Source of the DNA: Pseudomonadales bacterium
Lineage (GTDB): Bacteria; Pseudomonadota; Gammaproteobacteria; Pseudomonadales; Azotimanducaceae
Length of the DNA stretch: 43,476 nt
Assembly (NCBI GenBank): GCA_028279305.1
Contig: JANQOA010000386.1
Coordinates: 1 to 43,476 of the forward strand
Reading direction: 5' to 3'
Of the stretch, positions 1-43,476 are shown one piece after another. The notes under the pieces were generated by a model that saw only the letters and a list, made by a program, of their open reading frames with translations, had not been told where the DNA came from and made no database searches. How positions within the stretch are numbered: position 1 is the stretch's first letter; each line of letters begins with the position of its first letter. Made by a program: the position numbers and the translations under genes.

Positions 1-857
1 TTGGAGAACGACAGCAATGCAGGTTCCATGAGAAAGTTGCGCGTATATTCCGGCTGCTCAGCCAGTTTGCGTTCGCTGGCCGGCGCACGGCCGCGCAGCG
101 AGCCCAGCGACGCCCCCACCTGCCGGATCACGCCGTCTTTGTAGGTAAACTCCCGGTAGCCGAGAAAGGTAAAGTTGTTGCTGCCCAGCCATTCGAGGAA
201 CGCCACCGCCTCTTCAACCTCGTCCGCGCTCACCGGTGCCGGCGCATCCCGCAGCCCCGCGGCAACCTCAGCCAGGGTGGCTTTCATTTGCGCAAAGTCG
301 CCGACGATATTCAGCAGGTCCGCCATGGTACGCTCCAGCCGCTGCTGCAGCGCCTGTACCCCTTCCGTGTCGACCCGGTCGATCTCCGCGTAGACAAACA
401 GCTCCCTGGATTCGCTGTCCCGTTCGAGACTGAGCTGGTTAATGGTGTTGTCCGCGGCACGCTCCACGGCAAACACCACGTTGCTGAGCTGGTGGGTGAT
501 CAAACCATCGTGGGACAGCGCGATCAGCACTGAATCCACCACAAAAGGCATATCCCGCACCATCACCCGCACCACCGTGTGTTTGGATTGCCAGCCGTCC
601 CGGGCGTGCTGCGGGTTTTCGACAAATACGTCAACGCTGTCCGGCTGGCGGTGCTCGAATTTGCGCCAGGAATCAATGGTGGCCCCGGCATCGTCTTCCA
701 CGTTGCGGCCCTGCAGGTCATCTTCAGGGGTACGCGACCAGAATAACCGGGCAAACCCGGCAACCCGCTCGAATTCCCGCTCATCAATGCGCAGGCTGAT
801 GTGGTTTACAAGACGGGAGACGTAAGAGCTATTGTGCGGATCAGCGTGCTGATTCAT
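1..857 (-). CDS. gdhB: NAD-specific glutamate dehydrogenase, N-terminal part (cut by window edge)
   Basis: This is the first 285 codons of the very large (about 180 kDa) bacterial NAD-dependent glutamate dehydrogenase, which deaminates glutamate to 2-oxoglutarate in the cytoplasm. The frame is open from the ATG at 857-855 to the left edge. The visible protein begins MNQHADPHNSSYVSRLVNHI and carries the N-terminal signatures of the family: RVMVRDMPFVVDSVLIAL (around residues 95-112), then an ACT-like regulatory stretch, then WLGSNNFTFLGYREF (around residues 225-240). The catalytic Rossmann part would lie outside the window. No ribosome-binding site stronger than a short purine run is visible. 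Family assignment rests on recognised motifs; the symbol follows Pseudomonas usage. The gene cannot be judged intact because its 3' part is not present. Confidence 0.88.
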   Translation of the reverse strand, partial: MNQHADPHNSSYVSRLVNHISLRIDEREFERVAGFARLFWSRTPEDDLQGRNVEDDAGATIDSWRKFEHRQPDSVDVFVENPQHARDGWQSKHTVVRVMVRDMPFVVDSVLIALSHDGLITHQLSNVVFAVERAADNTINQLSLERDSESRELFVYAEIDRVDTEGVQALQQRLERTMADLLNIVGDFAQMKATLAEVAAGLRDAPAPVSADEVEEAVAFLEWLGSNNFTFLGYREFTYKDGVIRQVGASLGSLRGRAPASERKLAEQPEYTRNFLMEPALLSFS

Positions 858-979
858 GAGGGCGCCGGCCGGTACATGAGACAGCTGCCATCATAGCCTA
901 TCCGGCGCACCCTGAGGAACGGCGCGCCGCCGGTCTGCGCCGGGCCTCCGTGCCGGATACGCCGGCCTCCCAGCCGGGT

Positions 980-1001
980 GCGCCAGCGTCCATGCTGGCG
1001 C
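980..1001 (-). terminator. Hairpin downstream of the TonB receptor gene
   Basis: A perfect 8-bp stem (GCGCCAGC / GCTGGCGC) with a 6-base loop lies 14 bases past the receptor's stop codon. There is no clear T-run on the minus strand, so it may be an mRNA 3' end or Rho-linked stem rather than a classical intrinsic terminator. Nothing else stands out in the gap 858-1014. Confidence 0.4.
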
Positions 1002-1014
1002 GGTCAGGTACGTG

Positions 1015-3402
1015 CTACAGCGAGTAGGTGGCCTGGAAGATCAACTGCCGGCCGCGCACCACGCCGCCGAACAGGTCACGTCCGTCCACACCGCCGGGCT
1101 TGTCAGCCTGGCCGCCCTGGTACAACTCATCATCCAGGTTGCGGCCGATGAAGGAGAAATCCCAGGTGCCGTCCGCACTCTGCACACCAATGCGTGCGTT
1201 GATCCGCCAGAAGCTGTCCTGAATGGCAAGCGGGTTGTTGTTGGTATTGGTCTGGTAGTCATCCGAGTAGATGGCTTCCGCAGCGCCGCGGAATATCCAG
1301 CCGCTGTTGCCGATGGGTTGTTGATAGTCAAAACCCACCGAACCCTGCAATTCCGGAGCCCGGGTCAGGTCTTCGTCACTGAGGTCACGGGTACCGGTTC
1401 CCGGATCGCAAAGCGGGTCCACCGGCACGCTGCAGGCGGCGTTTTCGAAGTCTTCGTACTCACCTTTGTTGTAGCCGAACTGCGCGCGCAGGATCAGATA
1501 CTCGTTAACCAGATAGGTAGTTTCAATTTCGATACCCCGGGTGATGGCAGACGCCGCGTTGTCCACCGAAAACGAGGTGGTGGCGGAGTCAAACACACTG
1601 ATCTGGATATCGTCGAAGGTATACGAATAAGCGGTGGCGTTAACCCGCAGGGAGCCGTCCAGCAGGGTACTCTTGATGCCCACCTCAAAACCGTCCGCGC
1701 TCTCGGGCTCGAAGGTCAGGCCGGGGCCGGTGGCGGCCGCGCTGAGCACCGTGTTGGTGGAAAACCCGCCGGACTTGTAACCCGTTTTGTACGCCGCCCA
1801 CAGGGTGATGTCTTCGTTGGGCCGCCAGGTCAGCGTCACCTCGGGGCTGATTTCGGTGTCGTCAAAGTCACTGGCGATGATTACCCCCGCCGGCGATAGA
1901 ATATCGTCAAAGCCAAAGCCCGGCAGACCCGGAATACCCAGATCGTTAGACTTCACGTAAACATTACCCTGGGTGGCTTCCTTGTCGTCGTCGGTATAAC
2001 GCGCGCCGGCGGTCAGCTCCACCTGGTCGTTAACGTTCCAGATCACCTGGCCGAAGAACGAAAAGGTAGTACTCTCTACCGTGGACACCCCTTCCCAGGT
2101 ATTACTGAAGCCGGTGACAATGTCAAACCCGAGGTTTTCGATTTTACCGGCGTTGTCGGAGTTGCGTTCAAAGTCTTCGTAGAAACCACCTATCATGAAG
2201 TTGACCGGACCGTCCAGATTGGTCAGCAGACGGATCTCTTCCGACCACTGTTCCTGGTCCTCCAACTGGATGCCCATCAACTGGATAAAGGTGGTGCCGT
2301 CGAAGTTATCCCAGCGTTCATAGTCGTAATCCAGGTAGCCGGTCACCGAGGTGATGGTGGCCCAGCCGATATCAAACTCCAGGTTCAACGAAGACAGCAC
2401 GCTTTCGTAGGTGCCGAAGGGGTCGCCGTTGCCGATGTCCACGCTGTAGGCGGCCGCCAGCTCGCGGGGCAAAGAGCCATGCGCCTGCTTACCGTCCAGC
2501 TCACAGTCGCCAAACGGGTCGACCACACCCTGGGTAATGGGCTGCGGGCCGGAGCAGAGATTGTTCTCAGGCGTCTGGAAGCCGTCGTTTTCCATATCCG
2601 TATAGAGTACGCGCCAGATGCCGCGGAAGGTGTCCGTGGGTTGCCAGTCCAGGGTCAGACGGCCGGCAAACAGTTCTTCAGCACCCAGGTCGTTGGCACC
2701 GCCGGGGAAGTCAAAAGGTTCCGCCGGAAACAATTGGCCGGCGCTGTTTTCAACAAACGGCGCGGTGTTATCGATATAACCGTCGCTGTCGCTGTAACGG
2801 AACGCAAACCGCGCGCCCAGCTGTTCGCTGAGCGGACCGGAAATCATACCCTCAAGAATGGTCTCTTCAGCTTCCGATTCAAACCCCACACTGAGGCTGG
2901 TTTCAAACTCGTCACCGGGCAGTGCGCTGGTTGCAGCGACAACCCCCGCCGGGCTGTTCTTACCGAAGAACAGCGCCTGAGGACCTTTCAGGATTTCCAC
3001 GCTCTGCAGATCAAAAAAGGCCTGGCGGATGATGTGACCCCGGTCTGACTGAACGCCGTCAATATTTACACCAACGCTGCCTTCAATACCCGGATCCAAC
3101 GACGTGGAGCCATAACCCCTGATCACCATATTGGCGCCGTTACCCGAAGAACCCGGGTACATGCCCACCTGCACCGCCAGGTCAGCCAGTTCGTTCAGGT
3201 TGGTGGCCGCATAACGGCTGATCTGTTCGGCATCAAAAGCCTGGATGGCTACAGGAATATCCTGCATGGATTCTTCACGCTTACGCGCCGTGACGATAAC
3301 CTCTTCGATCACCTGCTCGGCTGCAAACGTCTGTTGATAAGGCACCACCAGTGCCACCGCAATTGCGGCCAGCGCAATGCGTACCCTCACCGATAACAAC
3401 AT
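1015..3402 (-). CDS. TonB-dependent outer-membrane receptor
   Basis: This 795-residue protein is an outer-membrane beta-barrel that imports a ligand using energy from TonB/ExbBD. Residues 1-28 form a signal peptide ending TFA-A. A TonB-box-like EEVIVTARKREE follows at about 33-44. The plug domain carries DIPVAIQAFDAEQI, the MVIRGYGS core and VEILKGPQALFFGKNSPAGV. The rest is a long barrel rich in aromatic beta-strands, ending FQATYSL. The start has a GGGGAGA ribosome-binding site just upstream. Style and length match the large, mostly uncharacterised receptors of marine and sphingomonad-like heterotrophs, not a known siderophore or cobalamin receptor. The substrate cannot be read from sequence; the neighbouring CYP153 gene makes a hydrophobic ligand conceivable but this is only inference. 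It is transcribed alone from its own promoter. Confidence 0.93.
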   Translation of the reverse strand: MLLSVRVRIALAAIAVALVVPYQQTFAAEQVIEEVIVTARKREESMQDIPVAIQAFDAEQISRYAATNLNELADLAVQVGMYPGSSGNGANMVIRGYGSTSLDPGIEGSVGVNIDGVQSDRGHIIRQAFFDLQSVEILKGPQALFFGKNSPAGVVAATSALPGDEFETSLSVGFESEAEETILEGMISGPLSEQLGARFAFRYSDSDGYIDNTAPFVENSAGQLFPAEPFDFPGGANDLGAEELFAGRLTLDWQPTDTFRGIWRVLYTDMENDGFQTPENNLCSGPQPITQGVVDPFGDCELDGKQAHGSLPRELAAAYSVDIGNGDPFGTYESVLSSLNLEFDIGWATITSVTGYLDYDYERWDNFDGTTFIQLMGIQLEDQEQWSEEIRLLTNLDGPVNFMIGGFYEDFERNSDNAGKIENLGFDIVTGFSNTWEGVSTVESTTFSFFGQVIWNVNDQVELTAGARYTDDDKEATQGNVYVKSNDLGIPGLPGFGFDDILSPAGVIIASDFDDTEISPEVTLTWRPNEDITLWAAYKTGYKSGGFSTNTVLSAAATGPGLTFEPESADGFEVGIKSTLLDGSLRVNATAYSYTFDDIQISVFDSATTSFSVDNAASAITRGIEIETTYLVNEYLILRAQFGYNKGEYEDFENAACSVPVDPLCDPGTGTRDLSDEDLTRAPELQGSVGFDYQQPIGNSGWIFRGAAEAIYSDDYQTNTNNNPLAIQDSFWRINARIGVQSADGTWDFSFIGRNLDDELYQGGQADKPGGVDGRDLFGGVVRGRQLIFQATYSL

Positions 3403-3468
3403 CTGTCTCCCCTTTAGTTACGACAACTAGATTGCTTTGTGGATACCGCAACGGCTAGCAGCCAATGC

Positions 3469-3517
3469 GGCCACCGCTGGAGAGACCTCTCAATTTTCTC
3501 TCCATTATTCGGTGGCC
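3469..3517 (-). other. Strong two-part hairpin at the 5' end of the receptor leader
   Basis: Two nested inverted repeats pair with each other: an outer 8-bp stem (3469-3476 with 3510-3517, GGCCACCG/CGGTGGCC) and an inner 7-bp stem (3479-3485 with 3497-3503, GGAGAGA/TCTCTCC). They are separated by an asymmetric 2/6-base internal loop. If the promoter at 3520-3549 is right, transcription starts almost at the base of this stem, leaving about 115 bases to the ATG. It matches no riboswitch I recognise; in particular no cobalamin-riboswitch core is evident. Confidence 0.55.
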
Positions 3518-3519
3518 CA

Positions 3520-3549
3520 ACATTAGCTTAAGGGGAAAGTGTTCGTCAA
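3520..3549 (-). promoter_or_regulatory. Putative sigma-70 promoter of the TonB receptor gene
   Basis: On the minus strand a -35-like TTGACG (3549-3544) and a -10-like TAATGT (3525-3520) are separated by 18 bases. The predicted start falls near 3513, immediately at the leader hairpin. The match is good but not tested. Confidence 0.5.
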
Positions 3550-3551
3550 AT

Positions 3552-3575
3552 AAAACAATCGGCCCCGACTGTTTT
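3552..3575 (-). terminator. Rho-independent terminator of the DUF4156 lipoprotein gene
   Basis: An 11-base inverted repeat (3552-3562 with 3565-3575, one G-U pair when read on the minus strand) lies 5 bases after the stop codon at 3581. The transcript ends in a T-rich run (GTTTTATTTG). This is the clearest intrinsic terminator in the window. Its outer A/T arms make it plausible in both directions. Confidence 0.7.
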
Positions 3576-3580
3576 CTGAA

Positions 3581-3898
3581 TCAGGAAATTTGCGGGCAAT
3601 CGTAAGCAGAGAACGTCTGGATACCGTTTTGCGGCATACCGTGCTGCACAAGGTTAGTGGCCCCCATGGACCCGGCGTGGTTGCGCGCCAGAATGTAGAG
3701 TTCTTCCTGAACAGCAGAGGCACTGCGTTCAATCACCACCTTGGCCTGGGTGGATGCTTCCACCGTGCCGAGGAATACGCAGTTCTGCACATTGCCGGCA
3801 TAGCCGATTTTGACTGCCTGACCTTTGGGCTTCAACGTCACCTGGGAACAGCCTGCCAAAGCCAGCGTGAACAGGATTAAACCGAGCGTGGGTTTCAT
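3581..3898 (-). CDS. Small DUF4156-type lipoprotein
   Basis: A 105-residue predicted lipoprotein. The signal peptide MKPTLGLILFTLALAGCSQV has a lipobox (LAGC) with the acylated Cys at residue 17. The mature part has the pattern of the DUF4156 family (E. coli YjeI-like): a central NCVFLGTVEAS segment, then NHAGSMGATNLVQ and a final Cys near the C-terminus, so a disulfide between the two conserved mature cysteines is plausible. The function of the family is not known. I chose the ATG at 3898 because AAGGAGG lies 8 bases upstream; an in-frame ATG eight codons earlier would put charged residues before the signal peptide. It is a single-gene unit between two terminators. Confidence 0.8.
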   Translation of the reverse strand: MKPTLGLILFTLALAGCSQVTLKPKGQAVKIGYAGNVQNCVFLGTVEASTQAKVVIERSASAVQEELYILARNHAGSMGATNLVQHGMPQNGIQTFSAYDCPQIS

Positions 3899-3947
3899 TC
3901 TGAAAACCTCCTTGTTTTCCATGTCTCTTTGTCCATCTTGTCAGAAA

Positions 3948-3966
3948 GGCGCTGAATGCCAGCGCC
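3948..3966 (-). terminator. Hairpin downstream of the CYP153 gene
   Basis: A perfect 7-bp stem (GGCGCTG / CAGCGCC) with a 5-base loop is followed on the minus strand by TTTCTG. It lies about 50 bases past the P450 stop and upstream of the lipoprotein gene. The T-run is short, so termination strength is uncertain. Confidence 0.45.
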
Positions 3967-4016
3967 AGCGGCAAGTTTAGAGACAATCCCCGCGCCGAAA
4001 TGGGACCTGTGTCAAA

Positions 4017-5339
4017 TTACTTGGGATGCACAATCACCGGAACGTGCGTGTAACCCTTAACAAAGCTGGAGATCGGCCGCTTAACCTCACCAACAACTTC
4101 AATCCGGCTGAAGCGCTGCAGAATTTCCTCCCAGGCAATGCGCAGCTGCATTTCCGCCAGCCGGTTACCCATGCAGCGGTGCACACCAAAACCAAAGGAC
4201 AGGTGCTGGCGCGCGTTGGGCCGGTCGATGACAAATTCCTCACCACGCTCAAACACCGACTCGTCGCGGTTCCCGGAGATGTACCACATAACCAGTTGCT
4301 CACCCTGTTTGATGTGTTTGCCGCCGATCACGCAGTCTTCGTTGGCGGTACGGCGCATATGCGCCAACGGGGTTTGCCAGCGGATGATCTCCGCCACCAT
4401 GTTGTTCACCAGCTCCGGGTTCTGCTGCAATTTGCCCCACTCCCCGGAAAAACGGTTCATGGCCACCACGCCGCCGCTCAAAGAATTACGCGTGGTGTCG
4501 TTGCCGCCGACAATCAGCAGCAGCAGGTTGCCCAGATGCTCCATGGGGTTCATATGACGGGTGTGTTCACCGTGGGCCAACATGGAGATTAAGTCGCGGC
4601 CGGGGTTTGCCTGACGCTCGGCGAACAGCTCAGCAAAATAGGTGACACACTCAATCATCACCTGATTGCGCTCTTCCTCGGATTCGATGATGCCGGTGCC
4701 CGGCTGGGCAGTGGCCACATCCGACCAATAGGTGAGCTTGCTGCGCTCCGCAAAAGGAAAATCAAACAGGGTGGCAAGCATCTGGGTGGTCAGTTCAATG
4801 GACACCCGCTGTACCCAGTTGAACGTTTCACCCACCGGCAGATTATCCAGGATCTCCTGCACCCGCTGCCGGATCACCGGCGCCATGCGCGCCAGGCTGG
4901 AGGGCCCGACGATGGGTGATACGGTTTTGCGCTGATCGTTGTGGACGGGATTGTCCATGCCGATAAACATCGGCAGATTCAGCGCGCTGAGGCTGTCTTC
5001 CGGCAAACGTGCGTCGGTGCGCGGGCCGAGCACAAATCCCTGGGCTGATGAAAAGCGCTTATCGTCCTGATCCACTGCTTTGATGTCGTCATAACGGGTC
5101 AGGTTCCAGTAGCGGCCGGTAAACGGCGTATCGTTCAGGTGCACGGGGTCTTCGGCACGCAACCGCGCAAAATAGGCTTCGAATTTATCCTCCGCAAACA
5201 GCCGCCCGTTGGCCGGGTTAATCTCCTCCAACGGCAGGTCCCAGGGTTCCGGGATCGGCGATTCCAGATCCAGGTCGTCAACGGTAGGCAGGTCGATGAT
5301 TTCTTTATCAGTCTGAGGGGAATTAACTGCTTCCGCCAT
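4017..5339 (-). CDS. Cytochrome P450, CYP153-type alkane terminal hydroxylase
   Basis: A 440-residue soluble class I P450. Family-specific stretches of CYP153 enzymes are present: SLPMFIG-like LNLPMFIGMDNPVHNDQRKT, HRVSIDLTT-like VQRVSIELTTQMLATLFDFP, the I-helix LLIVGGNDTTRNS with the oxygen-activating Thr pair, the K-helix EIIRWQTPLAHMRR (ExxR), and the heme loop FGFGVHRCMGNRLAEMQ with the thiolate Cys near residue 389. Known CYP153 enzymes hydroxylate medium-chain n-alkanes or related compounds at the terminal carbon and need a ferredoxin and ferredoxin reductase. Neither partner gene is in this window. The frame is open 31 codons upstream, but that part is encoded by the repeat array at 5395-5428 and reads as non-family sequence, so the ATG at 5339 is preferred. 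A divergent AraC-type gene is the likely regulator. Confidence 0.92.
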   Translation of the reverse strand: MAEAVNSPQTDKEIIDLPTVDDLDLESPIPEPWDLPLEEINPANGRLFAEDKFEAYFARLRAEDPVHLNDTPFTGRYWNLTRYDDIKAVDQDDKRFSSAQGFVLGPRTDARLPEDSLSALNLPMFIGMDNPVHNDQRKTVSPIVGPSSLARMAPVIRQRVQEILDNLPVGETFNWVQRVSIELTTQMLATLFDFPFAERSKLTYWSDVATAQPGTGIIESEEERNQVMIECVTYFAELFAERQANPGRDLISMLAHGEHTRHMNPMEHLGNLLLLIVGGNDTTRNSLSGGVVAMNRFSGEWGKLQQNPELVNNMVAEIIRWQTPLAHMRRTANEDCVIGGKHIKQGEQLVMWYISGNRDESVFERGEEFVIDRPNARQHLSFGFGVHRCMGNRLAEMQLRIAWEEILQRFSRIEVVGEVKRPISSFVKGYTHVPVIVHPK

Positions 5340-5394
5340 ATCTATGTACCCGAATTTAAAACGCAGATATTGCCTTAACAGACACCAAAATAAC

Positions 5395-5428
5395 GGGTCA
5401 TTTATTGACATATAGGGGTCATTTATTG
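5395..5428. promoter_or_regulatory. Direct-repeat operator candidate between CYP153 and AraC genes
   Basis: The 13-mer GGGTCATTTATTG occurs exactly at 5395-5407 and 5416-5428, a 21-bp period (two helical turns), and flanking bases are also similar. Paired direct half-sites about 21 bp apart are the classical arrangement bound by AraC-family dimers. The location, between divergent P450 and AraC genes, fits an activator site. Confidence 0.6.
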
Positions 5429-5440
5429 CCAAATAGCGGC

Positions 5441-6472
5441 ATGCGGCGGGAACAGACCACAGGTAGCTTCAATTGCAGCGGGTACGCCCAGGGTGTCGCC
5501 CAGGTGCTGCAGTTGAAGGAATCGGATCTGGGGCGCTATCTGCACGGAACCGGGTTACCGCGGGATGTATTGTATGCCGGCAGCGAAGTGCACATGGATG
5601 TGGACGATTTTCTGCGCGTGATAGAAAACGCCAAACAGATGGTCGACGACCCGGAGGTCGGGCTGCGCTGCGGGCAGAACCTGCAGCGCTCCGTACACGG
5701 ACCCATCGGATTTTTGAGCATGAACGCACCCGACCTGTTCAGCGCGTTGATGACCCCGGCGCAGTTTGCTCCGCTGCGGCTGCCGCTGTTGGACACCCGT
5801 CTGAGTTTTGACGCCGACTGGCTGAACTGTGAAATGCAGGTGCGCGCCGGGCTGCCCGAAGACACTCAGCGCATCCTGTTGGAAGCATTTGCCCTGACCC
5901 TGCAGGCCAACGTGGAAGCTTACCTGGGCGCGCCGTTGACCCAGGGCAACTTCACTTTCGCTTACCCGCGCCCGGCACACCACGCCAGCTACCCCCACTA
6001 CTTTCACATCCCGGTGTCCTTTGAGGGCACATCTCATGTACTGCGCCTGCCTGCGGAAATGGCCAGGGAAGCTAAACCGGACCAGGACCCTCAGGCTTAC
6101 GCCGCCGCCCATCAGCTGTGCACGGAACTGCTAAACAGAATTCCCGACACATCGCTGGACATCGACAACCGCATCCGGCGCCTGCTGCTGTCCCACTCCA
6201 TCGGCGCCATGACCGAAGACGATGTGTCCAGGGCACTGTTCATATCCAAACGCACCCTGGCACGGCGCCTCGCCGCCCGCGGCCAGAGCTACCGGCAACT
6301 GCGCGAAACCCTGCTGGCGGAACTCTCCGCCCGCTACCTGACCGAAGACCGGCTCAGCGTCGACGCCACAGCTAATCTGTTAGGCTACCACGATGCGGCC
6401 AACTTCCGGCGCGCGTTCAGGCGGTGGCATCAGATGACACCAACAGAGTTCAGAGACCGCCTCAGTACTTGA
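5441..6472 (+). CDS. AraC-family transcriptional regulator
   Basis: A 343-residue regulator with an N-terminal arabinose-binding-like effector domain of the type with the HGPIGFLSMNAPDLFSAL motif (around residues 80-100). At the C-terminus is a double helix-turn-helix (about 245-340), visible as DDVSRALFISKRTLARRLAARG and LLGYHDAANFRRAFRRWHQMTPTEFR. It is divergent from the CYP153 gene, and AraC-type activators commonly sit beside CYP153 and other alkane hydroxylase genes, so it probably switches on the P450 in response to an alkane or product. Upstream in-frame TTG codons at 5405 and 5425 exist, but they lie within the direct-repeat operator; the ATG at 5441 is the more sensible start. The effector is not known. 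Confidence 0.88.
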   Translation: MRREQTTGSFNCSGYAQGVAQVLQLKESDLGRYLHGTGLPRDVLYAGSEVHMDVDDFLRVIENAKQMVDDPEVGLRCGQNLQRSVHGPIGFLSMNAPDLFSALMTPAQFAPLRLPLLDTRLSFDADWLNCEMQVRAGLPEDTQRILLEAFALTLQANVEAYLGAPLTQGNFTFAYPRPAHHASYPHYFHIPVSFEGTSHVLRLPAEMAREAKPDQDPQAYAAAHQLCTELLNRIPDTSLDIDNRIRRLLLSHSIGAMTEDDVSRALFISKRTLARRLAARGQSYRQLRETLLAELSARYLTEDRLSVDATANLLGYHDAANFRRAFRRWHQMTPTEFRDRLST

Positions 6473-6579
6473 CGACGGATTTTCCAAAGCCAATTCAAGA
6501 GGTATGTAATTTTTCAGGCCGCTGTAAATACGTTCAGTTCCTGAATCGGCCGGGCTAACCGCACCCAACAAAACTGAGA

Positions 6580-7821
6580 TCATTCAATCGCCATACCGCA
6601 TTGTTCCACCTCCACCCGGCATGACTCCACCTCCTCCGGCGCTATCGGCACGCGCGGTTCTCCGGAGTCGAAGAGAAATTCACCGGCGAAGACGGTACCG
6701 GGCATGACAAAAAATACCGCAAATATATAGCCGAAGGCCCAACTGCGATGTTCAGACGCTTTCTGCCCCAACCAGGTGGCGGCGTGTATCGGCAGGTCTT
6801 TGAGCCATGGGGTGTAGAGGAACAGCAACACGCCAAGCACGTTGTAGAACAGATGCACCAGGGCTATCTGCAGGGCAAATACTTCGTAGGGGCCGGTGAT
6901 GGAGGTTGCCGCCAGCAGCGCGGTGATACAGGTGCCGATATTGGCGCCCATGGTAAACGGAAACACTTGCCTGAGCGTTACAACGCCGGCACCGGCTAAC
7001 GGTACGATCAAGCTGGTTGTGGTGGAGGAAGACTGCACCAGCACGGTGACCACGGTGCCGGACACCACTCCGGTTTCCGGACGGCGGCCCAGCGCTTTTT
7101 CCATCAGACTGCGCGCCTGCCCGGTCATCACCGTGCGCAGCAGTCTGCCCAGGTAAACTACTGAAACCATGATCATGCCAATACCCAGAACAATCACCAG
7201 GGACGGTCCCAGCGGCTCGCCGAAAGATCCGAATATGTCAACAATGGCGCCGGCGGGAGGTTTGGTAATTGCACCCATGAAATTCAGCCCGGACATGGAT
7301 GCCCCATCACCCCCTACCAGCCAACCGGCGGCATTGCCGGCCATTCTTTCCAGCGGATGGAAAATCATTTCTATGGGTAAAAAGATCATAATGCTGAAGA
7401 GGTTAAAAAAGTCATGCACCGTCGCGGCTTGAAACGACTTCTTTAAAGCGCCGGCCTCGCGCAGGTTACCCAGGCTGACGATGGTATTGGTGATGGTGGT
7501 GCCCATGTTGGCACCCATAATCATGGGTACCGCAATCGAAACCGGCACGCCGCCGGCCACCAGGCCGACAATCACCGACGTTACCGTACTTGAGGATTGC
7601 ACCAGCGCCGTGGCCAGGGTGCCGAGAATGACCCCGGCCAGAGGGTTGCTGGCAAATGCAAAAATGGCGGCGGCACCGTCCGCGCCGCCGGAAATCCATT
7701 TGAAGCCGGCGCCGACTACGCTGACGCCAACCAGCAGCAGATAGACCAGCGCGGCCACCGCCATCCAGGTGAGAAAACCCGATCTGTTGCCCGCAGTCTC
7801 AGCCGAATCGGTAGTCGTCAT
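6580..7821 (-). CDS. Na+/phosphate cotransporter family protein (NptA-like)
   Basis: A 413-residue inner-membrane protein of the Na/Pi cotransporter (SLC34/NptA) family. The family hallmark, an inverted duplication each with a QSSST motif, is present at residues 75-79 and about 262-266 (LVQSSSTVTS and LVQSSSTTTS). Each is followed by a MGANMGTTITN or MGANIGTCITA segment. Eight or more hydrophobic spans are visible. The C-terminus is a short charged tail with two Cys residues. It has no PhoU domain, unlike longer YjbB-type members. The protein probably moves phosphate with sodium, although some family members export phosphate. It is a single gene convergent with the AraC gene, and no Pho-box was recognised upstream. 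Confidence 0.9.
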   Translation of the reverse strand: MTTTDSAETAGNRSGFLTWMAVAALVYLLLVGVSVVGAGFKWISGGADGAAAIFAFASNPLAGVILGTLATALVQSSSTVTSVIVGLVAGGVPVSIAVPMIMGANMGTTITNTIVSLGNLREAGALKKSFQAATVHDFFNLFSIMIFLPIEMIFHPLERMAGNAAGWLVGGDGASMSGLNFMGAITKPPAGAIVDIFGSFGEPLGPSLVIVLGIGMIMVSVVYLGRLLRTVMTGQARSLMEKALGRRPETGVVSGTVVTVLVQSSSTTTSLIVPLAGAGVVTLRQVFPFTMGANIGTCITALLAATSITGPYEVFALQIALVHLFYNVLGVLLFLYTPWLKDLPIHAATWLGQKASEHRSWAFGYIFAVFFVMPGTVFAGEFLFDSGEPRVPIAPEEVESCRVEVEQCGMAIE

Positions 7822-7996
7822 GGTCGCTATGTCACTTCTTATATTCTGTTGGGTACAAACGGGTGCTGGCGCACGCGCAGCCCGGTTTCCGGCACCCGCA
7901 TTGTTGCCGCAAAAAACTACAGTTTTGTGAACCCGCGGGTGTTACTGCCCGGGCTGTTCGAAGTTGCGCACCCGCTGATCCGCGGATGCGCCCGGG

Positions 7997-8242
7997 TCAA
8001 CCGCCGGGAATCCTCGGCAGCAGAAAGACTTCGGCCTGGTCGGGGATCTGTTTACCCCAGTTGTCCCGGTAGATGTCGCCATTGACCGAGACCGCCACCC
8101 CGGCTTCGATGTGCGGCGCCAGCCGCGGATATTGCTCCACCAGCTTCCGCAACAACTCACGGATGGAAGCCGCATCAATCTGTACCGACGCGGCGCCACC
8201 CACGGCGTCGCGGAAGGTGGCGGACAATTGCACGTCCAGCAT
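7997..8242 (-). CDS. MoaD/ThiS-like ubiquitin-fold sulfur carrier
   Basis: An 81-residue beta-grasp protein ending in the obligatory Gly-Gly (LLPRIPGG), the site of adenylation and thiocarboxylation in MoaD and ThiS. The central DQAEVFLLP segment is typical of MoaD-like proteins. Its ATG overlaps the stop of the molybdenum subunit gene by one base (TGATG), so it is the fourth gene of the molybdenum-hydroxylase operon. It could serve molybdopterin synthesis or sulfuration of the cofactor of the enzyme encoded upstream; a general MoaD would normally sit next to moaE, which is absent here. Start choice is fixed by the overlap. Confidence 0.82.
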   Translation of the reverse strand: MLDVQLSATFRDAVGGAASVQIDAASIRELLRKLVEQYPRLAPHIEAGVAVSVNGDIYRDNWGKQIPDQAEVFLLPRIPGG

Positions 8243-10521
8243 CAGCCGGCGGACACCTCCCGTTGGTCGCCGTGGGATTCTTTAATCGCTTTGAGAATCC
8301 GCGGTGGCGACATGGGAATGTGCCGCATGCGCACGCCTACAGCATTGGAGACCGCATTGGCGATGGCGGCCAGCGGCGGCACAATGGAAGTCTCTCCGAC
8401 TCCGCGGATGCCGTAGGGGTGATTCGGGTTGGGAATCTCGAGAATTTCGGTATCGATGTACGGCAGATCGGAGCACACCGGAATGCGGTAATCCAGAAAG
8501 CCGGGATTCTGCAGGCGGCCGTCCTTGCCGTAGATGTACTCTTCATTCAGCGCCCAGCCTATGCCCTGGGCCGCGCCGCCCTGGAACTGCCCTTCCACGT
8601 AGTCCGGGTGGATGGCTTTGCCGGCATCCTGCACCACCGTGTAGCGCAATACCTTGGTGGCGCCGGTTTCCGGATCCACCTCCACGTCGCAGATGTGGCT
8701 GGCAAAAGAAACCCCGGCGCCGTCCGCCACAACCTCATTGTGGCCGGCGATCGGACCGCCGGTGGTCGGGGACTTGCGCGCCAGTTCCTCCAGCGTCAAA
8801 GCGCCCAGGTTGCTGTGCTCGATGCCCACAGCCACAGCCTGGCCGTCACGCCATTCCACATCCTTGATATTAATTTCCCAGGTCTGGGCAGCCCGCGCCT
8901 TGAGTTCTTCCACCGCGTTGCGCGCGGCAAAGATCGTTGCCATGCCGGAAGAAAATGTACCGCGGCTGCCTTCGGTGGTGTCGTTGTGACCCAAGGAACT
9001 GGTATCGCCAATGGTCACTTTGACCTTTTCATACGGAATGCCCAACTCTTCCGCGGCTATCAAACTCAGGGAGGCCCTGGACCCGCCTACGTCCACCGTG
9101 CCAACGGTCAGGTTCACAGTACCGTCCACGCCGATATTCAGGTCGCAACAGGTCTGACCGCCAAAATTGAACCAGAACCCGCAGGCCATGCCGCGGCCCT
9201 GGTTTTTACCCAGCCGGGCGCGCATGTGCGGGTGCCGTTTCACTGCTTCCAGCGTCGGTCCAATGCCGATCGGCCCGTAGGGGGGGCCGTACGATGCCTT
9301 GGTACCTTCTTTGGCTGCATTCAGCAGGCGGAAGTCCACCGCGTCCATGCCAACCTCAGCAGCCAGCAGATCCACGGCGCTCTCCACCGCAAATGCCGCC
9401 ATCGGTGCGGACGGCGCCCGGTACGCAGCCACCTTGGGCCGGTTGACCAGCACGTCGTAACCTACGCTCTTGACGTTTTCCAGGTCGTAGCAGGCGAACG
9501 AGGTCATGGCGCCCAACATGCCCCAGATACCGGGGAACGCCCCATCCTGGTAACGCAGGGTGGCGGTAGCGGCGGTAATGCGGCCGGCTTTGTTGGCACC
9601 CAGTTTTACGTCAATGCTGGTAGAAGATGCCGGCCCCGAAGCGCGGAACACTTCCTCGCGGCTCATCACCATTTTCACCGGCCGGTTGGCTTTACGCGCC
9701 AGGGCCAGGGCAACGGGCTCTATCCAGACATGGGTTTTGCCGCCGAAACCGCCGCCGATTTCCGATGACGTGACTTTCAGGTTGGCTACATCCAGCCCTA
9801 ACAGTTCCGCACACACGTTGCGGAAGGTGTAATGCCCCTGGGTTGTCACCCACAGCTCACCCTGGCCGTCGGGGCCCAAGGTCGCCAGACACGCGTGGGG
9901 TTCGATATAACCCTGATGGGTCTGCTCGGTTTTGAAACTTTCCTCAACAATAAAATCCGCCGCCGCAAACCCCGCGTCCACGTCGCCGTGGCCAAATGTG
10001 GATACCTGGGCAATGTTGGTGGGCTTGTCCGGGTCACCCCCGGGGGTGCGGACGTGGGGTTGCACAATCGGTGCACCGTCCCGCATGGCTGCATCTACAT
10101 CAGTCACATGCGGCAACTTCTTATAAGTTACTTTAATTAACTTCAGCGCCTTGCGCGCGGTCACATCGTCCACCGCGGCAACCGCGGCCACCGCATGACC
10201 ATCATACAGCGCGCGGTCCCTGGCCATGCAGTTTTCCAGCACGTCATAGCTTGCGCGGTTGCCGTTGGTCAGGTCCGGCAGATCAGCGCTGGTGACTACC
10301 GCTTTTACGCCAGCCAGCTTTTCAGCCTTGCTGGTATCTATCTTTTTAATTTTCGCATGGGCATGGGGTGAGCGCAGAATGGCGCCAACAAGCTGCCCCG
10401 GAGCAAATGCATCCGCCCCGTAGCGGGCCCGGCCGGTGACCTTGTCGACGCCATCAGGACGCACCGGGCGGGTGCCTACCAGGCTGAAATCCTGGTCTGT
10501 GTAACTGGTATCAGAAGTCAT
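8242..10521 (-). CDS. Xanthine dehydrogenase/CO dehydrogenase-family molybdenum subunit
   Basis: The 759-residue large subunit of a molybdenum hydroxylase binds the Mo-pterin cofactor and performs hydroxylation with water as oxygen source. Visible marks are an N-terminal aldehyde-oxidase a/b hammerhead domain (RSPHAHAKIKKIDTSKAE, about 50-70), the pterin-binding SSEIGGGFGGKTHVW (about 250-260), AYRAPSAP (about 365), and the C-terminal GVGETSIVPPLAAI (about 708) carrying the catalytic Glu. The AYRAPS loop lacks the AYRCSFR signature of true form I CO dehydrogenase, so CO is not the likely substrate; an aldehyde, N-heterocycle or purine-like compound is possible. It is the third gene of the operon medium-small-large-MoaD, and the gap to the small subunit is 58 bases. 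Confidence 0.9.
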   Translation of the reverse strand: MTSDTSYTDQDFSLVGTRPVRPDGVDKVTGRARYGADAFAPGQLVGAILRSPHAHAKIKKIDTSKAEKLAGVKAVVTSADLPDLTNGNRASYDVLENCMARDRALYDGHAVAAVAAVDDVTARKALKLIKVTYKKLPHVTDVDAAMRDGAPIVQPHVRTPGGDPDKPTNIAQVSTFGHGDVDAGFAAADFIVEESFKTEQTHQGYIEPHACLATLGPDGQGELWVTTQGHYTFRNVCAELLGLDVANLKVTSSEIGGGFGGKTHVWIEPVALALARKANRPVKMVMSREEVFRASGPASSTSIDVKLGANKAGRITAATATLRYQDGAFPGIWGMLGAMTSFACYDLENVKSVGYDVLVNRPKVAAYRAPSAPMAAFAVESAVDLLAAEVGMDAVDFRLLNAAKEGTKASYGPPYGPIGIGPTLEAVKRHPHMRARLGKNQGRGMACGFWFNFGGQTCCDLNIGVDGTVNLTVGTVDVGGSRASLSLIAAEELGIPYEKVKVTIGDTSSLGHNDTTEGSRGTFSSGMATIFAARNAVEELKARAAQTWEINIKDVEWRDGQAVAVGIEHSNLGALTLEELARKSPTTGGPIAGHNEVVADGAGVSFASHICDVEVDPETGATKVLRYTVVQDAGKAIHPDYVEGQFQGGAAQGIGWALNEEYIYGKDGRLQNPGFLDYRIPVCSDLPYIDTEILEIPNPNHPYGIRGVGETSIVPPLAAIANAVSNAVGVRMRHIPMSPPRILKAIKESHGDQREVSAG

Positions 10522-10579
10522 ATGACATCTCCCTATAAAATGATAACCAAAGAATCAGCAGCCGATTGCCGGCTGAAGG

Positions 10580-11077
10580 TCACTTCTTCTTCCTGCGGCG
10601 GGCTTCGCGGCTGAGGTCTTTGGCTGCCGCGCCCACCGCCCGCACAATTTTGTCGTAACCGGTGCAGCGGCACAGATTACCCGCCAGCGCATAGCGGATT
10701 TCTTCTTCATTGGGGTTGGGGTTGCGGTCCAGCAATGCTTTTGCCGCAACCAGAAAGCCCGGCGTGCAGATACCGCATTGCAACGCGGCATTGTCCAGGA
10801 ACTGGCGCTGCAACGGATGCAGATTTTCACCATCCGCCAGGCCTTCCACCGTGGTCACCGCGCGGCCTTCCACTTCCGCCCCCAGCACCAGACAGGAACA
10901 TACCAGTTCGCCGTCCACGGTCACGCTGCAGGCACCGCAATCGCCGGTGCCGCAGCCCTCTTTGGCGCCGGTCAGTCCCAGGCGGTTGCGTAACACATCC
11001 AGCAACGATTCGCTGCCGGGACAGACAAATTCCACAGCGTCACCGTTCACCGTGGTAGATACATGCACTCCGCTCAT
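10580..11077 (-). CDS. [2Fe-2S] small subunit of the molybdenum hydroxylase
   Basis: A 165-residue CoxS/XdhA-type iron-sulfur protein with two [2Fe-2S] clusters that pass electrons from the Mo site to FAD. The plant-ferredoxin-like cluster ligands are in EGCGTGDCGACSV (about 41-53) with a further Cys in VCSCLVLG. The second, all-helical cluster uses QCGICTPGF and NLCRCTGY (about 100-140). The C-terminus is an unusual basic tail (SREARRRKKK). The ATG overlaps the stop of the FAD subunit gene by 4 bases (ATGA), indicating translational coupling and a 1:1 product ratio. Confidence 0.93.
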   Translation of the reverse strand: MSGVHVSTTVNGDAVEFVCPGSESLLDVLRNRLGLTGAKEGCGTGDCGACSVTVDGELVCSCLVLGAEVEGRAVTTVEGLADGENLHPLQRQFLDNAALQCGICTPGFLVAAKALLDRNPNPNEEEIRYALAGNLCRCTGYDKIVRAVGAAAKDLSREARRRKKK

Positions 11078-11961
11078 CGCTCGCCTCCCGCCCTCTGATA
11101 CGCAATCAACGCCGCGCGTTTAGCCAACACCCCGGCAACTTCGGTTCTGAATTCAATTGTGCCGCGCTTGTCGTCAATCGGCGCACAGGCTTTTTCACAG
11201 GCTGCGGCCAGCTTCTCAAGCACCGCGTCGTCCAGTTTGCGCCCCACCAGGGCACGCGCCGCCGCCGGCACCAACACCACCGTAGGTGCTACTGCGCCCA
11301 GCGCCACCCGCGCCTGTTTGATCACGCCTTTAGCGCCCAGCGTAAGGTTGACGCCGGCGCTGCAAACGGCAATGTCCATTTCCGTGCGCGGAATAAAGCG
11401 CAGATAAGCATCGCCGGAACGGCGTTCGCGTTTGGGCAGCTTGACCGCTTCGACAAGTTCACCTTTGCGCAGAGATGTCGTGCCCGGCCCGGTGACAACC
11501 TTCTCCACCGCCACCGTGCGCCTGCCTTTGGGGCCGACTACTACCGCTTTGGCGCGGGCCGCAACCAGCGCCGGCACGCTATCCGCGGCGGGGGATGCGT
11601 TACACAGATTGCCGACCACCGTGCAGCGGCCCTGAATCTGGTCGGAGCCAATCAGGTTGGCCGCTTCCACCACGCCCGGCCAGTCTTTCAGCAGGCTTTT
11701 ATGGCGGCCCATGGCCGCACACGATACCGCGGCGCCAATGACATAACCGGAACTGGTTTTTTTGATGTCCTGGGCGGCGGGAATGCGCTTGATGTCGACA
11801 ATAAGGTCCGGCTCCGCCAGCCCGCTTTTCATGCGGACCAATAGATCCGTGCCGCCGGCCAGCAGATAGGCCTCACCTTTGGCCTTGGCCATCAGCTTCG
11901 ACGCTTCTTTTGTTGTTGTTGGTGCTTTGTAGTTCAAGTTTTGAGGCCTCCTGAATCCCAT
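11074..11961 (-). CDS. FAD-binding medium subunit of the molybdenum hydroxylase
   Basis: A 295-residue CoxM-type flavoprotein, first gene of the operon. The FAD pyrophosphate loop appears as LLAGGTDLLVRMKSG (about residues 33-47), followed by the second family motif TVVGNLCNASPAADSVPAL (about 115-135). A C-terminal CO-dehydrogenase flavoprotein domain follows. It accepts electrons from the iron-sulfur subunit. The gene starts 78 bases from the divergent tetR gene, so the pair of TetR proteins probably represses this operon. Length and motif order are normal for the family. Confidence 0.92.
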   Translation of the reverse strand: MGFRRPQNLNYKAPTTTKEASKLMAKAKGEAYLLAGGTDLLVRMKSGLAEPDLIVDIKRIPAAQDIKKTSSGYVIGAAVSCAAMGRHKSLLKDWPGVVEAANLIGSDQIQGRCTVVGNLCNASPAADSVPALVAARAKAVVVGPKGRRTVAVEKVVTGPGTTSLRKGELVEAVKLPKRERRSGDAYLRFIPRTEMDIAVCSAGVNLTLGAKGVIKQARVALGAVAPTVVLVPAAARALVGRKLDDAVLEKLAAACEKACAPIDDKRGTIEFRTEVAGVLAKRAALIAYQRAGGER

Positions 11962-12013
11962 CCCTCAACGTCCACCATAGCAGATCTTGAGGTTTGAGAA
12001 CCACGTGTTGCAC

Positions 12014-12026
12014 CGGGAAAATCCCG
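12014..12026. promoter_or_regulatory. Inverted repeat in the mo-hydroxylase/tetR divergent promoter
   Basis: CGGGA-AAA-TCCCG is a perfect 5-bp inverted repeat in the 78-base divergent gap, 14 bases before the first tetR ATG. It is a candidate TetR operator, but the arms are short for this regulator type. Confidence 0.35.
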
Positions 12027-12039
12027 ATAAACTGGCCCC

Positions 12040-12669
12040 ATGAAAGATTCTCCCCAGTCCCGGCCGCAACCCGGCACTCGGAGCCGTGCCCAGAAAGCCG
12101 GGCAGATCGAACGCACCCGCGACCGCGTGTTGTCCAGCGCGGCGCAATTGCTGGCCCGGGACGGCTACCGCGCGACTAATATAGAGCGCATCGCAAATTG
12201 CAGCGGGGTCGCCAGGTCCACCATCTACCGCCACTGGAAATCTTATGCGGAAGTGGCGATGGCCGCGTTTGAGCGCAGTCTCGGTGAGCAGATGCCGGTT
12301 CCAGATCATGGCAGCGTGCAGGCTGACCTGCGTGCCGTTTACATGCAGATGATCGGCGCGCTGGAAAAAACCAGTTGGGGCAGAACGGTCCCCGCGATGG
12401 TAGAGGCGGCGCTGCAGGACGCCGACTTTGCCGGCCTGCTGCACGCTTACGTGGATGCACGCAGGGATGTGCTGCGCACCGTCCTGGAACGTGGTGCCGC
12501 GCGCGGCGATATTCCGCCGGTAACCAACGTGGATGATCTGCTGGACCCTATTGTCGGCGCCCTTTATTACCGCCTGCTGCTCACCGACCGGCCGCAGCCC
12601 GGCGCCGCCACCCTGGACCGCTGGATCGGCCAAGCCCTGGACAGCGTAGCCCCGGCAAGCGCCGGCTGA
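12040..12669 (+). CDS. TetR-family regulator, first of a tandem pair
   Basis: A 209-residue TetR-type repressor. The DNA-binding domain spans about residues 23-70, with RDRVLSSAAQLLARDGYRAT and the recognition-helix region CSGVARSTIYRHW. The C-terminal ligand domain resembles the TetR_C_11/16 kind. It is divergent from the molybdenum-hydroxylase operon and so is probably its regulator. The next gene is a clear paralog: TYRHW-type helix, RTV-PAM and the DLLDPIVGALYYRLLLTDRP segment recur in both. The two genes are separated by 2 bases and are co-transcribed. The ligand is unknown. Confidence 0.88.
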   Translation: MKDSPQSRPQPGTRSRAQKAGQIERTRDRVLSSAAQLLARDGYRATNIERIANCSGVARSTIYRHWKSYAEVAMAAFERSLGEQMPVPDHGSVQADLRAVYMQMIGALEKTSWGRTVPAMVEAALQDADFAGLLHAYVDARRDVLRTVLERGAARGDIPPVTNVDDLLDPIVGALYYRLLLTDRPQPGAATLDRWIGQALDSVAPASAG

Positions 12670-12671
12670 CG

Positions 12672-13289
12672 ATGTCTGCCGGTAATCCACAAACCGCGCC
12701 CGCCAACGGCGGCAAACGGGCGGAAAAAAGCGGGCAGATGAAGCGCACCCGCGAACGGGTGCTGGCGGCAACCGCTGAGCTGATCAGCGAAACCGGTTAC
12801 AGCGGCATCACCATCGAGCAGATTGCGCGCCGCAGCGGCGTTGCCCGTTCCACCATTTACCGCCACTGGGACAACCTGCCGGAAATCGCCATGGCGGCTT
12901 TCCGGCGCAGCCTGGGCACCGGCCTGGACATTCCCGACACGGGCAGTGTGCGCGAAGACCTGGTGTTGTATTACCAGGCCCTGGCCAAACAACTGCAGAC
13001 CGGCGCCTGGCGCACCGTTGTGCCGGCCATGCTGCAGGCGCGCCTGCAGGATCAGCTGTTTGCCGCGCTGCTGTTTACCTGGACGGATCGCTGGCGCAAC
13101 GAACTGGCCGCCATACTGGACGCCGGCGCGGCGCGCGGCGAAATCCCGCCGGTGGACAACATCCACGATGTGCTTGACCCGGTGGTGGGCGGCATCTACT
13201 ACCGGCTGCTGTTCACCAACCGCCCCCGCACCGACGCGGCCACCGTGCGGGCCTGGGTGGACCGGGCGGTTAACTCAATCTCATGCTAA
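12672..13289 (+). CDS. TetR-family regulator, second of a tandem pair
   Basis: A 205-residue TetR-type protein closely related to the preceding one. The shared segments are SGVARSTIYRHW in the recognition helix, GAARGEIPPVDNIHDVLDP, and YYRLLFTNRP near the C-terminus. Both begin with a basic, low-complexity N-terminal arm of about 20 residues before the helix-turn-helix. Adjacent paralogs of this kind suggest a local duplication, and the products might form a heterodimer or answer different ligands. The start ATG is 2 bases after the upstream stop, so translation is likely coupled. No separate promoter is visible. Confidence 0.88.
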   Translation: MSAGNPQTAPANGGKRAEKSGQMKRTRERVLAATAELISETGYSGITIEQIARRSGVARSTIYRHWDNLPEIAMAAFRRSLGTGLDIPDTGSVREDLVLYYQALAKQLQTGAWRTVVPAMLQARLQDQLFAALLFTWTDRWRNELAAILDAGAARGEIPPVDNIHDVLDPVVGGIYYRLLFTNRPRTDAATVRAWVDRAVNSISC

Positions 13290-13332
13290 AATTGGCGGCT
13301 GCAAAGGCGTGGACAACAGGGGAGGAAATACA

Positions 13333-13776
13333 ATGGGTTACGTGCTGAATCAAACCGACTTCGAGGCCGCGCGCAGCGTGCGTTCGGCAAAGCTGAATGA
13401 ATTGGGTGTTGTACCCGTGTGCATGGCGCCGGGCGAAAAAAATGAAGGCCACAGCCATACCCTGGTTGAAGAGGTGCTGATCGTGCAGCACGGTGAAGGG
13501 CAAATTCAGATTGAGAATCAAACTTTTGACCTGTGTGCGGGTTCGGTGGCCATGGTGCCCGCCGGACAGTTTCACGCCCTGTGTAACACCGGCAAACAGA
13601 ACCTCGAAGGCATCATTCTCTTCAACTCAAACGTCGACCGTAAACAGGTGGACCTGAAGAGCCGGGAGGAACACTTTAACGAACCGTCCACAGCACAGTT
13701 ATGCAGCCAGGTGGACGAGCTCACCCGGGCCAACAAAAAGTTGAAGAAGAAGCTGAAAAAACTGGCCAAAAAGTAG
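13333..13776 (+). CDS. Cupin-domain protein with lysine-rich coiled tail
   Basis: A 147-residue small cupin. The first cupin motif is read in EKNEGHSHTLVEEVLIVQHGEG (around residues 34-56), giving two His and a Glu as likely metal ligands. The second motif falls in VAMVPAGQFHALCNTG (about 75-90), giving a further His. The last 35 residues form a heptad-like, very lysine-rich helix (TRANKKLKKKLKKLAKK) that could bind nucleic acid, membrane or a partner. The frame is open far upstream, overlapping the tetR gene, but GGAGG at 13321-13325 followed by ATG at 13333 fixes this start. Its role is not known; a dioxygenase or a sensor protein are possibilities. Confidence 0.82.
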   Translation: MGYVLNQTDFEAARSVRSAKLNELGVVPVCMAPGEKNEGHSHTLVEEVLIVQHGEGQIQIENQTFDLCAGSVAMVPAGQFHALCNTGKQNLEGIILFNSNVDRKQVDLKSREEHFNEPSTAQLCSQVDELTRANKKLKKKLKKLAKK

Positions 13777-13791
13777 GCCCCGCGGCAACCG

Positions 13792-14304
13792 GTGAGCAGC
13801 GTGGCCGAGTCACTCAGCTGGGGCCATATCAACGTTAACGTCAGCGATCTGGATCGCGCCGTGGCGTTTTATAAACTGCTGGGTTTCCAGGTCTTCATGC
13901 CCGGCATCCCATATCTGGATATTGATAACACACCGCTGCACCGCAGGGTCCCGGACAGCGCCGCGGCAGCGCTGGCGGTTGCGCCGGGGACACGGGCGCG
14001 CGCCTGTATCATGCAGTTGGACAACGGCTTCCCGAAACTGGACCTGACCGAGTTCACCGGCGGCGAACCGCGCAATCCGCCTGACAATCAGGATCTGGGG
14101 CCGGTACGGCTGTGTCTGGCGACCGATGACCTGCCGGCTGCGTACCAGCGCCTGCTGGCCGCCGGGGTCGATTTTCTCAGCCCACCTCAGCCCGGCCACA
14201 ATGGTCTGGCGGACATCGCCTTGTGCAAAGACCCGGACGGCACGCTGATTGAGCTGATACAGATATACCCGGAGCGGTGGGCCCGGCTGAACCCGGACGG
14301 CTGA
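13792..14304 (+). CDS. VOC-superfamily (glyoxalase/bleomycin-resistance-like) protein
   Basis: A 170-residue two-module vicinal-oxygen-chelate protein. It begins with LSWGHINVNVSDLDRAVAFYKLLGF (metal-ligand His in GHINV) and ends with DPDGTLIELIQIYP, the typical C-terminal metal-ligand Glu segment. The second module begins around LGPVRLCLATDDLPAAYQRL. A Mg, Mn or Fe-dependent lyase, isomerase or dioxygenase role is usual for the fold; the substrate cannot be told. The start is GTG at 13792, 15 bases after the cupin stop, so it may be co-transcribed with the cupin and TetR genes. It converges with hipA with a 4-base gap. Confidence 0.85.
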   Translation: MSSVAESLSWGHINVNVSDLDRAVAFYKLLGFQVFMPGIPYLDIDNTPLHRRVPDSAAAALAVAPGTRARACIMQLDNGFPKLDLTEFTGGEPRNPPDNQDLGPVRLCLATDDLPAAYQRLLAAGVDFLSPPQPGHNGLADIALCKDPDGTLIELIQIYPERWARLNPDG

Positions 14305-14308
14305 CCCG

Positions 14309-15538
14309 CTAGGCCGTCTGCAGGTAGTCGTGCAACGCGGCCTGGGCTTCAAAACAACGCGCCAGCACGGCGATGTCCGCGGGCAAAACATGGGCCTCTG
14401 CCATGTACTCCTGCCACCGGCCTGTTACCGCCAGGATCTCTTCAGCAATGCGCCGGGCGGTACCCGTTTCTAATCCCATGCGATGCACAGCGGCTTCGAC
14501 ATTTTCCCGGCTCGGACTATTGCCGAAGGCCCCCAGGGCAATGGCATGGGAACCCTGCAGCCCGGTATTGGGGACAATGTCGTAACCCGGCGTCAACCGG
14601 TATTCCGTTTCGCCGGCACGCTTGTAGAACGCATGGTTGCGCAGATGATCGTCGGTGTTGCCCACCGCGATGTTAAACAGCATGCGGCGGAAAACAGTCT
14701 CCGCCAGGTCTTCACCCGCGGTACCGATGCGCTTACCCAGCTGCAGGATACCGGGATAAGACATGGCCGCTTCGTCGTACTGGGTGATATCAAACTTGTT
14801 AATCAGGCTCGCCACTGAAATCAGGTGGTGCTGCTGCCTGGCTTCACAATCGAACCGTTCAACCAGCAGCACCGGCCCATGCGCGGTATCGGTCAGCACA
14901 ACATCCGGCACTTCAATGCCGGCGGCACGCGCCATGCGCATGCTGACATACTCCACCTTGCACATGTCCACCAGGTCGGAGTCCCGCCCGAATTTTGCAA
15001 TCCAGGTGCGGCCCACATGGTCAATCAGGGTTTTCGGGCGTGCGCCCCCCAGACCGCTGCCATGATAAAAGTAGGGCTCCAGACTGCGGTCCACCTCCCG
15101 TCCCGATTCGATATCGTCAGCAATACGCTGCAGGTGCACCAGGTTTTCGAACGGCCGGGCCGGCACCGGCTTGGGTTTAGCCTTCAACTCCGCGGTAAAG
15201 TGCAAGGCCCCCACCCCCTCACCGGACGCGGCGAGGAGAAACTCCACCGGGGTGACCGGCGGCGGCTGGCGGGTTTTGGTTAACTGCCGCCGGCCCCATT
15301 CGTCCGGACCGGCATCCATCAGTACACCAAAAACGCCGGGGGACTCCCGGCTGCGCTGCGCCTCGTGAATCTGCCCGTTGAGCGGCAGATTGATCGGGTC
15401 CAGGGCAAATGATCTCGGGTGGCTCAGATAAGCGCTGGCATATTTGAAACGCCCCCGCTGCTTGTCGACAATCAGCTGGCCTGCCAGAACCTTTGTGCCG
15501 CGCCCCAGGTCGACATGAACAAACAGTTTCTCCGCCAT
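14309..15538 (-). CDS. hipA: HipA-family serine/threonine kinase toxin
   Basis: A 409-residue HipA-like kinase, the toxin of a type II toxin-antitoxin pair; known HipA proteins phosphorylate glutamyl-tRNA synthetase or other targets and cause dormancy. The family landmarks are present: a Gly-rich loop GSGLGGARPKTLI, IAKFGR with the ATP-binding Lys, VEYVSMRMARAAGI, the catalytic loop AVGNTDDHLRNHAFY with the DDH and downstream Asn, and the metal-binding YDIVPN. It starts one base after the antitoxin stop (TGA-C-ATG), the usual hipBA order. The frame stays open upstream in the antitoxin region but there encodes a low-complexity shadow. Nothing suggests inactivation. The N-terminal fold is the longer HipA/YjjJ-like form, so the target may differ from E. 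coli HipA. Confidence 0.9.
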   Translation of the reverse strand: MAEKLFVHVDLGRGTKVLAGQLIVDKQRGRFKYASAYLSHPRSFALDPINLPLNGQIHEAQRSRESPGVFGVLMDAGPDEWGRRQLTKTRQPPPVTPVEFLLAASGEGVGALHFTAELKAKPKPVPARPFENLVHLQRIADDIESGREVDRSLEPYFYHGSGLGGARPKTLIDHVGRTWIAKFGRDSDLVDMCKVEYVSMRMARAAGIEVPDVVLTDTAHGPVLLVERFDCEARQQHHLISVASLINKFDITQYDEAAMSYPGILQLGKRIGTAGEDLAETVFRRMLFNIAVGNTDDHLRNHAFYKRAGETEYRLTPGYDIVPNTGLQGSHAIALGAFGNSPSRENVEAAVHRMGLETGTARRIAEEILAVTGRWQEYMAEAHVLPADIAVLARCFEAQAALHDYLQTA

Positions 15539-15539
15539 G

Positions 15540-15893
15540 TCAGACGTCCCACTCGTCAGCCTGGGCGCCGGTCTGCTCACCCCGGGCGCGGCGCCGCAAG
15601 CCGGCCCTGCTGAGGGCCTCTCCCAGAGTATCGTCCCCCGCCGCCAGGACGCGGTCGAATACCGTCGGCGCGCCGTAGATGTCGAGTAATGCCAGATATG
15701 CCGCCACGGTGATATGGGCGGAACCGCCTTCGACCTTTTTGATGGAGCTCTCCGACAAGCCGGCTTTGGCGGCGGCCTGTTGCTGGGTCCAGTTGCGGCG
15801 CAGGCGGGCTTCGCGCAGGCGTTCCCCAAGCGCGCGCAACGAGCCCAGCGCAGCGTCACTCAAGAGCGCGTGGGACTTGGAACTTCTGGGCAT
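15540..15893 (-). CDS. hipB: HipB-like antitoxin, XRE-family DNA-binding protein
   Basis: A 117-residue antitoxin and autorepressor candidate. The helix-turn-helix lies at about residues 20-75: LGERLREARLRRNWTQQQAAAKAGLSESSIKKVEGG, then HITVAAYLALLDIYG. The C-terminal 35 residues are polar and acidic at the end (QADEWDV), a plausible flexible toxin-contacting or protease-sensitive tail. It is the first gene of the hipBA operon and its start codon is covered by the inverted repeat at 15892-15924, compatible with self-repression. Confidence 0.88.
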   Translation of the reverse strand: MPRSSKSHALLSDAALGSLRALGERLREARLRRNWTQQQAAAKAGLSESSIKKVEGGSAHITVAAYLALLDIYGAPTVFDRVLAAGDDTLGEALSRAGLRRRARGEQTGAQADEWDV

Positions 15894-15924
15894 AAAAACC
15901 TCTTAACTACTTTTATGGTTTTAT
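15892..15924. promoter_or_regulatory. Inverted repeat over the hipB start, candidate autorepressor site
   Basis: ATAAAAACC (15892-15900) faces GGTTTTAT (15917-15924), an 8-bp inverted repeat with one extra A and centres about 25 bases apart. It touches the hipB start codon. HipB-type antitoxins bind inverted repeats in their own promoter. The sequence does not match the E. coli HipB operator. Confidence 0.35.
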
Positions 15925-15954
15925 ATGAAACTCAAAACACAACCTTATCAGCTT

Positions 15955-16089
15955 GCCCGGTTTGCCGCGTAAATTAAACCCCGCGCATCACAATTATGGA
16001 ATTGGATTTATATAAGTCTATTAATATATATATGATGCTTATATAACACTTTCACACTTTTCCGTATCTCCGCGGCCCGGTTTGCCGCG
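15955..16089. repeat. 15-bp direct repeats bracketing an AT-rich segment
   Basis: GCCCGGTTTGCCGCG is found exactly at 15955-15969 and 16075-16089, 120 bp apart. The enclosed 105 bases are strikingly AT-rich compared with the surrounding DNA and include a 9-bp inverted repeat (TTATATAAG at 16008-16016, CTTATATAA at 16038-16046). No terminal inverted repeats or ORF are visible in the insert. This gap also has to hold promoters for hipBA and for the GT2-GtrA gene. Confidence 0.7.
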
Positions 16090-16139
16090 CTAAAGCGCAT
16101 CCGGTAAGGTGCCTGCCCGAGCCGGACATATCCGCTACC

Positions 16140-17321
16140 GTGAGCCAACGCAAAAAAGTTGTTCTGATCATTCCCACCTACAATGAGGTGGACAACATGC
16201 GGCCGCTGGTCACGCAATTGCAGCAACAGTTCCGGCACATGGCGCACGACATGCACATCCTGGTGGTGGATGATCACTCACCGGACCTGACCGCGGCCGC
16301 GGTGCGGATGCTGCAGCAAGACTACAACAACCTGCATCTGCTGGAAGGCAGCAAAGCCGGTCTGGGTGCGGCCTATGTGCGCGGCATGCGGCATGCGATA
16401 GATCACCTGCAGGCGGACGTGATTTTTGAGATGGATGCGGATCTCTCCCATGATCCGGCGGATGTGCCCAGGTTGATGGCCGCCATCGACGCCGGCGCGG
16501 ACCTGGTGATCGGCAGCCGTTATGTAAAAGGCGGCAGCATCAGTGCTGACTGGGGATGGCTGCGCAGGCTGAACTCCAGGGCCGGTAACCTGGCGGCCCG
16601 CTATATTGCAGGAATTGTTGGTGTAAACGACTGTACCGCCGGTTTCCGCGCCATCAGCGTGGAGCTGCTGCAACGTATCGATTTAGACCGGCTGCGGGTC
16701 CAGGGTTACGTTTTCCAGGTTGTGCTGCTGCATGCCGCGGTGGTGAACGGCGCCCGCGTTAAGGAGATTCCGGTGGACTTTGCCGACCGGGAGCACGGCC
16801 TGTCTAAACTCGGGGTACGCGATCTGCTCGAATTTGCCATGAATGTGTGGTGGATCCGCCTGCTCAGCGCCCGGGTGCTGGTGAAATTCCTGCTGGTGGG
16901 CGCGGTCGGCGTGCTGGTCAACCTGGGGTGTTTCTCGTTGTTTCTGCAGCTGGGCGTAAACAAATTTATCGCCTCCCCGCTGGCGGTGGAGATTTCCATC
17001 ATCAGCAACTTCCTGCTGAACAACTTCTGGACCTTCCGGCGCCGCGTTTCAACCGACCGCAAGCGCATTAAGGGGTTGAAATTTCACGCCGTTTCGCTGC
17101 TCTCCCTGGGCGTGAGCTTCGCCACCTTTGTGCTGCTGGCGGTGCTGTTACCCGACCACTCCCCCCAGCTTTATCAACTGGCCGGGATAATCCCCGCGGC
17201 TGCGGTTAACTACCTGCTGAACGCTTACTGGACATTCAAAGCGGCACCGCAACTGCCGGCTGATATCTCTAGCGCCCCGGAACCCGGCTACGGCATTCGT
17301 CTGCCTAACCCCCGGGGCTGA
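16140..17321 (+). CDS. Polyprenol-phosphate glycosyltransferase (GT2) fused to a GtrA-like membrane domain
   Basis: A 393-residue protein. Residues 1-235 are a family 2 glycosyltransferase of the DPM1 (polyprenyl-phosphate mannosyl/glucosyl transferase) kind: VVLIIPTYNEVDNM, VVDDHSPDLT, the EMDADLSHDP nucleotide-metal motif and GSRYVKGGS, then DCTAGFRAI. Residues about 245-375 form a GtrA-like domain with four membrane spans (KFLLVGAVGVLVNLGCFSLF, then NFLLNNFWTFRR). Such fusions make a lipid-linked sugar on the cytoplasmic face and are thought to help flip it for surface glycosylation. The start is GTG at 16140 with no strong ribosome site. It is a single gene behind an AT-rich promoter region. 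Confidence 0.9.
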   Translation: MSQRKKVVLIIPTYNEVDNMRPLVTQLQQQFRHMAHDMHILVVDDHSPDLTAAAVRMLQQDYNNLHLLEGSKAGLGAAYVRGMRHAIDHLQADVIFEMDADLSHDPADVPRLMAAIDAGADLVIGSRYVKGGSISADWGWLRRLNSRAGNLAARYIAGIVGVNDCTAGFRAISVELLQRIDLDRLRVQGYVFQVVLLHAAVVNGARVKEIPVDFADREHGLSKLGVRDLLEFAMNVWWIRLLSARVLVKFLLVGAVGVLVNLGCFSLFLQLGVNKFIASPLAVEISIISNFLLNNFWTFRRRVSTDRKRIKGLKFHAVSLLSLGVSFATFVLLAVLLPDHSPQLYQLAGIIPAAAVNYLLNAYWTFKAAPQLPADISSAPEPGYGIRLPNPRG

Positions 17322-17328
17322 CCACCGC

Positions 17329-18213
17329 TCAATCCGCAAGGTCACCCACCGCCTGCCAATAGGTGGACAACATATCGATATGCGCCTGGGGTGAAGCCAG
17401 GCCATCCCCCTGACCGCGCAGCGCCTGGGCCCGCACCGCCACGTAGTCAGCGCCTTCATCCCGCCAGGCTTCTATTTCACTGCGCCACAGCGCCGCTCCT
17501 GATTGATAATTCAGCAACGCCTCCAGGCCAAAATTCTCTTCGCTGCGCCCCTGTTGAGCCAGCGCCAGGCGTACCTGCGCCAACGCTTCCAGGTTCTGTT
17601 GCTGCCCGGAGCCAAATATAAAACCGTCCCCCAGGGCAGCGGCGCGGCGGAAGGCTACCGGTGCAAAACCACCGAACCAGACCGGGATGCTGCGTTTGGG
17701 CAGGGGTTTGAAACCGGCCCGGTCGACGCGGTGATGGTTACCGGTGAAGTCGACTACCGATTCGGTCCACAACCTGCGCATTAATTCAATCTGCTCCTCC
17801 TGGCGCCGGCCACGGTTGTCAAACGACTCGTTTAAGCTGTCGTACTCCACATAATTCCAGCCGGTGCCGACGCCGAGACGCAGCCGCTGGTTGGAGAGAA
17901 TGTCAATCTGCGCCGCCTGCTTGGCCACCAGCACCGTCTGGCGCTGGGGCAGAATCAGGATGCCGGTGACTAATTCCACCCGCCGCGTGCAGGCAGCCAG
18001 ATAACCAAACAGCACAAACGGCTCGTGAAAGGCATCCTGTTCCGTGTACGGCCCCCACAGCGCCGGCTCACGTTGATCATGGACCGCACCGATCACATGG
18101 TCGTAAGCCAGAATGTGGGAGTAGCCGAGCTCTTCCGCAGTCTGCGCCCAATCGCGGATCAATACCGGATCGTCACCAATCTCCTGATGTGGAAACACCA
18201 CGCCTATTTTCAT
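17329..18213 (-). CDS. LLM-class flavin-dependent oxidoreductase
   Basis: A 294-residue luciferase-like TIM-barrel protein of the F420/FMN type. Recognisable segments are MKIGVVFPHQEIGDDP, YDHVIGA at about 38-44, VTGILILPQRQTVLVAKQAAQIDILSNQRLRLGVGTGWNYVEYDSL (family signature around 85-130) and IPVWFGGFAPVAFRRAAALGDG. It is of the length and layout of the TIGR03619-like subfamily. Members act with F420 or FMN on varied substrates, and the sequence alone does not reveal the one used here. It lies divergently, 101 bases from the second LLM gene, hinting at shared regulation, although the two proteins are not close copies. Confidence 0.9.
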   Translation of the reverse strand: MKIGVVFPHQEIGDDPVLIRDWAQTAEELGYSHILAYDHVIGAVHDQREPALWGPYTEQDAFHEPFVLFGYLAACTRRVELVTGILILPQRQTVLVAKQAAQIDILSNQRLRLGVGTGWNYVEYDSLNESFDNRGRRQEEQIELMRRLWTESVVDFTGNHHRVDRAGFKPLPKRSIPVWFGGFAPVAFRRAAALGDGFIFGSGQQQNLEALAQVRLALAQQGRSEENFGLEALLNYQSGAALWRSEIEAWRDEGADYVAVRAQALRGQGDGLASPQAHIDMLSTYWQAVGDLAD

Positions 18214-18314
18214 GCAGCCCCCGGTGCCTGTGAACGCATATTACTGTTACATGTACTAATTTTGTCTGCAAGCCGGTACATTTGCAGACATCACTTTGCA
18301 GCCCGAGGACGGCA

Positions 18315-19229
18315 ATGGAATTTTTCCCCAACTATCCCGCAGGACAGGCTATGGACGTGCCGGAGTGGGCCCGGCAAAAGGAACAGGAAGGCTGGCACGG
18401 GATATGCGCCAGCGACCACTTCTGGGTTAACACCACGCGCTATCCACACGTATTTGTGGCCGCTACGCAGATGGCCTGCGCCACCCGCGCGGTCAGAATT
18501 ACCACGTCTTTCTGCAACAATCTGTTCCGTTCGCCGGTTGAGTTTGCTCAGGCCGCCTGGTCGCTGCAGGCTGCCAGCAACGGCCGTTTCGAAGCCGGCC
18601 TGGGCGCCGGCTGGGCGCAGGACGAAATAGAAGCCATCGGCGCCAACTACCCGCAACCCGGGCAACGGGTGAGCCGCTACGTCGAAGCGTTGGAGATTGT
18701 CCGGCAGCTTTTTAACACCGGCCAATGCACGTTTGCGGGGGAGTATTATCAGGTGAATATCAGCGGTGAGCATGCGCTGGCCACCGGCGCGGAAGCCCCC
18801 CTGCTGATTGGCAGCGCCGGCGGCCCGCGTACGCTCAGGGAGGTGACGCCCATAGTCGACCGCATCGAAATCAAAGCCAGCGCCAGGGCTACCCGGGTGG
18901 GGCATCTGGATTTTGGCATCATGGCGTCGGTGAGCGAAGACGAGGTGCTGGGCAACATCGAGCGGGTCCGGCAGGTCCGCGGCGATATTCCCATCGGTAT
19001 TTTCATCCTCACCGCCACCGGCGACAACGCCCAGGTAGCGGCGATGAAACAAGCCATGGGCAACGGTTACCTGGGCCGTTTCATGGGTGACCCGGCGGAG
19101 GTGGCAGCCGCCTTGCGCAGCCTCGGTGAAGCCGGCATCAACAGGGTACAGTTGACTGAGCTGGCATCGGGGACCCACAGCGCGCTGGCGCCGCTGCTGC
19201 TGTCCGGCGGCCGGGGAGGCGACACATGA
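18315..19229 (+). CDS. LLM-class flavin-dependent oxidoreductase, head of a three-gene operon
   Basis: A 304-residue luciferase-like barrel protein. It begins MEFFPNYPAGQAMDVPEWAR and shows HVFVAATQMACATRAVRITT, then RSPVEFAQAAWSLQAASNGRFEAGLGAGWAQDE, the family's flavin-site region, then PLLIGSAGGPRTLREVTPIVDRIE. I took the ATG at 18315 because GAGGAC lies 6 bases upstream; an in-frame TTG at 18282 would add 11 residues unlike the family. The next gene starts inside its stop (ATGA overlap), so it is translationally coupled to the SnoaL-like protein. The natural substrate is unknown. Confidence 0.87.
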   Translation: MEFFPNYPAGQAMDVPEWARQKEQEGWHGICASDHFWVNTTRYPHVFVAATQMACATRAVRITTSFCNNLFRSPVEFAQAAWSLQAASNGRFEAGLGAGWAQDEIEAIGANYPQPGQRVSRYVEALEIVRQLFNTGQCTFAGEYYQVNISGEHALATGAEAPLLIGSAGGPRTLREVTPIVDRIEIKASARATRVGHLDFGIMASVSEDEVLGNIERVRQVRGDIPIGIFILTATGDNAQVAAMKQAMGNGYLGRFMGDPAEVAAALRSLGEAGINRVQLTELASGTHSALAPLLLSGGRGGDT

Positions 19230-19738
19230 CGGCAATCCCGGACTGGCCGGCGTTTTATCACATCACCCGGCGTGTCTATGAATACGCATACGGCATCGAC
19301 AGCCGTGACTGGGAATTGTACCGGTCAATTTTCACCGACAAGATCCACATGGACTTCAGCTCTTACAGCGGCAACCCGGCGGCGGAGGTAAGCGCGGATA
19401 ACTGGGTAAGCGGTGTGAAGGTATTGTTTACCGGTTTGCAGGCCACCCAGCACCAGATGTCAAACCCACTGGTAGACGTGGATGGCCACCAGGCCCGCTG
19501 CCGCATGTACATGCAGGCGGAACATTTTTACGTCACCGATCGGGGCCAGGAAAGTTATACTCTGGGCGGCTATTACGATAACAAACTGGTGGACGGCGCA
19601 GAGGGCTGGAAGATCTGCGCCGTTACGCTGAACATGAACTGGCAAACCGGTAACCGGCAGATCATGGCGCAAGCCCGGGCGGCGGGCGCGGCGCTGCTGG
19701 AGCAGGCGGACGGGATGGAGAGACCGGACAATGGGTGA
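19226..19738 (+). CDS. SnoaL-like (NTF2-fold) protein
   Basis: A 170-residue protein of the NTF2-like superfamily, SnoaL_4 type, as seen in small hydratases, isomerases and ring-hydroxylating accessory proteins. Landmarks are YEYAYGIDSRDWELYRSIFTDKI, ATQHQMSNPLVDVDGHQARC (beta-sheet core with a His often catalytic in the fold) and GGYYDNKLVDGAEGWKICAVTLN. It overlaps the LLM gene by 4 bases and the next gene by 8 bases, so all three products likely act in one pathway. NTF2-fold partners of LLM enzymes occur in steroid and polyketide or aromatic catabolism, but nothing here fixes the substrate. Confidence 0.85.
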   Translation: MTAIPDWPAFYHITRRVYEYAYGIDSRDWELYRSIFTDKIHMDFSSYSGNPAAEVSADNWVSGVKVLFTGLQATQHQMSNPLVDVDGHQARCRMYMQAEHFYVTDRGQESYTLGGYYDNKLVDGAEGWKICAVTLNMNWQTGNRQIMAQARAAGAALLEQADGMERPDNG

Positions 19739-20762
19739 CAACGTAGACAACATCCGCGCCCAGGCGCACATCCATCATGCCTATCTGCTGGGCCTGCAGC
19801 TGATGGTGTCAACACGCAAGGATCCGCAGACGGTGGGGGATTGGATGTTCCGTCTGTTCCGCCGCCAGCACCTGGATAAGTTTCTGTCCAGCTTTGACAA
19901 GCTGGGCCTGGCCGGTCTGCCCGACGCGGTCGCCTGCGCCAAATATCACGTGCTATCCAACAACATGGGCGGCGTCGGCGTGGAATACATGGCGGAGAGC
20001 GAGCGCAAAGCCTGGGTACGGTTCCGTTATCCGCGCTGGATGTACCACGGTCCCACGCTGTGCGGTGTGCCGCTGGAGGTCAGCCGCGGCTTTCTCAACG
20101 GCTGGTACGCTCACAACGGCGTGTCGCTGGGTAACCCGCGCCTGGGCTATGTCTGTGTCAGTGAAGACATGACCGGAGAATTCGGTTTGTGCGGCTACTT
20201 CAAGGAATACGACCAGGATCTGGCGCCGGAGCAGCGCCTGCAGTTTGCCAAGGGTGAACTGCCGCCGCCGTATGTTGCCGCGGATCAGCCCGCACCCCCC
20301 GCTGACGTGTGGAATCCGCTGCGCCTGGAGAAAGCCAACCGCAACTATGCGCTGGACTACATCCGCAACGGCTTATGTGAACTGGCGCAAGTGATTGGTG
20401 AAGAGGAGTGCCGCGAACTGGGCTCGCTGGCGGCGCGCCTGATCGGCCTGCAATATTTTCAGGAAACCGCCGCCATGGTGGGCGCCGCGGATGGCGGCCT
20501 GCAGGACGCCGCCGCTTACCTGCGGGCCATGTTCGACGGCATGGGCGACCAGGTTACCGTGCAGGACTCGGAGCGGATGGTCACCCTGCAGCATGGCGGG
20601 CTGCGCGCGGTGCGCGGCTTAGCCGACCAGGAGCGGCAACTGGTGCTGAGCTGCTGGGCTGAACTGTGGGCCGGCGCGGTAAGTTCTCAACGGCAGTTGA
20701 AAAACCTGCAATGGGAAGCCCACGGCGAGGGCATGACCTGGCAGTTAACCGAGCGCGTCTGA
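19731..20762 (+). CDS. Uncharacterised protein, third gene of the LLM-SnoaL operon
   Basis: A 343-residue soluble protein that I do not recognise with confidence. It has two halves that each end in a similar way: residues about 100-190 (CGVPLEVSRGFLNGWYAHNGVSLGNPRLGYV, then GLCGYFKEYDQDLAPEQRL) and about 230-340 (CELAQVIGEEECRELGSLAARLIG, then LSCWAELWAGAVSSQRQL). The second half recalls the L-2-amino-thiazoline-4-carboxylate-hydrolase-like fold, but this is only a resemblance by eye. No signal peptide or membrane span is present, and several Cys residues are spaced without a known metal motif. It overlaps the SnoaL gene by 8 bases, and its stop is 4 bases from the convergent paaE stop. Confidence 0.75.
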   Translation: MGDNVDNIRAQAHIHHAYLLGLQLMVSTRKDPQTVGDWMFRLFRRQHLDKFLSSFDKLGLAGLPDAVACAKYHVLSNNMGGVGVEYMAESERKAWVRFRYPRWMYHGPTLCGVPLEVSRGFLNGWYAHNGVSLGNPRLGYVCVSEDMTGEFGLCGYFKEYDQDLAPEQRLQFAKGELPPPYVAADQPAPPADVWNPLRLEKANRNYALDYIRNGLCELAQVIGEEECRELGSLAARLIGLQYFQETAAMVGAADGGLQDAAAYLRAMFDGMGDQVTVQDSERMVTLQHGGLRAVRGLADQERQLVLSCWAELWAGAVSSQRQLKNLQWEAHGEGMTWQLTERV

Positions 20763-20766
20763 ATGC

Positions 20767-21849
20767 TCAGATGACGTCAAAATCCACCAGCACCGAGTTG
20801 CTGATCGGGTGCGCCTGACAGGTCAGCACAAACCCCTCGGACACCTCGTCCGCGGACAAGGCATGATTCAGGTCCATGTCCACCTGCCCTTCCAGCACCC
20901 TGGCTTTACAGGTGGCGCAGACTCCGCCTTTGCAGGAGAACGGCAGGTCCAGGCCGCTTTCCATGGCCCCGTCGAGAATATTGCCGCCGTCCGCGGTTAA
21001 CTCAAAAGACACTTCCCGGCCGCCGGACCGAACCCGCACCTGGGTGGTTAAACCCGCGTACTCCCGCGCCCGTGCATGGTGCTTTTCGATCGCCTGACGG
21101 GCATCTTCAGCAGATGCAAAAAACAGCTCGTAGTGGATGTGCGACTCATCGATACCGGTGGCTCGCAAGCCCCGGGACACTTCCGAAATCATGCCTTCCG
21201 GGCCGCACAGAAAAAACTCATCAAAACCCGCTATATCAATCAGCCGGTTGTTGAGTTCACCGCCATTGCGGTTGTTGATACGGCCGTTGAGAATCGGCGC
21301 ATCCTGGTTTTCCCGGCTGAAGATATTGATCCACTGCAGGCGCTGCAGATAGCGGTTTTTCAGCCACAACAACTGTTCGCGGAAAATAATGTCCGCGGAT
21401 CTGCGGTTACCGTACAGCAGCGTCACCCGGCTCTCAGGCTCTGCAGCCAGCACGCTCTTGACTATGGATATCACCGGTGTGATGCCGGAACCCGCTGCGA
21501 TACATAAATAGTTCTTAGCCTTTGCGGGGTCCAACGGGGTGTAAAACCGTCCGTCCGGAGGCAGCGCCCGCACCCGGCTGCCGGTGCAGAAGTGGCTGTG
21601 CGCGTATTCCGAGAACACCCCGCCGTCAATTTTCTTAATCGCCACCGCCAACGGTTCGCCCACCGCCGCGCAGATGGAGTAACTGCGGCGCACCTCCTCG
21701 CCATTGATCTCCGCGGCAAAGGTCAGGTACTGCCCCTGGATAAACTCATACTCCGCCGCCAGCGGTTCCGGAACCGCAAATTCTACGTACAGCGTGTTGT
21801 TGGGTTCAGCATGGGTCCGCGCTACGGTTAGCTCATGAAACTGCGGCAT
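20767..21849 (-). CDS. paaE: Phenylacetyl-CoA 1,2-epoxidase reductase PaaE
   Basis: A 360-residue reductase that passes electrons from NAD(P)H via FAD and a [2Fe-2S] cluster to the PaaABC epoxidase. The ferredoxin-reductase part shows RRSYSICAAVGEPL (flavin site), the NAD-binding IAAGSGITPVISIVKS and FFLCGPEGMI. The C-terminal ferredoxin domain has FSCKGGVCATCKARV (three cluster Cys) and the fourth Cys in GFVLTCQAHP. The start is ATG at 21849 with AGGGG 6 bases upstream; the frame opens at a TTG overlapping paaD's stop. It is the last gene of paaABCDE and the only part of the pathway besides the epoxidase in this window; paaG, paaZ, paaJ, paaH and paaK are absent. Confidence 0.93.
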   Translation of the reverse strand: MPQFHELTVARTHAEPNNTLYVEFAVPEPLAAEYEFIQGQYLTFAAEINGEEVRRSYSICAAVGEPLAVAIKKIDGGVFSEYAHSHFCTGSRVRALPPDGRFYTPLDPAKAKNYLCIAAGSGITPVISIVKSVLAAEPESRVTLLYGNRRSADIIFREQLLWLKNRYLQRLQWINIFSRENQDAPILNGRINNRNGGELNNRLIDIAGFDEFFLCGPEGMISEVSRGLRATGIDESHIHYELFFASAEDARQAIEKHHARAREYAGLTTQVRVRSGGREVSFELTADGGNILDGAMESGLDLPFSCKGGVCATCKARVLEGQVDMDLNHALSADEVSEGFVLTCQAHPISNSVLVDFDVI

Positions 21850-21863
21850 AACAGGCCCCTGTA

Positions 21864-22391
21864 TCAAATCGGTTTGAAATAGTCGAACGGTTCACCGCAA
21901 TCCCGGCAGGACATCAGAGATTTACAGGCAGTGGAACCAAAAGCGCTGACCTGCCGGGTGGCGGTACTGCCGCATTGCGGGCAGCGGGTATCCCCGGGCG
22001 GGGCAATTCCGTATTCGCGCAGCACTTTACGGGTAGCCGGGGCCAGCCAGTCGGTGGTCCAGGCCGGCGCCAGGCGGATGTCTACCTTAACCCGCAGCCA
22101 TCCCGCAGCGTGCAGCACGCTTTTGATATCCGCTACCATCTGGGTCAGGGCCGGGCAGCCGGAATAAGTGGGTGTCACCACCACCTGCACTTCCGGCTGG
22201 CCGCCCGCGCAGGGAGCCCCGCTGAGCCTGACATCCTGCAAAACGCCAAGCTCCCAGAGACTGAGCACGGGAATTTCCGGGTCTTTAACCTCATCCAGGA
22301 GCCTGAACAATTGCGGGTGGGCTGATTCCCGGCGCCGGCTGTTCAACTCAAAGCGCGCCTGGGGCAGCAGGGATAACTCACTCACTGTCAT
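21864..22391 (-). CDS. paaD: Phenylacetyl-CoA epoxidase accessory protein PaaD
   Basis: A 175-residue PaaD (PaaJ)-type protein, thought to help maturation of the epoxidase metal centre. The DUF59/MIP18-like domain covers the first 110 residues (LLDEVKDPEIPVLSLWELGV and TPTYSGCPALTQMVADI with the conserved Cys). The C-terminal 45 residues form a zinc-ribbon-like CPQCGS, then SCRDCGEPFDYFKPI. I used ATG 22391; a GTG at 22415 would add eight residues and neither has a good ribosome site, because GGAG abuts the ATG. It lies 39 bases after paaC and 14 bases before paaE. Confidence 0.9.
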   Translation of the reverse strand: MTVSELSLLPQARFELNSRRRESAHPQLFRLLDEVKDPEIPVLSLWELGVLQDVRLSGAPCAGGQPEVQVVVTPTYSGCPALTQMVADIKSVLHAAGWLRVKVDIRLAPAWTTDWLAPATRKVLREYGIAPPGDTRCPQCGSTATRQVSAFGSTACKSLMSCRDCGEPFDYFKPI

Positions 22392-22430
22392 CTCCACACC
22401 CGGACACCATTTCACCCGGCAGCATGCCGG

Positions 22431-23198
22431 TCACCATTGCAGGCCCGGGTAAGCGCGCTGCATGAACTGCATCTCGCCCAGCATGCGGCCCAGATGTTCG
22501 GTATGCACACCGTCACGCCCGCCGCTTACCTGCCAATCGTCCGCCGGCAGTTGCAGGTTTACCTCCTGCACCAGCGCAGCCACCTGCAGCCGCCATGGTT
22601 CGTGCAGGCTGGTCCGGTCAACGGCGATGCCGCCGCTGAGTAGCCCGGCTTCCGCGTCCCGGGCCTGGAACAACTCTCCCACGTAACCCCACAGTTCATC
22701 CAGAGCCGCCTGGGCGCGCTGATTGCTTTCCGCCGTGCCCAGGCCCAGCCGCCGCATCCACTCCCTGCTGCGGCGCAGATGGTAACGGATTTCTTTTACC
22801 GCCTTGGCGGCAACCGCCGCCAGGGTCGGGTCCGCGGAATTTTGCAGCCGGCCGTAAAACAAAGTCTCAAATTCGTCCAACAGATATTGCCGCACCATGG
22901 TAAAAGCGAAGTCACCCCGGGGCAGTTCCACAATCAGCAGATTCTTGAACTCGTGCGCATCACGCAAAAACGCCAGCTCATCTTCCGACCGGCCCAGCGC
23001 ATCTCCGGCATACTGCAGCAGCAGCCGCGCCCGCCCCAGGTAGTCCAGCCCGGTATTGGCAATGGCAATATCTTCTTCCAGCCACGGCGCGTCCGCGCAC
23101 CATTCACACAGCCGCTGGCTGTGCACCAGCGCGTCATCCGCCAGGCCCAGGGCATAGTCGGCGGCGGTTTGTTGCATGGTCGGATTGTTGTTGGCCAT
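22431..23198 (-). CDS. paaC: Phenylacetyl-CoA epoxidase subunit PaaC
   Basis: A 255-residue ferritin-like subunit that holds the structure of the PaaAC heterodimer; it lacks the full di-iron ligand set of PaaA. Recognisable stretches are ADDALVHSQRLCEWC, LEEDIAIANTGLDYLGRARLL, FKNLLIVELPRGDFAFTMVRQYL and the C-terminal GRDGVHTEHLGRMLGEMQFMQR. The ATG at 23198 has GGAGG 6 bases upstream. A GTG at 23213 overlapping paaB's stop is a less likely start. Length is normal for the family. Confidence 0.93.
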   Translation of the reverse strand: MANNNPTMQQTAADYALGLADDALVHSQRLCEWCADAPWLEEDIAIANTGLDYLGRARLLLQYAGDALGRSEDELAFLRDAHEFKNLLIVELPRGDFAFTMVRQYLLDEFETLFYGRLQNSADPTLAAVAAKAVKEIRYHLRRSREWMRRLGLGTAESNQRAQAALDELWGYVGELFQARDAEAGLLSGGIAVDRTSLHEPWRLQVAALVQEVNLQLPADDWQVSGGRDGVHTEHLGRMLGEMQFMQRAYPGLQW

Positions 23199-23209
23199 CA
23201 GCGCCTCCC

Positions 23210-23494
23210 TCACATGTTGTCTACGCCGTCCGGCAGCTTGTAGTGGGTGGCGTGGCGGTAGGGTTTATCGTCCATGGGGTCGTAAAACGAAGCCACGTCA
23301 GACTCCTGGGAGGCGTGGATATGGCGGGACTCCACCACCCAGATACTGGCGCCTTCACTGCGCCGGATATAGGTTTCGCGCGCATACTCCAACGCCTGTT
23401 CAGCGTCATGGGCGTGCAGGCTGCCAACGTGGATATGGTCCAGGCCGCGCCGGCCGCGTACAAATACCTCAAACAAAGGGCTTAACTCACTCAT
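23210..23494 (-). CDS. paaB: Phenylacetyl-CoA epoxidase subunit PaaB
   Basis: A 94-residue PaaB, the small subunit that bridges PaaAC units of the epoxidase. It matches the family throughout: [38 protein letters not shown], then the [11 protein letters not shown] and [17 protein letters not shown] segments. Its ATG lies 8 bases inside the end of paaA, and its stop is 11 bases before the paaC ATG. The tight spacing keeps the subunits in step. Confidence 0.95.
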
Positions 23495-24428
23495 CCGCTT
23501 GCTCCCCCTGCCGGGCTGTATACGCCTGCACCGCTGCCCGCACCCAGGCGCCGTTGTCGTGGGCTTGCCTGTGGGTGGCCAGACGCTGGCGGTTGCAGGG
23601 GCCGTTGCCGCTGATCACCCGGGAAAACTCTTCCCAATCAATGGCACCGAAATCATAGTGGCCGCGCGTTTCGTTCCACTTAAGGTCAGCGTCGGGGATG
23701 CGCAGGCCGATAATGTCCGCCTGGGGCACCGTCTGATCAACAAACTTCTGCCGCAACTCATCGTTGCCGGCACGCTTGATCTTCCAGACCATGGACTGCG
23801 CCGAGTGGGCTGATTCCCCGTCGTGGGGGCCGAACATCATCAGCGACGGCCACCACCAGCGGTCTAGTGCATCCTGGGCCATGGCCTTCTGCGCATCATC
23901 CCCGGCACACAGCGCCACCATAATCTGATACCCCTGGCGCTGATGGAAACTTTCCTCTTTGCAGATGCGCACCATGGCTCTTGCATAGGGCCCGTAAGAT
24001 GTACGTTGCAGGGAGATCTGATTAACAATTGCAGCGCCGTCCACCAGCCAGCCGATGGCGCCGATATCCGCCCAGGTCAGGGACGGGTAATTAAAGATGG
24101 AGGCATATTTGGCGCGCCCCTCATGCAGCGCGTCAATCAACTCTTCACGGCTGGCGCCGAGGGTTTCCGTGGCACTGTACAGATACAGCCCGTGGCCGGC
24201 TTCATCCTGGATTTTCGCCAGCAGCACGGATTTGCGCTCCAGCGTCGGCGCCCTGCTCAGCCAGTTACCCTCGGGCTGCATGCCAATCACTTCCGAATGG
24301 GCATGCTGCGACATCTGCCGGATCAGATTCTTGCGGTACGCCTCCGGCATCCAGTCTTTGGGTTCTATCTTTTCTTCAGCGGCAATTTTGCCGTCGAAAA
24401 AGTCCTGCAGTGAACTCGCTTCACTCAT
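23487..24428 (-). CDS. paaA: Phenylacetyl-CoA 1,2-epoxidase catalytic subunit PaaA
   Basis: A 313-residue di-iron ferritin-like oxygenase that converts phenylacetyl-CoA to the ring 1,2-epoxide. The two ligand motifs are visible as [13 protein letters not shown] (E-x-x-H, about residue 92-95) and [13 protein letters not shown] (E-x-x-H, about 175-180). Other conserved parts are [27 protein letters not shown] and [16 protein letters not shown]. The frame is open far upstream, but the ATG at 24428 gives the standard length and the upstream part lies in the divergent promoter. First gene of the paaABCDE operon, facing the PaaX repressor gene. Confidence 0.95.
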
Positions 24429-24459
24429 GACCGTTCCCCGGTGTGGCAACATTGCGGAA

Positions 24460-24483
24460 AATATGACACCATATTCCGAATAT
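24460..24483. promoter_or_regulatory. Overlapping inverted repeats in the paaA-paaX divergent promoter
   Basis: AATATG-ACAC-CATATT (24460-24475) overlaps ATATTC-C-GAATAT (24471-24483), two perfect 6-bp inverted repeats in the AT-rich gap 24429-24537. The site is placed to control both paaA and paaX and is the best candidate for the PaaX operator. The E. coli PaaX box was not recognised, so the assignment is by position. Confidence 0.45.
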
Positions 24484-24537
24484 TTCAATATTTTTTGTAT
24501 CATTTTAAATGTTCCATCATTTTCGTGAAATAAGCCT

Positions 24538-25467
24538 ATGCAAGCAGCGGCCGCCCTCACCCACCTGATTGAACCTCTGGTTGCAAATTTCCGTGCGCGT
24601 AAACCCCTGCGGACCGGATCTCTGATCGTGACCCTGTTTGGCGATTGCATTGCACCGCGCGGCGGTGAGGTCTGGCTGGGCAGCCTCATTTCGGCTTTGG
24701 CGCCGCTAGGGATATCTCATCGTCCGGTGCGCACGGCAGTGTTCCGGCTGGTGCAGGACGGCGTGCTGCTCAACCAGCAGGTGGGGCGGCGCAGTTACTA
24801 TTCCCTGACCGGCGCCGGCCGCCGCAACTTTACCGAAGCCACTTCGCGGATCTATGCCCCGCTGGACGAAAATTGGGACGGGCAGTGGACGCTGTTGCTG
24901 TTAAACCAGCTGCAGGCTGACGAAAAAGTACAGTTGCGCAAAGATCTGGCGTGGCTGGGGTTCGGCAGCTTCGGCACTGATCTGCTCGCCCACCCCCGCG
25001 CTGACACGGCATTAACCAACACCCACCTTGAGGCCCACCCGTTCGGCCGCCGGGTGATACAGATGCAGGGCGCTAACGCCGCAACCGGCCGGCCGCAGCA
25101 GATGCTGGAACTGGTCCGTCAGGCCTGGGACCTGAGCGCCCTGGAACACAGCTACGCGGAGTTTCTGAAGCTGTTCCAGCCCGTAGAAAAGGCTCTGCGG
25201 GGTGTTCCCCTGCAGGACGCGGATGCGTTTTACCTGCGCACCTTTCTGATTCACGAATACCGCAAGGTGCTGTTGCGCGACCCGGCCCTGCCCGCGGCGC
25301 TGTTGCCCGACGGCTGGAACGGCACACGGGCTTATGCGCTGACCCGCAGTCTGTACCAGCTCACCGCTGCACCCTCGGAACGTTTTGTGGATCACAGTTT
25401 CCGCAATCACGCCGGCAGCCTGCCGGCGGCAGACACGCTGTTCAGCCGCCGTTTCGGCGGCCTTTAA
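24538..25467 (+). CDS. paaX: Phenylacetic acid degradation repressor PaaX
   Basis: A 309-residue repressor of the PaaX family, which releases DNA on binding phenylacetyl-CoA. The N-terminal winged helix covers about residues 1-100: [52 protein letters not shown], with [16 protein letters not shown] following. The C-terminal part shows [27 protein letters not shown], a strong family signature. It is divergent from paaABCDE with 109 bases between, fitting auto- and operon control. Length and layout are standard. Confidence 0.94.
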
Positions 25468-25475
25468 AAGGGTGC

Positions 25476-26072
25476 TTAATGCCAGGAAGCGTCGTGCGCC
25501 TCGCGGTACCGGGGCCTGGCTTTAATGCGTTTTACATAATCCGTTACCTTGGCGGAAGGATCCGGCAACCAGTTAAACTGCACGGCAAAATCCAAGGTGC
25601 CGCCGTAAACCACATCCGCGGCGGTAAACGCCTCCCCCATGGCCCAATCCTGTGCCGGCGTCATCGCTTCGATGGCAGCCAGGCAGCGCGTCAGGTCACC
25701 CCAGCCCACGGATTGCGCGGAATACTCAACACCTTCCAACTGGTTGAAGGTAAACATGGGCTCCAGGGTTGTGCCCGGAAAAAACAGATAGCGGTAGTAA
25801 CGGCCCCGCTGCACTGAGTCCGGCGGCGGCGCCATGCCCTGCTCGGGAAATTTGTCCGCCAGATAGGCACAGATGGCTGCCGTCTCGGTGACCACCACAT
25901 CACCGTCTACCAGCGCCGGCACCTTCCCCATGGGGTTAATGGCACGGTACTCAGGGGTGTCGTTTTCACCGATGGTGAAATCGACAATCACCTGTTCATG
26001 TTCGACGCCGAGTTCCAGCAACATCCAGTGCGTGGTTGCGCCGCGGCTCATGGGATGGAAATAGTGTTTCAT
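25476..26072 (-). CDS. Glutathione S-transferase family protein
   Basis: A 198-residue cytosolic GST. The N-terminal thioredoxin-like domain begins MKHYFHPMSRGATTHWMLLE and includes INPMGKVPALVDGD and VVVTETAAICAYLADKFP, the glutathione-binding cis-Pro and TE/S motifs. The C-terminal helical domain ends YVKRIKARPRYREAHDASWH. The first motif has Ser in PMSRG as the likely catalytic residue. ATG 26072 has GGAGG 8 bases upstream, so it is preferred to a GTG three codons earlier. The gene is convergent with paaX and probably a general detoxification enzyme. Confidence 0.9.
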   Translation of the reverse strand: MKHYFHPMSRGATTHWMLLELGVEHEQVIVDFTIGENDTPEYRAINPMGKVPALVDGDVVVTETAAICAYLADKFPEQGMAPPPDSVQRGRYYRYLFFPGTTLEPMFTFNQLEGVEYSAQSVGWGDLTRCLAAIEAMTPAQDWAMGEAFTAADVVYGGTLDFAVQFNWLPDPSAKVTDYVKRIKARPRYREAHDASWH

Positions 26073-26130
26073 AACAAGCACCTCCGGTTCTGCCTGCAGC
26101 CATTATGCATCAACCCTGCTGACACCCTTA

Positions 26131-26190
26131 TGGCAGCAGGAAAGTGGCAGCAGGAAAGTGGCAGCAGGACCTTCCGGCAGCAGGATAAAG
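26131..26190. repeat. Tandem 14-bp repeats upstream of the CPA2 antiporter gene
   Basis: TGGCAGCAGGAAAG is present twice in exact tandem (26131-26158), followed by a partial third copy (26159-26169) and a fourth, spaced copy of GGCAGCAGGA (26176-26185). All lie in the 201-base gap between the GST and antiporter genes. A slipped-strand array in a promoter region is the simplest reading; it is too short for a CRISPR. Confidence 0.8.
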
Positions 26191-26273
26191 TGGCTGGAGC
26201 GGCGGCGCACCGCGGCTGGACCCGGCCCGGCTTAACCCGGACAATGCGGGCACTATCAACATGTGGACTGAGC

Positions 26274-27911
26274 ATGGATTTTGAGTGGGTCGCCATCAAT
26301 CTGGGTGACGTCACATGGATTGCATTGGCTTTTGGCATGGGCCTGGCCGCCCGCCTGGCCGGGCTGCCGCCGCTGGTAGGTTATCTGGCGGCCGGTTTCC
26401 TGCTCAGCCTGCAGGGCAACGCTGACAGCACCGCGCTGCAGAAGCTTGCCGATCTGGGCATCACTCTGCTGCTGTTTACCGTGGGTTTAAAGCTCAACCT
26501 GCGGACCCTGGCCCGGCCCCAGGTGTGGGCGGTCGCAGGGGTCCACATGGCCGTGGCCACCGCGGTTCTGGGCCTGGCAGTGCTGCTGCTGACATATGCC
26601 GGTATTGCCCTGTTTGACGCGGTGGATTTGCGCGGCGCGTTTCTGATCGCTTTTGCGCTGAGTTTCTCCAGCACCGTGTTTGTGGTCAAGGTACTGGAAG
26701 AACGGGGTGAGATGGCATCGCTGCACGGCCGCATCGCGGTGGGCATTCTGTTGATGCAGGATGTGGCGGCGGTGGTCTTTCTGGCGCTGGCTACGGAACA
26801 AACCCCAACCTACTGGGCATTTCTGGTGCTGCTGGCGCTGCCGCTGCGGCCGCTGCTGAATCTGCTGCTGGCTCGTATCGGCCACGGCGAACTGCTGGTG
26901 CTGTTCGGTTTCCTGCTTGCCGTGGGCGGCGCGCAGCTGTTTGAACTGGTGGGTTTAAAAGGCGACCTGGGCGCCCTGCTGCTGGGCATTCTGATTGCCA
27001 GTCACGTTAAGGCGGAAGAGATGGCCAAAGCCATGCTGGGTTTCAAAGATCTTTTCCTGCTCGGCTTTTTTCTCTCCATCGGCCTGTCGGGACAACTATC
27101 TCTGGACGTACTGTGGCTGGCGCTGCTGTTGACGCCGCTGGTGCTGCTGAAATCAGCCCTGTTTTTTACCCTGTTCACCCGCTTCAGGCTGCGCGCCCGC
27201 ACCTCGCTGCTGGCTACCATCAACCTTTCGAACTACAGCGAATTCGGCCTGATTGTGCTGACCGTGTGCGTTGCCAACGGTTGGCTGAGCGCAGACTGGC
27301 TGTTTGCCCTGGCTATCGCCCTATCATTTTCGTTTGTACTGGCTGCTTTGTTAAACAAGGCGTCACACCCCATTTATACCCGGCACCGGACCTTCTGGCG
27401 CCGTTTCCAGGCTGACACCCTGATTGCCGACGACCGCCTGCTTGATCTGGGAGGGGCGCGGATTGCCGTTATCGGCATGGGCGGCGTGGGCACCGGTACC
27501 TACGACACCATGCGCGAGCAGTTCGGCGAAACCGTGGTTGGCGTGGATATCGACCCCGTCACCGTGGCCAACCAGCAGGCCACCGGACGCCAGGTACTGC
27601 GCGGTGATCCTAGCGATGCTGACTTCTGGGACCGGGTGCAGGCATCGCATACGGTTAATCTGGTGATGCTGGCGCTGCCGCGGGCAACCCTGTCGCTGGC
27701 GGTGCTGGAGCGCCTGCAGGAGGCGGGTTTTATGGGTGAGGTCGCCGCCACCGCCCGTTTTCCCGATGAAGTTGAGGCGTTACAGGAGGCCGGCGCCAGG
27801 ACCGTATTTAACCTCTACAACGAGGCCGGGGTGGGTTTTGCCACCCATGTCTGTGACGCGCTGAACGACATCAGCAGCACCCCGGGGCCGGCGCAGCCGG
27901 CGTCTACCTGA
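26274..27911 (+). CDS. CPA2-family monovalent cation:proton antiporter with TrkA-N domain
   Basis: A 545-residue inner-membrane antiporter of the KefB/KefC/YbaL type. About twelve hydrophobic spans cover residues 10-360, including LPPLVGYLAAGFLLS, ALSFSSTVFVVKVLEERGEM and VGILLMQDVAAVVFLAL, the ion-site Asp pattern. A RCK/TrkA-N nucleotide domain starts near 395 (IAVIGMGGVGTGTYDTM, the GxGxxG fold) and continues to NLYNEAGVGFATHV. There is no TrkA-C. Glutathione-gated KefC has this layout, but the gating ligand here cannot be told. The frame extends upstream across the 14-bp repeats; the ATG at 26274 is the first that gives a family-like N-terminus. Confidence 0.9.
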   Translation: MDFEWVAINLGDVTWIALAFGMGLAARLAGLPPLVGYLAAGFLLSLQGNADSTALQKLADLGITLLLFTVGLKLNLRTLARPQVWAVAGVHMAVATAVLGLAVLLLTYAGIALFDAVDLRGAFLIAFALSFSSTVFVVKVLEERGEMASLHGRIAVGILLMQDVAAVVFLALATEQTPTYWAFLVLLALPLRPLLNLLLARIGHGELLVLFGFLLAVGGAQLFELVGLKGDLGALLLGILIASHVKAEEMAKAMLGFKDLFLLGFFLSIGLSGQLSLDVLWLALLLTPLVLLKSALFFTLFTRFRLRARTSLLATINLSNYSEFGLIVLTVCVANGWLSADWLFALAIALSFSFVLAALLNKASHPIYTRHRTFWRRFQADTLIADDRLLDLGGARIAVIGMGGVGTGTYDTMREQFGETVVGVDIDPVTVANQQATGRQVLRGDPSDADFWDRVQASHTVNLVMLALPRATLSLAVLERLQEAGFMGEVAATARFPDEVEALQEAGARTVFNLYNEAGVGFATHVCDALNDISSTPGPAQPAST

Positions 27912-27921
27912 TCGTCAGGGG

Positions 27922-28614
27922 TCAGGCGCTGAGCTTGACCGGCGGCTCGCTGGGCACCGAATTCAGCACCTCTTCGTCCGGCCGGCTCATGATAAATTCA
28001 TAAGCTCCCTGCGGATAATTGGTCATGTGCGGACCGCCGGCCTCAGCCAGGTCGGGCTGCGGCACTTTGCCGCCTTCATCCTCATACCCGGGCGGGTTCT
28101 TGTAGCGCGCCAGTTCTTCTGCGCTGATGCCCGCCAGTTCCACCACCTCGGGATCAATCCAGGCTTCATTGTTGATCGGTTCCACCGAGTAGCTCAGTTC
28201 CAGCGCCAGGTTTTCCGGCCCGGCAAAATAGATGGAGCAACACAAGCCGTGTTCGATAGGCCCCATTACCGGCACCCCCTTGGCACGCAGGCGGTCGCGC
28301 ATGGCCAGCAGTTCTTCATGGTCCGCCACCTTTAACGCCAGATGCTGCATGGTGCCGCCGGCGCTGTTGGCGCCCGGGTTACCGGCGTGACTTTCGCCCA
28401 GCACCCTGGGGATTTTGCTGATGTCCGGGTTGCACACAAAAGCGATGGAGCTTTCGTCGTTCAGGCGCAGAAAACCGTGCCAGGTGTTCTCCACCCCATG
28501 CATCCAATACAGCGCCTGTAACTCCATGCCCAGTTTGTCGGTAAAAAATTCAATCTGCTCTTTCATATTGGCGGTGCAAACCGCCAGATGATGCAGGCCT
28601 TCGACCTTGTTCAT
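27922..28614 (-). CDS. VOC-superfamily protein, extradiol-dioxygenase-like
   Basis: A 230-residue protein with one well-formed VOC domain: VEGLHHLAVCTANMKEQIEFFTDKLGMEL with a likely metal-ligand His, then TMQHLALKVADHEELLAMRDRLRAKGVPVMGPIEHGLCCSIYFAGPENLALEL with a second His and a Glu. The spacing of these is as in single-metal glyoxalase and catechol-dioxygenase relatives. The C-terminal 70 residues carry no known domain. The start at 28614 (MNKVEGLHH) fits the family better than a start 21 bases upstream. Its stop is 10 bases from the antiporter stop. Confidence 0.85.
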   Translation of the reverse strand: MNKVEGLHHLAVCTANMKEQIEFFTDKLGMELQALYWMHGVENTWHGFLRLNDESSIAFVCNPDISKIPRVLGESHAGNPGANSAGGTMQHLALKVADHEELLAMRDRLRAKGVPVMGPIEHGLCCSIYFAGPENLALELSYSVEPINNEAWIDPEVVELAGISAEELARYKNPPGYEDEGGKVPQPDLAEAGGPHMTNYPQGAYEFIMSRPDEEVLNSVPSEPPVKLSA

Positions 28615-28709
28615 CACTACCCCCGCTGCGCGCATGCTGTTGCTTAACCATAGTTAAGCATCAAAATTGAAACCGCGTCCCCAGTCAAGCCATGCCTGTC
28701 CCGGCGCGC

Positions 28710-29906
28710 TTAAGTGCCGGGCCCGGGCCGCGCCGCAGTCAAGGCGTTGTAATTGAACAACCGGTGCATGGTGCGGTTGCCGCCGGCGCGCGCGGCGCGG
28801 TTGCGCAGCCAGGCTTTGACCCCGGACAGATGAAAGATCCGGGCATTGCGCCGCGAACCCTGCTGGATGCCGGCGGTGCGCGTGCGCCGCAGATCCTCAT
28901 ATTGTTGCAGGGCTGCCGGGATGCCGCCGGCGCTGCCGAGACACGCCGCCAGCACCGCACCGTCTTCAATGGCCATGGCCGCACCCTGGGCCATGAACGG
29001 CAACGTGGGGTGGCAGGCGTCTCCCAACAGGGTCACCCTGCCGTCACCCCAGCGGGGCATGGGCTCGCGGTCGAATAACGCCCACTTGTAGAAGGATTGC
29101 CGATCCGCCTGATCAATCAATTGGTGCAGGCTGGCGTGCCAGCCGCGGAAGTCATCCTTCAGTTCCTGGTAGTCCCCCGGCTCAGTCCAGGATTCCACCT
29201 CCCAGCCGGCTTTTTCCACCACGCACACACAATTCACCAGTTCACCCCGCCGCACGTAATAGTGGACAAAGTGTTTGCCCGGCCCCCACCAGGCTGTTGC
29301 CATGGGCCGCACCAGATCAGCCGGCAGCCGGCTCACCGGGACCAGGGCCCGCCAGGCGATATTGCCGGTAAACCGCGGCCGCACCTCACCCCATAAGCCG
29401 GTGCGGACCATCGAATGGATACCGTCAGCGCCAACCAGCAAGTCACCGTGATGAGTCTGTGCCCCGGTATGTACGGTAACGCCGCTGCCGTTCTGGGAAA
29501 AAGCGTCCAGCCGGGCTGCGGTAATCAGCTCGATGCCGTCTGTGCCGGCGGCGGCCTGCACCAGCACCTCAAGCAGGTCGCCCCGGTGCATATGGTAATA
29601 GGGTGCACCGTAACGTTGCCGCACCGCTTCACCGAGGCTGCTTTCGCTGATTACCCGCCCGCTGCGCCAATGCCGGAACTGGGTTCCCTGGGGTAAAAAT
29701 GCCCGGCTGCGTAAAGCCTCCTCAAGACCCAGATGGTGCAGCACCCGGGTGCAGTTGGGTGACAGTTGAATGCCCGCGCCGGCCTCGGAAAATTCCGCCG
29801 CCTGTTCCAACACCCGCACCCGGTGGCCCATACGCGCCAGACACAGGGCCGCGGTCAGCCCGCCGATGCCGCCGCCGGCGACAAGCGCGGTTAATGGTGC
29901 GGTCAC
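28710..29906 (-). CDS. FAD-dependent monooxygenase (salicylate/3-hydroxybenzoate hydroxylase type)
   Basis: A 398-residue class A flavoprotein monooxygenase. The N-terminal dinucleotide loop is VAGGGIGGLTAALCLARMGH (residues 9-28). The DG motif follows as DLLVGADGIHSMVRTGLW (about 150-170), and the GD motif as VTLLGDACHPTLPFMAQGAAMAIEDG (about 285-310). These are the hallmarks of enzymes that hydroxylate aromatic acids with NAD(P)H and oxygen. The C-terminus is basic. The local setting suggests an aromatic substrate, but no ring-cleavage dioxygenase of certain identity lies beside it, unless the VOC gene 95 bases downstream (27922-28614) is that enzyme. Confidence 0.92.
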   Translation of the reverse strand: MTAPLTALVAGGGIGGLTAALCLARMGHRVRVLEQAAEFSEAGAGIQLSPNCTRVLHHLGLEEALRSRAFLPQGTQFRHWRSGRVISESSLGEAVRQRYGAPYYHMHRGDLLEVLVQAAAGTDGIELITAARLDAFSQNGSGVTVHTGAQTHHGDLLVGADGIHSMVRTGLWGEVRPRFTGNIAWRALVPVSRLPADLVRPMATAWWGPGKHFVHYYVRRGELVNCVCVVEKAGWEVESWTEPGDYQELKDDFRGWHASLHQLIDQADRQSFYKWALFDREPMPRWGDGRVTLLGDACHPTLPFMAQGAAMAIEDGAVLAACLGSAGGIPAALQQYEDLRRTRTAGIQQGSRRNARIFHLSGVKAWLRNRAARAGGNRTMHRLFNYNALTAARPGPGT

Positions 29907-30001
29907 CGGGTGACCCTTGAACTGAATTTAGACGCCACGTCCAGCTCCGCATATACAAGCCGCTCATTTTATACACACGCAATTTGCACGATCCAATTTT
30001 A

Positions 30002-30020
30002 GCGGGCCCCGCAGGCCCGC
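30002..30020. other. GC-rich hairpin in the gap before the secreted-protein gene
   Basis: GCGGGCC-CCGCA-GGCCCGC is a perfect 7-bp stem with a 5-base loop, 71 bases upstream of the proposed ATC start. Neither side has a T-run that would make a convincing terminator. The rest of the gap 29907-30090 shows no clear feature beyond a good ribosome site at its end. Confidence 0.4.
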
Positions 30021-30090
30021 CGGTTTATCTGCGCCCGCGGTAATAGTAGGCTGGGAGCAGACCCACAGCCTGACCAGCAAGGGAGGCAAC

Positions 30091-31146
30091 ATCGGCACGG
30101 CAAAACACCTGTGGAGCATATTTTACCTTGTGCTGTCAGCGGCACCCGTCAGTGCACAGAGCGACGCAACCGCCAGAACAGCCTGGGGCGACCCGGACAT
30201 TTCCGGTTTGTGGGACTTCCGCACCCTCACCCCCCTGGAACGTCCGCCGTCGCTGACGGGAAAAGCCACCCTGACGCCTGAGGAAGCACAAGCTTTCCGT
30301 CAATCGATGCAGGCTTCATTAAACGTAGACAACCGCCAGGATGAGAATGCCAGCCTGGATCTGCGCGGTGCGTACAACCAGTTCTGGTATGACTGGGGGG
30401 ACCACCTGGATGAAGACCTGCGCACCGCCCTGATTATCGAGCCGGCGTCGGGTCATCTGCCGGGCCTGACAGCATCCGCCCGGCAACGTCTGCAGGCGCA
30501 AACCGCGGCACGAACCGGAACTGTCAGGGATCTGTTTTCACCATTTGAACAAATCACCAGCTTTCATCCCGAAAACCCTGAACAACTGGGCCTGGCGGAC
30601 CGCTGCCTGGTGGGCCTGAACGCCGGTCCGCCGCTATCAGCCAGCGCCTACAACAATAACCTGCGCGTGGTGCAAACCCCCGGCCATGTACTGCTGGTGA
30701 CGGAGATGATTCACAACGCCCGGGTTGTGCCCCTGGACGGCCGCCCCTACCTGCCCGGGCACATGAGCCAGTGGAATGGCGACCCCCGCGGTCGCTGGCG
30801 GGATGACACTCTGATTGTGGAAAGCCGCAACTTCAGCGACAAGATTCCGGCGTTCCAACTGTCGCTGGGGTTATTTCATACCACCGACCGCGGCGGCGCC
30901 GGTTCCGGCCGGGACCTGACCCTGGTGGAAACGTTCAGGCGCACGGCGCCGGGCCGGCTGGAATACCGCTATACGGTGACCGCACCGCGCACCTTCACGG
31001 CGCCGTTTACCGTGGCCATGACCATGCGGCAAACCGACGGTCCGATGTTCGAGTACGCGTGTCATGAAGGCAACTATGCCATGGGGGGTATTCTGCGCGG
31101 CGCGCGCAAACTGGAACAGGCAGCGGCAGCGCCGCCGCGGCGGTAA
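30091..31146 (+). CDS. Secreted protein of unknown function with an apparent ATC start codon
   Basis: A 351-residue exported protein. No ATG, GTG or TTG gives a complete signal peptide: the first usual start, GTG at 30130, would give only the stub MLSAAPVSAQS. Reading from ATC at 30091, preceded by AAGGGAGG (30079-30086) at 4 bases' distance, gives a basic start, hydrophobic WSIFYLVLSA, and an ideal PVSA-QS cleavage site. The mature part is of a family widespread in acidobacteria and gammaproteobacteria without known role: WGDPDISGLWDF near the start, RVVQTPGHVLLVTEMIHNARVVPLDG, and the closing MFEYACHEGNYAMGGILRGAR. The coding part continues unbroken in the same frame through both candidate starts. 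A base-call error (ATG read as ATC) is the other explanation. Confidence 0.78.
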   Translation: MGTAKHLWSIFYLVLSAAPVSAQSDATARTAWGDPDISGLWDFRTLTPLERPPSLTGKATLTPEEAQAFRQSMQASLNVDNRQDENASLDLRGAYNQFWYDWGDHLDEDLRTALIIEPASGHLPGLTASARQRLQAQTAARTGTVRDLFSPFEQITSFHPENPEQLGLADRCLVGLNAGPPLSASAYNNNLRVVQTPGHVLLVTEMIHNARVVPLDGRPYLPGHMSQWNGDPRGRWRDDTLIVESRNFSDKIPAFQLSLGLFHTTDRGGAGSGRDLTLVETFRRTAPGRLEYRYTVTAPRTFTAPFTVAMTMRQTDGPMFEYACHEGNYAMGGILRGARKLEQAAAAPPRR

Positions 31147-31204
31147 TGTTAGTATACGGCCAGAAAATAACAGCCCCGGCAGGCGGCACAGACAGGAGGG
31201 ACAG

Positions 31205-31996
31205 ATGGATAAACAATTTGGCGACGTACACGTCAGCGACGCAGGCGGATTTGTGGCGGTGGCGGAGATTCAGCGGGGGCCGAACAACTTTTTCGACCAG
31301 GCGCTGATTGCCAGTCTGGCGGATGCCTTCGGCGAGCTTGATGAAGACGCCAACTGCCGCGTAATTGTGCTGGCCTCGGAGGGTAAACACTTCTGCGCGG
31401 GCGCGAACTTCGGTTCCTCCGCCGGCCGCGAAGAGCGCGCCAACCGCCGCGCGGAGGACGGTAACCCTCTGTACCGGGAAGCGGTGCGGTTGTTCCGCAA
31501 CAAAAAACAGGTGATTGCCGCAGTGCAGGGTGCCGCGGTGGGCGGCGGCTTTGGACTGGCAATGATGCCGGACTTCCGCGTCGCCTGCCCGGAAGCACGG
31601 TTTACCGCGAATTTTGTCAAACTTGGCTTCACCCCCGGTTTTGGCCTCACCCACACGCTGCCGCGCATCATCGGTGAACAGGCCGCCACCGACATGTTCT
31701 ACACGGGCAGGCGCATCGGCGGTGAAGAGGCCAAAGCGCTGGGCATTGTCGACCGCCTGGTGCCCCAGGCTGAAGTACGCTCAGCGGCCATTGAGTACGC
31801 CCGCGAAATTGCTGAGAACGCGCCGCTGGCGCTGATTTCGCTGCGCGAACAGATGCGCGGTGATCTGGCGGAGGCGGTGAAAAACGCCACCGACCGGGAA
31901 GGCTTTGAGCAATTCCATCTGCAGCAGACCAACGACCACAAAGAAGGCGTCAAAGCGGTTGCGGAACGCCGGGTGGGGGAGTTTACCGGCACTTAA
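31205..31996 (+). CDS. Enoyl-CoA hydratase/isomerase family protein
   Basis: A 263-residue crotonase-fold enzyme. The CoA and oxyanion-hole regions appear as ASEGKHFCAGANFG and AVQGAAVGGGFGLAMMPDFRVA, and the ANFVKLGFTPGFGLTHTLPRIIG segment is the usual active-site region; the first catalytic Glu position of hydratases is not clearly kept (GFTPGFG), so it may be an isomerase, hydrolase or other crotonase-type enzyme. ATG 31205 has AGGAGG 6 bases upstream; the frame runs further upstream without good starts. It follows the secreted-protein gene by 58 bases and may be in the same transcript. It converges with the first nitroreductase gene. Confidence 0.88.
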   Translation: MDKQFGDVHVSDAGGFVAVAEIQRGPNNFFDQALIASLADAFGELDEDANCRVIVLASEGKHFCAGANFGSSAGREERANRRAEDGNPLYREAVRLFRNKKQVIAAVQGAAVGGGFGLAMMPDFRVACPEARFTANFVKLGFTPGFGLTHTLPRIIGEQAATDMFYTGRRIGGEEAKALGIVDRLVPQAEVRSAAIEYAREIAENAPLALISLREQMRGDLAEAVKNATDREGFEQFHLQQTNDHKEGVKAVAERRVGEFTGT

Positions 31997-32014
31997 TCAC
32001 GTCAGGGGATTGCA

Positions 32015-32695
32015 TCAGGGGTCGTCAAAACCGACAAAATTGACCACCTCTTCCACCGGCCTGCGGGTGGACACCACATCATTCGCCGGGAAGTCATGGC
32101 GCGGAAAACCCATGGCCACGCAGGACATGATGATCTGGTCATCGGGGATCCGCGCATGTTCCCGCACTACCGGCGATTGCATAATGCCCTGACCGTTGAT
32201 CACCGCCCCTACGCCCCGCGACCAGGCTGCATTGACGAGGCAATTTACCACCGCGCCGCAATCGAAAATAGCGATGTCGTTGTGGTCCAGTGATTTGTCG
32301 AACGCCACCACCACCGATACCGGCGCGTCAAACTGGCGGAAGCCGCGCAACACCCAATCTTTGCGCCGTTCTTTATCCTGCCAGGCAATGTCCATGGCCT
32401 CGAAAAGCTGCGCGGCAATAAACTTCTGCCGCTCCCGGTGGACACCGTCATAAGGGCCGTGCATGCGGATTTCACGGGAGGCGGGTACGCCGGCCAGATT
32501 GCGTTCTGTATTGCCGGCGCGGATCCGGTTCAGGGGCTCACCGGCAACCACATGAAAGTGCCACGGCTGGGTGTTCATGGAGGACGGCGCGCGGGTGGCC
32601 AGGCTGACAATCTGCCGAATCAACTCCCGCGGCAGCGGCTCCGGACTGAAACCGCGGATACTGCGCCTGCCCAGGATTACTTCATCAAATTCCAT
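32015..32695 (-). CDS. Nitroreductase-family flavoprotein (copy 1)
   Basis: A 226-residue FMN-dependent nitroreductase-type enzyme. The FMN-binding start is LGRRSIRGFSPEPLPRELI, followed by SLATRAPSSMNTQPWHFHVV. The C-terminal half shows IFDCGAVVNCLVNAAWSRGVGAV, INGQGIMQSPVVREHARIPDD and IIMSCVAMGFP, which set the second FMN contact. It is strongly similar over its full length to the protein at 34297-34974, so the pair are recent paralogs. Enzymes of this family reduce nitro groups, quinones or enones; the real substrate is unknown. It is divergent from the CmcJ/NvfI gene, with 157 bases between. Confidence 0.92.
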   Translation of the reverse strand: MEFDEVILGRRSIRGFSPEPLPRELIRQIVSLATRAPSSMNTQPWHFHVVAGEPLNRIRAGNTERNLAGVPASREIRMHGPYDGVHRERQKFIAAQLFEAMDIAWQDKERRKDWVLRGFRQFDAPVSVVVAFDKSLDHNDIAIFDCGAVVNCLVNAAWSRGVGAVINGQGIMQSPVVREHARIPDDQIIMSCVAMGFPRHDFPANDVVSTRRPVEEVVNFVGFDDP

Positions 32696-32852
32696 CGTGT
32701 CTGTTCACCCCACCCAAATACCGGAAAAGCCAAAATGTATACCATGCCTGCCGCCAATCCACCATGCAGGCACCGCGGCGCGGCAACCCCCACTCTAGGC
32801 AGATCACCCGCTTTTATGCCACGATAGCGGCAAATTTAGCGAAGGTTATGCC

Positions 32853-34124
32853 ATGAACCAGTCCAATCATCCTCAGGCGGCGGCTGATCAGCCGGCTGCT
32901 GCTACGGCTTACGTGCCGCCGCTGCAGCTCACTGAAGGACAACCGCCGCCGATTGCCGCCAACGGCGGTTTGTCCTACATGTCTTTCGACCGCAATGGCG
33001 ACGCCGGCACCACCGCCGCCACCGAAGCGGCGCTGCAGCAGATTGCCGCCGGCGAAGGCCAGGCTGTTATCGATTTGCTGGAAAACGCCCCGCCCGGACC
33101 CATTCAGACCAAATGGGGGCTGGGCTTCAGACGCTATGCGGAATGTGTTGAGTATATCCGCGACAACAACATCCAGGCACCCGCCGGCGGTGTGGCGCTG
33201 CCGCTGCGCTATACCATCTACGAACAACCGTCGTACTCCGTCGTGTCGTCCAACGCTTTGTGGCAGGACCCGGGCAGGGATGCAGACGCACGCGCCCTGC
33301 GCCAGGACGAAAAAGACAATGCGCGGCGCTGCCTGTATTTTCCCCAGGTGCTGCGTGACGCCAGACGCATCGAGGAGTACCACCCGGGCCTGAAACCGGA
33401 CAGCCCGGAATGTATGGACAAACTGGGGGTTGCTTTAGGCCACTGCGAATCCGCGTGTACAAACTTTTACGACGCCGCGGAAGTGGAGCGGGTGTTTTAC
33501 CCGGAGATGGAGCAACTGCTGCTGGCGTTCTTCCCGGATGCCACGGACGCCCTGGTCTACAATCACGACGTCTTTGACAAAGACTACCAGGGTGACCGCA
33601 CCGAAGATCAGGACAACAAAAATCCGGGGGTCAACGCCAACTACGCAAATCTGGTGCACAACGACCTGAACGACAACAGCGGACGGGTACGCTGCCGTGA
33701 ATTGCTGACCCAGAACCTGCGCAACTTCGGCCGCCGGCAACACTATAGCGAGGCTGAAGCTGATGCAAAAATGTCGCGCCGCTTCATGTCCATCAATCTG
33801 GCCAAGCCCATGGAAACCGTGGAGCAGAACCCGTTTGTGTTATGCGCCTGGCCGTCTTTTGCGGACCAGCCTTATATCACCAACTACCGGATCTACGATG
33901 ACCGGGTCGGCGAAACGACACGCTTCACCTACCGCCAGGACCACGAATGGTACTGGTTTCCGCATCAGACCCCTACCGAGGTCAGCATGTTGAAGTGTTA
34001 TGACTCCGTGACGGACGGCAGTGTGTCGCGCTGGTCGTTCCACTCCGCCTGCGTGGATCACACCGCGCCGGCGGATGCCCGCTGCCGCAAGAATGTGGTT
34101 GTCAGATCGTTTGTGTTCTTTTAA
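32853..34124 (+). CDS. CmcJ/NvfI-family oxygenase-like protein
   Basis: A 423-residue protein of the CmcJ/NvfI family, related to fungal AsaB and gibberellin-desaturase-like proteins; characterised members are non-heme iron, 2-oxoglutarate-dependent enzymes of secondary metabolism. The family pattern is seen as DALVYNHDVFDKD, LVHNDLNDNSGRVRCRELL (HxD metal-ligand candidate), MSINLAKPMETVEQNPFVLCAWPSF (usually NVWRPI-like), TEVSMLKCYDS and the closing SFHSACVDHTAPADARCRKNVVVRSFVFF. Thirty residues at the N-terminus are Ala/Pro/Gln-rich. The product and substrate are unknown. AAGG precedes the ATG. It sits between the two nitroreductase paralogs. Confidence 0.82.
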   Translation: MNQSNHPQAAADQPAAATAYVPPLQLTEGQPPPIAANGGLSYMSFDRNGDAGTTAATEAALQQIAAGEGQAVIDLLENAPPGPIQTKWGLGFRRYAECVEYIRDNNIQAPAGGVALPLRYTIYEQPSYSVVSSNALWQDPGRDADARALRQDEKDNARRCLYFPQVLRDARRIEEYHPGLKPDSPECMDKLGVALGHCESACTNFYDAAEVERVFYPEMEQLLLAFFPDATDALVYNHDVFDKDYQGDRTEDQDNKNPGVNANYANLVHNDLNDNSGRVRCRELLTQNLRNFGRRQHYSEAEADAKMSRRFMSINLAKPMETVEQNPFVLCAWPSFADQPYITNYRIYDDRVGETTRFTYRQDHEWYWFPHQTPTEVSMLKCYDSVTDGSVSRWSFHSACVDHTAPADARCRKNVVVRSFVFF

Positions 34125-34147
34125 CCGCGGCCGGCGGCGGCTGCAGT

Positions 34148-34300
34148 TCAGCCCGCCGCCCCGCCATCCACATATTGTTTACCGCGGGCCAGCACGGTCA
34201 GCACCACCACCCGCACCTTTAAGTTAAATTCCGCCGCCAGGCCCAGGCACTCCCTGAAGGTCCATACCTCCTGCTGGTCGATGCGCTGCTCCAGGGTCAC
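34148..34300 (-). CDS. Small protein (50 residues) coupled to nitroreductase copy 2
   Basis: A small ORF read on the minus strand starts with GTG 34300-34298 and overlaps the stop of the nitroreductase gene by four bases (GTGA). This coupling is the evidence that it is real. The peptide begins MTLEQRIDQQEVWTFRECL and continues with hydrophobic LKVRVVVLTVLARGKQYVDG. An amphipathic helix is followed by a hydrophobic run too short to be a sure membrane span. No family is recognised. GGAG lies inside the gene, not upstream. It could be the remnant of a longer gene. Confidence 0.5.
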   Translation of the reverse strand: MTLEQRIDQQEVWTFRECLGLAAEFNLKVRVVVLTVLARGKQYVDGGAAG

Positions 34301-34974
34301 TCGTCAAAACCGACAAACACGGCCGCATCATCCACCGACTTACGGTTGGGCACCACCGCATTGGCGGGAAAGGTATGATCCGGAAAACCCATCGCCACGC
34401 AGATCATGATCACCTGGTCTTCCGGGATGCCGGCGTGTTCCCTGACCACCGGCGATTGCATTATGCCCTGACTGTTTACCACGCAACCCAGACCCCTGGA
34501 CCATGCCGCATTCACCAGCGCATTGGTGACCGCGCCGCAGTCAAACGGCGCGATATCACCGCCGTGAATGGAGCGGTCGTAAGTGATCACCACCGACACC
34601 GGCGCATCAAACTGGCGGAAGCCCCGCAGCACCCAGTCCTGACGCTTGGCTTTGTCGTCCCAGGGAATGCCCATGGCTTCAAACAGTTGCCCCGCCACCT
34701 CTTTCTGACGCTCCCGGTGCACCCCTTTGTAAGCGCCGTGGCCGCGGAACTCGCGCGAGTCCGGCACCCCGGCCAGGTTACGCTCAACGTTGCCGGCGCG
34801 GATGCGGTCCAGGGGTTCGCCGGTGACCACATAAAAGTTCCAGGGCTGGGTGTTCAACGACGAGGGCGCACGCATGGCAATCTCGATCACCTCGCGGAGC
34901 AGTTTTTTCGGCACCGCTTCTGTTTCAAAGCCGCGGATACTGCGCCGCCCCAACACCACCTCATCGTATTGCAT
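34297..34974 (-). CDS. Nitroreductase-family flavoprotein (copy 2)
   Basis: A 225-residue FMN-dependent enzyme and close paralog of the product at 32015-32695. Shared blocks are LGRRSIRGFE, MRAPSSLNTQPWNFYVV, RAGNVERNLAGVPDSREFRGHG, DWVLRGFRQFDAPVSVV and the VVNSQGIMQSPVVREHAGIPED stretch. Its ATG overlaps the stop of the rraA-like gene by one base (TAATG), and the small ORF at 34148 overlaps its stop. So it lies in the middle of a three-gene unit. The substrate is not known. Confidence 0.92.
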   Translation of the reverse strand: MQYDEVVLGRRSIRGFETEAVPKKLLREVIEIAMRAPSSLNTQPWNFYVVTGEPLDRIRAGNVERNLAGVPDSREFRGHGAYKGVHRERQKEVAGQLFEAMGIPWDDKAKRQDWVLRGFRQFDAPVSVVITYDRSIHGGDIAPFDCGAVTNALVNAAWSRGLGCVVNSQGIMQSPVVREHAGIPEDQVIMICVAMGFPDHTFPANAVVPNRKSVDDAAVFVGFDE

Positions 34975-35684
34975 TAACCGCCTCCTCCGCGCAACAGTTC
35001 GCGCAGATGTGACGCTGAAGTTGCCTGCCTGATTTTTGCCATGCGTGATTCTTCCTCAGCCAGCAGGGTGTTTGCGTTGTCCAACACCGCCTGTAGTTTA
35101 TCCGCCGGAAACTTCACGGCACCGTTTTCGTCCATATGAATGATCTCGCCCGGCGCTACATCCATACCCGCTACCGACACCGGCGCGTTTACGCTGTGCA
35201 CGGCAAACTCGCCGTGGCCGGCACACACCCCGGTCAGCAGGTATTGAAAGCCCAGCTTGCGGATCACATCAATGTCCCTGGACGGGCCGTCGGAGATACA
35301 ACCCACGCAACCCATGGTCTGCATCATGGTGGTCATAATTTCACCGGAAAGTCCCACCTTGGGTGCAATCTCAGGGGGAAACTTCTGCTGCAGCACCAGG
35401 ATGGTGGGTTTCGGCCCCGCATCCAATGCGTCCATTACGTCCAGCAGCGACAGGCGCCCGGAAAACGAAGGGTCCGGCAGCCCTACCGTGCAGGTCACCG
35501 CAAAACCGATGCGCGGACCCAGTTCCGGATACATGCACTTGATGCTCTGGTCGGTATACCAGTTTTCCGTCCATGGGTTGTACAACCCCAGGCAGGTGCG
35601 CGCATTGGGATAGGTCGCCACTACATTTGTGATAGTGGGGGTATCAATGTTCTGCAGAGCGGCAAAAATTTCCGCGTGCTCCAT
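34974..35684 (-). CDS. RraA-family protein (4-hydroxy-4-methyl-2-oxoglutarate aldolase-like)
   Basis: A 236-residue RraA-fold protein. Besides the RNase E inhibitor RraA, this family includes class II aldolases for 4-hydroxy-4-methyl-2-oxoglutarate, the end step of gallate/protocatechuate 4,5-cleavage. The core CVGCISDGPSRDIDVIRKLGFQYLL holds the metal-site region (DG..RD). Residue ranges about 75-100 and 190-215 are longer than in RraA itself. It therefore resembles the aldolase-like subgroup rather than the RNase E regulator, but the catalytic activity is not established by sequence alone. It is first in the unit with the nitroreductase gene and the small ORF. Confidence 0.82.
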   Translation of the reverse strand: MEHAEIFAALQNIDTPTITNVVATYPNARTCLGLYNPWTENWYTDQSIKCMYPELGPRIGFAVTCTVGLPDPSFSGRLSLLDVMDALDAGPKPTILVLQQKFPPEIAPKVGLSGEIMTTMMQTMGCVGCISDGPSRDIDVIRKLGFQYLLTGVCAGHGEFAVHSVNAPVSVAGMDVAPGEIIHMDENGAVKFPADKLQAVLDNANTLLAEEESRMAKIRQATSASHLRELLRGGGG

Positions 35685-35700
35685 GGCTTGCGCCTCCGCT

Positions 35701-36426
35701 TCAATCGGTCAGATAAAAGGTAATGGTGGTGACGACACGTACGTCTTTTTCTATTTTAACCGTATCCGAGTAACTCTCCCCGACGTCACGGATAATAAAT
35801 CCACCCTGACGGGCATCACGGATGCCGCCGACCTGTACGCCGGCGTTAGCGGCAAATTCATTAGCCGCCAGGCGTGCGTTGGTAGTGGCTTCTTTCAGCA
35901 TGGCGGGCTTAATTTCATTCAGTTTGGTGAAATGGTAGGCCGGTTGATTGTTCTGTATGTCCACACCCACCGCTATCAATTCATTCAGCCTCGCCCGGGC
36001 ACTGGAGACCTGGTGGACGTTGTCAGTTTCCACCTCAATGGTTCCGGTCAGAACAAATTTCTCCTCCACCAGTTCCTGGCTGTTGTTGCGGAACTCCAGG
36101 CGGTCAAAATCCACCACCCCGGGGGTGACCTCCCCTTCATCAAAACCGCTCTCTTTTAACAGCGCTATAACACGCTCCCGGTCCTGCTGGGAGCGCCGGT
36201 ACAGCTCCGCCATGGCATTGCGGTTACTGCCGGTGACCCGGTACTGGACCTGCCAGTACGCCCGGTCCGCCTCCACCCGGCGCTCCGCCAACCCCTTTAC
36301 ATCAGCGGTGTTGATGGCCACCCGGGAGTTGTACAGCGTCTGACTGACAAAGTAACCCGCGCCGGAGATCCCCAAGGCCACGACCAGCGCGGGGAGTAAC
36401 AGGTTAGCGGTTGCGGATTGGGTCAA
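35701..36426 (-). CDS. SIMPL-domain (DUF541) membrane-anchored protein
   Basis: A 241-residue envelope protein with one N-terminal membrane span (LLLPALVVALGISGAGYFVSQ, residues about 9-29) and a periplasmic SIMPL/DUF541 domain. The domain shows VKGLAERRVEADRAYWQVQYRVTG, ELYRRSQQDRERVIALLKESGF and the C-terminal VRVVTTITFYLTD strand. Functions in the family are poorly known; some are linked to oxidative stress protection (YggE-like) or protein-kinase signalling. Upstream are 255 bases shared with the divergent VWA gene. Its stop is 16 bases from the rraA-like start, so co-transcription with the next unit is possible. Confidence 0.88.
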   Translation of the reverse strand: MTQSATANLLLPALVVALGISGAGYFVSQTLYNSRVAINTADVKGLAERRVEADRAYWQVQYRVTGSNRNAMAELYRRSQQDRERVIALLKESGFDEGEVTPGVVDFDRLEFRNNSQELVEEKFVLTGTIEVETDNVHQVSSARARLNELIAVGVDIQNNQPAYHFTKLNEIKPAMLKEATTNARLAANEFAANAGVQVGGIRDARQGGFIIRDVGESYSDTVKIEKDVRVVTTITFYLTD

Positions 36427-36525
36427 TGGAGCACCTCAGCAGGAAAACAGGCAAGCAGGCGGCATGCATGCGTGCGCACCCATTATAGCCGCTATTTTGC
36501 GGGGTTGGTAAAGCAGGTTGATGGA

Positions 36526-36552
36526 GTCAACAGCGCGTCAACAAGCCGTCAA
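36526..36552. promoter_or_regulatory. Three GTCAA boxes on an 11-bp period
   Basis: GTCAA occurs at 36526-36530, 36537-36541 and 36548-36552, exactly 11 bp apart, as GTCAACAGCGC, GTCAACAAGCC, GTCAAACTGAG. This is the geometry bound by OmpR/PhoB-type response regulators. It lies 130 bases before the VWA lipoprotein ATG and about 100 bases before the divergent SIMPL gene. The rest of the 36427-36681 gap shows no other clear signal. Confidence 0.45.
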
Positions 36553-36681
36553 ACTGAGTATCGAGTCTCTATACGGAACCCGGCAACCGGTTAGCATAGC
36601 CGTTATATATTTCAGCTAAACTGAGTGAACAGGTTCACATCAAGAGCCTTTCAGACCGTCGCGCCAGCAAGGAGGCCCCTA

Positions 36682-38517
36682 ATGCGCCATATGTTTGTCA
36701 TATTTTTGACAGCCCTGACTTTTGCCTGTACTTCATCCAACCAGGACAAGCTGCAGCCTTATGCCGGGTTGAACAAAATGGCACCCGGACAACTTCAAGT
36801 GGAGATGCAACCGCCGGCGGAAGACGTTTTTGCCACCGGTGAAAGTGTTTTCCTGGATGTGGAAGGCATGGCGTCCGCAATCGGCGGAGTCCGTCATCTC
36901 GACATCATGCTGGTCATGGACCGCTCCACCAGCCTCAAGTCCACCGACCCGGAAGACTTCCGTGCCGCCGGCGCCAAGAGTTTTGTGCAGAATCTGTCAC
37001 CGCGCAGCGACACCTTAATCGGCGTGGTGGGATTCGACAGCAAGAGTCAATTGCTGCAGGACCTCACCGCTGACCGCAAGCGGGTAGCGCGTACCATCGA
37101 CGGCATGCAGCGTTCCGGCGGCACCAACATTGCCGCGGGCATGGAAAACGCCCTGGCAGAACTGGCGGCAAATGGCCGCGAGGGTTCTTCACGGCTGATT
37201 CTGCTGTTCACCGACGGTAAATCCAACCAGCGTAAAGCCCGTGAGGCCACCCGCCAGGCCCAGGCCCAGGGCGTGACCGTACATACCCTGTTGCTGGGCA
37301 GCAGCAAGGGCGGCGCGGAGATTCTCGAAGAAATAGCCCAGGCCACCGGCGGCAGCTTCACCCAGGTAGATGATCCGTCCAAGCTGCCTGAAGCATTCCT
37401 CAACCTGCGCACCACCGGTGTGGAACAGGTGACCCTCAGCGTAAACGGCGAGACGGTGCCGGCCAGACTCACCGGCGGCACGTTTATGGGGCGCGTGCCC
37501 CTGCAACTGGGCGAAAACCGGATTGTTGCCCGCGCCACCAGCCTGGATGAACAGGTGAAGGAAACCGCCATGACGGTGAATGTGGGTGATGCAAGCTGTG
37601 CCGCCCTGGACGTTGACGCCACCTACGAAGGTTTACCAGCCATATCCCTGAACGAGCGTGCCGTGGAGATTGTAATTGATGCATCACGCAGCATGTGGGG
37701 CCGCATGGACGGCGAACCGAAAATGTCCGTGGCCAAAGACATCCTGCTGGACGCCGCGGACTGGCTGCCTCAGGACCTGAACCTGGCTTTGCGCGCTTAC
37801 GGCAGCGAGAGCCAGAGCGACCTGAACAACTGTGCCGACTCCACCCTGATGGTGCCTTTCGGCACCGAAGGCCGCGAACAGATCCGGGATTCCATCAACA
37901 CCCTGAAACCCCGCGGCCAGACACCTATCGCATTTGCCCTGCAGCAGGCTGCTGACGATTTTGCCGAGCTGGACAGCGAGCGCACCATCGTGCTGGTCAC
38001 CGACGGTATCGAAAGCTGCGGCGGTGATCCGATTGCGGCAGCCGCCGCCCTGCAGGAAGCCGGGATTAAAATCCACGTCATCGGTTTCGGCATGGGCAAC
38101 GCCCAGGACGAAGACACCGCCAGCCTGCAGTCTATTGCTGAGGCCGGCGCCGGCCGTTTCCTCACCGCCGGCAGCGCGGCTGAGTTACGCAAGGCATTGG
38201 AAGCCACCGTCGGCACCCCGTTCCGCGTGCTGCAGACCGGCAACGTGGTGGCGGAAGGTACGCTGGGTTCAGCCGAACGTCTGTATCTGCCTCAGGGTGA
38301 CTACCGCCTGGAACTGGACAGCGTACCGCGCCATGAAGTGGAACTGAGCCTGCAGCCCCGCGATCAGCTTGCTCTGACGATGCAGAAAAGCGGCGGTATT
38401 TTTTCCGTGTCTGAACAACGCGGAGAGTTACCGGCAACCTCCTGTGAAGAGTCGGTGGCGTGGAAAAAACGCGTAAAAGACGACACCCCGGCGCTGAGCA
38501 GTGTAATTCAATGGTGA
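36682..38517 (+). CDS. Lipoprotein with two von Willebrand factor A domains
   Basis: A 611-residue exported lipoprotein. The signal sequence MRHMFVIFLTALTFACTSSN has a lipobox-like FAC with Cys at residue 16. The first VWA domain begins near residue 73 with DIMLVMDRSTSLKS (MIDAS D-x-S-x-S) and includes SGGTNIAAGMENAL and LLFTDGKSNQ. The second starts at about 329 with EIVIDASRSMWG and contains GQTPIAFALQQAADDF and VLVTDGIESCGGD. Each has complete metal-site motifs. The spacer (about 250-320) is a beta-rich domain. The C-terminal 60 residues carry further beta structure and end in a basic stretch. AAGGAGG lies 6 bases upstream of the ATG. The gene probably has an envelope adhesion, sensing or scaffold role; its 3' end overlaps the convergent gene by 10 bases. 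Confidence 0.9.
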   Translation: MRHMFVIFLTALTFACTSSNQDKLQPYAGLNKMAPGQLQVEMQPPAEDVFATGESVFLDVEGMASAIGGVRHLDIMLVMDRSTSLKSTDPEDFRAAGAKSFVQNLSPRSDTLIGVVGFDSKSQLLQDLTADRKRVARTIDGMQRSGGTNIAAGMENALAELAANGREGSSRLILLFTDGKSNQRKAREATRQAQAQGVTVHTLLLGSSKGGAEILEEIAQATGGSFTQVDDPSKLPEAFLNLRTTGVEQVTLSVNGETVPARLTGGTFMGRVPLQLGENRIVARATSLDEQVKETAMTVNVGDASCAALDVDATYEGLPAISLNERAVEIVIDASRSMWGRMDGEPKMSVAKDILLDAADWLPQDLNLALRAYGSESQSDLNNCADSTLMVPFGTEGREQIRDSINTLKPRGQTPIAFALQQAADDFAELDSERTIVLVTDGIESCGGDPIAAAAALQEAGIKIHVIGFGMGNAQDEDTASLQSIAEAGAGRFLTAGSAAELRKALEATVGTPFRVLQTGNVVAEGTLGSAERLYLPQGDYRLELDSVPRHEVELSLQPRDQLALTMQKSGGIFSVSEQRGELPATSCEESVAWKKRVKDDTPALSSVIQW

Positions 38518-39404
38518 CCGGCTGAAAGTTTGGGCGCAGCACTGTCCGCGGTGCGGCGGCTGCGCCCCGACCCGGATCCGGACTCCGAGCCGGACTTCGA
38601 GCCGGACTCCGCGCCGGAAGAACGCCGCCCCCGGCGCACCTTTATCATCCACACAACCATCACCAGTAACGGCGCAAAAGCCAGCAGCAGCGGCAAAGGG
38701 GAATTGTTAAACCAGCCGGGAAAAACCTGCGGCTGGCCCAGAAACAAAGACCCTGAAGCGATAAAAAAAGATACACACATACGCCACAGGTGCCGGGAGA
38801 CCCGCGCCGCCGGCTCCAGCTTGCCGCGCAACAGCACATTCAACTCCCCCGCCGCCGCGGCACTTCCGGCCAGCACAAAAATGACAAACGCCTGTGGCGG
38901 TGAACCGTCTACCGTACCGCTGGGGTGATGGGCGCCCTGATAGGCAAACCATAGTCCCATGGCGGTGATGAACAGCGCCGCCGCCAGACCCGCAACAACT
39001 TGCGGACCCGCGCAGATTTCCCGCCGCCGCGCCGCCGCCACCCCGGTCAGCAACAGGTACAGGGCAAGCACCCCGCCAATAAAGTTAGGCCGCTGGCCTG
39101 TCTGCAGAAAAGGTGCCACGCCGGCGCCGATCAGGTAGCTGATAAACATGCCAACCGCAAACCAGCGTCCCGCGCACCGGTGCCAGCGGCCCCCTTTTGT
39201 TGTCAGGCTGGCCGCGGTGCCGGCGGCCAAACCCACGGCACCGCCGGCAATGTGCAGGATCAGCAGCAACGCTGCAAAGGCGTGGGCCCACCATGACGCA
39301 TCCGCGGCTAATTCCAATCTTTCCGCCCACGCAGGTGTTGCGTAAAACACCGCCATGCAGGTCAGCGTCAGGGCCGACACGCGCGCAAACCCAGGGTTTT
39401 TCAT
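38508..39404 (-). CDS. DUF2306-like polytopic membrane protein
   Basis: A 298-residue inner-membrane protein with about seven hydrophobic spans. A signal-like start MKNPGFARVSALTLTCMAVF is followed by WAHAFAALLLILHIAGGAVGLAAGTAASLTTKGGRWHRCAGRWF, whose His and Gly pattern and GRWHR loop resemble DUF2306 proteins, a family of suspected heme-related or redox membrane proteins. The C-terminus (about 265-298) is a low-complexity Ser-Gly-Glu-Arg tail, GAESGSKSGSESGSGSG, encoded by a 12-bp-period repeat (38577-38620). I took the ATG at 39404; the frame opens earlier into the operator palindrome. Its last 10 bases overlap the convergent VWA gene. Confidence 0.75.
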   Translation of the reverse strand: MKNPGFARVSALTLTCMAVFYATPAWAERLELAADASWWAHAFAALLLILHIAGGAVGLAAGTAASLTTKGGRWHRCAGRWFAVGMFISYLIGAGVAPFLQTGQRPNFIGGVLALYLLLTGVAAARRREICAGPQVVAGLAAALFITAMGLWFAYQGAHHPSGTVDGSPPQAFVIFVLAGSAAAAGELNVLLRGKLEPAARVSRHLWRMCVSFFIASGSLFLGQPQVFPGWFNNSPLPLLLAFAPLLVMVVWMIKVRRGRRSSGAESGSKSGSESGSGSGRSRRTADSAAPKLSAGHH

Positions 39405-39444
39405 CTCAGACTTCTGCTCCCAAGGCCATATAAACCTAAGCCTA

Positions 39445-39475
39445 GTACTTAGTACGTAATTTACGTACAAAGTAC
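39445..39475. promoter_or_regulatory. 31-bp nested palindrome, operator candidate
   Basis: GTACTT-a-GTACGTAA-t-TTACGTAC-a-AAGTAC is symmetric at every position except the two single A residues and the centre. It lies 41 bases upstream of the DUF2306-like start. This length and form match TetR- or MarR-type operators. It could also block or start transcription, but no T-run makes it a terminator. Confidence 0.75.
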
Positions 39476-39496
39476 GAGGATTTCAGGAGAAAGTCA

Positions 39497-39541
39497 ATGA
39501 GAGCGTCAGCGCTGCGCGCCGACCTGTTTATCCGGGGCTAA
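39497..39541 (+). other. 14-codon ORF with good ribosome site, possible regulator remnant
   Basis: AGGAG (39485-39489) is followed 7 bases later by an ATG that opens MRASALRADLFIRG and then TAA. The stop overlaps the ppdK stop on the other strand. Its place, divergent from the DUF2306-like gene across the palindrome, is where a TetR-like repressor gene is usually found. It may be a truncated N-terminus, a leader peptide or chance. Confidence 0.3.
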
Positions 39542-42138
39542 TTCTGACTCTCCACGTTGGCCTGGGCAGCGGCGATGCGTGCCACCGGTACCCGGTAAGG
39601 GCTGCAGGACACATAGTCCAGTCCCAGCTCATGGCAGAACCTGATGGAGCGGGGATCACCGCCGTGTTCCCCGCAAATGCCGTACTTAATGCCTTTCTTG
39701 CGCGCGGTGGAATCAGCAACAGCGGTTTCCAGCAGGCGCCCCACCGCCCGCTGATCCAGCGAAACAAACGGGTCGCTTTCGATAATCTTTTTGTCCAGAT
39801 AAGACGGAATGAATTTGGCTGCATCGTCGCGGGAGAAACCGTAGGTCATCTGGGTCAGATCGTTGGTGCCGAAACTCATGAACTCAACCGCCGGGGCCAA
39901 CCGGTCCGCACCCAGGCAGGCCCGGGGAGTTTCCATCATGGTGCCGATTTTGTAAGAGATGGACGCACCCTTTTCCCTCAGCATGCCGTGAATACCCTGC
40001 TCGATAATCTCGTTCACCAGGCGGATTTCCCGCACGTTCACCACCAGCGGAATCATAATTTCAGGGAACGGGCGGTAGCCCTGTTCCGTGGCCTCTATGG
40101 CCGCGCCGATAATCGCACGGACCTGCATTTCGGTAATTTCCGGGTACACCACGGACAGCCGGCAGCCGCGAAAGCCAAGCATCGGATTAATTTCGGCCAG
40201 GTGGCTGGTGATCTCACGGATTTTATCCAGCGGCTTGCCGACGCTGTCAGCCATCGCCGCCATGTCCGCTTCCGTGTGCGGCAGGAACTCGTGCAACGGC
40301 GGGTCCAGCAGCCGCACGGTGACCGGCAGGCCGTCCATCACCTTGTACAGCGCCAGCATGTCTGTATGTTGGAATTCCAGCAGGCGCTCCAGGCAGGCCT
40401 GCCGCTCCTCTTTGCTTTCGGCAAGAATCATGGCGCGCATCTGCAGGATGCGGTCAGCACCGAAAAACATATGTTCGGTGCGGCACAGACCAATCCCTTC
40501 AGCACCCAGGTCCCGCGCCCGTTGTGCGTCTTCGGGGGTATCAGCGTTGGCGCGTACGTTCAAGCGCCGGTGTTTATCCGCCCAGGACAACAGCACCTGG
40601 AAATCATCACTGGAACTGGCTTCGGTTTTTGGAATGTCTCCCAGCATCACCTCCCCGGCGGTGCCGTCCAGCGTAATGACGTCTCCGCGTTTGATGGCCA
40701 CCCCCTCCGCAGTGGTGGCAACGCCGGCCTGGTAATCGATGGTGAGGCTGCTGCAACCCGTGATTGCACAGACGCCCATGCCCCTGGCCACCACCGCAGC
40801 GTGGGAAGTCATGCCGCCCAGTTCCGTGAGAATGCCTTCCGCCGCTTTCATGCCGTGAATATCCTCAGGCGTGGTTTCGCGCCGCACCAGCACCACGTTG
40901 CGGCCTTCAGCAGCCACGGCGACAGCTTCGTCAGCGGAGAATACAACCTCGCCGGTGGCGCCGCCGGGACTGGCGGGCAGCCCGGTGGCGACAATGTCTG
41001 TTTTTGCCGCCGGGTCCACCATGGGATGCAGAAAAGCCTCCACGTGCTCGGGAGAAACCCGCAGCAGGGCTTCTTTTTCGTCAATCAGCCCTTCGTTGAC
41101 CATGTCCACGGCAATCTTCACCGCGGCGCGGCCGGTACGTTTACCGCTGCGGGTCTGCAGAATGTAGAACACCCCCTCCTGAATGGTGAACTCAATATCC
41201 TGCATATCGCGGTAGTGTTTCTCCAGCAGCGCCTGGGTGTCATACAACTCCTGGTAGACCCCGGGCAGCCGCTGCCGCAAGGCTTCGATAGGCTCCGGTG
41301 TGCGGATTCCCGCCACCACATCTTCACCCGCCGCGTTAAACAGAAATTCGCCGAAAAAACGGTTCTCACCGTTGGCCGGATCCCGGGTGAAAGCCACCCC
41401 GGAACCGGAGTCGTCACCAAAATTACCAAACACCATGGCCTGAACGTTGACCGCCGTACCCAGAGTTTCGGAGATGTTGTTCATCTCCCGGTAGACGTGT
41501 GCGCGCGGTGAATACCAGGACAGGAAAACCGCTTCCACCGCTTTTTTCAGTTGTTCAAAGGGGTCCTGGGGAACCCGTGCAATCTCCTTGAAGAGGCTGA
41601 TCACCGCCTGCCAGTCCGCCGCATCGAGTTCCACGTCCAGCACTTTCCCGTTCGCACGCTTGTAATCGGCCAACGCATTCTCGAAACGCTCCCCTTCCAC
41701 CCCTAACACAACATCCGCGAACATCTGGATAAACCGGCGGTAGGAATCGTAAGCGAAACGGGGATTGTCGGTTTTGCGCGCCAACCCTTCGACAATTTCA
41801 TCGTTCAATCCCAGGTTGAGGATGGTGTCCATCATGCCGGGCATGGACACCGGCGCGCCGGAGCGCACGGAGAACAGCAACGGATTGTCCGGGTCGCCAA
41901 AGCGCGCGCCCATGCGCTTTTCCACCAGATCCAGCGCAACCCGGTATTCCTGTTCCAGCAAAGTCGGCAGCGTGTTGCCCCGTTCAAAAAACTCGTTACA
42001 GGTAGGGGTGGTGATGACAAAGCCGAACGGCACCGGCAACCCGAGATTTGTCATCTCACACAAATTGGCGCCTTTGCCGCCCAGCAGGTCGCGGTCGTCT
42101 TTACTGCCTTCGCTGAATAGGTATACGCGTTTGGCCAT
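39538..42138 (-). CDS. ppdK: Pyruvate, phosphate dikinase
   Basis: An 866-residue PPDK, which interconverts pyruvate, ATP and phosphate with phosphoenolpyruvate, AMP and pyrophosphate, in gluconeogenesis or glycolysis. The N-terminal ATP-grasp part starts MAKRVYLFSEGSKDDRDLLGGKGANLCEM and has RSGAPVSMPGMMDTILNLG. The swivelling phosphohistidine domain shows GGMTSHAAVVARGMG (His near residue 444). The C-terminal PEP-binding barrel holds MIPLV, LSFGTNDLTQ-type FMSFGTNDLTQMTYGFSRDD and the CGEHGGDP Cys (about 824). Every catalytic element is present. It is divergent from the selenoprotein gene, with 149 bases between ATG codons. Confidence 0.97.
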   Translation of the reverse strand: MAKRVYLFSEGSKDDRDLLGGKGANLCEMTNLGLPVPFGFVITTPTCNEFFERGNTLPTLLEQEYRVALDLVEKRMGARFGDPDNPLLFSVRSGAPVSMPGMMDTILNLGLNDEIVEGLARKTDNPRFAYDSYRRFIQMFADVVLGVEGERFENALADYKRANGKVLDVELDAADWQAVISLFKEIARVPQDPFEQLKKAVEAVFLSWYSPRAHVYREMNNISETLGTAVNVQAMVFGNFGDDSGSGVAFTRDPANGENRFFGEFLFNAAGEDVVAGIRTPEPIEALRQRLPGVYQELYDTQALLEKHYRDMQDIEFTIQEGVFYILQTRSGKRTGRAAVKIAVDMVNEGLIDEKEALLRVSPEHVEAFLHPMVDPAAKTDIVATGLPASPGGATGEVVFSADEAVAVAAEGRNVVLVRRETTPEDIHGMKAAEGILTELGGMTSHAAVVARGMGVCAITGCSSLTIDYQAGVATTAEGVAIKRGDVITLDGTAGEVMLGDIPKTEASSSDDFQVLLSWADKHRRLNVRANADTPEDAQRARDLGAEGIGLCRTEHMFFGADRILQMRAMILAESKEERQACLERLLEFQHTDMLALYKVMDGLPVTVRLLDPPLHEFLPHTEADMAAMADSVGKPLDKIREITSHLAEINPMLGFRGCRLSVVYPEITEMQVRAIIGAAIEATEQGYRPFPEIMIPLVVNVREIRLVNEIIEQGIHGMLREKGASISYKIGTMMETPRACLGADRLAPAVEFMSFGTNDLTQMTYGFSRDDAAKFIPSYLDKKIIESDPFVSLDQRAVGRLLETAVADSTARKKGIKYGICGEHGGDPRSIRFCHELGLDYVSCSPYRVPVARIAAAQANVESQN

Positions 42139-42256
42139 GCTTCGTCACAAGTCAGTCAGAGAAGCGCACAGTATATACACTTAAGTTATTTCGCCGCAGG
42201 CGCCAATTATCTCGCCGCGGATCAAAATCCAACGGACAGATGCGCAGAACTTGGCG

Positions 42257-42262
42257 TAGAAT
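42257..42262 (+). promoter_or_regulatory. Weak -10-like box before the selenoprotein gene
   Basis: TAGAAT lies 26 bases upstream of the ATG at 42288. No good -35 box is visible at the right distance, so this is a low-confidence suggestion. The remaining 42139-42287 gap has two short GCCGC-rich patches and nothing else clear. Confidence 0.2.
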
Positions 42263-42287
42263 CGTGTGGTCAATCTGGTGGACCAAC

Positions 42288-43040
42288 ATGACTGTTACAG
42301 ACATTCTTTCGCTGGCCGGGCTGATTGCGCTGATCACAACCACCACGGTCTGGTTCCAGCGCGCCCGCAACGTCAACATTCCCAGCAACCGCAGCGCGTT
42401 TCTGGCCGGCTGGGCTGCCGCGGGCCTGCTCGGGTTGAGCGGTCTGTTGCTGCAGGGCGGCACGCTGCCGGGGGCCGTGCTCGGCGGCCTGGCGATCATC
42501 GGCAGCGCCTTTTTTCTCGGCTTGTACCTGCTGCGCAAACAAGGCGCAAAAGACAGTATTGCAGTGGGCGACAACATCCCTTCGTTCAGCGCCGCTGACG
42601 ACGCCGGGCAAACCTTCGATTCCGCTGACCTGACCGGCACCCCGGCGCTGATCAAATTTTTCCGCGGCCACTGGTGACCTTATTGTGTCGCCGAGTTACG
42701 GCGATGGGAACAGGATCTGGGTGACGAGCTGCGCAGCCGCGGCCTGAAGATTGTTGCCCTGTGCACCGACTCCCCGCAGCAGATTGCCCAGGGCCGCGGC
42801 AAACACGGCTTGTCGGGTACCTTGTTGTCGGACCGGGATTTAAGCGTGACCGATCTGTTTGGGCTGCGCAACCACAACACCGCGGTGCGGCCGCCGGGGC
42901 TGGCGGGACTGCCCATTCCCACCACGCTGATGGTCAGCGCCCAGGGGCAGGTGCTGTGGAAAGATCAATCCGCCGACTACATGCAACGCAGCGATCCGGA
43001 CTACGTGCGTCAGGCCCTGAACAATCACTTCCCCGCTTAG
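42288..43040 (+). CDS. Peroxiredoxin/thioredoxin-like selenoprotein with in-frame TGA (Sec130)
   Basis: Read through the TGA at 42675-42677 this is a 250-residue protein. Residues 1-24 and about 38-78 are hydrophobic, giving two or three N-terminal membrane spans (ILSLAGLIALITTTTVWFQ, then ALLGLSGLLLQ-like GLLGLSGLLLQGGTLPGA). The AhpC/TSA-like thioredoxin domain follows: DNIPSFSAADDAGQTF, then LIKFFRGHW-U-PYCVAELRRW. The first Cys of the family's CPYC redox motif is replaced by TGA, giving U-x-x-C with Sec at residue 130. After it the frame continues in register: LKIVALCTDSPQQ, LLSDRDLSVTDLFGL and PIPTTLMVSAQGQVLW, then TAG at 43038. A SECIS-like hairpin follows the TGA. No frameshift is needed to link the halves. 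The redox partner is unknown, but Prx-like proteins reduce peroxides or disulfides. An alternative start is ATG 42240 (16 residues longer). Confidence 0.85.
42675..42677 (+). other. TGA codon proposed to be read as selenocysteine
   Basis: This is the only interruption between the ATG at 42288 and the TAG at 43038. It replaces the peroxidatic Cys of the CPYC motif. Cys-to-Sec at this position is the most common pattern in selenoprotein redox families. Confidence 0.8.
42688..42704 (+). other. SECIS-like hairpin after the Sec codon
   Basis: A 6-bp stem, T-CGCCG / CGGCG-A (42688-42693 with 42699-42704), closes a 5-base AGTTA loop and can extend by G-U pairs. Sixteen bases separate the TGA from the loop, and G is the second loop base. 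Bacterial SECIS elements usually have a short GC stem, a small loop with G in the first or second place, and a loop about 16-37 bases after UGA. The codons remain sense (CVAELRRW). Confidence 0.7.
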
Positions 43041-43051
43041 CGGGCCCGGTT

Positions 43052-43476
43052 GTGACCTCAACCGTTACCGGCAACATCGCCTACTATCCCGCTGACGGCG
43101 GTGACATCACCACCCATCCGCCGTTTGCGTACGACATGCGCAAACCCGAAAGCCGTGCCGGCAACACCTCGGCAGCAGCGGCAACGGAAATCAGCAACGC
43201 CCGGCAGGCGTCCGGCCTCGGCCTGCACAGCAGCGGCTTTCAACTCCTTCAACACACCAGCGCGGTGTCGGATTTCCTCGACAGCAGCGAAGTGATGCGC
43301 GTGTACTACGAAGAGTGCAGAACCCTGGCCAGACAGCTGACCGGCGCCGCTTATGTTTACACCTTCGACCACCTGGTCCGCGAACCGGACCGGCAGATCT
43401 CCGGCGGCGGCACCGACGGCAAGGCGCAAATTACGGGTGTGCAAAACGGCGGCGGGTACATCGGCTTTGCGCACAT
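43052..43476 (+). CDS. Second CmcJ/NvfI-family protein, N-terminal part (cut by window edge)
   Basis: The frame from GTG 43052 to the right edge gives 141 residues: it begins MTSTVTGNIAYYPADGGDIT and continues with VYYEECRTLARQLTGAAYVYTFDHLVREP, then GVQNGGGYIGFAH at the edge. The YxFDHLVRE block followed by a closing FAH is the N-terminal pattern of the CmcJ/NvfI family seen also at 32853-34124. The remaining metal-ligand and CYDS regions lie beyond the window. No strong ribosome site is visible, so a later start is possible. It follows the selenoprotein stop by 11 bases and may be co-transcribed with it. Confidence 0.72.
   Translation, partial: MTSTVTGNIAYYPADGGDITTHPPFAYDMRKPESRAGNTSAAAATEISNARQASGLGLHSSGFQLLQHTSAVSDFLDSSEVMRVYYEECRTLARQLTGAAYVYTFDHLVREPDRQISGGGTDGKAQITGVQNGGGYIGFAH

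Follow-up and report, generated by a model that had tools for sequence, protein, structure and literature searches.

The 250-codon frame at positions 42288 to 43040 of the window (the whole stretch of 43,476 nucleotides that was analysed, from a Pseudomonadales bacterium) is very probably a real selenoprotein gene. With high confidence, its product is a membrane-anchored selenoprotein in which UGA-130 is read as selenocysteine (Sec), most likely a thiol-disulfide oxidoreductase at the membrane. The frame, the conserved TGA, the hairpin behind it, the selection past it and the Sec machinery were computed; Sec insertion itself, the reaction and the membrane side are inferred. The features of the gene are as follows.

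42277..42282, forward strand: putative ribosome-binding site GGTGGA, 5 nt 5' of the ATG (read by eye)
42288..43040, forward strand: very probable selenoprotein gene, 250 codons, TGA codon 130 as Sec, true stop TAG (translation)
42294..42368, forward strand: predicted membrane helix 1, residues 3-27 (AlphaFold2 model, hydropathy)
42393..42449, forward strand: predicted membrane helix 2, residues 36-54 (AlphaFold2 model, hydropathy)
42465..42539, forward strand: predicted membrane helix 3, residues 60-84 (AlphaFold2 model; an overlapping hydropathy segment is shifted to 53-71)
42564..42956, forward strand: AhpC-TSA/redoxin domain, residues 93-223, thioredoxin-like fold (Pfam E 1.4e-21; best Foldseek match ResA)
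42675..42677, forward strand: probable Sec-UGA codon, residue 130, N-terminal position of the UxxC motif (TGA in 20 of 20 taxonomic-family matches at E<1e-40)
42684..42686, forward strand: Cys133, second residue of UxxC (invariant in the 18 rows of alignment A3)
42686..42706, forward strand: SECIS-like hairpin with an 8-bp stem, a 5-nt loop AGUUA and G at loop position 2 (folding, codon constraint, pair counts, published model)
42918..42920, forward strand: Pro211 of PIPTT, aligned with the ResA Pro-Thr (profile alignment to 4nmu; invariant in A3)

Reading frame and distribution of the TGA form

Translation of 42288-43040 bears out what the initial annotation had described, namely a single internal stop in a frame of 250 codons (TGA at codon 130, context FRGHW-TGA-PYCVAELRRW), its place at the first position of a CxxC-like redox motif (FRGHW-U-PYC) and redoxin sequence continuing beyond it, the Pfam AhpC-TSA match spanning the TGA. 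The open frame alone is weak evidence, since 11 TGA codons of the G+C-rich window, codon 130 included, are flanked on either side by a long open frame (threshold 110 codons). Chance does not account for the conserved TGA at the active-site codon of the homologues, the hairpin with codon constraint behind it and the downstream dN/dS well below 1.

Regarding the occurrence in relatives, one GTDB genome scan yielded four genes with 53-65% identity, all four with TGA at the same place. Among 97 nearer genomes, eight matched at E<=1e-15, six with TGA (the source genome included) and two with Cys. Within the taxonomic family, 80 of the 206 genomes gave a match at E<=1e-10; the 20 strongest matches (E<1e-40) each had one TGA, kept at this position, the next match (L054) begins 3' of the active site, and the weaker ones mostly have one internal TGA, which in the nine that were read (L055-L063) lies at the same motif position. 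A sample of 390 genomes from the order contained 42 with a match at E<=1e-25. TGA was present in each of the best seven (E<1e-60), of which two (G000 and G038) are already among the 20 above; G638 and G760, which follow at E about 1e-49, have full-length matches with Cys. A sample of 369 genomes from the class gave nine matches, the window itself and eight Cys homologues. The TGA is retained in genes just 38-65% identical to the window gene, and Cys homologues carry CPLC, CPFC or CPYC at the place of U-P-Y-C, so that an in-frame UGA stands where homologues have Cys; one genome (G819) carries the Sec form plus a stop-free homologue.

The window comes from a draft assembly of 399 contigs, but an error of sequencing or assembly, or a genome-wide reassignment of TGA, is extremely implausible, given that the same TGA occurs in many assemblies, including the single-contig genome G909, and that TGA terminates 15 of the 25 window ORFs of at least 250 aa (nested ORFs dropped), which speaks against reassignment and makes TGA look like an ordinary stop.

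A tree built from 70 domains joined two Cys genes (L088/L089) with the 29 Sec genes in one group (support 100/99). The Cys pair adjoins L026 (support 91/78), a placement which suggests that a switch from Sec to Cys may have taken place inside the group; the tree program warned of long branches, and a branch setting the Sec genes apart from all other rows was present in 6% of bootstrap trees. The tree left out L081 and L087 (repeats of L024 and L029), L054 (no active site), L060 (motif not matched) and the genes of the VFYRSAVW-U-PPC type (L118, L119, L123 and L125).

Hairpin, selection and selenocysteine machinery

The 37 bases 3' of the UGA (42678-42714) form a structure of -15 kcal/mol (z -3.29; equalled or bettered by 2 of 200 shuffles), with lower contrast in longer stretches after the UGA (z -2.44, then -1.28). 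The published model of the bacterial SECIS, as given in PMC13188914, comprises a loop of 3-9 nt, a stem of 4-16 bp, a G within the first two loop positions, a spacing of 16-37 nt and an MFE <= -7.5; the hairpin fits every term, its UGA-to-loop spacing of 16 nt being at the lower limit. Stability as such was rejected as proof, being too weak alone: when the window gene was folded in codon steps, 23 of 237 stretches were no less stable (the hairpin stretch itself counted), and the corresponding counts for L027-L029 are 71 of 228, 79 of 228 and 67 of 137.

The better test is codon constraint. At positions with at least 80% amino-acid identity and at least 15 genes, the mean same-codon fraction over the 24 Sec genes was 0.863 for the 9 codons within 131-140 and 0.493 for the 57 codons outside this stretch (Mann-Whitney p 4.6e-6), a count which predates L082-L086, genes that depart at some of codons 131-140. 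Selection on RNA is the best explanation for so localised a block of codon choice. In the full set of 29 genes, with 26 distinct stretches among them, the stem is paired in 91.8% of cells, compared with 89.3 +/- 0.6 in shuffles, none of 500 of which reached the observed value. One stem pair is changed on both sides, from C-G to G-U with pairing kept, in L082-L084; covariation is therefore modest, confined to one of eight pairs and to three genes of one genus, and perhaps reflects one event. In four of the 29 Sec genes (L027-L029 and L085) the fold differs from the window-type hairpin.

Regarding the sequence past the TGA, with the TGA itself and the 11 codons after it left out, dN/dS was 0.038/0.646 (about 0.06) for the pair L042/L047 and 0.093/0.770 (about 0.12) for L044/L050. 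Upstream ratios were higher (0.081/0.394 and 0.161/0.773, respectively), and the upstream frame may include some leader. For pairs with the window gene (L020/L024: dN 0.221, dS about 1.5), divergence at silent sites is too high to give a firm ratio. The 3' half has the pattern of a translated protein under purifying selection.

The source genome (5.7 Mb, 399 contigs, 97.41% complete, estimated 6.56% contaminated) contains selA (E 3.4e-155), selB (E 1.4e-123), selD (E 4.5e-83) and tRNA-Sec (73.3 bits), each over its cut-off; the tRNA is called tRNA-SeC with anticodon TCA by ARAGORN, and selA, selB and tRNA-Sec lie together on contig C329. The G+C content of the sel stretches (0.61-0.63) is similar to that of the window (0.60) and does not point to a foreign contig, although one is still possible. 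Checks proposed in the initial annotation, for selA, selB, selC and selD, for TGA-containing orthologues and for Cys homologues, have come out in favour of its interpretation as a selenoprotein. In translation, SelB would bind the hairpin just after the UGA and bring Sec-tRNA-Sec, by which UGA-130 would be read as selenocysteine.

Among genomes with the Sec form, selA was found at E<1e-150 in 25 of 29 (17 of 20, 4 of 4 and 4 of 5). The four short of a full match were G030 (3e-66), G512 (7e-6), G498 (none) and G786 (none), and in G030, G512 and G498 the search for tRNA-Sec gave no match over the cut-off. Of 19 Cys-form genomes tested, selA was present in one (G071), and it was found in neither G638 nor G760, which hold the closest Cys relatives. 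These 19 consist of the two Cys-form genomes among the 97 nearer ones, the eight of the class sample and nine chosen from the other 33 stop-free genomes of the order sample; most of them are distant, so kinship confounds the contrast between Sec and Cys forms. Co-occurrence with selA inside the taxonomic family was rejected as uninformative, since 176 of its 206 genomes have selA matches (166 over the cut-off).

The main contrary result is G786, a genome of 6 contigs that is 100% complete by markers and carries the TGA form with an intact hairpin (L117, L122). A search of it for selA found none, and the sole over-threshold match in the tRNA-Sec search is a tRNA-Ser according to ARAGORN; a missed replicon or a recent loss would explain this. 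A TGA form lacking detectable selA and tRNA-Sec is also what would be expected after loss of the machinery if the TGA were a real stop, so that the gene would be decayed or would encode a short membrane protein (129 residues), its downstream half being debris. For the window gene such an end at codon 130 is very improbable in view of the selection on the protein 3' of the TGA, the persistence of the codon at the low identities given above and the Sec machinery of the source genome.

Fold, topology and likely reaction

The initial annotation had placed N-terminal membrane segments before a redoxin domain, and three helices followed by that domain are indeed predicted. The AlphaFold2 model (5 sequences) is of moderate quality (pLDDT 70.6, pTM 0.57) and places the three helices before a thioredoxin-like fold, with residue 130 just before a helix spanning 131-150. 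In 22 genes (the truncated L029 and L053 were left out of the counts) the mean number of K+R is 2.82 in loop 1-2 and 0.55 in loop 2-3. By the positive-inside argument these counts would put the redoxin domain on the cytoplasmic side, an argument that is weak because the charges after helix 3 are balanced (1.45 K+R, 1.64 D+E).

The best sequence match is a putative thioredoxin and the best fold match is ResA, whose chains take the top rank in Foldseek (E 8e-9, TM 0.61 by target length). Among solved structures, ResA/TlpA-type oxidoreductases are the best matches by both profile and fold; the profile aligns U-x-x-C with the CxxC of ResA and PVPTT with its PLPTS. The window protein reached 37.7 bits against the ResA model PRK03147 of NCBIfam (cut-off 170) and differs in having three predicted membrane helices and a domain predicted to be cytoplasmic; ResA, by contrast, has one membrane helix and acts outside. 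Cys133 and Pro211 are invariant in alignment A3, made from 18 of the 24 Sec genes that were known before L082-L086. We take Pro211 to have the cis-Pro role of the thioredoxin-type loop, and it is presumably Cys133, not Sec130, that falls at the peroxidatic-Cys position in the peroxiredoxin register.

A classical Sec peroxidase, in which Sec130 reduces hydroperoxides directly in the manner of peroxiredoxin or PrxU, is the less likely though quite conceivable reading. It agrees with the AhpC-TSA and Redoxin matches in all 18 members scanned, with the presence of peroxiredoxins among the Foldseek matches and with the weak match of the window protein to the thiol peroxidase model PRK09437 (E 2.9e-11, 43.5 bits, cut-off 140). 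The Prx motif PxxxTxxC/U, however, is absent from the stretch K123-F-F-R126-G127-H-W-U130-P-Y-C133, where neither U130 nor C133 has a Thr three residues before it or a Pro seven before it. Sec-peroxiredoxins are described in PMC13188914 as having Sec in TxxU (motif PxxxTxxU), whereas the motif here is the UxxC of the Prx-like proteins, which the Sargasso Sea report sets apart from Prx as distant to it and with a thioredoxin-like motif (PMC1088965). To this are added the ResA-like Pro-Thr that aligns in the later loop and the best matches to a putative thioredoxin and ResA. The missing Prx motif and the ResA/thioredoxin-like Pro-Thr loop together make disulfide exchange likelier than classical peroxidase action, and it is on the Foldseek rank and the profile alignment of ResA that the assignment as a thiol-disulfide oxidoreductase is based.

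As such an oxidoreductase, the product would carry, behind its three N-terminal helices in the membrane, a redoxin domain of thioredoxin fold with the active site Sec130-Pro-Tyr-Cys133. Sec130 would attack and Cys133 would resolve the selenenylsulfide, so that disulfides, or similar oxidised substrates, may be reduced or exchanged at the membrane.

Other protein models fit less well. No NCBIfam 20.0 model matched the window protein at its cut-off (for 17 other members, the best E-values alone were listed). Regarding SelL, whose motif is UxxU, the related model NF040769 gave weak matches in 16 of 18 members (best E 2.4e-8) and was not among the matches of the window protein at E<=1, and among Pfam matches at E<=1 the iodothyronine deiodinase-like PF00837 did not occur.

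Relation to known selenoproteins and genomic setting

By domain and motif, the window protein appears to fall in the known 'Prx-like UxxC' kind. The initial annotation was right that Prx-like selenoproteins with Sec at this place had been seen in marine surveys: UxxC members are reported in the Sargasso Sea (PMC1088965) and GOS (PMC2398784) surveys, and also in reviews (PMC9312934, PMC13188914). The term 'new' was accordingly too strong, whereas the claim of a selenoprotein gene stands as very probable. The window protein shares the PF00578 domain and the U-x-x-C motif with these proteins, of which WP_010940744.1 and the GOS sequences are published representatives. The passages on Prx-like proteins in PMC1088965 and PMC13188914 make no mention of membrane helices, of which three are predicted here, and 'transmembrane' has 0 occurrences in the main text of the two papers. 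No publication on a membrane-anchored form of the Prx-like UxxC selenoprotein was found in the open-licence literature, and in a search for the letter string UPYC the matches listed were unrelated papers. Window-type proteins perhaps form a membrane subfamily of their own.

Cys homologues with N-terminal hydrophobic segments are also found (such as L032, L034, L090 and L097, and, closest, L088 and L089). They resemble the window protein in the redoxin domain and in RG-x-W-C-P-x-C, the number of hydrophobic segments ranging from one to three among six that were tested, and differ in having Cys for Sec and about 23-32% identity to the window protein. A plasmid origin was rejected: 75 of 72,556 plasmid records gave a match, but no match covered more than 80% of the query, and in the ten listed the identity was 29-36%; similar plasmid proteins are annotated as 'peroxiredoxin-like family protein'.

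A conserved neighbourhood was likewise rejected as a clue to partners. In 18 loci (17 of relatives plus the window end from 36000, ORFs overlapping the gene excluded), the most widespread neighbour family, of which one member is a short-chain dehydrogenase, occurred in four; the divergent gene in the window is PEP-utilising. An exception is the genus g416, where a second TGA redoxin (VFYRSAVW-TGA-PPCWTQL) adjoins the window-type gene in all three genomes (G842, G909 and G925). The distance of the window-type gene from tRNA-Sec, which adjoins selA and selB, is about 3 kb in G842 and 7 kb in G909 (about 3-9 kb from selA-selB-tRNA-Sec); in G925 gene and machinery are on different contigs, so that the machinery is nearby in two of the three. 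Two TGA redoxin genes of this genus (L118, L123) lie close to selA-selB-tRNA-Sec, forming a small selenium locus.

The source genome has a second TGA redoxin of the same kind (L119, G000:C279:23104-23556, VFYRSAVW-TGA-PPCWTQL), and its relative L118 has AhpC-TSA and DsbD_N-like domain matches after the TGA. Like the window type, the VFYRSAVW-U-PPC type (L118, L119, L123 and L125) has its TGA at the first motif position. Another group of TGA redoxins in the same taxonomic family is the SADW-U-PYC type (L055-L063), which shares with the window type the TGA at the first motif position and a hairpin after it, and differs in its own tree branch (8 rows, 100/99) and in the distance of the hairpin from the TGA. 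That hairpin has both partners substituted in 3 of its 7 pairs and is 95.2% paired (0 of 500 shuffles). These statistics come from nine sequences, all belonging to a single taxonomic family, and are perhaps inflated by relatedness.

Standard gene calling would break up genes of the window type, and the protein is thus easily lost from annotation; the frequency of selA in this taxonomic family makes further unannotated selenoproteins likely there. The 29 Sec genes and the 2 close Cys relatives could seed a family model. Tentatively, they may represent a separate, unnamed subfamily of multi-helix membrane selenoproteins with a cytoplasm-facing Sec site, which would shuttle electrons between soluble thiols and either an oxidised lipid or a partner bound to the membrane, maintained in lineages that keep the Sec machinery and with a Cys branch (L088, L089) where the machinery was lost. 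With Sec forms and Cys forms distributed over genomes that have or lack selA, this is a clear case in which to study why a membrane redoxin uses selenium.
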